A stretch of DNA of 34,894 bases from Candidatus Portnoybacteria bacterium RBG_13_40_8 (lineage in GTDB: Bacteria > Patescibacteriota > Minisyncoccia > RBG-13-40-8-A): NCBI GenBank assembly GCA_001819435.1, contig MHMT01000020.1, positions 1-34,894 on the forward strand, given 5' to 3'. Both the position numbers and the translations under genes were made by a program. Of this stretch, positions 1 to 34,894 are shown piece by piece (position 1 is the stretch's first letter; each line of letters begins with the position of its first letter). The notes below the pieces were generated by a model. That model had not been told where the DNA came from. It ran no database searches and saw only the letters and a program-made list of their open reading frames with translations.

Positions 1-362
1 AAGATATCGGCAATAACGAATTACCGGTTTTGGGAAACGAACTCAGATATAATATCAGATATTTCAATCCCACTGAGTTTAATTTTTCAAATGTTGTTAT
101 TATAAGCGATTATGACCAAAATGCTATGGACATTGTAAGAATTGACGGAGGAGGGGCAGATGATGGTGATAAAATAACCTGGAATCTGGGTAATCTCTCG
201 GCTGGTCAACCGCCGCAAAGTAGCCCGGCTTGTATAGGTTATAATTTTACTGTTATTGATTACGGCACATGGTATATGGGACAATTCACAAAAAATGTTT
301 TCTATTTGATGGCAAATGGCGGAATTCTGGAGACTCGTAATGACGTTTACGCTAATCCCTAA
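1..362 (+). CDS. C-terminal fragment of a DUF11-type surface protein
   Basis: The reading frame is already open at the window edge (first whole codon at base 3), so this is the 3' end of a larger gene. The TTG proposed at base 30 is probably not the true start. The visible part resembles one DUF11 / TIGR01451 repeat: an opening GNELRYNIRYFNP beta-strand segment, a central NVVIISDYD, and ITWNLGNLSAG near the end. Such repeats form beta-sandwich modules in secreted, cell-wall or S-layer-like proteins of CPR bacteria. No C-terminal anchor or sorting signal is visible; the protein simply ends after NDVYANP. A strong bidirectional terminator follows 17 bases later. The family call is good; the role of the whole protein is unknown. 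Confidence 0.72.
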   Translation, partial: DIGNNELPVLGNELRYNIRYFNPTEFNFSNVVIISDYDQNAMDIVRIDGGGADDGDKITWNLGNLSAGQPPQSSPACIGYNFTVIDYGTWYMGQFTKNVFYLMANGGILETRNDVYANP

Positions 363-378
363 ACAATAATTTATTACA

Positions 379-419
379 AAATTTAAAATAGCGGGTTTTG
401 GACCCGCTATTTTAAATTT
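379..419. terminator. Bidirectional intrinsic terminator
   Basis: A perfect 18-bp stem (379-396 with 402-419) around a 5-nt loop has a GC core, GCGGGT/ACCCGC, and A/T-rich outer arms that give a U-tract on either strand. It lies between the convergent ends of the DUF11 gene and lepA and can serve both. Confidence 0.9.
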
Positions 420-433
420 AAATCGCAAATAGG

Positions 434-2158
434 TTATCGATTTTTTAAAACCTTTAAGAATACATCCGAAGGGATGGTTATTTTACCAATCTCAGCAAGG
501 CGTTTTTTGCCTCTTTTTTGTTTATCTAATAATTTTCTTTTCCTGGTAACATCTCCGCCGTAAAGATAACCAGTCACATCCTTTCTCATCGCTTTTTTGG
601 TTTCCCGGGCAATTATTTTTCCCTCAACCGCTGCTTGAATGGGCAGAGCGAATTGATAATATGGTAAAACGTCTTTTAAAAGTTCGACAATTCTTTTTCC
701 TTCTTTATATGCTTCGTTTCTTCTAACTGTTTTTGAAAATGCCTCTATTTTTTCTTTATTTATCAAAATATCTAAATTAACCAAATCCGCTTTTTTATAC
801 CCGATTAATTTATAGCTCATTGAAGCGTATCCAGAAGTCGTGTTTTTTAATTTATCGTAAAAACCCTGCAAGATAATATCTAATGGTCCTTCGTAAAAAA
901 CAAGAATCTTCTCTTCGGTAAGCCATTTTGTAGCTTTAAATTCTCCGGAAAAACCGCCCAACAAATTATTAATTTGACCAAGGTATTTAGCCGGACTAAT
1001 AATTTCTATCTCTATCCACGGTTCTTCCATGACTTCTCTATTTTTTTTATAAACAACTGATGGTGAGGTGGTTATTAAATCAAGACCATAATCTCTTTTT
1101 AATCTTTCGTTAACAATCTCCAGGTGAAGCATTCCTAAAAAACCGCATCTAAACCCCCGCCCCAAAGCGCTCGATGATTCGGGAAAAAAATTTAGTGCCG
1201 CGTCATTTAGTTTTAATTTCTTTAAGCCATCGCACAATAAATCATAATCATTAGAGTTGACCGGATAAAAACTGGCAAAAACCACTGATTGCGGCTCCAT
1301 ATAGCCTTTTAAATTTTGAATTTTGAATTTTGAATTTTGAATTGTTATGGTGTCCCCAACTCGACATTCCTCTATTTCTTTTAGTCCTGTGGCAATATAG
1401 CCAATCTCTCCAGCTTTTAATTCATTGGCAGCAACTAAATCTGGTTTGAAATAACCCAATTCTAAAACCTCGCCGTGAGCTCGCGAACCCATTAGATAAA
1501 TCTTTTCTGCTTTTTTAATCTGCCCGTCAAAAACTCTAACATAGGCAACCACGCCTTTATAGGAATCGTACTCGGAATCAAAAATTAAAGCCCTAAATGG
1601 TCTATCAACTACTTCACTCGGAGGAGAAATTTTCTCTATTGCTCTTTCTAGAACCTTCTCGATATTCTCTCCTGTTTTGGCTGAAATTAAAATAATCTCA
1701 TCTTTCTTAACATTTAAAAGTTCTTCAACTTCTTTAATCGATTGTTCAATATTGGCAGTGGGTAAATCAATTTTGTTGATAACCGGAATAATTTTTAACT
1801 TCTCCCGCCTGGCAAATTCTAAATTGGAAAGAGTCTGGGCTTGAACTCCCTGAGTGGCGTCAACTAATAAAATTGCTCCCTCGACAGCGGCCAAGCTTCT
1901 GGAAACCTCGTAAGAAAAATCGACATGACCAGGAGTATCAATCAAGTTCAGAATATAGTCTTTCCAAATCATCCTGACTGGTTGCATCTTAATGGTTATA
2001 CCCCTCTCTCTTTCTATTGCCATACGGTCAAGGTATTGGGGTTGCATTTTTCTGATATCGACCGTTTTGGTGATTTCTAAAAAACGGTCAGCCAAAGTTG
2101 ACTTTCCGTGATCAATATGAGCCATGATAACAAAATTACGAATATTGGCGTGATTCAT
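434..2158 (-). CDS. lepA: Elongation factor 4 (LepA), ribosome back-translocase GTPase
   Basis: LepA is a ribosome-binding translational GTPase related to EF-G. The 574-aa length is slightly below the usual ~600. GTPase motifs are in order: AHIDHGKST (P-loop, ~13-21), ERERGITI (switch I side), DTPGH (G3), NKID (G4) and SAKTG (G5). The LepA-specific C-terminal domain is present, with YGGDVTRKRKLLDKQKRGKKR close to the end. The start overlaps the murJ stop as ATGA, so the two genes are translationally coupled. An oddity is that residues after VGDTIT in domain II are encoded by a tandem AATTTTG heptamer, giving IQNSKFKIQN in place of the usual acidic loop. The same segment is a variable surface loop in the family, so function is probably kept. 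Confidence 0.97.
   Translation of the reverse strand: MNHANIRNFVIMAHIDHGKSTLADRFLEITKTVDIRKMQPQYLDRMAIERERGITIKMQPVRMIWKDYILNLIDTPGHVDFSYEVSRSLAAVEGAILLVDATQGVQAQTLSNLEFARREKLKIIPVINKIDLPTANIEQSIKEVEELLNVKKDEIILISAKTGENIEKVLERAIEKISPPSEVVDRPFRALIFDSEYDSYKGVVAYVRVFDGQIKKAEKIYLMGSRAHGEVLELGYFKPDLVAANELKAGEIGYIATGLKEIEECRVGDTITIQNSKFKIQNLKGYMEPQSVVFASFYPVNSNDYDLLCDGLKKLKLNDAALNFFPESSSALGRGFRCGFLGMLHLEIVNERLKRDYGLDLITTSPSVVYKKNREVMEEPWIEIEIISPAKYLGQINNLLGGFSGEFKATKWLTEEKILVFYEGPLDIILQGFYDKLKNTTSGYASMSYKLIGYKKADLVNLDILINKEKIEAFSKTVRRNEAYKEGKRIVELLKDVLPYYQFALPIQAAVEGKIIARETKKAMRKDVTGYLYGGDVTRKRKLLDKQKRGKKRLAEIGKITIPSDVFLKVLKNR
1312..1343. repeat. Tandem heptamer (AATTTTG)n inside lepA
   Basis: Four full copies and a partial fifth copy of AATTTTG lie inside the lepA coding region. 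Three units make 21 bp, so gain or loss of three units keeps the frame, while other changes would shift it. On the coding strand it is read as an NSKFKIQN-type peptide. Confidence 0.9.
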
Positions 2159-3783
2159 TTTTTAAAAAATTTATTAATTATGGCAATTGTTTCTGATGAT
2201 TTTAAAAACAAGGAAACCAAAAAGTAAATGATTATACCTCCGACTGCGGCAACTCCTGCCTGAATAAAAATTCCTATAAACGTTCTGGTATTAACGAATA
2301 AATCAAGAAAATGTAAAAGAGCATATACCGCAATCGCCATAAACATGCAGGCCAAAATTATTTTGATAAAAGAATCGATAACAATTTTGGGCTGCCATAG
2401 TTTAATTTTTTTATCAAAATATTTAAGCAAGAAAATAAAATTAAAAACTCCGGAAATCACAAAAGCGATAACCAAGCCAAGAACCGAAAAATTGCTAATT
2501 CCTTCCAGCTTTAAAGATTGAGAGATAAATTTAGAAAACATATTCTCGCCTTTTAGAAGCCAAATAAGGAAAATACTGCCCAAAATATTTAAACCAATAC
2601 TCCACAAGCTAATAAGTACCGGGGTCTTTGTATCGTGAAAAGAATAAAAGGCTCGAGAAAGCAGAGGAATTAAACTTTGGGCAAAAATCCCGAAAGAAAA
2701 TATACCCAAAGCGGCGGCGGTTAAACGAGTATCCAACCAGCCAAACTGTCCGGTTCCTAAAACCATTCTCACAATCTGAGCCCTGAGAAGAAAAAGTAAA
2801 ACCGTAAACGGCAAAACCACGTAAAGAATCCGATTAAAGGTAAATGAAAAATCATTAGAAAATTCTGCCTTATTCTTTTCGGCATATGCTTTGGCTAAAC
2901 GAGGAAACACGGCCAAAGAAAAAGAAATACCAATAATACCAATTGGAATATATTGTAAATTATTCGCCAAATTAAAAACAGCGATACTGCCTGATGCCAG
3001 AGTTGAAGCAAGGGCAGTGGTTACAACCAAATTAAACTGAGAACCGGCCAAGCCAACTGTTCGAGGAATCATTAATTTTATAATCTTTCTGATTCCTTCA
3101 TGATAAATGGTCAAAATATTTTGCCAACGAAATCCAGAATAAATTGTGCTGGGTAATTGAATTAAAAAATGCAAAAAAGCACCCAAAACAACACCCCAGG
3201 CTAAACCCACCAATCCAAATTTTGGAATAAAAACCAAAATACCAAAAATAATTCCAATATTATACATTACAGGCGCCAATGAAGAAACAAAAAAGCGGTG
3301 AAAATATTGTAAAACACCGCTTAAAATACTGCTCATTCCCAAAAATAAAGGACTTAAAAACATGATTCTGGTTAAAATAATGGTCATTTCTTTTTTTGCA
3401 CCAGAAAAACCGGGAGTAATAACAGAAATCAATGCCGGGGCCAAAAAAATAAGAATTATGGATGAAAAAATTAAAATTAGAGAAGCAAAATTAAAGACTC
3501 CGCTCGTCAAATGCCAGGCCTCTCTTTCGTCTTTTTTAAAATATTGTGCAAAAATAGGAATAAAGGCAGAAGAAATTGCTCCAATAATCAAAATATTATA
3601 AATCAAATCCGGCAATCTGAAAGCGGCAAAATAAATATCAAGCTCATCACCGGCTCCAAATCTACCAGCTAATAACCTGTCTCTGACAAGACCCAAAAGC
3701 CGACTAGTTAAAGAGGTGACCGCTAAAATAAAAGCGGCCGAAAAAATTGTTTTTGATTTGTGGTTTAAGATTCTATTTACCAT
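2155..3783 (-). CDS. murJ: Lipid II flippase MurJ (MviN)
   Basis: MurJ flips the peptidoglycan precursor lipid II across the cytoplasmic membrane. The 542-aa product is hydrophobic throughout, consistent with about 14 membrane helices. It shows the MOP-family N-terminal pattern TSLTSRLLGLVRDRLLAGRFG and DIYFAAFRLPD, and the mid-protein FNLANNLQYIPIGIIGISF with AVFPRLA that is typical of MviN. It is probably transcribed ahead of lepA with a 4-base ATGA overlap. A TATAAT box on the minus strand (3797-3802) lies 13 nt before the ATG, suggesting a very short mRNA leader. No Shine-Dalgarno is seen. Confidence 0.95.
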   Translation of the reverse strand: MVNRILNHKSKTIFSAAFILAVTSLTSRLLGLVRDRLLAGRFGAGDELDIYFAAFRLPDLIYNILIIGAISSAFIPIFAQYFKKDEREAWHLTSGVFNFASLILIFSSIILIFLAPALISVITPGFSGAKKEMTIILTRIMFLSPLFLGMSSILSGVLQYFHRFFVSSLAPVMYNIGIIFGILVFIPKFGLVGLAWGVVLGAFLHFLIQLPSTIYSGFRWQNILTIYHEGIRKIIKLMIPRTVGLAGSQFNLVVTTALASTLASGSIAVFNLANNLQYIPIGIIGISFSLAVFPRLAKAYAEKNKAEFSNDFSFTFNRILYVVLPFTVLLFLLRAQIVRMVLGTGQFGWLDTRLTAAALGIFSFGIFAQSLIPLLSRAFYSFHDTKTPVLISLWSIGLNILGSIFLIWLLKGENMFSKFISQSLKLEGISNFSVLGLVIAFVISGVFNFIFLLKYFDKKIKLWQPKIVIDSFIKIILACMFMAIAVYALLHFLDLFVNTRTFIGIFIQAGVAAVGGIIIYFLVSLFLKSSETIAIINKFFKK

Positions 3784-3844
3784 TTATTTTAATTCTATTA
3801 TATCAGACCTTTATAAATAAATCTATTTGTTTTATTATAAAACC

Positions 3845-5584
3845 ATGGGAATGATTAACCATATAGAAATAAAAAAACTAATCCGCTTGCGAAATATCTT
3901 AATCGGAGTTGTAATTTTTTTAGTTATTATAATCTTCTTTTTTATTCTTGATATTGCCAATAATTATAAAATAAATTGGGGAACAAAGGTAGCCGGCATA
4001 TCAGTTGGCGGAGAAACTCCGGAAGACGCTCAAGAAAAATTAACAAAAACCAGTGAAGAATTTTTAAAAAAAGAAATATTATTAAGCTACGAAAATCAGA
4101 ATTGGCGAACTAATCCCGAGGAATTGGGCGTAGAAATAAATATCGAAGATACTATTATTTCCATTTTTGAAAAAGGGCACAAAGGAAATAAATCTGTATA
4201 TAATGCCTACTGGCAAATACTGTCGCTTTTAGGATATAATTTTGAACCAATTTGGCAAATAGATGAAGAAAAATTAGAAAACCTTTTTAAGGAAAATCTT
4301 TCTTCAATCCACCAACCGGCAAAAAACAGTAGTCTCACATACGAAAATCAAAAACAAGATTTTACCATTACTAAAAGTAGCAATGGGGTTGTAATTGACA
4401 AAATTAAATTCAAAAAAGATTTGGCTAAAAATATAAATAATTTTGAAAATAAAAATATCCAACTAAATTTGATTAAAGATTACCCCGAAGTAATGGAATC
4501 CGAAACTGATATTGCTTATCAAGAAGCGAAATCGATTTTGTCAGCTTTGCCATTTAAAATAGTTATACCCGAAGACAAGGAAATAAAAGAAATTGCAAAA
4601 ATAGAAAAAGAGGACTTACTCTCTTTAATAGAATTTTATCCTGTTTTAGACCCCAAAAATCAAAATAACAAAATTTTAGGCATTCGAGTAAACCAATCAA
4701 AATCTAAAGATTATTTGATTATTCTGGCTCCTTCGATAAACCGTGAACCGATTGATGCCCAGCTAACCATAAAAAATGGCAAGGTCGCTGTTTTCGCCTT
4801 ATCACAAGACGGACTTAGCTTAGAAATTGACGGAAATATTCCCGTTATCTCGGACGGAATTTTAAATTCATCAGCAGATGGAAAAATTCAATTAAAAATA
4901 GATAAAATCCAACCCAAAATAACCACGGAAAGTATCAATAATCTAGGAGTAACGGCCTTTCTGGCTACCGGGGTTTCTAATTTCTCCGGCTCGCCAAAAA
5001 GTCGCATGCACAATATAAAAATAGGGGCAGCTAAATTTAATGGCGTTTTAATAAGGCCGAATGAAGAATTTTCTTTCAATACTACATTGGGAGAAGTGGG
5101 TCCGGAACAAGGCTATGAACCAGAATTGGTAATTAAGAAAAATAAAACAATCCCCGAATACGGAGGCGGGCTTTGTCAAGTTTCAACTACCATGTTTAGA
5201 GCGGCAATTAATGCGGGATTTAAAATAATCGAACGCTATCCTCATGCTTTTCCGGTAAAATATTATAATCCCCAGGGTTTTGATGCTACAATTTATCCTC
5301 CCTCGCCGGATCTAAGATTTATCAATAATACACCGGCCCATATTCTTATCCAGACAAAAATTGTTGGTTATGAATTATTTTTTGAGCTTTTCGGAACCAA
5401 TGACGGAAGAAGAGTCGCCATTGATGGTCCATACCAATATGAAATAAAAGAAGATGGCTCAATGAAAGCAAAAATAACTCAGAAAGTTTATGATAAAGAC
5501 AATAACATAATTATTGATAAAACATTTTATTCAAATTACAAATCACCGGCTTTATATCCGGTGGAACGTAACCCGTTAGAGTAG
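3845..5584 (+). CDS. VanW-family membrane protein with peptidoglycan-binding domains
   Basis: The N-terminus has one membrane helix (about residues 16-36, IGVVIFLVIIIFFFILDIA), followed by a large domain that should lie outside the cell. Two PG_binding_4-like regions follow (first around GTKVAGISVGGETPEDAQEKL), then a VanW domain in the C-terminal third (RPNEEFSFNTTLGEVGPE, YGGGLCQVSTTMFRAA, RYPHAFPV, DATIYPP). VanW proteins are cell-wall associated; their reaction is not established, so the 'vancomycin resistance' label should not be taken literally. The ORF track starts at TTG 3827; ATG 3845 or 3851 is a more natural start, and no Shine-Dalgarno decides between them. It is transcribed divergently from murJ, which fits a cell-envelope role. 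It ends in a strong terminator. Confidence 0.88.
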   Translation: MGMINHIEIKKLIRLRNILIGVVIFLVIIIFFFILDIANNYKINWGTKVAGISVGGETPEDAQEKLTKTSEEFLKKEILLSYENQNWRTNPEELGVEINIEDTIISIFEKGHKGNKSVYNAYWQILSLLGYNFEPIWQIDEEKLENLFKENLSSIHQPAKNSSLTYENQKQDFTITKSSNGVVIDKIKFKKDLAKNINNFENKNIQLNLIKDYPEVMESETDIAYQEAKSILSALPFKIVIPEDKEIKEIAKIEKEDLLSLIEFYPVLDPKNQNNKILGIRVNQSKSKDYLIILAPSINREPIDAQLTIKNGKVAVFALSQDGLSLEIDGNIPVISDGILNSSADGKIQLKIDKIQPKITTESINNLGVTAFLATGVSNFSGSPKSRMHNIKIGAAKFNGVLIRPNEEFSFNTTLGEVGPEQGYEPELVIKKNKTIPEYGGGLCQVSTTMFRAAINAGFKIIERYPHAFPVKYYNPQGFDATIYPPSPDLRFINNTPAHILIQTKIVGYELFFELFGTNDGRRVAIDGPYQYEIKEDGSMKAKITQKVYDKDNNIIIDKTFYSNYKSPALYPVERNPLE

Positions 5585-5633
5585 CCAGCCCAAGGCTGAT
5601 CCGCCTGCCTGCCGTAGGCATGGCCTCGGGCAG
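5585..5633. repeat. GC-rich palindromic repeat (CCTGCCTGCC type)
   Basis: A GC-rich segment containing GCCTGCCTGCCGTAGGCA lies between the stop codon and the terminator. Related CCTGCCTG / CAGGCAGG segments occur in infB, in the tRNA-Arg cluster and in the spermidine-synthase-like gene. A closer relative with the same CAGCCCAAGGC and GGCCTCGGGC ends is at 33017-33063. Confidence 0.65.
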
Positions 5634-5652
5634 AAAAGAAGCCCATTGGAAT

Positions 5653-5680
5653 AAAAAATGACCGAAAGGTCATTTTTTTT
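5653..5680 (+). terminator. Intrinsic terminator after the VanW gene
   Basis: An 11-bp stem AAAAAATGACC/GGTCATTTTTT with a GAAA tetraloop runs into eight T on the plus strand. Confidence 0.92.
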
Positions 5681-5685
5681 ATTTG

Positions 5686-5770
5686 TGCCGAGGACAGGAG
5701 TTGAACCTGCAAGGCCTTACGGCCACTGGGTCCTAAACCCAGCGCGTCTGCCAAATTCCGCCACCTCGGC
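5686..5770 (-). tRNA. tRNA-Leu(UAG)
   Basis: A class II tRNA with acceptor GCCGAGG/CCTCGGC, anticodon stem CTGGG around TTTAGGA (anticodon TAG), a long variable arm (GTGGCCGTAAGGCCTT), T-loop TTCAACT and discriminator A. The 3' CCA is not encoded. It reads CUA and other CUN codons. Confidence 0.96.
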
Positions 5771-5810
5771 ATATTTATAAATTAATCCAAATTTAACTAA
5801 AAATCAATCC

Positions 5811-5829
5811 CCCACCAAGTCTTGGTGGG
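5811..5829. other. Perfect short hairpin CCCACCAAG/CTTGGTGGG
   Basis: A 9-bp perfect stem with a 1-base centre lies between the pilin-operon terminator and tRNA-Leu. There is no long T-run on either side, so it is not a clear terminator. It resembles the GGTG-type inverted repeats at 12451, 13724 and 23326. Confidence 0.5.
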
Positions 5830-5830
5830 A

Positions 5831-5866
5831 GAAAATTAAAAGCTGGTAATAAAATCTATCACCAGC
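5831..5866 (-). terminator. Intrinsic terminator of the pilin gene cluster
   Basis: On the minus strand GCTGGTGAT/ATTACCAGC forms a 9-bp stem (one G-T pair) with a 7-nt loop followed by TTTTAATTTTC. It probably ends the long right-to-left unit that includes the three pilin-like genes. Confidence 0.8.
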
Positions 5867-5916
5867 CTTTAAAAGCTATTTGATGTTAAAAATCAAATTC
5901 TAGACTAATCTTGCTA

Positions 5917-6255
5917 TTACGTGCATGGGTTGCCCATCATATCAATTCCGCTTCTAACCAATAATCCTTGAACTAAAGCCAGAAGAAAAGCAGCTGCCAA
6001 GATTATGATAATACCAATAATGGCATTAATAATCAGGTTTTTAGCACTTCCTGCTTTTTCAGCATCACCACCAGAGGTTAAATAACGGATACCACCAAGA
6101 ATCAAAACAATTACCGCAATACCGAGACCAATCGCCAATAGAATCGTCTGGATTACTTCCAAAATATTACAAATAGCAACCACTGGATCTACCTGAGCGC
6201 TGGCAACTAACGGCAATGCCAAGGCAAACAACCCAATAACTAAATATTTTTTCAT
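5917..6255 (-). CDS. T4SS-pilin-like small membrane protein (copy 3)
   Basis: The 112-aa protein begins with a signal peptide (MKKYLVIGLFALALPLVASAQ). Two hydrophobic segments follow, the first ending in ILGGIRYLTSGGDAEKAGSAK and the second being IINAIIGIIIILAAAFLLALV. The GG-x-x-Y-x-x-SGGD motif and the K-rich turn between the two helices match the CPR T4SS_pilin / TrbC-VirB2-like families. Such proteins are thought to form pili or conjugation-like appendages; here that role is inferred from family only. It is the last of three tandem related genes and is followed by the cluster terminator. Two Cys (AICNI and GNPCT) could form an extracytoplasmic disulfide. Confidence 0.86.
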   Translation of the reverse strand: MKKYLVIGLFALALPLVASAQVDPVVAICNILEVIQTILLAIGLGIAVIVLILGGIRYLTSGGDAEKAGSAKNLIINAIIGIIIILAAAFLLALVQGLLVRSGIDMMGNPCT

Positions 6256-6331
6256 AGTCGTTTAAATAATTATTAATAATTATCTCTCGACCTTTAAGGT
6301 TTTTATAATTTTATTCTTCGATAATCAACCA

Positions 6332-6697
6332 TTAACCAAGTAGTCTATTGATTACCGTTTCTTGAAGTAAATTAATTATAAAAGAAGCACAAAAAATTAT
6401 AACCGCACCAATTAATCCATACATAATAATTTTTTTAGCATTTGTTACCTTGGATTCGTCCGATCCTGCGGTCATATACATAATACCGCCAACAATCACA
6501 ACAAGAATTGATAAACCTACGCCTAACCAATAAAGAATAAGTGCGACATCCATTATTAAATCGCATAATTTAGTAGCTTGCGGCCTACCCTCTGATTCAA
6601 GCGAATTACATGGATCTGGGGTAATCCATATCTGTGCCCTTACAATTACAGGCAAAGTCAGTAAAAATATTATAAAAATAAAAAATAATTTTTTCAT
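6332..6697 (-). CDS. T4SS-pilin-like small membrane protein (copy 2)
   Basis: This 121-aa relative of the flanking genes has the same plan: signal peptide (MKKLFFIFIIFLLTLPVIVRAQ), a Cys-bearing short ectodomain (ITPDPCNSL, ATKLCDL), helix 1 ending in VGGIMYMTAGSDESKVTNAKK, then helix 2 GLIGAVIIFCASFIINLL. The sequence is clearly diverged from its neighbours, so the three are old paralogs rather than a recent duplication. The 76-base spacer before copy 3 shows no clear terminator, so co-transcription is likely. The pilin role is inferred from family membership. Confidence 0.86.
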   Translation of the reverse strand: MKKLFFIFIIFLLTLPVIVRAQIWITPDPCNSLESEGRPQATKLCDLIMDVALILYWLGVGLSILVVIVGGIMYMTAGSDESKVTNAKKIIMYGLIGAVIIFCASFIINLLQETVINRLLG

Positions 6698-6738
6698 GAT
6701 ATTAAAAATGAATATTTAATTATTATGATTTATGTTTT

Positions 6739-7077
6739 TTACAAAACCTCCCTAATCAAATCCACTATAAAATCTACTGCCAAAACCACGGCTACTCCAA
6801 TAATCGCGTAAAGCAAGGTGGCTTTTGCTCTTCTGATTTTATCTTCGTTGCCCAATGAAGTTAAATACTGAATTCCGCCAATAACGATCATCACTGTGGC
6901 AATGGGAATCACCAACACTTTCAATGCCTCGGTAATGCAGCTTATCAAACCGTCAATTGTCTCTACCGGTTGTCCGCCGCAGCGAAGAGGATTTGGCAAG
7001 CCCTGAGCTTTTATAACCAAAGGAACAGCTATTAAAATTGTACAACAAACAATTATAAAAAACAAGGCTTTTTTCAT
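6739..7077 (-). CDS. T4SS-pilin-like small membrane protein (copy 1)
   Basis: The first of three tandem pilin-like genes encodes 112 aa. A signal peptide (MKKALFFIIVCCTILIAVPLVIKAQ) leads into a short segment with two Cys (LRCGGQP, LISCITEAL), then helix 1 ending in VIGGIQYLTSLGNEDKIRRAK and helix 2 TLLYAIIGVAVVLAVDFIVDLI. It starts 4 bases after the stop of the solute-binding protein gene, so the two are likely in one transcript. Pairing of an anchored solute-binding protein with pilin-like subunits may mean a surface structure, but no ATPase or assembly protein lies in this window. Confidence 0.86.
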   Translation of the reverse strand: MKKALFFIIVCCTILIAVPLVIKAQGLPNPLRCGGQPVETIDGLISCITEALKVLVIPIATVMIVIGGIQYLTSLGNEDKIRRAKATLLYAIIGVAVVLAVDFIVDLIREVL

Positions 7078-7081
7078 TTTT

Positions 7082-8401
7082 TTATTTTTTCATCAATAAA
7101 TTAATCTGACTAGCGGCTGTTTCTAATGCCCTGGAGATACTGGAACTGCCCAAATTGACTGAAGTGATGGCATTGGCAAGGATTGTTTCAACTTTATTAT
7201 TATCAATTTGATACCAGCTTTTAGCGGTAAGAGATTGTTTGGCAAAAACACCGAATTCTAAATCTTCTTTCTGCCAATCAACCAAATCCCTACGGGCAGT
7301 CGGTTTTTTGGTATTTTCCAAATATTTCTGGGAATTTTCTTTATTGGTTAAATAAATGAGGAATTTCCAGGCTTCTTCGGGCAGTTTTGTTCTTTCGGAG
7401 ACCGCGAAAGCCCAATAATTAGCGTAATTAATATCAAAGTTCCTTTCTTTTAATTGGGGCATTGGACTAACGGCAAAATTCAAATAAGGAGCTTTTGACT
7501 TAATCGTGGCAATATGGTGAGAATAATTAATCATCATTGCTGCTTTTCCTTCGGTAAATGCGTCAATCGAATAAGGCATTTGTCTATTCCAGGTATAAGT
7601 TATCTTTGATGGATTGGCAAAATCAGTATAAAAACGCAAAGCATCCTGACCCGGATAATATAAGCTATCCTCTCTTCTGACGCTATTATCAAAATTAACC
7701 GAATCCCTGTTCTCGCTAACCATTTCTGTGCCATTTTGAAGCATTAAAAGAGACAAAATATCGGTTGGACGATTAATGTTCTCAACCGTTCCCAGGGTTA
7801 TGCCCGCTCTTTCGATTTGGCCGGATTGATTTCTCTTGGTTAATTTTTCTGCGGCTAATATCAAATCATCCCAGGTTGCTGGTGGATAAGAAATGCCGGC
7901 TGTATTAAAATACTCCTTATTATAATAAAGAGCTAAAGTATCAACATAAAGCGGCAATCCGTAAATCATATTTTCATCAGTTATGTCTTGCTCAACCACA
8001 TCCACAAAAGCAGTTCGAAAATCAACAAAAGGCAAAATGGTTTCGGAGGATTCCTTGATTTTATCCTTGTGTTTCGGCAACCAGGTATTATGAATCATAA
8101 AAATATCCGGCGCTTTATCGGAAGCAAAAGCATTTATAAGTTCTTCCTCATAATCATTAAAGTTTTTCTTTTTGTAATCAATTTTAATATTGACACATTC
8201 TTTATTCTGCTTTTCGTATGTCTCTATTAATTTATTGAAAACTTCTGGCTCATCGTAGACTCCCCAAATTTCTAAATCTACCATTACTTTCTTACAGGGT
8301 TTTTTACAAAGACCGGGAAATAAAGTCGGACAAAGAAAGAATATAAAAACAAGGATTAATACAATCCCTCCGGCTATCATTAAAAGTTGTTTTCTACTCA
8401 T
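7082..8401 (-). CDS. Membrane-anchored extracellular solute-binding protein (SBP family 1, UgpB/MalE-like)
   Basis: A 439-aa protein. Residues ~6-28 (LLMIAGGIVLILVFIFFLCPTLF) form a membrane anchor or signal, and the remainder resembles ABC sugar-binding proteins. Recognisable family stretches are VDLEIWGVYDEPEVFNKLIETYEK at the start of lobe 1, APDIFMIHNTWLP, YGLPLYVDTLALYYNKEYF, PPATWDDLILAAEKLT, TEGKAAMMINYSH, and EAWKFLIYLTNKENSQKYL. The family binds sugars or oligosaccharides for an ABC importer. No permease or ATPase genes lie in the window, so the ligand and partner are unknown. The gene starts three bases after the methyltransferase stop and is followed four bases later by the first pilin-like gene. 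Confidence 0.88.
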   Translation of the reverse strand: MSRKQLLMIAGGIVLILVFIFFLCPTLFPGLCKKPCKKVMVDLEIWGVYDEPEVFNKLIETYEKQNKECVNIKIDYKKKNFNDYEEELINAFASDKAPDIFMIHNTWLPKHKDKIKESSETILPFVDFRTAFVDVVEQDITDENMIYGLPLYVDTLALYYNKEYFNTAGISYPPATWDDLILAAEKLTKRNQSGQIERAGITLGTVENINRPTDILSLLMLQNGTEMVSENRDSVNFDNSVRREDSLYYPGQDALRFYTDFANPSKITYTWNRQMPYSIDAFTEGKAAMMINYSHHIATIKSKAPYLNFAVSPMPQLKERNFDINYANYWAFAVSERTKLPEEAWKFLIYLTNKENSQKYLENTKKPTARRDLVDWQKEDLEFGVFAKQSLTAKSWYQIDNNKVETILANAITSVNLGSSSISRALETAASQINLLMKK

Positions 8402-8404
8402 GAT

Positions 8405-8938
8405 TTATTTTTGGAAAACCATCCCCCAATGGTATTTATCAACCAAAATTTCTTTCTTAAATGTTAACGCCTCGTCTCGACCCATTTTCTTTATTGAATC
8501 CGTAGAAACAATCAATTCTTTGGGCGGACCCATTGGTTGATTCTCTTGCCAATCAATAATCACCAATTCTCCTCCTTTCTTTAAAACTCTTTTTGCCTCT
8601 TTAATTATATCAATTTTTTTAGAAGACTGAAATAAAATATTGGCCAATAAGACCATATCAAGAGAATTATCTGGCAAACCCGAACTGCTCGGAATTTCCA
8701 AATTACATCGTTTTGTCTCAATATTAAAAAGCCCCTGAAGTTTGGCCCGACTTCGGACCGATTCAAGAGCTTGCTCTAAAACATCAAAAGCGTAAACAAG
8801 GCCCTCTCCCACCGCCTTGGCTAAGGGTAGAACAAAATAACCCGCTCCACAACCAAAATCCGCAACCTGCATTCCCTTTTTGATATTTAATTGTTTAATG
8901 ATTTCTTCTGGTTGAAGAAATCCTCCGGTACCAGCCAT
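8405..8938 (-). CDS. Class I SAM-dependent methyltransferase
   Basis: A small Rossmann-fold methyltransferase of the UbiE/Methyltransf_11/25 type. The SAM-binding motif I is VADFGCGAGYFVLPLA; an acidic residue ends strand 2 (VYAFDVLEQALE), motif II-like NSLDMVLLANILF follows, and then EAKRVLKKGGELVIIDW. The substrate cannot be told from sequence. The ORF track extends to GTG 8953, which overlaps gyrA by 8 bases; ATG 8938 (MAGTGGFLQPEEII) is in frame, lies just after the gyrA stop and fits the family N-terminus better, so it is used here. No Shine-Dalgarno decides the case. It is in operon context with gyrA upstream and the solute-binding protein gene downstream. Confidence 0.87.
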   Translation of the reverse strand: MAGTGGFLQPEEIIKQLNIKKGMQVADFGCGAGYFVLPLAKAVGEGLVYAFDVLEQALESVRSRAKLQGLFNIETKRCNLEIPSSSGLPDNSLDMVLLANILFQSSKKIDIIKEAKRVLKKGGELVIIDWQENQPMGPPKELIVSTDSIKKMGRDEALTFKKEILVDKYHWGMVFQK

Positions 8939-8945
8939 AATAATT

Positions 8946-11462
8946 TTAAACACAGGCGATTGAAACTACTTTATCTCCCGGCTCTAAACGCATTATTCTG
9001 ACTCCCTGGGTTACCCTTCCTACTTTACATATAGTCTTAATTGGGGTTCTGATTACATTTCCTTTCTGAGACGTTACAATCAGATCCTCTTTTTCTTGGG
9101 TAACTATTCTAATCGCTACCAGGGCGCCGGTTTTCTCGGTTACCTTCGCTGCTTTTACCCCAACTCCTCCCCGATGTTGAACTTTAAAATAATTCAAAGG
9201 CGTTTTCTTGCCATAGCCATTGCTGCTGATGATTAAAACTTCGGGATTGGTTTTTACTAAATCTGGATTAATTACCTCCATTCCAACCACGGCATCAGTA
9301 AATTCTTCTTTATCTTTTGTTTTGCCGAATGTTCTCAATTTTATACCCCTGACTCCTCTTGCGCTTCGGCCCATTGGTCTTAAGTCTTTTTCTGAAAATT
9401 TAATTGATTGACCAAGTTTCGTAGTCAGCATTATTTCATTTTGACCACTGGTTACTTTTACCCACTTTAAACTGTCGTCTTTATCCAGTTCAATAGCCAC
9501 GATACCTCCTTTACGGATATTGGCAAATTTTTCTATATCTGTCTTCTTTATTATACCATCTTTAGTAACCATTGCCAAAAATCCAGGCACAGAACCATTT
9601 TGTTTTTGTTTTCTCAAGGGAACAACAGCACTTATTTTCTCCTCCGAGGCCAAGCCCAAAATATTTACTATTGCTTTTCCTCGCGAAGCTCTGGTTGCTT
9701 CGGGAATTTCGTAGGCCTTGGCCTGATAAACCTTACCTTTATTACTAAAAAACAACAAATCATCGTGAGTAGAAGCAACAAAGAAGTGTTCTACAAAGTC
9801 CTCTTCTTTGGTTTTGATACCTATCATCCCCTTACCGCCCCTTCTTTGAGCTCGATAGGATTTGGGATTAACTCTTTTAATATAACCTGTGTTAGTAACC
9901 GTGATAATCGTCTCTTCTTCGGGAATTAAATCTTCTTCGGCAAATTCGCCTATCCTGGAAGTAAATACTCTTGTTCTTCTCTCGTCGCCATATTTATTCT
10001 TAAGTTCAATTAATTCGTCTTTAATTGCTTTCAAAATCTTTTTGGGACTAGATAAAACACCCTCTATCTCTGCTATTAGTTTCTGTTTTTCTTTTAATTC
10101 ATCTAAAATTTTCTGGCGCTCTAAAGCGGCTAGTGTTTGGAGTTTCATTTCCAAAATTGCGTTAGCTTGAATTTCGGTAAGTTTAAATGTCTTCATCAAC
10201 CCCAGCTTAGCCGTATCTCGATCTTTTGATTTCTTTATAAGACTTATTACCCTATCAATATTTTTTAATGCCTTGGCCAGGCCCTCTAAAATATGAACTC
10301 TATCCTTGGCTCGGTCTAAATCATATTTGAGGCGACGAGTAATTACTTTTTCCCGATGATCAATAAACTGACTTAATAACTGCTTCAGAGACAGGGTCTG
10401 AGGCTGAATTCCTTCGGTTAGGGCAATACAATTTAAATGAAAAACTTTTTGAAGTTCGGTGTATTTATAAAGCTTATTTAGAACTTTTTGAGGAAAAGCG
10501 TCATTCCTCAATTCAATAACGATTCTTATCCCATCTTTGTCTGATTCGTCTCGAATATCCCTTATCCCATCAATCTTTTTATCTTTTGTCAGTTCGGCGA
10601 TTCTTTCTAATAAAACTGATTTATTGGTTTGATAGGTCAATTCTGTAATTATTATTTTAAACTTGCCCTTTTCCTCAACGATCTCGGCCTTGGCCCGAGC
10701 CACGATCGGACCACGGCCAAACACATAGGCCTGAACAATCTCTTTTTTATTATAAATTTCCCCGCCGGTTGGAAAATCCGGTCCTTTAATAAACTTGAAA
10801 ATGTCTTCAACTGTCGCTTTCGGTTGATCAATCAAATAACAGATTGCATCCACTAATTCATTTAAATTGTGAGGGGGAATACTGGTGGCCATACCAACAG
10901 CAATCCCCAGGGTTCCATTCAAAAGAAGATTTGGCACTGGCGAAGGAAGAACCGTAGGTTCTTTTCTTGTTCCGTCGTAATTATCCGTGAAATTAACAGT
11001 TTCTTTTTCAATATCCTTTAGCATTTCCTCGCCTAATTTTGATAAACGGCATTCGGTATATCTTTGAGCGGCTGGAGCGTCTCCATCAACGCTTCCCCAA
11101 TTTCCCTGACCATCAACTAAGGGATAGCGGAGGGAAAAATTCTGAGCCATTCTGGCGAGAGCGTCATAAATTGCTTGGTCGCCGTGAGGATGATAATAAG
11201 CCATGGTAATACCGGTAACATTGGCTGACTTTCTGTGTCTGGTCCCGGCGGTTAAACCCATCTCATGCATAGCATATAAAATCCGGCGATGAACCGGCTT
11301 TAAACCATCGCGAGCATCAGGAATGGCCCGAGAAATGATTACGCTCATTGCGTAATCTAAATACGATTCTTTCATTTCTTGACTGATTTCTCTAAGCTGT
11401 ATCCTTCTGCCCAAATCTGAATTTTCGCTATTTTTATTATTGTTGCTCTTCTCCTTCTTCAT
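8946..11462 (-). CDS. gyrA: DNA gyrase subunit A
   Basis: GyrA is the DNA-cleaving and religating subunit of the type II topoisomerase that introduces negative supercoils. The 838-aa length is normal. The N-terminal breakage-reunion domain has ARDGLKPVHRRILYAM, HPHGDQAIYDALARMAQ and the active-site tyrosine in AQRYTECRLSKLGEEML. The C-terminal wrapping domain has six-blade-type repeats and the GyrA box as QRRGGKG, which favours gyrase over topoisomerase IV (ParC). The start ATG at 11462 gives a Lys/Asn-rich leader before DLGRRIQLREISQEMKESYLDYAMSVI. The gene overlaps the preceding membrane protein gene by 26 bases. gyrB is not in the window. No quinolone-resistance inference is made. Confidence 0.97.
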   Translation of the reverse strand: MKKEKSNNNKNSENSDLGRRIQLREISQEMKESYLDYAMSVIISRAIPDARDGLKPVHRRILYAMHEMGLTAGTRHRKSANVTGITMAYYHPHGDQAIYDALARMAQNFSLRYPLVDGQGNWGSVDGDAPAAQRYTECRLSKLGEEMLKDIEKETVNFTDNYDGTRKEPTVLPSPVPNLLLNGTLGIAVGMATSIPPHNLNELVDAICYLIDQPKATVEDIFKFIKGPDFPTGGEIYNKKEIVQAYVFGRGPIVARAKAEIVEEKGKFKIIITELTYQTNKSVLLERIAELTKDKKIDGIRDIRDESDKDGIRIVIELRNDAFPQKVLNKLYKYTELQKVFHLNCIALTEGIQPQTLSLKQLLSQFIDHREKVITRRLKYDLDRAKDRVHILEGLAKALKNIDRVISLIKKSKDRDTAKLGLMKTFKLTEIQANAILEMKLQTLAALERQKILDELKEKQKLIAEIEGVLSSPKKILKAIKDELIELKNKYGDERRTRVFTSRIGEFAEEDLIPEEETIITVTNTGYIKRVNPKSYRAQRRGGKGMIGIKTKEEDFVEHFFVASTHDDLLFFSNKGKVYQAKAYEIPEATRASRGKAIVNILGLASEEKISAVVPLRKQKQNGSVPGFLAMVTKDGIIKKTDIEKFANIRKGGIVAIELDKDDSLKWVKVTSGQNEIMLTTKLGQSIKFSEKDLRPMGRSARGVRGIKLRTFGKTKDKEEFTDAVVGMEVINPDLVKTNPEVLIISSNGYGKKTPLNYFKVQHRGGVGVKAAKVTEKTGALVAIRIVTQEKEDLIVTSQKGNVIRTPIKTICKVGRVTQGVRIMRLEPGDKVVSIACV

Positions 11463-11745
11463 TTGCTTTTAATAACTCCTCCAAGTCTTGTTGATTAATT
11501 TCTTCACCTTCTATCTCTTCGTTAAATTGTTCTTTAAATGTAGAAAAATCTGTTTTTATGCTTTCAAATAAAGATGGTATTTTTAAATCTTCTTTTTCTG
11601 ATTTTTTCCCAAGTCCGCGAGAAAAAGAAAAAAACCAAATGGCCACAATTATAATCATTACTACAAGCGTAGATATCCATAAAATTAAAATCCGCGCTGA
11701 TTTCGGTTTTCGCTGAATTTTTTTTATAAAATTTTTTATTTTCAT
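11437..11745 (-). CDS. Small single-pass membrane protein of unknown function
   Basis: A 102-aa protein with a basic N-terminus (MKIKNFIKKIQRKPKSAR), one membrane helix (ILILWISTLVVMIIIVAIWFF) and an acidic, probably helical C-terminal tail ending EELLKANEEGEEQQ. No family is recognised. It is likely real: it sits 5 bases after the MBL-fold gene, overlaps gyrA by 26 bases on the same strand, and has a clear membrane-anchor composition. The large overlap suggests translational coupling to gyrA. Confidence 0.78.
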   Translation of the reverse strand: MKIKNFIKKIQRKPKSARILILWISTLVVMIIIVAIWFFSFSRGLGKKSEKEDLKIPSLFESIKTDFSTFKEQFNEEIEGEEINQQDLEELLKANEEGEEQQ

Positions 11746-11750
11746 GGTTT

Positions 11751-12407
11751 TTAGCCCAGGGATTTCATTACTACCACTTTCATCTCTTCCTCGGTAAAAT
11801 CTTTTTTCTGAATAGATAATTCTTCCATTACTTGCTTATCTGCGCCAATTTCCTCTAAAAATTTTTCTACGGGATTTAATTTAATATTCAATTTGGGAAC
11901 CTTATAATGCATGGGGATTACCATGTTTGGCTCAATTTGATTTATAATTTTTACCGCCTCACTGCCATTAATTGTAAAATTACCTCCGACTGGAACCATT
12001 AAAATATCTATTTCTCCGATTTTTTCAAGTTGGTTATCGGATAATTCTTTTTGTCCTAAGTCACCCAGATGACATATTTTCATATCTTCTGCTTCAATTA
12101 CCGAAATTGTGTTTATCCCCTTTTCTTCGCCCTTAACATCATCATGAAAAGAATAAACTCCTCTAATGAAAACTTTTTTAATATCATATTCTCCTGGTCC
12201 TTCAATAATAAACGGCTCGCCGCTTACTGATTTTATATTATTATGATCAAGATGATCATGAGAAGCGATAACAATATCGACATTGCCCCGAGGTGGGGTT
12301 AGACCGATATCTTTAGAGAACGGATCAATAATAATGGTGATTTTATCGCCGTTATTTGTTTTGACCAAGAGCTTAAAACAGCTTTGGCCATACCAAACAA
12401 TCTTCAT
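11751..12407 (-). CDS. MBL-fold metal-dependent hydrolase (UPF0173-like)
   Basis: A 218-aa protein of the beta-lactamase-fold Zn hydrolase group (COG2220 / UPF0173 / UlaG-like). The metal motif is ASHDHLDHNN (HxHxDH type as HDHLDH); further family marks are the starting MKIVWYGQSCFKL, ICHLGDLGQ (third His and Asp) and MVIPMHYKVP (late His). The substrate is not known for this group; RNA, cyclic nucleotides and small phosphoesters have all been seen in relatives. It is the first gene of the apparent unit leading into gyrA. Confidence 0.88.
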   Translation of the reverse strand: MKIVWYGQSCFKLLVKTNNGDKITIIIDPFSKDIGLTPPRGNVDIVIASHDHLDHNNIKSVSGEPFIIEGPGEYDIKKVFIRGVYSFHDDVKGEEKGINTISVIEAEDMKICHLGDLGQKELSDNQLEKIGEIDILMVPVGGNFTINGSEAVKIINQIEPNMVIPMHYKVPKLNIKLNPVEKFLEEIGADKQVMEELSIQKKDFTEEEMKVVVMKSLG

Positions 12408-12450
12408 ACAGTTTTATCTTATCATAAAAAAATCTCTTCAACAAATTCAC

Positions 12451-12560
12451 CCCCACACCAATCTCGGCAACAGACCTGATTATATTTTGATTCGAAGGCG
12501 AGGCCGACATTCGTCTCCGAGCACGATATGACAAATTCCGTTATGAAGATTGGTGTGGGG
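12451..12560. repeat. Inverted-repeat element upstream of rpsA
   Basis: A perfect 14-bp inverted repeat, CCCCACACCAATCT at 12451-12464 and AGATTGGTGTGGGG at 12547-12560, encloses 82 bases with some internal pairing (CGAAGGCGAGG region) and no gene. It has the same CCCCACACC arm as the elements at 13724-13808 and 23326-23353. It fills the divergent space between the MBL-fold gene and rpsA. Confidence 0.8.
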
Positions 12561-12569
12561 ACGAGTCTC

Positions 12570-12598
12570 TTGCCAAAAATTTTAATATCATTTATACT
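12570..12598 (+). promoter_or_regulatory. Sigma-70-type promoter of rpsA
   Basis: TTGCCA (12570-12575), a 17-base spacer and TATACT (12593-12598); each hexamer matches consensus at 5 of 6 positions. The expected transcription start is about four bases before ATG 12609, so the mRNA would be nearly leaderless. This also argues against the ORF-track start at 12528, which lies upstream of the promoter. Confidence 0.75.
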
Positions 12599-12608
12599 TT
12601 TAAATACT

Positions 12609-13712
12609 ATGCCTACAAAGTTGATAAACGACAAAAAAATAGGCCTAATGGCAACCCTTATCTCCAGGGTCGATTTTGTTATTCCTAAGCCCGGAGATGT
12701 CATCGAGGCAACGGTTGTAGCCATAAAGCCGTTAATGATTTTTCTTGATTTAAAGAATTTTAAAACAGGGATTATCTTGGGCAGCGAGATAAAACAAAAC
12801 CCTCAGCAATTTAAAAATATAAAGCTCAACGATACTTTAACTGTAAAAATTGTTGATTTGGAAAATGAAGACGGCTACACCGAGGTTTCTATGCTTGAGG
12901 CCGGAGAAGAAAAAAAATGGCAATTCCTAAAAGAAAAAATGGATAATAGTGAAATTATTGAAGCCAAAGTCTTAAAAGCAAATAAAGGTGGCTTGATGAT
13001 GGAAATGGAAAACGCCGAAGCTTTTATGCCGGTTTCTCAACTTTCCTCTTCTCATTATCCTCGCGTAGAAGGGGCCAATAAACAAAAAATTCTTTCTGAA
13101 TTAAATAAATTGGTTAATCAGATTTTAAAAATTAAGATAATTGACCTTGATGCGAGAGAGAAAAAAATCATTGTTTCTGAGAAATCGGCCGAAGAAAAAA
13201 AATTGAAAAAAGCCCTTGAAAAATACGTTGTCGGAGACATTGTTGAAGGAATCATTACCGGAGTGGTTGATTTTGGTGCTTTTGTAAAATTTGATGAATT
13301 AGAGGGCCTAATTCATATCTCGGAAATTGACTGGCAAATTATTGATAATCCGGCTGATTTTTTCAAGGTTGGCGAAAAAATCAAGGCCAAAATAGTAGAA
13401 ATAGAGGGCGATAAAGTTTCTCTCTCAACCCGAGCCTTAAAAGAAAATCCCTGGGAAAAAGTCAGAGATGATTATAAAACTGGTCAAATCGTTCGAGGAA
13501 GCGTGAGTAAATTTAACCCTTTTGGCGCTTTTATAAAATTAGATGAACATGTTCAGGGGTTGGCCCACATCTCCGAATTCGGTACAGAAAAGAAAATGAA
13601 GGAAAAATTAGAACTTGACAAAACCTATAATTTCAAAATCATCTCAATAAAACCATCGGAATATCGAATGGCTTTAAAGCCGATTTTTGAAGAAGAAATA
13701 GAAGAAAAATAA
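12609..13712 (+). CDS. rpsA: 30S ribosomal protein S1 (four S1 domains)
   Basis: S1 binds mRNA and helps deliver it to the 30S subunit. Four S1/OB domains are visible. They begin around KPGDVIEATVV, NSEIIEAKVLKANKGGLMM, VGDIVEGIITGVVDFGAFVKF and TGQIVRGSVSKFNPFGAFIKL, with the classic GLIHISEI and GLAHISEF in the last two. Four domains instead of the six of E. coli is usual for CPR and Gram-positive types. The ORF-track start (12528) precedes the promoter, so ATG 12609 (MPTKLINDKKIG) or ATG 12648 (MATLISRVDF) is the likely start. The first is chosen because it is the first ATG after the predicted transcription start. An inverted-repeat element lies on each side of the gene. Confidence 0.92.
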   Translation: MPTKLINDKKIGLMATLISRVDFVIPKPGDVIEATVVAIKPLMIFLDLKNFKTGIILGSEIKQNPQQFKNIKLNDTLTVKIVDLENEDGYTEVSMLEAGEEKKWQFLKEKMDNSEIIEAKVLKANKGGLMMEMENAEAFMPVSQLSSSHYPRVEGANKQKILSELNKLVNQILKIKIIDLDAREKKIIVSEKSAEEKKLKKALEKYVVGDIVEGIITGVVDFGAFVKFDELEGLIHISEIDWQIIDNPADFFKVGEKIKAKIVEIEGDKVSLSTRALKENPWEKVRDDYKTGQIVRGSVSKFNPFGAFIKLDEHVQGLAHISEFGTEKKMKEKLELDKTYNFKIISIKPSEYRMALKPIFEEEIEEK

Positions 13713-13723
13713 AGGAATTTTAA

Positions 13724-13808
13724 CCCCACACCGATTTTGCCGTATATTATCATTGCGAGGCGCGCAGCGCCTCGCTTTTAAATTACCTCGCAAAATTCGG
13801 TGTTGGGG
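13724..13808. repeat. Inverted-repeat element with internal GC hairpin, after rpsA
   Basis: Arms CCCCACACCGATTTTGC (13724-13740) and GCAAAATTCGGTGTTGGGG (13790-13808) are inverted repeats with small bulges. Between them lies the perfect hairpin GCGAGGCGC-GCA-GCGCCTCGC. The total of about 85 bp without coding capacity looks like a miniature inverted-repeat element. Its right edge abuts the -35 box of the next gene. Confidence 0.8.
13755..13779 (+). terminator. Likely rpsA terminator (inside the repeat element)
   Basis: A 9-bp perfect GC stem with a 3-nt loop is followed by TTTTAAATT. It is the only terminator-like hairpin between rpsA and the next promoter. Confidence 0.7.
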
Positions 13809-13837
13809 TTGACAGATTTTTGTTTTGGGTGTATAAT
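13809..13837 (+). promoter_or_regulatory. Perfect-consensus sigma-70 promoter
   Basis: TTGACA (13809-13814), a 17-base spacer and TATAAT (13832-13837): an exact consensus match, rare in any bacterium. It drives the unknown GC-rich gene at 13896. The leader is about 50 nt and ends in a GAGGAGG ribosome binding site. Confidence 0.92.
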
Positions 13838-13895
13838 GATAATAGTACCCTGTATAGGGGAAATATCCTGTCCTTTTCTTTATGAGGAGGTTTTT

Positions 13896-14501
13896 ATGGA
13901 AAAGTACCTGGCTCAATTCAGAGTTGGGGGAGCGTTGCTTACGCTCCACGGAATTGCCGTAATCGAAGATGGCTACGGTCGTCCAGTGTACAACCAGTGC
14001 GGGACGATCTGGAAACCGTGGGAAAACGACAATCCTACGATCAAGGCGATGGTCGGCGCAATCCTGGAAGGAGATCCCGGTCCTGGAGTCGAAATCATCA
14101 TTGGCGAGGGATATCCAGGAGACCGCAAGCCAGAAAGAACAATCTCCCCCTTTTATCAAAACCAGAACAAAGGGGTCAAGATGTTCTCAACCGACCGCGC
14201 TCTCTACGTCGCCATCAAGGGAAAAGTCAGGGAAACTTGGATCATTTCTTGGTGGTGGGCGCCCAGCGGCATTATCCACTTCGACGAGGCAAAAAACAAG
14301 TTCCGGATCGAAGAGCCCAAGACCGACGACAAACCTCTGGTTCAAGACATGAGCCTGAATGTTCTGCCCCAGGTCACGGATGATGGCGAAAACGGTGACA
14401 AGCCCGGTGATGAACTGGACCAAGCTACCAAGGAAGCCATTGCCGATGCCCAACTCGACCACGGCGTTGCCAAAAACGGCAACTGCCGAAGACGCGAATA
14501 A
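13896..14501 (+). CDS. Unknown 201-aa protein in an autonomous high-expression cassette
   Basis: I do not recognise this protein. The start is fixed by a strong Shine-Dalgarno (GAGGAGG, 13884-13890) five bases before ATG 13896; the ORF-track start at 13800 lies inside the repeat and promoter. The 201-aa product is soluble-looking, with aromatic stretches (GTIWKPW, ISWWWAPSGIIHF) and an acidic C-terminal third (TDDGENGDKPGDELDQ). There is no signal peptide or membrane helix. Codon use and base composition are clearly more GC-rich than the flanking rpsA and ftsH. The gene has its own perfect promoter and strong terminator. Transfer from another lineage, or a highly expressed accessory gene, are both possible. 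Two other ORF-track frames overlap it and are shadows. Confidence 0.82.
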   Translation: MEKYLAQFRVGGALLTLHGIAVIEDGYGRPVYNQCGTIWKPWENDNPTIKAMVGAILEGDPGPGVEIIIGEGYPGDRKPERTISPFYQNQNKGVKMFSTDRALYVAIKGKVRETWIISWWWAPSGIIHFDEAKNKFRIEEPKTDDKPLVQDMSLNVLPQVTDDGENGDKPGDELDQATKEAIADAQLDHGVAKNGNCRRRE

Positions 14502-14516
14502 CACCCGCGCATCTAA

Positions 14517-14551
14517 GGCCGAACTTCTTGTGAAGTTCGGCCACTTTTTTT
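14517..14551 (+). terminator. Strong intrinsic terminator
   Basis: A perfect 11-bp stem GGCCGAACTTC/GAAGTTCGGCC with loop TTGT is followed by ACTTTTTTT. It ends the GC-rich cassette and isolates it from ftsH. Confidence 0.96.
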
Positions 14552-14589
14552 ATTTGAATTTTTCCCTAATTATGTTATTATTAAAAACA

Positions 14590-16410
14590 ATGAAAAATCT
14601 ATTTAAAAATATCTTAATAGTAATTTTTGCTCTGATGGTTCTATCGGCTCTTTTTACTATTTATACCAGTCCGCTTAAAGAAAAAGAAGAAATTTCTCTT
14701 AATCAAGTAGTTTCTTATATTAATAATGATGAGGTTAAAAAAATTACGATCAGAGAAAATAATTTAGAAATAGAACATAAAGATGGAACGATAAAATCAA
14801 GTCGCAAAGAAGGTGAACTTGGCATAACTGAAACCTTAAAAAATTTGGGAGTTGATAATGAAAAATTAAAAACCATAAATTTAGAAATAAAAGGCGAATC
14901 AGGACTGGGTTTTTGGATGGCTAATCTTTTGCCATTTATTTTACCCTTTATTTTTGTGGCCGTGCTTCTGTGGTTTATGTTCCGCCAAGCTCAAAAGGGA
15001 CAAACTCAAGCCTTGTCTTTCGGAAAATCAAGGGCCCGACTAAATCAACCCATGGACAAAAAACAAAAAATTACCTTCAGGGATGTGGCCGGAGTAAAAG
15101 AAGCCAAAGAAGAATTAAAAGAAATTGTTGATTTTCTCAAATTTCCCAAAAAATTTATTGATATCGGCGCCAGAATTCCTCGGGGAGTTTTATTAATGGG
15201 CCCGCCTGGAACGGGTAAAACTTTATTGGCTCGAGCCGTGGCCGGAGAAGCTAATGTCCCCTACTTCCATATTTCTGGCTCGGAATTCGTAGAAATGTTT
15301 GTCGGAGTCGGCGCTGCCAGGGTACGTGATTTATTTGATTTAGCCAAGAAAAATGCTCCGGCAATTGTTTTTATTGATGAAATCGACGCGGTGGGCAGGC
15401 ATCGCGGCGCGGGATTGGGTGGCGGACATGATGAGAGAGAACAAACCCTGAATCAGATACTTGTGGAAATGGATGGTTTTGACGTCACCACCAATTTAAT
15501 TGTTATAGCCGCTACTAATCGTCCGGATATTTTGGATCCCGCCCTGCTAAGACCGGGTAGATTTGACCGAAGAGTTGTTTTGGATATGCCCGATATTGAC
15601 GATAGAGAGGCAATTTTAAAAATCCATGCCAGAAACAAAAAATTGGCCAATGATGTCAGTTTAAGGGAATTGGCCGAAAGAACGCCGGGATTTTCTGGGG
15701 CGGATTTGGCTAATTTGGTAAACGAAGGAGCAATCTCGGCTGCCAGAAAAAATCAAAAAATAATCAATCAACTGGATTTGTTGAATTCAATTGAAAAAGT
15801 TATGCTCGGACCGGAAAGAAAAAGTCATATTTTATCCAAAAAAGAAAAAGAAATCGCCGCTTATCATGAGGCCGGTCACGCTTTGATCGCTGCAAGTCTG
15901 AAAAATACCGATCCAATCCATAAAGTCTCCATTGTTGCTCGTGGCCAAGCAGCCGGATATACTTTAAAGATTCCATCCGAAGACAAGCATCTAAGAAGTC
16001 GCTCTGAGTTTCTTGATGAGCTGGCAGTGCTTTTGGGCGGTTATTGCACGGAAAAACTGATTTTCAACGAATTAACCACTGGTGCTTCTTCGGACTTAAA
16101 ACAGGCCTCGGAATTGGCTCACGCTTTGGTCACCCGCTACGGAATGAGCGAAAAAATGGGCCCGGTTACTTTTGGCGAAAGGGAGGAATTGATTTTCCTC
16201 GGTAAAGAAATATCCGAAGGAAGAAATTATTCGGAAAAAGTGGCCGGGGAAATCGATGTTGAAGTGGAAAAATTTATCCGCGATGCCGAAAAAACCGCTG
16301 ACAAAATTTTAAAGCGAAGAAAGTCCAAGCTCATTCTCATCGCCAAAAGATTAATTGAAAAAGAAACCATTGAGAGAAGGGAGTTTGAAGAATTAATGAA
16401 AAGAAAATAA
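14590..16410 (+). CDS. ftsH: ATP-dependent zinc metalloprotease FtsH
   Basis: FtsH is a membrane-bound hexameric AAA+ protease that degrades misfolded and regulatory proteins. The chosen start ATG 14590 gives 606 aa; the ORF-track extension back to 14359 runs through the upstream gene and its terminator. ATG 14572 is a second possibility. Helix 1 is [18 protein letters not shown], a short extracytoplasmic domain follows, and helix 2 is [20 protein letters not shown]. The AAA module shows Walker A GPPGTGKT, Walker [10 protein letters not shown] and the second region of homology [20 protein letters not shown]. The zinc protease motif is HEAGHALIA, and the third metal ligand region is [21 protein letters not shown]. 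All key residues are present. Confidence 0.97.
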
Positions 16411-16415
16411 TTTAC

Positions 16416-16489
16416 GCGCATGTAGCTCAGTTGGTTAGAGCACGGCTCTTATAAAGCCGGGGTCCTTGGTTCAAATCCAAGCATGCGCA
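16416..16489 (+). tRNA. tRNA-Ile(UAU)
   Basis: Acceptor GCGCATG/CATGCGC, D-arm GCTCAGTTGGTTAGAGC, anticodon stem CGGCT/AGCCG with loop CTTATAA (anticodon TAT), T-loop TTCAAAT, discriminator A. CCA is not encoded. UAU as an isoleucine anticodon is uncommon in bacteria, which usually read AUA with a lysidine-modified CAU tRNA. Confidence 0.94.
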
Positions 16490-16491
16490 TT

Positions 16492-16522
16492 TTTAAAACC
16501 CCCGCGTCGCGGGGGTTTTAAA
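16492..16522. terminator. Bidirectional terminator between tRNA-Ile and speD
   Basis: TTTAAAACCCCCGCG and CGCGGGGGTTTTAAA form a near-perfect palindrome with flanking A/T runs. It can end tRNA-Ile on the plus strand and speD on the minus strand. Confidence 0.88.
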
Positions 16523-16535
16523 TTTTTCTATTGAA

Positions 16536-16901
16536 TTATTTCTTGCCTACTGATATTGGTCTCTGGATAAAATCAACCGAGACTGGTTTTAGACCCTCCT
16601 TGAAAATTTCATAAGTTTTCACTCCGTCGCCATCTCTTCTGCAACTATAAAGTCCGAAATAAAGAGAATTATATTCTGGATAAGTATGGATAGAGACATG
16701 GGATTCAGCCAACAAAACAACCAACGTATATCCTTTGGGACTAAATTCATAAGATGCCTTGTCCAAAATGTGAAAGCCGTCCTGTTTTAATGCATCCAAT
16801 AATTTTTCTTCTAATCCTTTGCCATCATCCAAAAGAACGGGGTCTATGCCGTACATTACGCAAGAAATTTCATTCCCAATAGAGGAAGATTTGTATCCCA
16901 T
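16536..16901 (-). CDS. speD: S-adenosylmethionine decarboxylase proenzyme (class 1b)
   Basis: SpeD self-cleaves to form a pyruvoyl group and decarboxylates S-adenosylmethionine, giving the aminopropyl donor for spermidine synthesis. The 121-aa length matches the bacterial/archaeal short form. The self-cleavage site is in LAESHVSIHTYPEY: the Ser after Glu becomes pyruvoyl, and the His five residues later and the Cys 20 residues later (YSC) match the spacing of the known catalytic residues. The stretch before that Cys (YFGLYSC) differs from the usual D-x-FTCG, so activity is likely but not certain. Recent work in some phages and bacteria shows SpeD homologs with other decarboxylase activities, so substrate should be held open. 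A membrane spermidine-synthase-like gene lies about 7 kb away. Confidence 0.88.
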   Translation of the reverse strand: MGYKSSSIGNEISCVMYGIDPVLLDDGKGLEEKLLDALKQDGFHILDKASYEFSPKGYTLVVLLAESHVSIHTYPEYNSLYFGLYSCRRDGDGVKTYEIFKEGLKPVSVDFIQRPISVGKK

Positions 16902-16999
16902 AGGCCATTGAGATGAAAAACTTGCTTTTAAAGCAGCCTTTTGTTAAGATTAATTATTATAATTTAAATTATAATATAAATAAAAAAGATTACAAATTT

Positions 17000-17077
17000 G
17001 GGCGGTTAGCTCAGTTGGTTTAGAGCGTCACATTGACATTGTGAAGGTCGCAGGTTCAAATCCTGCACCGCCCACCA
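17000..17077 (+). tRNA. tRNA-Val(GAC), CCA encoded
   Basis: Acceptor GGGCGGT/ACCGCCC, anticodon stem TCACA/TGTGA with loop TTGACAT (anticodon GAC), T-loop TTCAAAT, discriminator A and an encoded CCA (17075-17077). The next gene starts four bases later. Confidence 0.95.
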
Positions 17078-17081
17078 AGTT

Positions 17082-17750
17082 ATGAATATTCCGATTATTT
17101 ATGAAGATGATGATATAGTTGTAATCGATAAACCCGCGGGAATCCTGGTTCATCCAGTAACAAACGAAAAAAACACTTTACTGGATTTTTTAAAAATCAA
17201 ATATCCCAAAGTACAACTAGTCCATCGTTTAGATAAAGATACTTCCGGATTAATGGTTGCGGCGAAAAATGAAAAAGCATACGACCAGCTAAAGGGCCAA
17301 TTTTTAAACCGGGAAATCAAAAAAAAATACATTGCATTGGTTTATGGAATCTTAAAGGATAAAAAAGGAATAATCGCTAAATCAATATCTAGGTCCAGAA
17401 AAAGAGGCGGAAGTCAGACAACTACGCCAATTGGTAAAAAACGGGAAGCGATTACCAGATATGAGGTGGTTGAAGAATTTAAAAATTATTCACTTCTAGA
17501 AGTATTCCCCGAAACCGGACGTACCCACCAAATCAGGGTTCATTTGGCTTCAATTGGCCATCCGATTGCTGGCGATAAAAAGTATAAATTCAAAAGACAA
17601 CCAAAATTAGAGAGTTTGACAAGACAATTTCTTCATGCTAATTATTTAAAAATCACCCTGCCCAAGAATGGAACGAAAGAATTCGTTTCTAATCTACCGA
17701 ATGACCTAAATAAAATCTTAGAAAAATTACGCCCAGTGCTACAACTTTGA
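17082..17750 (+). CDS. RluA-family 23S rRNA pseudouridine synthase
   Basis: This enzyme converts specific uridines in rRNA or tRNA to pseudouridine. The 222-aa protein contains the catalytic motif VHRLDKDTSGLMVAAKN (Asp in HRLDxxTSG), the family start YEDDDIVVIDKPAGILVHP, and FPETGRTHQIRVHLASIGHPIAGDKKY. No N-terminal S4 RNA-binding domain is present, so this is the short RluA/RluD-like catalytic form. The gene begins four bases after the CCA of tRNA-Val, so processing of a shared transcript is likely. The last codons (PVLQL and the TGA stop) lie inside the 134-bp inverted-repeat element, which therefore supplies the present C-terminus. Target position cannot be told. Confidence 0.92.
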   Translation: MNIPIIYEDDDIVVIDKPAGILVHPVTNEKNTLLDFLKIKYPKVQLVHRLDKDTSGLMVAAKNEKAYDQLKGQFLNREIKKKYIALVYGILKDKKGIIAKSISRSRKRGGSQTTTPIGKKREAITRYEVVEEFKNYSLLEVFPETGRTHQIRVHLASIGHPIAGDKKYKFKRQPKLESLTRQFLHANYLKITLPKNGTKEFVSNLPNDLNKILEKLRPVLQL

Positions 17751-17865
17751 TGCCACAAAGCGGCACAGATGTAGTATCGTGGCACAATAGATAAACAAAC
17801 ATTTTTTGATGTATAATCTATAACTTTGATGATTTCAGTATAAAAATCGAAGTTGTAGCACCGGG
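17732..17865 (+). repeat. 134-bp MITE-like element, copy A, directly before rplS
   Basis: Terminal inverted repeats of 20 bp (17732-17751 and 17846-17865, 18 of 20 matching) enclose a TATAAT box (17812-17817). A second copy, equally 134 bp and differing at about 11 positions, lies in reverse at 29999-30132 before efp. Flanks TACG (17728-17731) and TATG (17866-17869) may be a target duplication with one change; the right copy includes the rplS start codon. Inside, CTATAACTTTGAT (17818-17830) can pair with ATCGAAGTTGTAG (17846-17858), giving a leader hairpin just before the ATG. Confidence 0.9.
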
Positions 17866-17866
17866 T

Positions 17867-18274
17867 ATGACAAATAAATTAGATGTTTTTAATCAAAATC
17901 AAATTAAGAAAGAAATCCCTGACATTCGTCCGGGAGATGTTGTTCGTGTTCAATTAAAATTGGCCGAAAAAACCAAAAGAGGAGCAGAAAGAACTCAAGT
18001 ATTTGAAGGCCTGGTCATTGCCAAAAAGCATGGCAAGGGGATAAATAGTACATTTACAGTCAGAAAAATATCTGAGGGCATCGGAGTTGAAAGAATATTT
18101 CCTTTATTTTGTCCTTCCATTATTAAAATTGAATTAGTTAAGCGTTCAAAGGTAAGGCGAGCAAAACTTTATTACATGAGAGAAAGAGCTGGTAAAAAAG
18201 CTAGAATGAAAACCAAAGAATTGTTGGGCGCGGAATGGGAAGGACCGGCTGAAGAAATTAAAAAAGAACAATAA
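17867..18274 (+). CDS. rplS: 50S ribosomal protein L19
   Basis: L19 lies at the 30S-50S interface. The 135-aa protein has the family core PDIRPGDVVRVQLKLAEKTKRGAERTQVFEGLVIAKKHGKG, followed by TFTVRKISEGIGVERIFPLFCPSIIKIELVKRSKVRRAKLYYMRERAGKKARMK. The start ATG abuts the 134-bp inverted-repeat element, which probably provides its promoter and leader. No Shine-Dalgarno is visible. The LD-carboxypeptidase gene follows two bases after the stop and is likely co-transcribed. Confidence 0.96.
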   Translation: MTNKLDVFNQNQIKKEIPDIRPGDVVRVQLKLAEKTKRGAERTQVFEGLVIAKKHGKGINSTFTVRKISEGIGVERIFPLFCPSIIKIELVKRSKVRRAKLYYMRERAGKKARMKTKELLGAEWEGPAEEIKKEQ

Positions 18275-18276
18275 TT

Positions 18277-19209
18277 ATGATTATTAGAAAGGCCCGAAAA
18301 TTAAAACCAGGCGATAAGGTTGGAGTGGTTTCTCCTTCTGAGCCAATAGTTTTTAGAAATAAATTCAAAAGCTCGATCAGAGAGTTAGAAGAAATGGGAT
18401 TGGAAGTAGTACTGGGAGAAAATGTTTTTAAAGAATATCGAGGATATTCAGCCGGAACAGTTGAAGAAAGAATAAAAGACCTCAACACCATGATAAAAGA
18501 CCGCCAAGTAAAAGCAATATTTACTTCTCTTGGCGGTTTTACTTCTAATCAACTTCTGCCATTAATTAATTATTCAGCAATTAGAAAGAATCCTAAAATT
18601 ATTATTGGTTATTCTGATATCTCCGTGCTTTTGAATGCGATTTATGTTAAAACCAAGCTCATTACCTTTCATGGTCCAACTTTAGAATTTGGCATACCGC
18701 ATTGGAAAAAATTTACCAGAGATCATTTTGAAAAAGCTCTTTTTGAGTCTGGGCCAATCGGAAAAATTAAGGCATTTAAAGTATTGAAATCCGGCAAGGC
18801 AACCGGCAGATTAATTGGTGGGAACTTATCGGTTCTAAGAACATTATGGGGCACAAAATTCAGTCCCAAATGGCGAGATACAATTTTCTTTTGGGAAGAT
18901 GAAAATATAACATTTGAGGACTTGGAGCACTTTTTGGCCCATCTAAAATTGGTTGGGGCCTTAGAAAAAATGAGAGGGATGGTGATTGGAAAATTGAAAA
19001 ATATCTACAAATTTAAAAGTAAAAGAAGAAAAGCGAATACAGTAGAACAAATTATATTGGAGGCCACTAAAAATTATAACTTTCCGATTATTATGAATGT
19101 TGATTTTGGTCATTTTCCAAAACAAATCACTATCCCCATTGGCGCAAAGGCTACCATTGATACTTCTAAAAATCTATTCTCTATTGATGAGGCGGGGGTA
19201 GTGGATTAA
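18277..19209 (+). CDS. LD-carboxypeptidase / MccF-like S66 peptidase
   Basis: S66 serine peptidases cleave the L-D bond of murein tetrapeptides (LdcA, cytoplasmic wall recycling) or detoxify microcin C-type compounds (MccF). The 310-aa protein has the family start LKPGDKVGVVSPSEP, SLGGFTSNQLLPLIN, the nucleophile region GYSDISVLLNAI (Ser), FHGPTLEFG, the acidic stretch LFFWEDEN-type with FEDLEHFLAHLK, and the late His in DFGHFPKQITIPIGAKATID. The charge relay residues Ser-Glu-His are thus plausible. The neighbour is rplS, so context does not separate LdcA from MccF. The sequence style (GKLKNIY, WKKFTRDHF) is closer to the MccF-like subgroup. Confidence 0.88.
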   Translation: MIIRKARKLKPGDKVGVVSPSEPIVFRNKFKSSIRELEEMGLEVVLGENVFKEYRGYSAGTVEERIKDLNTMIKDRQVKAIFTSLGGFTSNQLLPLINYSAIRKNPKIIIGYSDISVLLNAIYVKTKLITFHGPTLEFGIPHWKKFTRDHFEKALFESGPIGKIKAFKVLKSGKATGRLIGGNLSVLRTLWGTKFSPKWRDTIFFWEDENITFEDLEHFLAHLKLVGALEKMRGMVIGKLKNIYKFKSKRRKANTVEQIILEATKNYNFPIIMNVDFGHFPKQITIPIGAKATIDTSKNLFSIDEAGVVD

Positions 19210-19224
19210 AATTATTATTTGAAT

Positions 19225-19308
19225 GCGCGGGTGCTGTAATTGGTAGCCAGGCTAGCTTGAGGGGCTAGTGTCCGCAAGGACGTGGAGGTTCAAATCCTCT
19301 CCCGCGCA
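19225..19308 (+). tRNA. tRNA-Leu(GAG)
   Basis: Class II tRNA: acceptor GCGCGGG/CCCGCGC, anticodon stem CTAGC/GCTAG with loop TTGAGGG (anticodon GAG), variable arm TGTCCGCAAGGACG, T-loop TTCAAAT, discriminator A. CCA is not encoded. Confidence 0.95.
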
Positions 19309-19372
19309 TAAAATATCGGTTCGAGCTACATTTTCTAAAAGAAATTTTTTAAAAGACCAGTAATTGATCTAT

Positions 19373-19399
19373 AAATCAGCGGGGGTGCTGATTTTTTAT
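19373..19399 (+). terminator. Intrinsic terminator after tRNA-Leu(GAG)
   Basis: AAATCAGC/GCTGATTT stem around GGGGGT, followed by a T-rich run on the plus strand. Confidence 0.8.
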
Positions 19400-19414
19400 T
19401 TTTACCTCTCGCGC

Positions 19415-19443
19415 TTGACTTTTTTGTATAGATATGATAAGAT
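19415..19443 (+). promoter_or_regulatory. Promoter of the Cys-rich gene cassette
   Basis: TTGACT (19415-19420), a 17-base spacer and TAAGAT (19438-19443). The -35 box is strong and the -10 box moderate; an overlapping TATGAT lies too close to the -35. Confidence 0.6.
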
Positions 19444-19486
19444 ATGAATGGCACCTAAGAAATGGGTGGCCGAAAGGAGAATTGCT

Positions 19487-19792
19487 ATGGACCATAGCAA
19501 CTTTGTGGGTCAGCGGCATCCTCACGGTCAGTGTGTTCACGGTAAATGCCTGAACCACGATCCGGAGTGGGAAAACGTCGGCGAAAAGCGACGCGAACCG
19601 AATCCAGGAATCTTCGGCAAGAAGACTTACTGGACGAAACGTCACTGCGGAAAGCCGATGGCGCGGTACAAGGAAGTACAGACACAGCGGTGCAAGAAGT
19701 GCGGACGTATCAAGGTCGTAGTAACAAACTACTACCTTGCACTTTGCCTCTGCTGCGGCTACCACTTCACCAACGTCTCGGACGATTACTAG
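19487..19792 (+). CDS. Unknown 101-aa Cys/His-rich protein, putative zinc ribbon
   Basis: No family is recognised. The start ATG 19487 is set by the Shine-Dalgarno AAAGGAG (19473-19479); the ORF-track start at 19448 lacks one and leaves almost no leader. The 101-aa product has paired Cys motifs QRCKKCGR and LCLCCGYHF, plus HGQCVHGKC and RHCGKP near them, which suggests one or two zinc sites. It is basic in the middle and has no signal peptide or membrane helix. Like the gene at 13896, it is GC-richer than its neighbours, stands alone with its own promoter and ends in a strong terminator. A nucleic-acid-binding role is possible from the zinc-ribbon look, but this is inference only. Confidence 0.78.
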   Translation: MDHSNFVGQRHPHGQCVHGKCLNHDPEWENVGEKRREPNPGIFGKKTYWTKRHCGKPMARYKEVQTQRCKKCGRIKVVVTNYYLALCLCCGYHFTNVSDDY

Positions 19793-19808
19793 ACGAGACG
19801 CCACAATC

Positions 19809-19847
19809 GGGGCTGCGAGAGAAATCTCGTAGCCCCATTTTTTTATT
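19809..19847 (+). terminator. Strong intrinsic terminator
   Basis: GGGGCTGCGAGA/TCTCGTAGCCCC (12 bp, one G-T pair) with a GAAA loop, then ATTTTTTT. Confidence 0.95.
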
Positions 19848-19928
19848 TTTGAATCGAGAATTTTCATTGAAAAATTTTACGCCGAAGAATAAAACAAAAA
19901 ATACGGCTTTGAAGCCGTATTTTTTGTT

Positions 19929-20003
<75 letters not shown>

Positions 20004-20023
20004 AACGTAAGAAATTTTACGAT

Positions 20024-20094
20024 GGCACGTAAATTTTGCTTCGCAAAATAACGTGCCTATCGCGTTAAAATTTACGAAGTAAATTTTTTGCGCG
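20024..20094. repeat. Two tandem AT-core hairpins between tRNA-Phe and tRNA-Gly
   Basis: Hairpin 1 (20024-20057) pairs GGCACGT..ATTTTGC with GCAAAAT..ACGTGCC. Hairpin 2 (20061-20094) pairs CGCG..AAAATTTAC with GTAAATTTT..CGCG. A similar pair lies at 22845-22918. No coding sequence. Confidence 0.75.
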
Positions 20095-20095
20095 A

Positions 20096-20167
20096 TGCCG
20101 AGGGAGAGGATCGAACTCTCGACACCGCGATTTTCAGTCGCGTGCTCTACCACTGAGCTACCTCGGC
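20096..20167 (-). tRNA. tRNA-Phe(GAA)
   Basis: Acceptor GCCGAGG/CCTCGGC, D-arm GCTCAGTGGTAGAGC, anticodon stem CGCGA/TCGCG with loop CTGAAAA (anticodon GAA), T-loop TTCGATC, discriminator A. CCA is not encoded. Confidence 0.95.
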
Positions 20168-20175
20168 TTAAACTT

Positions 20176-20247
20176 AGGCCCGAGCCGGACTTGAACCGGC
20201 GCATAGCTGTTTTGCAGACAGCCGCGTTACCTCTTCGCCATCGGGCC
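20176..20247 (-). tRNA. tRNA-Cys(GCA)
   Basis: Acceptor GGCCCGA/TCGGGCC, anticodon stem GCTGT/ACAGC with loop CTGCAAA (anticodon GCA), T-loop TTCAAGT, discriminator T as expected for Cys. Confidence 0.94.
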
Positions 20248-20290
20248 ATAGATAATTTTATTTTATCAGATAATATGACCTTGTAAATAG

Positions 20291-20335
20291 TGGGCACCGA
20301 GGGATTTGAACCCCGACCCTTCGGACTTGCCCCGT
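20291..20335 (-). pseudogene. 3'-half tRNA fragment
   Basis: On the minus strand a T-arm (GGGG-TTCAAAT-CCCT), acceptor strand GGTGCCC and A discriminator are present, but no 5' half with GGGCACC exists upstream; tRNA-Val ends directly against it. One T-stem pair is broken. It is a remnant, and its identity cannot be told. Confidence 0.6.
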
Positions 20336-20339
20336 TAAA

Positions 20340-20410
20340 TGGGCGATTAGGGAATTGAACCCCATCCTCTTCGATGTAAACGAAGCGTTCTACCGGTGAA
20401 CTAATCGCCC
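20340..20410 (-). tRNA. tRNA-Val(UAC)
   Basis: Acceptor GGGCGAT/ATCGCCC, D-arm GTTCACCGGTAGAAC, anticodon stem CTTCG/CGAAG with loop TTTACAT (anticodon TAC), T-loop TTCAATT, discriminator A. The second valine tRNA of the window. Confidence 0.94.
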
Positions 20411-20412
20411 AA

Positions 20413-20497
20413 TGCCGGGGGCGGGACTCGAACCCGCACGACTTATGCAGTCACAAGATTTTAAGTCTTGCGTGGCTACCAGTTACACCACCCCGGC
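20413..20497 (-). tRNA. tRNA-Leu(UAA)
   Basis: Class II tRNA: acceptor GCCGGGG/CCCCGGC, anticodon stem CAAGA/TCTTG with loop CTTAAAA (anticodon TAA), long variable arm, T-loop TTCGAGT, discriminator A. It lies directly after rbfA. Confidence 0.94.
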
Positions 20498-20498
20498 G

Positions 20499-20834
20499 CT
20501 AATTATTTTTTATCATTCTCAAAATCTTTTCAATCCTATCGGCATTTTCTTCGGTTACATCTATCTCAAATTTAACTTTGGGAACAAACTTTATTTTTAT
20601 GGCAGAGTTTAATTCTTTTTGAATGTTTGGTAAGTTTCTTTCTAAAATTTTTAAAACCTTCCCAGATTTCTCGAATGGTATTACGCTAACTTTTATTTTG
20701 GTATATTTTAAATCTTTTGTGGTATCTGCGCTTTGAACAGTAATCAAGCCATTCTCAATAAATACTTCTTTTAATAATATTTCGGCGATTTTTTCCCTTA
20801 TCAGTTTATTGATTCTTTCTATTCGATTTTTCAT
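20499..20834 (-). CDS. rbfA: Ribosome-binding factor A
   Basis: RbfA is a KH-fold 30S maturation factor. The 111-aa protein starts RIERINKLIREKIAEIL, as in the family, followed by LITVQSADTTKDLKYTKIKVSVI and LNSAIKIKFVPKVKFEIDVT. The usual RLxxxPxLxF segment is degenerate (IKIKFVPKVKFEID), as often seen in CPR. It overlaps the infB stop by four bases, the widely conserved infB-rbfA pair. Confidence 0.93.
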   Translation of the reverse strand: MKNRIERINKLIREKIAEILLKEVFIENGLITVQSADTTKDLKYTKIKVSVIPFEKSGKVLKILERNLPNIQKELNSAIKIKFVPKVKFEIDVTEENADRIEKILRMIKNN

Positions 20835-22369
20835 AATTCTCTTTTTTTCTTTTCCACTCTATAGTTTTCTAGAATGTCTCCTTCCTCGATTATCGGCTCG
20901 CCCTCAAATAAAATTCCCGCCTCTCTGCCCTTTTCAACTTCTGCCATATCCTTTTTATTGTGCTGGAGTTGAATAATTTTCCCGGAAGTGATTTTTTCGC
21001 CGTTCCTTATCACGTCAAGATTGGTCTTATTAACTATTTTGCCTTCCAAAACTTTTCCGCCGACTATCATTCTTGATTTTTCTTTCCTGAAAATAGCGAT
21101 AATTTTTAATTTTCCCAACTCCTCTCTCTCTGTTTCTGGTTTCAATAATTTAGACGCGTCTTTTCTAACTCCTTCGAACAATTCATAGATTATTTCGTAA
21201 TTTCTAATTTTTGCTCCGGTTCTTTTGGCTAAATTCAGAACAGCGGCTGAAGCCTTAACTCGAAAACCGATTATCGTGGCGTTAGCCGGATAAGCCAATT
21301 TTACATCGGTCTCAGAAATATCACCAACATCTGATTTTAAAATATTTAAACAAATATTTTCAAGGTCTAGCTTCATCAAGCTATCCTTAACTGCTTCCAG
21401 CGATCCCTGAACATCGGCCTTAAGAATTATATCAAATATTTTGGCCTCCTCGCCTAAGCCTTCGGATTGTAGCTCGCCTCGCTGCGAAGCGGACGGACCT
21501 GCCTGAATGTTTTTTGGGCTTTCGACAAGTTTCTCCACTATTTTACTTTTTGCCGCTTCTTCGCTTTCTACCACTTCGAATCTTTCTCCAACAATCGGTA
21601 CCTGATTTAAACCAAGAACAATGGTCGGAGTACTCGGTCCGGCTTCCTCAATCTTCTCTTCCTTAAAATTTTCTAAACTTTTTATCTTCCCGTATGTATG
21701 TCCGCAAATTATCCATTGACCGACTTTTAAGATTCCTTCCAAGACCAAAAAGGTAGCAGTAACTCCCCGTTGGCTATCCATATAAGATTCAACTACCACG
21801 CCCTCGGCTGGTTTTTCAATATCGGCTTTTAATTCCTCCATCTCGGCTACTAAAGCCACCATTTCCAATAAATCTTTTATGCCCTCACCGTTAATAGCTG
21901 AGATCTTAACTGCTGGAATCTTGCCGCCTCTCGACTCAACAACCAAGCCCTCTTTTTCTAATTCCCCGACTGTTTTTTCATAATTTACCTGTGGTTTATC
22001 CATCTTATTTACTGCCACAATTACCGGGATCTCTTCTCTTTTTATGCAATCTATTACTTCTTTTGTCTGTGGCCTTACCCCTTCTTCGCCAGCTACAACC
22101 AAAATCGCAATATCGGCTGCTTTGGCGCCTCGCGACCTCATTTGGCAAAATGCCTCATGGCCAGGCGTATCAATAAAAGTGATAAATTTACCATTGTGCT
22201 CAACCTGATAAGCACCGATATGTTGAGTAATTCCTCCCGATTCTTTAGCCACTACATTTGTTTTTCTAATTGTGTCTAATAAAGTGGTTTTTCCGTGATC
22301 AACGTGCCCCAAAACGACCACTATTGGTGGTCTTGGTTGAAGTTTTTTATTTGTTTCATTCTTATCCAT
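20831..22369 (-). CDS. infB: Translation initiation factor IF-2 (short form)
   Basis: IF-2 is the GTPase that brings initiator tRNA to the ribosome. Only 512 aa: the long N-terminal region of typical bacterial IF-2 is absent, and the G domain starts at once. Motifs are GHVDHGKTT (G1), GGITQHIGAY, DTPGHEAF (G3), NKMD (G4) and SAINGEG (G5). Domains II to IV follow, with ILKADVQGSLEAV and late IVGGKVLEGKI. A linker segment (GPSASQRGELQSEGLGEE) before domain III is encoded by a GC-rich palindromic repeat inserted in frame. The gene overlaps the DUF4446 gene by eight bases and rbfA by four. Confidence 0.96.
   Translation of the reverse strand: MDKNETNKKLQPRPPIVVVLGHVDHGKTTLLDTIRKTNVVAKESGGITQHIGAYQVEHNGKFITFIDTPGHEAFCQMRSRGAKAADIAILVVAGEEGVRPQTKEVIDCIKREEIPVIVAVNKMDKPQVNYEKTVGELEKEGLVVESRGGKIPAVKISAINGEGIKDLLEMVALVAEMEELKADIEKPAEGVVVESYMDSQRGVTATFLVLEGILKVGQWIICGHTYGKIKSLENFKEEKIEEAGPSTPTIVLGLNQVPIVGERFEVVESEEAAKSKIVEKLVESPKNIQAGPSASQRGELQSEGLGEEAKIFDIILKADVQGSLEAVKDSLMKLDLENICLNILKSDVGDISETDVKLAYPANATIIGFRVKASAAVLNLAKRTGAKIRNYEIIYELFEGVRKDASKLLKPETEREELGKLKIIAIFRKEKSRMIVGGKVLEGKIVNKTNLDVIRNGEKITSGKIIQLQHNKKDMAEVEKGREAGILFEGEPIIEEGDILENYRVEKKKREL
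21457..21512. repeat. GC-rich palindromic repeat inserted in frame in infB
   Basis: The segment includes GTAGCTCGCCTCGCTGCGAAGCG and ends CCTGCCTG, GC-rich against the AT-rich gene. It encodes a low-complexity linker of about 18 residues between IF-2 domains. The CCTGCCTG end and GTAGCTCG core are shared with the repeat at 25701-25737. Confidence 0.7.
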
Positions 22370-22835
22370 GAATTGCTTTTTTAATTACTTCTTGTTCCTC
22401 GTCGGTCAAGTTATAACTTGAAGTTCCTCCTTCTATTGGCTTTGAATATATCCTTGTCCCCTCTCGACTGTGTAGAGAAGATAAAACCAGACCATTGTTT
22501 TTGCTATCTAATAAAGCAATGACAAAACTTTGGTCTCCGCCCGTATCTTTGAAGGGATTAAAACGAACCACCCCAATTTTGGTAATAGAGATATCGCATA
22601 TTTTCTGTAATTTCTCATTCCACTCCGAAAGATTTTTTATATCGCTTTCAATTCCTCTCATTCTTTTTATTTGCTCGGAAATCACCTCTTCCAGGTCTTT
22701 AACTTTTTTGCCTTTTAAAAATATCTTTACTTTTTTTCTTGTTCTTGAAACCCAGATTTGTAAAACAATAGTCCAGGCAATCAAAATTACCAGTAAAAAT
22801 ATAATAATTAAATTTTCGGTTGAAAGATTAATCAT
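22362..22835 (-). CDS. DUF4446 family membrane protein
   Basis: The 157-aa protein has one N-terminal membrane helix (LIIIFLLVILIAWTIVLQIWV), a short coiled-coil-like stretch (KVKDLEEVISEQIKRMRGIESDIKNLSEW), then the DUF4446 core IGVVRFNPFKDTGGDQSFVIALLDSKNNGLVLSSLHSREGTRIYSKPI. The function of this family is unknown; it is common in Firmicutes and CPR genomes. The C-terminus (EEQEVIKKAIHG) also matches the family. It overlaps infB by eight bases. Confidence 0.88.
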   Translation of the reverse strand: MINLSTENLIIIFLLVILIAWTIVLQIWVSRTRKKVKIFLKGKKVKDLEEVISEQIKRMRGIESDIKNLSEWNEKLQKICDISITKIGVVRFNPFKDTGGDQSFVIALLDSKNNGLVLSSLHSREGTRIYSKPIEGGTSSYNLTDEEQEVIKKAIHG

Positions 22836-22844
22836 ATTTTAATC

Positions 22845-22918
22845 GTGACGTAATAAATTTTTTTCAAAAATTTAAACGTCACAGCAACGTTTAAATTGCG
22901 AAGCAATTTATTACGTTG
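22845..22918. repeat. Two tandem AT-core hairpins next to tRNA-Ser
   Basis: GTGACGT..AAATTTTT pairs with its inverted copy ACGTCAC, followed by GCAACGT..AATTGC with GCAATT..ACGTTGC. It has the same design as the pair at 20024-20094 and may act as tRNA transcript terminators or be a repeat family. Confidence 0.7.
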
Positions 22919-23000
22919 CGGAGAGTGCAGGGCTCGAACCTGCAAGGCCTTGCGGCCACTCGCTTTCGAGGCGAGCGCATTACCATTCTGCCAACTCTCC
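22919..23000 (-). tRNA. tRNA-Ser(CGA)
   Basis: Class II tRNA: acceptor GGAGAGT/ACTCTCC, anticodon stem CTCGC/GCGAG with loop CTCGAAA (anticodon CGA), variable arm GTGGCCGCAAGGCCTT, T-loop TTCGAGC, discriminator G as expected for Ser. Confidence 0.93.
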
Positions 23001-23002
23001 TC

Positions 23003-23076
23003 TGGTGGACCCGCGGGGATTTGCACCCCGGACTCATCCATGCCATGGACGTGTTTTACTCCTAGACTACGGGCCC
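23003..23076 (-). tRNA. tRNA-Ala(GGC), CCA encoded
   Basis: Acceptor GGGCCCG/CGGGTCC contains the G3-U70 pair that marks alanine tRNA. Anticodon stem CGTCC/GGATG with loop ATGGCAT (anticodon GGC), discriminator A, encoded CCA. The D-stem is weak, and the T-loop is TGCAAAT with G at position 55. Confidence 0.9.
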
Positions 23077-23084
23077 CTAATCTT

Positions 23085-23125
23085 TGCCCTTGAGAGGAAT
23101 TGAACCCCTATCTCACCCTTAGGAC
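23085..23125 (-). pseudogene. 3' half of a broken tRNA-Arg(CCU)-like gene
   Basis: On the minus strand GTCCTAA (anticodon loop), GGGTGAGATA, a T-arm with TTCAATT and acceptor CAAGGGC-A are present. The 5' stem of the anticodon is replaced by a GC-rich repeat. The acceptor matches the 5' half at 23260-23282. Confidence 0.78.
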
Positions 23126-23160
23126 GCCTGCCTGCCGGTAGGCAGGGGTTTGCCCCGCCT
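23126..23160. repeat. GC-rich palindromic repeat inside the broken tRNA
   Basis: GCCTGCCTGCCGGTAGGCAGG is a palindrome of the CCTGCCTGCC family, followed by a second short pairing GGGGTTTGCCCC. It lies exactly where the 5' anticodon stem of the outer tRNA should be. Confidence 0.75.
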
Positions 23161-23170
23161 GCTTTGCCAA

Positions 23171-23242
23171 TGCCCTGACGAGGAGTCGAACCCCGATCTC
23201 TCCCTTAGGACGGGATTGCTCTATCCATTGAGCTATCAGGGC
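23171..23242 (-). tRNA. tRNA-Arg(CCU)
   Basis: Acceptor GCCCTGA/TCAGGGC, D-arm GCTCAATGGATAGAGC, loop GTCCTAA (anticodon CCT), T-loop TTCGACT, discriminator A. The anticodon stem has one A-G mismatch at its base. The acceptor end extends into GCCAATGC/GCATTGGC arms outside the tRNA. Confidence 0.9.
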
Positions 23243-23259
23243 AAGCATTGGCGGGCAGG

Positions 23260-23282
23260 TCTGTCCGTTGAGCTACAAGGGC
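23260..23282 (-). pseudogene. 5' half of a broken tRNA-Arg-like gene
   Basis: On the minus strand GCCCTTGTAGCTCAACGGAC gives an acceptor strand and the start of a D-arm. GCCCTTG is complementary to CAAGGGC of the 3' half at 23085-23125, so both pieces were once one tRNA gene. Confidence 0.75.
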
Positions 23283-23325
23283 TCAATATAAAACATATCC
23301 TACCACATTTTTTAAAAAATTTAAA

Positions 23326-23353
23326 CCCCCACACCAAAATTTGGTGTTGGGGG
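23326..23353. terminator. CCCCCACACC/GGTGTTGGGGG hairpin
   Basis: A 13-bp stem with one bulged T and a very short loop. The bulged T is also present in the arms of the element at 13724-13808. It lies between the ferredoxin gene end and the tRNA cluster, and the minus side has a T-rich stretch, so it may end the ferredoxin transcript. Confidence 0.6.
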
Positions 23354-23377
23354 TAAAGACCTGTAATATATTATTTC

Positions 23378-23593
23378 TTACTCTACCATAATTACCTGCA
23401 CCGGACAACTGGTTGCTGCTTCTTTGTTACAGCCCAAATCAACTATTTCCAGTTCAAATTTATTTCCTCCGGCATCTTTAGCATCCTTTAAAACCGACTT
23501 TCCATCATCGCCCATATGCCAAAAAGCTGGACAAACTGCCACGCAAGTTCCGCAACCAATGCATTTGTCTCTTTGTTGAATAACTTTCGCCAT
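23378..23593 (-). CDS. Single [4Fe-4S] ferredoxin
   Basis: The 71-aa protein carries one iron-sulfur cluster motif, CIGCGTCVAVCPAF near the N-terminus, with the fourth ligand in SCPVQVI near the C-terminus. The length and layout match archaeal/clostridial-type monocluster ferredoxins. It would carry single electrons in the cytoplasm. It is divergent from the spermidine-synthase-like gene and not far from the radical SAM gene at 27405. Radical SAM enzymes need a low-potential donor, so a link is possible but only inferred. Confidence 0.93.
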   Translation of the reverse strand: MAKVIQQRDKCIGCGTCVAVCPAFWHMGDDGKSVLKDAKDAGGNKFELEIVDLGCNKEAATSCPVQVIMVE

Positions 23594-23662
23594 AATATTT
23601 ATTACTTATTAATTGTTACTCATTACTTGATACTTATTATATTTTATTATAACCTATCTAAT

Positions 23663-25897
23663 GTGAAAAGGGCAATTATTTTTTCTCTAATCGTCCTCGG
23701 CATCACATCGATTGTCTCACAGTTGATTGTTATCCGAGAACTAAATACCAGTTTTTTTGGCAATGAATTTTTTATTGGCTGGACTCTTTTTTCTTGGTTA
23801 TTTTGGACGGGTATTGGCAGTTTACTTTTGAATAAATTGGTTAAAGAAGAAAATATCTTTAAACTTCTTGTTATATCCAATATTTTAATTCCCATATTTC
23901 TAAGTTTGGAAATATTCTTAATTCGTTTTTCCCGAATTTTAATCACCGCTCAAGCTGGCCAAATACCCAATTTAATTCCTGCGCTTTTGTATGGTTTTAT
24001 TGTTTTAGCTCCCTTATGCTTGATTTTGGGCCTACAATTCACGATTATCGCCAGATTGTGGAAATATAATTACCAAGGCATAGAATTAAGTCGAGCCATT
24101 GGAAAATCCTATATCTTAGAAACAATTGGTTTTATTATCGGGGGATTGGCTTTCGGTTATTTTTTAATTTTCGTTAATGAATTTTATGGTGCTTCAATTA
24201 TTGCTTTACTAAATTTATTAGCCGGGATTTTTATTTTGGCACATAGAAAAATTGCTGGATTAAAATTTTTATCAATTGCTTTTTTTGGTTTTTTTATTCT
24301 CATATTTATCTTTTCTCCTTTTATTGATTACCAAACCAATGTTTTCCGATTTCCAAACCAAACTTTAATTGAATCAAAAAATTCTCTTTACGGAAATATC
24401 GCTGTAACCCAATTAAAAGACCAGTATAATTTTTATGAAAGCGGACTATTCCTGGGGACCAATAAAGAAAATATTTTTAATGAGTGTGTTCATATTCCGC
24501 TTTTATATCATCAAAATCCCAAAAATATACTTTTAATCGGCAATGGTTTTAATGGGATTATAAAAGAAATCTTAAAACATAATCCGGATAAGATTTATTA
24601 TTTGGAATTAGACTCTGAATTGATTAAAACTACCGAAAAATATTTTTCTAATAACTTATCGGTTAATTTGAATGACAAACGAGTTGAAATAATTAATCTG
24701 GATGCCAGATATTTTTTAAAAAATAGTGCGGAAAAATTTGATCTAATAATCGTAAACCTACCAAATCCCTCGACTGCCCTGATAAATAGATTTTACACCG
24801 ATGAATTCTATAAAGAAGCAAAAATTCACTTATCCGAAAACGGGATTTTATCAACCTATTTAAAATTATCAGCCAATTATTTTGGGCCAGAAATAGAAAA
24901 TTTAGATACTTCTTTATATTTGGCTCTTAAAAATAATTTTGATTCCGTTTTAATCTTGCCCGAAGACCAGCATTTATTTATTGCTTCCCAAAATCAGCTT
25001 GATAATAATCCGGATTCACTCATCCAAAGACTTGAAGAAAGGGAAATAAAAAGTAATTTTGTAAATGAAGAATATATTAAATACAGATTAAACAATGACA
25101 GGGTTCGAACTTTAAATGATTTATTGGATAAAAATCAAACAGCCAAAATAAATCAAGACCAACTGCCAATTAGTTGTTATTATAATTTTATTTATTGGAT
25201 ATCGTCTTTTTATCCCAATTTAGCCAAAATTTTTGCTTCATTAGGAGAATTAAAATTTGGATGGATAATTGTTATGGCTATTTTTGGATCTTTGATATTC
25301 TTTCACGGCCCGCGAAAAAAAATTCCTCTTGTTATGGCAATTGCGGGATTTTCTTTAATGGCAATTGAAATAATAATTATTTTCGGGTTTCAGATTTTTT
25401 ACGGATATTTATATTACAAAATTTCTCTCATCATCACCGCCTTAATGACAGGAATGACTCTAGGTTCCTGGCTGGCAAATAGAAAATTAGAGCAAAAAAC
25501 AATCAAATCTATAATCAAAATTCACGCTTTAATAATTGTCTTCTCGCTGATTCTTTTATTCGGATTTTATTCTTTATTTAGAATTTCGCTCAAATCATCA
25601 ATTTTTATAGAAATAACTTTCTTGATTGCCGCTGGTCTAATTGGTGCAATTGTTGGTTTTGAATTTCCGATTATTAATAAATTATATTTGGAACAAAAAA
25701 CCCTCCTTCGCTCTTCGAGCTACGGAGGGCAGGCAGGTATCATTTATGGCGCGGACTTAATCGGTTCTTGCCTTGGCGCTTTTCTGGTTAGTATTTTTCT
25801 TGTTCCAATCTTCGGTATTTATCAAGCTTTAATCTTTTTGGGAATTTTGAATTTTATAATTTTAATCTACTTAACACTCTCTTCGTCAAAAACTTGA
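23663..25897 (+). CDS. Membrane-embedded spermidine-synthase-like methyltransferase-fold protein
   Basis: The likely start is GTG 23663 (VKRAIIFSLIVLGITSIVSQLIVIREL); the ORF-track start at 23516 runs through the ferredoxin gene. About 744 aa: an N-terminal block of membrane helices, a soluble Rossmann domain (ILLIGNGFNGIIKEILKHNPDKIYYLELD), then a C-terminal block of helices. This is the plan of predicted spermidine synthases with membrane domains. The canonical catalytic D-x-x-D region reads VNLPNPSTALINRFYT, with Asn at both acidic positions, so a true aminopropyl transferase is doubtful. A GC-rich palindromic repeat encodes TLLRSSSYGGQAG near the C-terminus. The 3' end overlaps the convergent MEMO1 gene by 31 bases. 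The presence of speD in the window keeps a polyamine role open. Confidence 0.83.
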   Translation: MKRAIIFSLIVLGITSIVSQLIVIRELNTSFFGNEFFIGWTLFSWLFWTGIGSLLLNKLVKEENIFKLLVISNILIPIFLSLEIFLIRFSRILITAQAGQIPNLIPALLYGFIVLAPLCLILGLQFTIIARLWKYNYQGIELSRAIGKSYILETIGFIIGGLAFGYFLIFVNEFYGASIIALLNLLAGIFILAHRKIAGLKFLSIAFFGFFILIFIFSPFIDYQTNVFRFPNQTLIESKNSLYGNIAVTQLKDQYNFYESGLFLGTNKENIFNECVHIPLLYHQNPKNILLIGNGFNGIIKEILKHNPDKIYYLELDSELIKTTEKYFSNNLSVNLNDKRVEIINLDARYFLKNSAEKFDLIIVNLPNPSTALINRFYTDEFYKEAKIHLSENGILSTYLKLSANYFGPEIENLDTSLYLALKNNFDSVLILPEDQHLFIASQNQLDNNPDSLIQRLEEREIKSNFVNEEYIKYRLNNDRVRTLNDLLDKNQTAKINQDQLPISCYYNFIYWISSFYPNLAKIFASLGELKFGWIIVMAIFGSLIFFHGPRKKIPLVMAIAGFSLMAIEIIIIFGFQIFYGYLYYKISLIITALMTGMTLGSWLANRKLEQKTIKSIIKIHALIIVFSLILLFGFYSLFRISLKSSIFIEITFLIAAGLIGAIVGFEFPIINKLYLEQKTLLRSSSYGGQAGIIYGADLIGSCLGAFLVSIFLVPIFGIYQALIFLGILNFIILIYLTLSSSKT
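25701..25737. repeat. GC-rich palindromic repeat in frame in the spermidine-synthase-like gene
   Basis: CCCTCC-TTC-GCTC-TTC-GAGC-TAC-GGAGGG forms a two-part hairpin and is followed by CAGGCAGG. It stands out in an AT-rich gene and keeps the frame. It shares GAGCTAC and CAGGCAGG with the infB insert. Confidence 0.78.
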
Positions 25898-27396
25898 GCA
25901 GTAAAAACGTAAAGGTCCGTATCCTCGTCTTTCCAACAGTCGGCTGATAAGCCGGCTTTTTGCGTACATAAAATACTCAAAAATGTATCTCTGTCCCAGT
26001 TATTTTCTGTAGCTACTTGAGGTAGAAATACCCCTGAACGTGAACCTCTGACAATTTTTACTCCGTGTTTGCCGATTTCTACGTCTTTGTATGAATCAAC
26101 TTTTTTCAGCGGGCTTAAAACTGAAATTTTATATTCCAATAATGGTAATTCTTCCTTGGTCACCGGCATAAATCTTGGATCATTAATTGCCGAAGAAATA
26201 ACTGTTTCGGCCACAACTTGATATAAAGGAATATCCGGCTCGAACACACCGATACAGCCCCTTAATTCGCCATGCTCTTTCAAGGTCACGAAAGCGCCCA
26301 TTGGTTTGTTTAGAAGCGAGTCGTCTTCTTCAAATTTCAAAATCTTTCCCTCTTTGAGATATGATTCTAAGGATTGTTTGGCAATCTCCAATAATCTTTT
26401 CTGTTGTTCTTTGTTCAGCTCGTTCTCTGATTTTTCGGAAGTAAAAACAATTGCCGTATAACCGACAACCTGATTTTTTTCTCCGCTTACATCACCTGAA
26501 TTAGCATATTTTAATAATTGTGATTTTTTGCCTTCCATTAGGCCCATTACTACCTCAATCGCATCATGACCGCAAGCACAGGTTTGTAGGTTTTCTATGC
26601 CTTCATTTTCTAATTTATTTATAGCTTCTCTAAGTTTCTCTCTTTCGCCAGCCAAAATTGATTCAATTACTTTACCATCACTATATTTGGCATCATCATA
26701 TTTGGGATAATGAGACAAATCAGTGCTGGCAATAAGTAAAACATTTTCATTCATTAATGGTTTCAAGGCATTAATTAAAATATCACTCGCGCCTGGCTGA
26801 TTGCCTAAAATAATCGGTACAATTTTCCAACCCGAGACTGATAAGACCATTTGTAAAAACGGCAATTGAACCTCTAGGGAATGTTCCTCTGAATGGGCGC
26901 TTTCTTTAAAATATATTTTGTCATTCGCCTCCATTAATTTTTGGGCAAATTCTGCGTCAATTTCAACTTTGCCAAGAGGTGTTTCAAAATATCCTTTGGG
27001 ATAAATCGAAGCGCCATCAAAATATTCCCGATGACTATTACCGATCAATATAACTGTATCTATATTTTTTCCTACCAATGCTTTATATCCATATGCCGCC
27101 ACTTGACCAGAATAAACATAACCAGCATGAGGAACAATCAAAGCACGGATATACGGATCTAACTTTGGCAATTCTGCTTTAGTCAAAAAATTATCAATCA
27201 TTGAACTTAATTCTTCTTTTGAACCAGGATAAAATTGCCCAGCCACAACCGCTTCGCGCACCGGTCCCTCATCTTTTTGAATGTTATTTTTATTTCCTTC
27301 TTGTTTTTTCATAAATTCCAATTTTCCCTGGTCTATAACCAAAGCCGCTCCAATAACCAACAATATAAATATAACAAAAATTATTACTTTTTTCAT
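25867..27396 (-). CDS. Membrane-anchored MEMO1-AMMECR1 fusion (AmmeMemoRadiSam proteins B and A)
   Basis: A 509-aa fusion. Residues ~1-22 (MKKVIIFVIFILLVIGAALVI) are a signal anchor. A MEMO1 domain (~50-315) shows VAGQFYPGSKEEL, LIVPHAGYVYSGQVAAYGYKAL and HSEEHSLEVQLPFLQ, with further ligand-like residues in STDLSHYPKYDDA and ACGHDAIEVVMG. An AMMECR1 domain (~330-509) has the hallmark LRGCIG and AINDPRFMPVTKEEL. Both domains occur with a radical SAM protein in the widespread AmmeMemoRadiSam system, whose reaction is not known to me. MEMO1 relatives have been reported to bind metal and act in redox; AMMECR1 is uncharacterised. It lies eight bases after the radical SAM gene in a three-gene operon. 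The anchor suggests action at the membrane, possibly outside the cell. Confidence 0.93.
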   Translation of the reverse strand: MKKVIIFVIFILLVIGAALVIDQGKLEFMKKQEGNKNNIQKDEGPVREAVVAGQFYPGSKEELSSMIDNFLTKAELPKLDPYIRALIVPHAGYVYSGQVAAYGYKALVGKNIDTVILIGNSHREYFDGASIYPKGYFETPLGKVEIDAEFAQKLMEANDKIYFKESAHSEEHSLEVQLPFLQMVLSVSGWKIVPIILGNQPGASDILINALKPLMNENVLLIASTDLSHYPKYDDAKYSDGKVIESILAGEREKLREAINKLENEGIENLQTCACGHDAIEVVMGLMEGKKSQLLKYANSGDVSGEKNQVVGYTAIVFTSEKSENELNKEQQKRLLEIAKQSLESYLKEGKILKFEEDDSLLNKPMGAFVTLKEHGELRGCIGVFEPDIPLYQVVAETVISSAINDPRFMPVTKEELPLLEYKISVLSPLKKVDSYKDVEIGKHGVKIVRGSRSGVFLPQVATENNWDRDTFLSILCTQKAGLSADCWKDEDTDLYVFTAQVFDEESVK

Positions 27397-27404
27397 TTAT
27401 TTTC

Positions 27405-28517
27405 TTATTTCCAAATCCCGGGAATTACTTCACCATCCAAACATTTGCCATCAACTAAATTATTGGCTTGAATCATATAACCCCGTCTTTCAATGGCAAT
27501 CTCTTTTGACCCCGGACAATAAGTTGATTCTCCTTCGGGATAAATAATGTTTCCGGTATAAACAAATTTTAATCCCTCTTCCATGGCAACCTGCCTGGCT
27601 TTAATTATTGTTTCCGACGGAGTTGACGGCAAATTCTGTAATTTATATTCCGGATGAAAGGCCGAAAAATGAAGCGGTACATCGTCGCCCACATTTTCTT
27701 TTATCCATTTTGCCATTTCTCTTATTTCTTCTTTGCTTTCATTTTCTCCGGGAATCAATAAATTCACAATTTCTAGCCAAACACCGCTATTTTTAATAGT
27801 CTTTATTGTTTCCAGAACCGGCGCCAAATGACCGCCGGTAAATTTTTGATAAAATTCTTCTTTAAACGCTTTTAAATCAACTTTATAAGCATCGATATAG
27901 GGTAATAATTCTCTTAATGGTTCAAGGTTAATATAACCGTTGCTCACTACTACGGTTCTTAATCCTTTTTCTTTGGCTAATCTTGCCACATCATAAACAT
28001 ATTCATAATAAACGATTGGTTCGTTGTAAGTAAAAGCAATTACTTCGCTCCCGCTTTGTAACGCATCGTTGACTACCTGCTCTGGTGTCATTTTGGTTGT
28101 TTCCACCTCCCAGGGAAAAACCTGAGAAATATCCCAATTCTGACAAAAGGAACAGCGCATATTGCAACCGGTTGTAGAAATTGAATAAGCCTTGGCTCCG
28201 GGCAAAAAATGAAAAAAGGGCTTTTTTTCAATTGGGTCGACATGCTGGGCAGCCACATTGCCGTAATTTAAAGAATAAAGCTCGCCATCAATATTTTTCC
28301 TGGCTTTACACAAACCAATCTGACCCCTAGATAAGATGCAGCGATTAGGACAAAGCCCACACTGAACCATATTGCCAGATAATTTCTCAAAAAATTTCGC
28401 CCGATAAAAATCTTCGGCATTATTCGCCTCTTTGGCTCCTTTTTCCCGTGTAAAAATCAAATACCCGGCCAGGCCGACTATCAAAATTAAAAACAAAATG
28501 GCAAAAAACTTTTTCAT
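27405..28517 (-). CDS. amrS: AmmeMemoRadiSam system radical SAM enzyme
   Basis: A 370-aa radical SAM protein of the PflA/AmrS type. The SAM/4Fe-4S motif is TGCNMRCSFCQNW (CxxxCxxC). An extra Cys cluster typical of AmrS precedes it: MVQCGLCPNRCILSRGQIGLCKARKN. Later family marks are VIAFTYNEPIVYYEYVYDVARLA, VVSNGYINLEPLRELLPYIDAYKVDLKAF and HFSAFHPEYKL. Unusually, the protein begins with a membrane helix (FFAILFLILIVGLAGYLIF), like its fusion partner. It starts two bases from the stop of the DsbD/CcdA-like gene, so the three genes form one operon. Reaction and substrate are unknown. Confidence 0.93.
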   Translation of the reverse strand: MKKFFAILFLILIVGLAGYLIFTREKGAKEANNAEDFYRAKFFEKLSGNMVQCGLCPNRCILSRGQIGLCKARKNIDGELYSLNYGNVAAQHVDPIEKKPFFHFLPGAKAYSISTTGCNMRCSFCQNWDISQVFPWEVETTKMTPEQVVNDALQSGSEVIAFTYNEPIVYYEYVYDVARLAKEKGLRTVVVSNGYINLEPLRELLPYIDAYKVDLKAFKEEFYQKFTGGHLAPVLETIKTIKNSGVWLEIVNLLIPGENESKEEIREMAKWIKENVGDDVPLHFSAFHPEYKLQNLPSTPSETIIKARQVAMEEGLKFVYTGNIIYPEGESTYCPGSKEIAIERRGYMIQANNLVDGKCLDGEVIPGIWK

Positions 28518-28519
28518 AT

Positions 28520-29155
28520 TTAAATAGCATGAAATAAGGTCAGACCTCTAATAATATAATAAATCCCGTAAGTTAAAAAGGCAAAACCAACAATTAAACC
28601 AGCAATTCTGGCGATCAAGCGAAATTCCTTCATTTTTCCCAAAAATCCCAAAAAAGTAACCGGCAGAAAATAAAGTGTTGTCCCCAAAAAGAACATCAAA
28701 AAATAAATTATTCCTTTAAAAACGCTGTGTAAGGAAAAAACATAAGCCAAAGACATTAAAAACGGCGGACAGATATTTATGCCCATCAGAAATCCCATCA
28801 AAAGCGGTGATTTTTCCCTGAATTTAATATATTTTGATGAACAAAAAATGCCCTTGGGCTTTAAAAGACCCAAGGCATAAAAAATCAAAACAACTGCCAA
28901 AACCATCAGAGAAATAATCAAAATCAAATTTACTGCTTGATTGGAAATTTTTTCTCCCAAATAGCCAAAAATTGCGCCAAAAAGAATATAGCCACCTAAA
29001 CGACCGAGAATAAATTCCAAAATCACTTTAAAATTCTTGGCTAGTTTCCTTTCTTCGGAGACTAAATATGGCGCTATAAAGGGCACGCAATAAGTAAAGC
29101 AAAAGATTCCAGTGGAAATCCCCAAAAGAAATGGTTGAATGAGAAAATCTTCCAT
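28520..29155 (-). CDS. DsbD/CcdA-like (TauE/SafE-type, DsbD_2) membrane protein
   Basis: A 211-aa protein with about six membrane helices, recognisable as the short DsbD_2 / CcdA / 'sulfite exporter' type: GISTGIFCFTYCVPFIAPYLV at the start (Cys-x3-Cys before a conserved Pro) and LLMGFLMGINICPPFLMSLAYVFSLHSV in the middle (Cys before Pro). In CcdA and DsbD such Cys pairs carry thiol electrons across the membrane. It is the first gene of the AmmeMemoRadiSam operon. A role in bringing reducing power or a metal to the anchored MEMO1-AMMECR1 protein is an inference from context. Confidence 0.85.
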   Translation of the reverse strand: MEDFLIQPFLLGISTGIFCFTYCVPFIAPYLVSEERKLAKNFKVILEFILGRLGGYILFGAIFGYLGEKISNQAVNLILIISLMVLAVVLIFYALGLLKPKGIFCSSKYIKFREKSPLLMGFLMGINICPPFLMSLAYVFSLHSVFKGIIYFLMFFLGTTLYFLPVTFLGFLGKMKEFRLIARIAGLIVGFAFLTYGIYYIIRGLTLFHAI

Positions 29156-29177
29156 ATATCCTAAATTAGCACAATTT

Positions 29178-29225
29178 TTGCTATAATAATAGGGTAATAA
29201 TTAAAATCGCCCCGTTAATCGGGGC
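29178..29225 (+). promoter_or_regulatory. Extended -10 promoter and leader hairpin
   Basis: TTGCTATAAT at 29178-29187 is an extended -10 (TG-n-TATAAT). The leader then contains GCCCCG-TTAAT-CGGGGC (29209-29225), ending six bases before the ATG, exactly where a ribosome binding site would be. Confidence 0.7.
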
Positions 29226-29231
29226 AAATCT

Positions 29232-29423
29232 ATGGACAATAATCTTTACAATTTAATGCTCCAATTGACCCAGGAACAAAAATCTATTTGGCGCGTAAAA
29301 AGATATTATATTAGTGATGCGGGAAATTGCGAAGAGTGTAAAAGATTCTGGACCGATTTTTTGGAACAAAAAGAAAACAATGTTGCCCAAATGAAAGAAT
29401 TGATTAAAAAGCATATTGGGTAA
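29232..29423 (+). CDS. Small conserved-looking protein of unknown function (63 aa)
   Basis: MDNNLYNLMLQLTQEQKSIWR begins a 63-aa helical protein with YYISDAGNCEECKRFWTDFLEQKE in the centre: one CEEC motif and a charged C-terminal helix. Proteins of this look recur in CPR genomes, but I know of no function. The promoter with an extended -10 and the clear codon pattern support it as real. The stop is one base from the convergent efp stop. A stable GC hairpin covers the usual ribosome-binding position. Confidence 0.78.
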   Translation: MDNNLYNLMLQLTQEQKSIWRVKRYYISDAGNCEECKRFWTDFLEQKENNVAQMKELIKKHIG

Positions 29424-29424
29424 A

Positions 29425-29997
29425 TTATTCCCCTTTTTCGACTCTTTCTGTATATTCTCCGGTTTGGGTGTTTATTTTGATAATGTCTCCTTGTTCAATA
29501 AATAAGGGGACATTTATTAATGTGCCGGTTTCAATCTTAACTGCTTTTACCCCGCCCTGGGCAGTATTACCTTTAATCGATGGCGGCGCTTCAATAACCT
29601 TAAATTCCATTTTAATCGGTAAAAACACATTCACGATTTTGTCCTCAAATTCCATTACATCAACGTTGCTATTCGGTTTTAAAAACTTGCTTAAATCGCC
29701 AATTTGTTCTTCATCAATTTCGAACCTCTTTGACGGGTCGCTTATTTCGCAAAATACAAATTTGCCGCGATGAACATATAAAAATTTCACTTCGCGGTAT
29801 TTAATTTCCGCCTCCGCAAAGCTTTCCGTATGCTGAAAACTACGGCTGATGACTTTGCCGTTAATCAAGTTCTTGATTTTTGTCTGGGCAACGGGTTTTC
29901 TTTGCTGCATTCTTACAAAATTAAACTCAACCACCTGATATGGTTGGCCGTCTAAAATAAAAACCGTTCCCGGTTTTAAATTATTATAGTTAATCAT
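29425..29997 (-). CDS. efp: Elongation factor P
   Basis: EF-P relieves ribosome stalling at polyproline. The 190-aa protein has the three-domain layout: LKPGTVFILDGQPYQVVEFNFVRMQQRKPVAQTKIKNLINGKVISRSF (domain I), VKFLYVHRGKFVFCEISDPSKRFEI (domain II), and FEDKIVNVFLPIKMEFKVIEAPPSIKGNTAQGGVKAVKIETGTLINVPLFIEQGDIIKINTQTGEYTERV (domain III). The tip loop that carries the modified Lys in other species reads QQRKPVAQ, so the Lys is kept but its GKG surroundings are replaced. The ATG directly abuts copy B of the 134-bp element. Confidence 0.96.
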   Translation of the reverse strand: MINYNNLKPGTVFILDGQPYQVVEFNFVRMQQRKPVAQTKIKNLINGKVISRSFQHTESFAEAEIKYREVKFLYVHRGKFVFCEISDPSKRFEIDEEQIGDLSKFLKPNSNVDVMEFEDKIVNVFLPIKMEFKVIEAPPSIKGNTAQGGVKAVKIETGTLINVPLFIEQGDIIKINTQTGEYTERVEKGE

Positions 29998-29998
29998 A

Positions 29999-30132
29999 CC
30001 CAGTGCTACAACTTCGATTTTTATACTGAGTTCATCAAAGTTGTAGATTATACATCAAAAAACGTTTGTTTATCTATTATGCCACGATACTACATCTGTG
30101 TCGCAAAGTGGCATCAAAGTTGTAGCACCGGG
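29999..30132 (-). repeat. 134-bp MITE-like element, copy B, directly before efp
   Basis: A reverse-orientation copy of 17732-17865 with equal length and no gaps, differing at about 11 of 134 positions. The 20-bp terminal repeats are at 29999-30018 and 30113-30132. The flanks are a perfect 4-bp direct repeat CATA (29995-29998 and 30133-30136), which on the efp strand is TATG and contains the efp start codon. The TATAAT box is at 30047-30052 (minus). CTACAACTTTGAT and ATCGAAGTTGTAG form the leader hairpin before the ATG. Confidence 0.92.
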
Positions 30133-30150
30133 CATAAATCTCACTCTATC

Positions 30151-30179
30151 AAAAATCCTTGACTCGGTCAAGGATTTTT
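30151..30179. terminator. Bidirectional terminator downstream of the cupin gene
   Basis: A perfect 13-bp stem AAAAATCCTTGAC/GTCAAGGATTTTT with TCG loop; A/T arms give a U-run both ways. Confidence 0.92.
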
Positions 30180-30198
30180 GAAAATCTAAATATTTCAA

Positions 30199-30597
30199 TT
30201 ATTCGGTAGTTTTGCCGTCAAATTCCGCTTCTTTGGCCATAGCTTCTTCTTTGGTCACGCGCACAATACCTTCCTTGTGGTGAGCCGGAGAATAAATAGT
30301 GTAAAGCTTAAGTTCTTCTGTATCAGAGACATTAATGATATTGTGCTGGGCGCCGGCCGGCACAACCACTGCTGTACCGTCTTTGAGTTCGTATTCATTA
30401 TCGTCAATAATGCATTTGCCTTGCCCTTTTTCAAAACGGAAAAATTGGTCATTGTCAGAATGAACTTCCATTCCGATTTCTTCTCCTGGCCGGAGACTCA
30501 TCAATACCAACTGGCTGTGTTTCCCGGTATAAAGCACCTTGCGAAAATTAGTATTTTCCAAGGTTTCTTTTTCAATATTATCCACAAATCCTTTCAT
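30199..30597 (-). CDS. Cupin-domain protein
   Basis: The 132-aa single-domain cupin has motif 1 as GEEIGMEVHSDNDQFFRFEKGQGKCIID (His, Asp and later Glu as metal-ligand candidates) and motif 2 as VVVPAGAQHNIINVSD. Such small cupins, often annotated as mannose-6-phosphate isomerase-like, are common in CPR genomes; substrate unknown. The leader carries an elaborate branched structure (30608-30667). GAGG lies about 9 bases before the ATG as a weak ribosome binding site. Confidence 0.9.
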   Translation of the reverse strand: MKGFVDNIEKETLENTNFRKVLYTGKHSQLVLMSLRPGEEIGMEVHSDNDQFFRFEKGQGKCIIDDNEYELKDGTAVVVPAGAQHNIINVSDTEELKLYTIYSPAHHKEGIVRVTKEEAMAKEAEFDGKTTE

Positions 30598-30607
30598 ATT
30601 TTTTTTA

Positions 30608-30667
30608 CCTCGTTAAATATCCCGCGGTGCGGGATGCCGCTTTGCGGCATTTAACGGGGTGAACCCC
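30608..30667 (-). promoter_or_regulatory. Three-way-junction RNA structure in the cupin leader
   Basis: The outer stem is CCTCGTTAAAT (30608-30618) with ATTTAACGGGG (30649-30659), one mismatch. It encloses two perfect hairpins, ATCCCGC-GGT-GCGGGAT (30619-30635) and ATGCCGC-TTT-GCGGCAT (30634-30650), with only small overlaps at the joints. A third hairpin GGGGTGAACCCC follows at 30656-30667. It ends 10 bases before the ATG. Confidence 0.65.
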
Positions 30668-30768
30668 TTAATTATTAATCAAATTTTGACCCTTGAACTC
30701 CTATTATATCATTTCAATAAATTTAATGTAAACAAAAACCGCTAAAACCCAAAAAGCCCGCAAAACCT

Positions 30769-30796
30769 TTGAATTTATTTATTTATGCTCTATAAT
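30769..30796 (+). promoter_or_regulatory. Promoter of the SWIB gene
   Basis: TTGAAT (30769-30774), 16-base spacer, TATAAT (30791-30796). The leader of about 40 nt is AT-rich with a short AGGCAAATGCCT hairpin and no Shine-Dalgarno. Confidence 0.72.
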
Positions 30797-30843
30797 ATAA
30801 TTATATAGGCAAATGCCTTAATAATAATTAAATAAATAAATTT

Positions 30844-31107
30844 ATGGCAAAAAGAAAACCCAATGCTGCGTTTATGAGACCGTTAAAAGTCAGCGAAGAA
30901 CTGGCTATGGTTATTGGCAAGGGCCCGATGCCCAGACCAGAAGTAGTCTCAAAGCTCTGGGTATATATCCACGAGCACAACCTTCAGGATAAGGTCAATA
31001 AGCGCAACGTCAATGCCGATGCGAATTTGAAAGCAGTTTTCGGCGGGAAAGGAACAGTAGATATGTTTGAGATGCAGAAGCTCATTTCAAAACATCTTTC
31101 CAAATAG
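30844..31107 (+). CDS. SWIB/MDM2-domain protein
   Basis: The 87-aa protein is almost only a SWIB domain: RPLKVSEELAMVIGKGPMPRPEVVSKLWVYIHEHNLQDKVNKRNVNADANLKAVFGGKGTVDMFEMQKLISKHL. This fold is best known in eukaryotic chromatin remodelling complexes; in bacteria it is found in Chlamydiae, Planctomycetes and CPR lineages, where it is thought to be DNA-associated. Its own promoter and terminator make it a monocistronic unit. Confidence 0.94.
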   Translation: MAKRKPNAAFMRPLKVSEELAMVIGKGPMPRPEVVSKLWVYIHEHNLQDKVNKRNVNADANLKAVFGGKGTVDMFEMQKLISKHLSK

Positions 31108-31136
31108 ACTTTTTAAATTTTTCAAAAATTTAAAAC

Positions 31137-31168
31137 AAAAAATCCGACCTCTTGTAGGCGGATTTTTT
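31137..31168 (+). terminator. Intrinsic terminator of the SWIB gene
   Basis: AAAAAATCCG and CGGATTTTTT with an inner CCT/AGG pairing around CTTGT; ends in six T on the plus strand. Confidence 0.9.
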
Positions 31169-31169
31169 G

Positions 31170-31198
31170 AAAAAAGCACATAACGTGTATGTGCCTTT
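31170..31198 (-). terminator. Terminator of rnj (repeat hairpin copy 1)
   Basis: GCACATA-ACGTG-TATGTGC with A/T runs on both sides; minus strand ends in TTTTTT. The same ~30 bases recur at 33082-33110. Confidence 0.85.
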
Positions 31199-31224
31199 TG
31201 TAAAATTTTAATTTTGAATCCACG

Positions 31225-32943
31225 CTATACTTCAATTATTACCGGCAAAATCATCGGCCTCCTCCGGGTTTTACTGTATAAAAATTGACCCATTTTATCT
31301 CGTAAATTATCTTTAACATATGCCCAGTCAATCGGCGCGCCAGCAATAGTTGTATGTCTAACAATTTCTTTTACTTTTTTACGTGCTTCCGTTAAAAGTT
31401 CCTTTGATTCTTTCATGTAAATAAATCCGCGAGAAATAATATCCGGATTATTTTTAACTTTTCCGGTTTGCCGGTCTATTGTAGTTATAATTACAAACAT
31501 TCCGTCCTCGGCCATTGTCTGACGGTCGCGCAAAACAATGTGACCGACATCGCCAATACCCAGCCCGTCGACAAAAACATAACCGGTATCAATTTTTTTG
31601 TTTAGAACCCTGGCTGTTCTGTTTTGAAATTCAATAATTGAACCGTTATCGAGAACAAATATTTTATCTTTGGAAATTCCGGACTGCATGGCCAATTTCG
31701 CCGCTTCTTTCAAAAAATAATGATTGGCATAAACCGGCAGAAAAAAATCTGGCCGGACTTGCTTTATTATTTCCTTAATATTGGCGGCATTGGAATGACC
31801 GCTAATATGCACATCCATGATATCACTATGAATTACATTATCGCACTTGCGATAAAGACTGTCTTTCAATCGCTGAATTGTTCTTTCGTTTCCCGGGATA
31901 ACGGACGATGAGAAAATAACGGTATCGTTTTTTTTGATGCGGATGAATCTGTGATTGCCGGTAATTATCCGCGATAAAACCGCATTGCCTTCGCCCTGCG
32001 CTCCGGTACAAATAATTATAATTTTATTCTCCGGATATTTATGGATATCTTCGATGGAAATAAGCACTTCCTTACCGGCTTTTATATATCTCAGTTTTTG
32101 GGCTATTTCAATATTCATTTTCATGCCGTAACCGTCCGGGGCAACTTTTTTGCCGATTTTTTTGGCGTATTCGATAATATGGCTAATCCTTTTTATTTGA
32201 GAAGAAAAAGTGCCGATGATTACCTTGCCTCTTGCCTCTCTGATAAGTTTTTCCAGGTTGGCATACATATCTTTTTCTGAGACCAATTCGTGGGTGGTAT
32301 CGAGTGAACCCAGGCTTTCAAGCATTAAAATTTTTGGCGCCGGCAAAGAAGATAAATGATTATAGGTAATCGCCTGTTGATTAATTGGATTTTTCTCCAT
32401 TGTCCAGTCGCCTGGATGAATAATCGTTCCGTTCGGCGTATTGATAATAACGCCAACCGCATCCATAATTGAATGCTCCACATTGAAAAAGCCGATTCTG
32501 AATTTACCTAAATTAAACCGATCATTAATTGATTTAACCTTAATAATCTTTAGGCGCTTAACCGATTCTTTGGCGTATTCTTCCATTCTTTTCTCGATTA
32601 GGGCAATGGTCAAGTCTCTGCCAATAATTGTCGGATAACCGAGTTTTTTCAAAAGTAGCGGAGCAGCGCCAATATGATCAAGATGTCCGTGGGTAAAAAT
32701 TACTCCGCGAATATTTTTTTCCTTGCCGCGCAAATAACTGACGTTGGGGACAATAAAATCAATGCCGGGCATATCTTCTTCCGGGAACTGAATACCCATA
32801 TCTAAAATAACAATATCGTCGCCGTATTCAAAAACAGTCATATTCCGGCCAACTTCTTCCATCCCTCCCAGAGGAATAATTCTTAAAGCGGATTGTTGTC
32901 TTGTATTTCTTTGCCTTATTGGCCTATGTTTTAATTTTTCCAT
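31225..32943 (-). CDS. rnj: Ribonuclease J
   Basis: RNase J is an MBL-fold exo/endoribonuclease for mRNA decay and rRNA processing. The 572-aa protein shows FTHGHLDHIGAAPLLL (HxHxDH), the third-ligand region FFNVEHSIMDAVGVIINT, IIHPGDWTM, CTGAQGEGNAVLSRI, and the beta-CASP His in VHISGHSNAANIKEII. The C-terminal domain includes KTRRRPMILPVIIEV. The stretch where most family members have D-S-T-N reads LESLGSLDTTHELVSEKD. A short A/T-flanked hairpin (32960-32986) and a TAGAAT box stand directly before the ATG, with no space for a normal leader. Confidence 0.95.
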   Translation of the reverse strand: MEKLKHRPIRQRNTRQQSALRIIPLGGMEEVGRNMTVFEYGDDIVILDMGIQFPEEDMPGIDFIVPNVSYLRGKEKNIRGVIFTHGHLDHIGAAPLLLKKLGYPTIIGRDLTIALIEKRMEEYAKESVKRLKIIKVKSINDRFNLGKFRIGFFNVEHSIMDAVGVIINTPNGTIIHPGDWTMEKNPINQQAITYNHLSSLPAPKILMLESLGSLDTTHELVSEKDMYANLEKLIREARGKVIIGTFSSQIKRISHIIEYAKKIGKKVAPDGYGMKMNIEIAQKLRYIKAGKEVLISIEDIHKYPENKIIIICTGAQGEGNAVLSRIITGNHRFIRIKKNDTVIFSSSVIPGNERTIQRLKDSLYRKCDNVIHSDIMDVHISGHSNAANIKEIIKQVRPDFFLPVYANHYFLKEAAKLAMQSGISKDKIFVLDNGSIIEFQNRTARVLNKKIDTGYVFVDGLGIGDVGHIVLRDRQTMAEDGMFVIITTIDRQTGKVKNNPDIISRGFIYMKESKELLTEARKKVKEIVRHTTIAGAPIDWAYVKDNLRDKMGQFLYSKTRRRPMILPVIIEV

Positions 32944-32959
32944 ATCTTTATTCTACCAA

Positions 32960-32986
32960 AAAATCGTCTTAATTAGAAGACGATTT
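32960..32986 (-). promoter_or_regulatory. Terminator-like hairpin directly before rnj
   Basis: On the minus strand AAAATCGTCTT/AAGACGATTTT with a 6-nt loop runs into TTTTTT, then GGTAGAATAAAGATATG with the rnj start. Either it ends upstream transcription and rnj starts leaderless from TAGAAT (32950-32955), or it is an attenuator. Confidence 0.6.
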
Positions 32987-32999
32987 TACCAGGGTGGAC

Positions 33000-33075
33000 G
33001 AGTGGACTGGACTATCAGCCCAAGGCCCGCCCACGGCGGGCAGGCTGATCGGCCTCGGGCCGAGAGCCTGTTTGA
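33000..33075. repeat. GAGTGGACTGGA..CCTGTTTG repeat, copy 1, with GC-rich insert
   Basis: GAGTGGACTGGACTA at 33000-33014 and CCTGTTTGAG near 33067 are the two ends of the repeat seen whole at 34129 and 34806. Between them sits a GC-rich segment (33017-33063) with GCCCGCC/GGCGGGC and GGCCTCGGGC, related to the repeat at 5585. Confidence 0.7.
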
Positions 33076-33081
33076 GTATAT

Positions 33082-33110
33082 AAAAAAGCACATAACGTGT
33101 ATGTGCCTTT
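33082..33110 (-). terminator. Terminator of the 118-aa gene (repeat hairpin copy 2)
   Basis: Identical in about 30 bases to the rnj terminator at 31170-31198: GCACATA-ACGTG-TATGTGC then six T on the minus strand. Confidence 0.85.
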
Positions 33111-33127
33111 TAAAAAATGTAAGTAAA

Positions 33128-33484
33128 TTATTTTTCTTCTTCTTTTTCTTCTTCGCGCTCACAATTAACGCAATACCCATCAATGTGTGAATGCACTCCA
33201 CCGCCGTGAATAGTCAAAAGAGGTGAAATGGCAGTTATTCTAAGCTCGTTATTGAGTTCTTTGAATTGCGCAAGCGTTCTCAGAAAATCCTCAGATTCAC
33301 TTGTCTCAAAGTAGAATATCAAGTGCCCAGAATATTCTACATTCTCCGGAAGATTTAATTTTTCTTCTATTATCTCCTTTTCTAATGTCTCCTTTCTTAG
33401 TCTCTCTTTTTCAAGAGCTGAGTCACGTTCAGCCTTTTCTTTTTCAATTTTTGCTAGTTTTTCAATTTTTGATTCTTTTCCCAT
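33128..33484 (-). CDS. Unknown 118-aa protein with charged coiled-coil N-terminus
   Basis: No family is recognised. Residues 1-43 form a highly charged probable coiled coil (KIEKLAKIEKEKAERDSALEKERLRKETLEKEI). The second half looks like a compact domain: NVEYSGHLIFYFETSESEDFLRTLAQFKELNNELRITAISPLLTIHGGGVHSHIDGYCVNC, with a possible metal site (HGGGVHSHIDGYCVNC). The tail is a run of Glu/Lys. A purine-rich AGAGGA lies about 10 bases before the ATG. It has its own terminator. Confidence 0.7.
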   Translation of the reverse strand: MGKESKIEKLAKIEKEKAERDSALEKERLRKETLEKEIIEEKLNLPENVEYSGHLIFYFETSESEDFLRTLAQFKELNNELRITAISPLLTIHGGGVHSHIDGYCVNCEREEEKEEEK

Positions 33485-33557
33485 ATTTTTATTTTCCTCT
33501 TAATTAATTATTATACTTTTATCATAAGCTCTTACTCAGCAAAAGTCAACACAAAAA

Positions 33558-33583
33558 CCCGAGAAAAAATCTCGGGCTTTTTT
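33558..33583. terminator. CCCGAGA/TCTCGGG terminator
   Basis: A perfect 7-bp GC stem with an AAAAA loop and A/T flanks; the minus side reads GGGTTTTTG, the plus side GGGCTTTTTT. It can end the small membrane protein transcript from the right. Confidence 0.82.
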
Positions 33584-33739
33584 AAAATATCTTTGGGTCT
33601 TAACTCAAAGATTATTATAAATCCTTTAATAAAGCTATTGCAGAATCCTGACTATGTTGAAGAGTTAAGAATGAAGTTAGAGATAATAAAAGAGTTAAAA
33701 TCAGCAACTGAACTAGTTTAGAGCCTATTTGATAAGTAT

Positions 33740-34009
33740 TTAAACCTGGGCTTGCGGATTTTTGGGTAAAACGGGCTGTTTTTTGGCAAAGATAACTACT
33801 ACTATTGTTATTAATGCGATAACGCCAACCATAACCAAATCAACACCCTGAGAAACAAACAATATAACGCCTCCCATAATTATATAAAAAATAGATAAAC
33901 CTATTACCGCCCTTCCAGTAATTTCTTTTTTTGAAGAAATCTTAATTTTTTTCTTCACTAAGCCAGTTATCCCAATAACCAATAAAATAACTAATAATAT
34001 TAAATCCAT
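33740..34009 (-). CDS. Small membrane protein of unknown function (89 aa)
   Basis: Three hydrophobic helices are visible: LILLVILLVIGITGLV at the start, AVIGLSIFYIIMGGVILFV in the middle and LVMVGVIALITIVVVIFA near the end, with a basic loop (KKKIKISSKKE) between the first two. The tail is KKQPVLPKNPQAQV. No family is recognised. A TATAAT box on the minus strand lies at 34071-34076, behind a T-rich hairpin like that before rnj. Confidence 0.7.
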   Translation of the reverse strand: MDLILLVILLVIGITGLVKKKIKISSKKEITGRAVIGLSIFYIIMGGVILFVSQGVDLVMVGVIALITIVVVIFAKKQPVLPKNPQAQV

Positions 34010-34070
34010 AAAAGTTTTAAATATATAATAATAACGACCTTTATTAAATTACCTCTTTTTATTATACCAA

Positions 34071-34100
34071 AAAATCGTCTTTTAAGCGACTTTTTTGATA
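34071..34100 (-). promoter_or_regulatory. T-rich hairpin and TATAAT box before the 89-aa gene
   Basis: AAAAATCGTC..GCGACTTTTTT pairs imperfectly; on the minus strand the T-run leads into GGTATAATAAA. The arrangement (GACGATTTTTTGGTAxAATAAA) matches that before rnj, so both may come from one repeat. Confidence 0.5.
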
Positions 34101-34128
34101 ACTATAATAAACATATCGCTGGGTCAGC

Positions 34129-34155
34129 GAGTGGACTGGATTAGAACCTGTTTGG
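34129..34155. repeat. GAGTGGACTGGATTAGAACCTGTTTGG repeat, copy 2
   Basis: A 27-base sequence exactly repeated at 34806-34832 and related to 33000-33075. Non-coding, between two minus-strand genes. Confidence 0.88.
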
Positions 34156-34177
34156 ATTCAAGTTTGGGTTAGATTTA

Positions 34178-34222
34178 TATAAAAAAAGAGCGTCAGAGCA
34201 GGATTTTAACCTGATAACGCCC
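34178..34222 (-). terminator. Terminator of the lipoprotein gene
   Basis: On the minus strand GGGCGTTATCAGG and CCTGCTCTGACGC form an imperfect stem (internal loop) around TTAAAAT and run into seven T. Confidence 0.7.
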
Positions 34223-34229
34223 CGAGATA

Positions 34230-34703
34230 CTAATGTAGAATCTGCCCAGATTCACCACGATAATCGTTAGGCCACGAATAACTAACTGATCTCTTCTTGT
34301 CCGTCGCATATACAGTCTCTACAACTTTAATCCTGTCTCCCTTTCTCAATAATGAACATTTGGTGCAATTGTTATCGGTCAGACTCTCTTCAATAGTGAA
34401 ATCAAGACGAGTACCATTGTCAAGTTTCACTACAAATTTGCACCCAAGTAATTCTTCAGATACAACGATTTTTCCTTGTCTGTTCTCAACTGCGGCTCCT
34501 ACTATTGCTCCTGTAGTGCCAGCAGCTAACGCTCCAAATATTGCACCCCCAACAGGATCTCCTTTTCCTTCGGTTTTTTGCGTAACTGCAGAGGTTGTTC
34601 TTACATCTTCAACAGTGCCCCAAAGCTCTTGTGTTTCTGTCTTGCATCCAAAGTTCATAACCAATACCATCAAGACCATACCGGCAATTAAAAATCTAGA
34701 CAT
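34230..34703 (-). CDS. Putative lipoprotein with glycine-zipper segment
   Basis: The 157-aa protein starts with a signal peptide and a plausible lipobox, LVMNFGC, with Cys at about residue 20. Next come TETQELWGTVEDVRTTSAV and a glycine-zipper helix pair, GDPVGGAIFGALAAGTTGAIVGAAV, as in SlyB/Rcp-type lipoproteins. The C-terminal half reads KFVVKLDNGTRLDFTIEESLTDNNCTKCSLLRKGDRIKVVET, a small beta domain with a CTKC pair. The start is fixed by AAGGAGG. The near-consensus promoter and the strong ribosome site are unlike most genes here. Exact role unknown. Confidence 0.83.
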   Translation of the reverse strand: MSRFLIAGMVLMVLVMNFGCKTETQELWGTVEDVRTTSAVTQKTEGKGDPVGGAIFGALAAGTTGAIVGAAVENRQGKIVVSEELLGCKFVVKLDNGTRLDFTIEESLTDNNCTKCSLLRKGDRIKVVETVYATDKKRSVSYSWPNDYRGESGQILH

Positions 34704-34768
34704 TTTTCATACACCTCCTTTTTATTTTTTTAAAAACAAGAACTGATAACAGTTTTTGTACTATTATC

Positions 34769-34797
34769 AGTATAGCATATCCATTCTTAAAAGTCAA
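34769..34797 (-). promoter_or_regulatory. Near-consensus promoter of the lipoprotein gene
   Basis: On the minus strand TTGACT (34792-34797), 17-base spacer, TATACT (34769-34774), with an extended TG-C before the -10. Confidence 0.85.
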
Positions 34798-34805
34798 GGG
34801 TCGTA

Positions 34806-34832
34806 GAGTGGACTGGATTAGAACCTGTTTGG
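34806..34832. repeat. GAGTGGACTGGATTAGAACCTGTTTGG repeat, copy 3
   Basis: Exact 27-base match to 34129-34155. It lies just upstream of the lipoprotein promoter. Confidence 0.88.
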
Positions 34833-34849
34833 CTTTAATATAAAAGAAA

Positions 34850-34870
34850 AACCCGCTTATGAGGCGGGTT
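34850..34870 (-). terminator. Terminator of a gene beyond the right edge
   Basis: AACCCGC..GCGGGTT hairpin; on the minus strand it runs into TTTTCTTTTA. It probably ends a minus-strand gene outside the window. Confidence 0.7.
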
Positions 34871-34894
34871 CAGAGAAAAAGTCCTTCAACGGAT

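Follow-up and report, generated by a model that had tools for sequence, protein, structure and literature searches.

The rpsA-like gene of Candidatus Portnoybacteria bacterium RBG_13_40_8 stands between two inverted repeats with CCCCACACC arms, and a compact version lies about 10 kb downstream, raising the question of what these elements are and how they reached their present positions. The window analysed here is a 34,894-nt stretch of contig MHMT01000020.1, in which CCCCACACC was located at 12451 (+), 12552 (-), 13724 (+), and 23327 (+). Dinucleotide shuffles of the window contained 0.06 copies of this 9-mer on average and never more than 1, compared with the 4 observed. The whole genome (690 kb in 33 contigs) had 9 copies, versus 2 of the reversed control, and a search with a covariance model of the compact form gave 18 strand hits, corresponding to approximately 10 places. 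A DNA-uptake sequence was rejected, as 9 copies in 690 kb are far too few.

Inverted-repeat elements at rpsA and at a ferredoxin-like gene

The features of the two regions are as follows.

12451-12560, no strand: element 1, 110 bp from arm to arm (111 bp, 12450..12560, with the fifth C)
12570..12598, + strand: rpsA promoter-like site TTGCCA-17-TATACT, immediately 3′ of element 1 and kept in relatives without element 1
12609..13712, + strand: rpsA-like gene with S1 domains
13724-13808, no strand: element 2, 85 bp, arms CCCCACACCGATTTTGC / GCAAAATTCGGTGTTGGGG around the rpsA terminator
13755..13775, + strand: rpsA intrinsic terminator, GCGAGGCGCGCAGCGCCTCGC followed by TTTT, a GC hairpin within element 2, conserved in G003
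13809..13837, + strand: consensus promoter TTGACA-17-TATAAT (12/12 matches), abutting the right arm of element 2
23322..23325, no strand: left target-site duplication of element 3, TAAA
23326-23353, no strand: element 3, compact copy CCCCCACACCAAAATTTGGTGTTGGGGG, 28 bp
23354..23357, no strand: right target-site duplication of element 3, TAAA
23378..23593, - strand: ferredoxin-like gene (name inferred), stop codon 24 nt from element 3

A sequence-only reading of the window had described these three elements as one family, and their places and sizes, the 14-bp arms, and the inner GC hairpin were all confirmed. The arms of element 1 are a perfect 14-bp pair, CCCCACACCAATCT/AGATTGGTGTGGGG (CCCCCACACCAATCT/AGATTGGTGTGGGG with the fifth C), and the element ends 9 bp before the -35 box of rpsA (TTGCCA, 12570). 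The right arm GGTGTTGGGG, carrying one additional T, was found across the whole genome in elements 2 and 3 only, in agreement with the bulged T that had been noted as common to two of the three. Folding z-scores were -5.8, -7.7, and -2.6 for elements 1, 2, and 3, respectively. No T-run follows the stem of element 1, while TTTAAATTTTTT follows that of element 3 and TTTT the inner hairpin of element 2. Rfam models detected only tRNAs in the window, and a search of IMG/VR viral contigs gave no match.

Element 1 was missing 5′ of rpsA in 6/6 relatives examined, all of which retained the rpsA promoter. Because it is missing in these relatives while the promoter is kept, element 1 is a lineage-specific insertion located before the promoter by chance, and the promoter-boundary role first assigned to it is not supported. 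No target-site duplication was seen at element 1 (flanks TTCA and CGAG), which is possibly an old copy or one changed since it inserted.

Element 2 differs from a clean insertion in that it surrounds the conserved rpsA terminator and in that no target-site duplication was seen at its ends. The terminator hairpin was found in G003 without the arms of element 2, G002 has a paired stem of different sequence at this place, and the right GGGG of the element lies directly against a -35 box that is kept in both G002 and G005 (GGGGTTGACAG is also present in G005, and GGGTTGACAG in G002). The arms nevertheless fit the family, bulge included, and the chances that element 2 is a true family copy are about even. 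The terminator role proposed for it is thus only partly borne out, by the inner hairpin. The promoter at 13809-13837, which directly adjoins element 2, drives the next gene past rpsA.

The site of element 3 is also occupied in G002 (L015) and G005 (L016), where the stem is kept and the loop has diverged. This pattern suggests that the ferredoxin-like gene may have come to use element 3, with its TTTAAATTTTTT tail, as a terminator. A terminator role may apply to this copy, but compact insertions make up the majority of the copies examined, and many lie within genes, where regulatory elements of gene ends would not be expected.

Distribution, target sites and reading frame of the palindrome

The same hairpin, usually 29 bp long, was found in many Patescibacteria and in other phyla. 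Within the class, a strict pattern matched 6 of 384 genomes and its control none; in the genome collection, it matched 42 loci in several phyla, where approximately 1 was expected by our own estimate. The Patescibacteria hosts included Nealson-, Falkow-, Woese-, Giovannoni-, and Uhrbacteria, and other host bins, by name, were Omnitrophota, Ratteibacteria, Margulisbacteria, Elusimicrobia, Nitrospirae, Deltaproteobacteria, and Clostridia. A lack of over-representation of the arms elsewhere would have spoken against the sequence-only reading; it was not seen, as arm matches reached 136 in G413 (control, 2) and 29 in G401 (control, 0). Binning errors may explain some of the single host cases, but not G413 or G401. 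In G413 (L104-L143), a longer arm pair, CCCCACACCTTG..CAAGGTGTGGGG, encloses a 29-bp element, forming a composite of approximately 103 bp with at least 8 dispersed copies.

Across 53 compact copies, the strongest direct repeat was exactly 4 bp long, immediately outside C(CCCC..GGGG)G. Identity of the 4-bp flanks was 0.65, compared with 0.43 for shuffled partners (z 6.8), and fell to chance level one base further. The duplicated target is commonly YNNR, e.g., TTTA, TAAA, TCAA, and CTTA. The typical 29-bp element with its duplication adds 33 bp; elements of one other genome are 35 bp (39 bp with the duplication), and those of G399 are 74 bp (78 bp). Element plus duplication is in each case a multiple of three, and the reading frame is therefore preserved.

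Insertions inside genes followed this arithmetic. For every one of the 27 copies located in Pfam-backed genes, the added length was a multiple of 3, versus 46 of 103 copies without a spanning ORF (p 1.7e-8), and Pfam domains span the inserts. In this genome, compact hairpins were found inside two recG paralogs, each at its own site, and inside ksgA, tatD, and a formamidopyrimidine-DNA glycosylase gene; further host genes were uvrA, pgk, gatB, pyrG, and PBP2. The domains within or beside which inserts lie were PGK, GatB, CTP synthase, PheT, GlyS beta, MutL, HisD, UvrA, UvrC, PilB, TatD, KsgA, PBP2, PrmC, PEP mutase, and P-type ATPases. The 33-bp addition reads as 11 aa, e.g., PPHQKFGGGGL, and in-frame inserts are seen in RecG (EGEI-NPHTNNLVVGV-DILIGTHALIQ) and KsgA (VQFYAS-SPHQKFGSGDG-PKIISYVAKDSFY). 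Empty sites were available for comparison, each recG paralog of this genome being the uninserted site of the other; G001-G005 lack both recG inserts, and G006 shares the insert in the wedge domain. Most simply read, this placement reflects selection against frameshifts, the inserts presumably being translated and forming surface loops. Because the genic copies keep the frame and have no stops, translational bypassing of the kind seen in mitochondrial byps need not be invoked.

Taken with the shared arms, which support a single family, these results make it almost certain that the hairpin family is mobile. MITEs have terminal inverted repeats and a target-site duplication and no coding capacity. 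Terminal inverted repeats are present in the family, the 4-bp duplication is present in the window at element 3 (none seen at elements 1 and 2), and the ends are common with a candidate autonomous element described below, the GIY-YIG units, which have the same arms and duplication. The window elements are best explained as non-autonomous members of a miniature transposon family, element 2 less certainly so.

GIY-YIG units as candidate parent elements

The candidate parent elements are units of approximately 285–315 bp, in which two arms, CCCCCACACC plus a variable A/T-rich extension, surround one single-domain GIY-YIG gene of approximately 85 aa. The longest arm-flanked unit met (L149/L198, in G399) is 303 bp long, has the duplication TTCA, and contains one 85-aa ORF, which belongs to the GIY-YIG nuclease family (PF01541, E 8.7e-14) and has PDB 1zg2 (UPF0213, E 2e-7) as its closest solved structure. 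Pfam and NCBIfam searches of this unit gave no transposase model, the GIY-YIG gene being the sole ORF.

GIY-YIG genes, recognised with an HMM, were collected from eight genomes and from a class-wide similarity search, and inverted repeats hugging each gene were scored. Scores of at least 30 were obtained at 28 of 47 genes, versus none of the 282 control windows taken at these loci. Since loci L214-L243 were picked by similarity to an arm-flanked GIY-YIG protein, such percentages are not population estimates; in the less biased eight-genome set, arms were present at about 10 of 29 GIY-YIG genes. Among the units with a CCCC(C)ACACC arm, 17 showed the 4-bp duplication in the same register (identity 0.76 versus 0.45, z 6.0). 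The arms went with one subtype, being found at 32 of 38 genes with a C-terminal QLKxRI tail and at 0 of 12 with GxGR (Fisher 1.5e-7, for a split made post hoc). GIY-YIG genes of other subtypes (L187, L195, L199, L205, and L259) have other inverted repeats, CCTTCGACAGGCTCAGG, CTGTCATTGCGAG, ATCCTTCGCC, and ACCCCGTTAGAG, hinting at further arm families. Relatives of one such GIY-YIG protein were detected in 276 of 384 sampled genomes of the class.

Contig 31 of G013 carries two GIY-YIG units approximately 10 kb apart that are 94.5% identical over 309 bp, which is exactly the unit, with no similarity outside and with the duplications CACA/CACA and CTTA/CTTA. In G399, the 74-bp non-autonomous copies and the resident GIY-YIG unit have a common inner arm, ACACCA(A/T)AACG; this inner-arm match is weaker in G397 and G388.

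We consider it probable that a transposon with a GIY-YIG nuclease gene as its sole gene gave rise to the window elements, which would be its non-autonomous copies, and, judging from gene content and arm association, this nuclease is the likely mobiliser. It would recognise the arms, most likely in extruded form (hairpin or cruciform), and make a 4-bp staggered cut in the target, fill-in of which would yield the 4-bp duplication. Direct joining of two arms would give the 29-bp palindrome, which with 4 bp makes 33 bp and could sit in frame, and such palindromes would be moved in trans by the nuclease. We know of no GIY-YIG enzyme that moves DNA in such a manner. With somewhat less assurance, though still on the favourable side, we propose a class of transposons that rely on one enzyme, a single-domain GIY-YIG nuclease of approximately 85 aa, with autonomous elements of approximately 290–310 bp, widespread in Patescibacteria, in several arm families, and with palindromes entering essential genes in frame across phyla.

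Alternatively, an as yet unseen conventional transposase could move the palindromes as typical miniature inverted-repeat elements, the GIY-YIG gene being passenger cargo between the arms. Clear inverted arms and target-site duplications would be expected of such elements too, and this genome has copies but no matching unit: both of its GIY-YIG genes belong to the other subtype and have no such arms, the nearest matching unit being in G006, of the same order (L235). Against this stand the GIY-YIG gene as the only gene in the examined units across several arm families, the tie of the arms to one GIY-YIG subtype, and the lack of any kb-scale arm pair with a transposase among the arm lists inspected, which together make a conventional transposase unlikely. 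Two IS-like kb-scale arm pairs in the Elusimicrobia genome G401 were rejected, as they enclose ordinary genes between degenerate compact copies.

Arms around RNA genes, related systems and a second repeat family

Regulatory palindromes of core genes, serving as terminators or promoter boundaries and spread by descent, would account for the rpsA terminator held by element 2 and for the position of element 3, 24 nt past a stop codon with a T-rich tail and kept in three genera. They would not account for the many copies in frame within conserved protein domains, for copies with target-site duplications, or for copies missing at orthologous sites. As a general explanation this reading is contradicted and very improbable; later use of single copies is possible.

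Native 5S rRNA genes lie between the arms in two genomes, G388 and G398; a tRNA gene of G388 is enclosed as well, and none of these cases shows duplications. The arm-enclosed 5S rRNA gene of G398 is directly 3′ of the 23S gene, and that of L161 was recognised by sequence. Single CCCCACACC arms accompany the enclosed RNA genes at L100 1180-1348 (G398), L161 1041-1211 (G388), and L159 4-178 (G388). Arms acting as RNA-processing stems around structured RNAs would suit these cases, the rpsA terminator, and the strong folding of element 1, but the 29-bp copies enclose nothing, excision from mRNA would cut the message, and target-site duplications would be unexpected, leaving this the least probable of the explanations considered. 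Element 2 and the arm-enclosed 5S and tRNA genes may be instances of a single phenomenon in which arms surround native structured RNA, and which simple transposition leaves unexplained.

Compared with MITEs, which they resemble in their terminal inverted repeats and target-site duplication, the palindromes differ in being as small as 27–29 bp, essentially two joined arms, and in having no classical insertion sequence parent. Unlike classical insertion sequences with a DDE, HUH, or serine transposase, the 303-bp unit has no recognised transposase gene, and IS200/IS605 hairpins are argued against by the 4-bp duplication. UPF0213 and other single-domain GIY-YIG proteins (PDB 1zg2; PF01541) are of the same family, one subtype of which lies here in arm-flanked units; to our knowledge, they are not known as transposition enzymes.

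Rickettsia palindromic elements (RPE) are palindromic mobile repeats of about 150 bp found in frame in unrelated genes (PMC10969869). In-frame insertion into protein genes is shared with the present family, which is set apart from the RPE description by its mostly 29–74-bp elements, defined 4-bp duplication, and candidate autonomous partner. REPINs are short inverted repeats with variable spacers that are extragenic and linked to a resident enzyme gene, the single-copy RAYT, a tyrosine (HUH) enzyme (PMC3116915). Here, in contrast, the GIY-YIG gene is inside the mobile unit, target-site duplications and intragenic copies occur, and no tyrosine (HUH) transposase is linked. Insertions with GIY-YIG genes in CPR rRNA genes are described as matching neither intron type and apparently outside spread by homing (PMC11270868). 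The passages concerned mention neither inverted arms nor palindromes, unlike the units here, with which the insertions, so far as described there, are consistent. Among open-access papers, none was found to describe GIY-YIG units that combine inverted arms with 4-bp duplications; unseen preprints could alter this novelty.

If one GIY-YIG subtype is a transposition enzyme, both the abundant GIY-YIG genes of Patescibacteria and many short palindromes would be accounted for. Ultra-small genomes would then have a mobile system fitting 300 bp, and an autonomous mobile element of approximately 290–310 bp would rank with the smallest known. In-frame insertions of the kind seen in recG, uvrA, pgk, gatB, pyrG, and PBP2 illustrate how enzymes could gain new loops. 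Such a minimal one-gene mobile system is directly testable in the laboratory.

A separate repeat family was also observed in the window. This element, 126–130 bp long with perfect 12-bp terminal inverted repeats GTGCTACAACTT/AAGTTGTAGCAC, occurs at 17736-17861 (+) and 30003-30128 (-), directly 5′ of the ATG start codons of rplS and efp. Genome-wide, 16 arm matches (control, 0) correspond to 8 copies, and further copies among these precede ftsZ-, pilB-, and hrcA-like genes, named from translation. It looks like a dispersed, species-specific promoter/leader unit.
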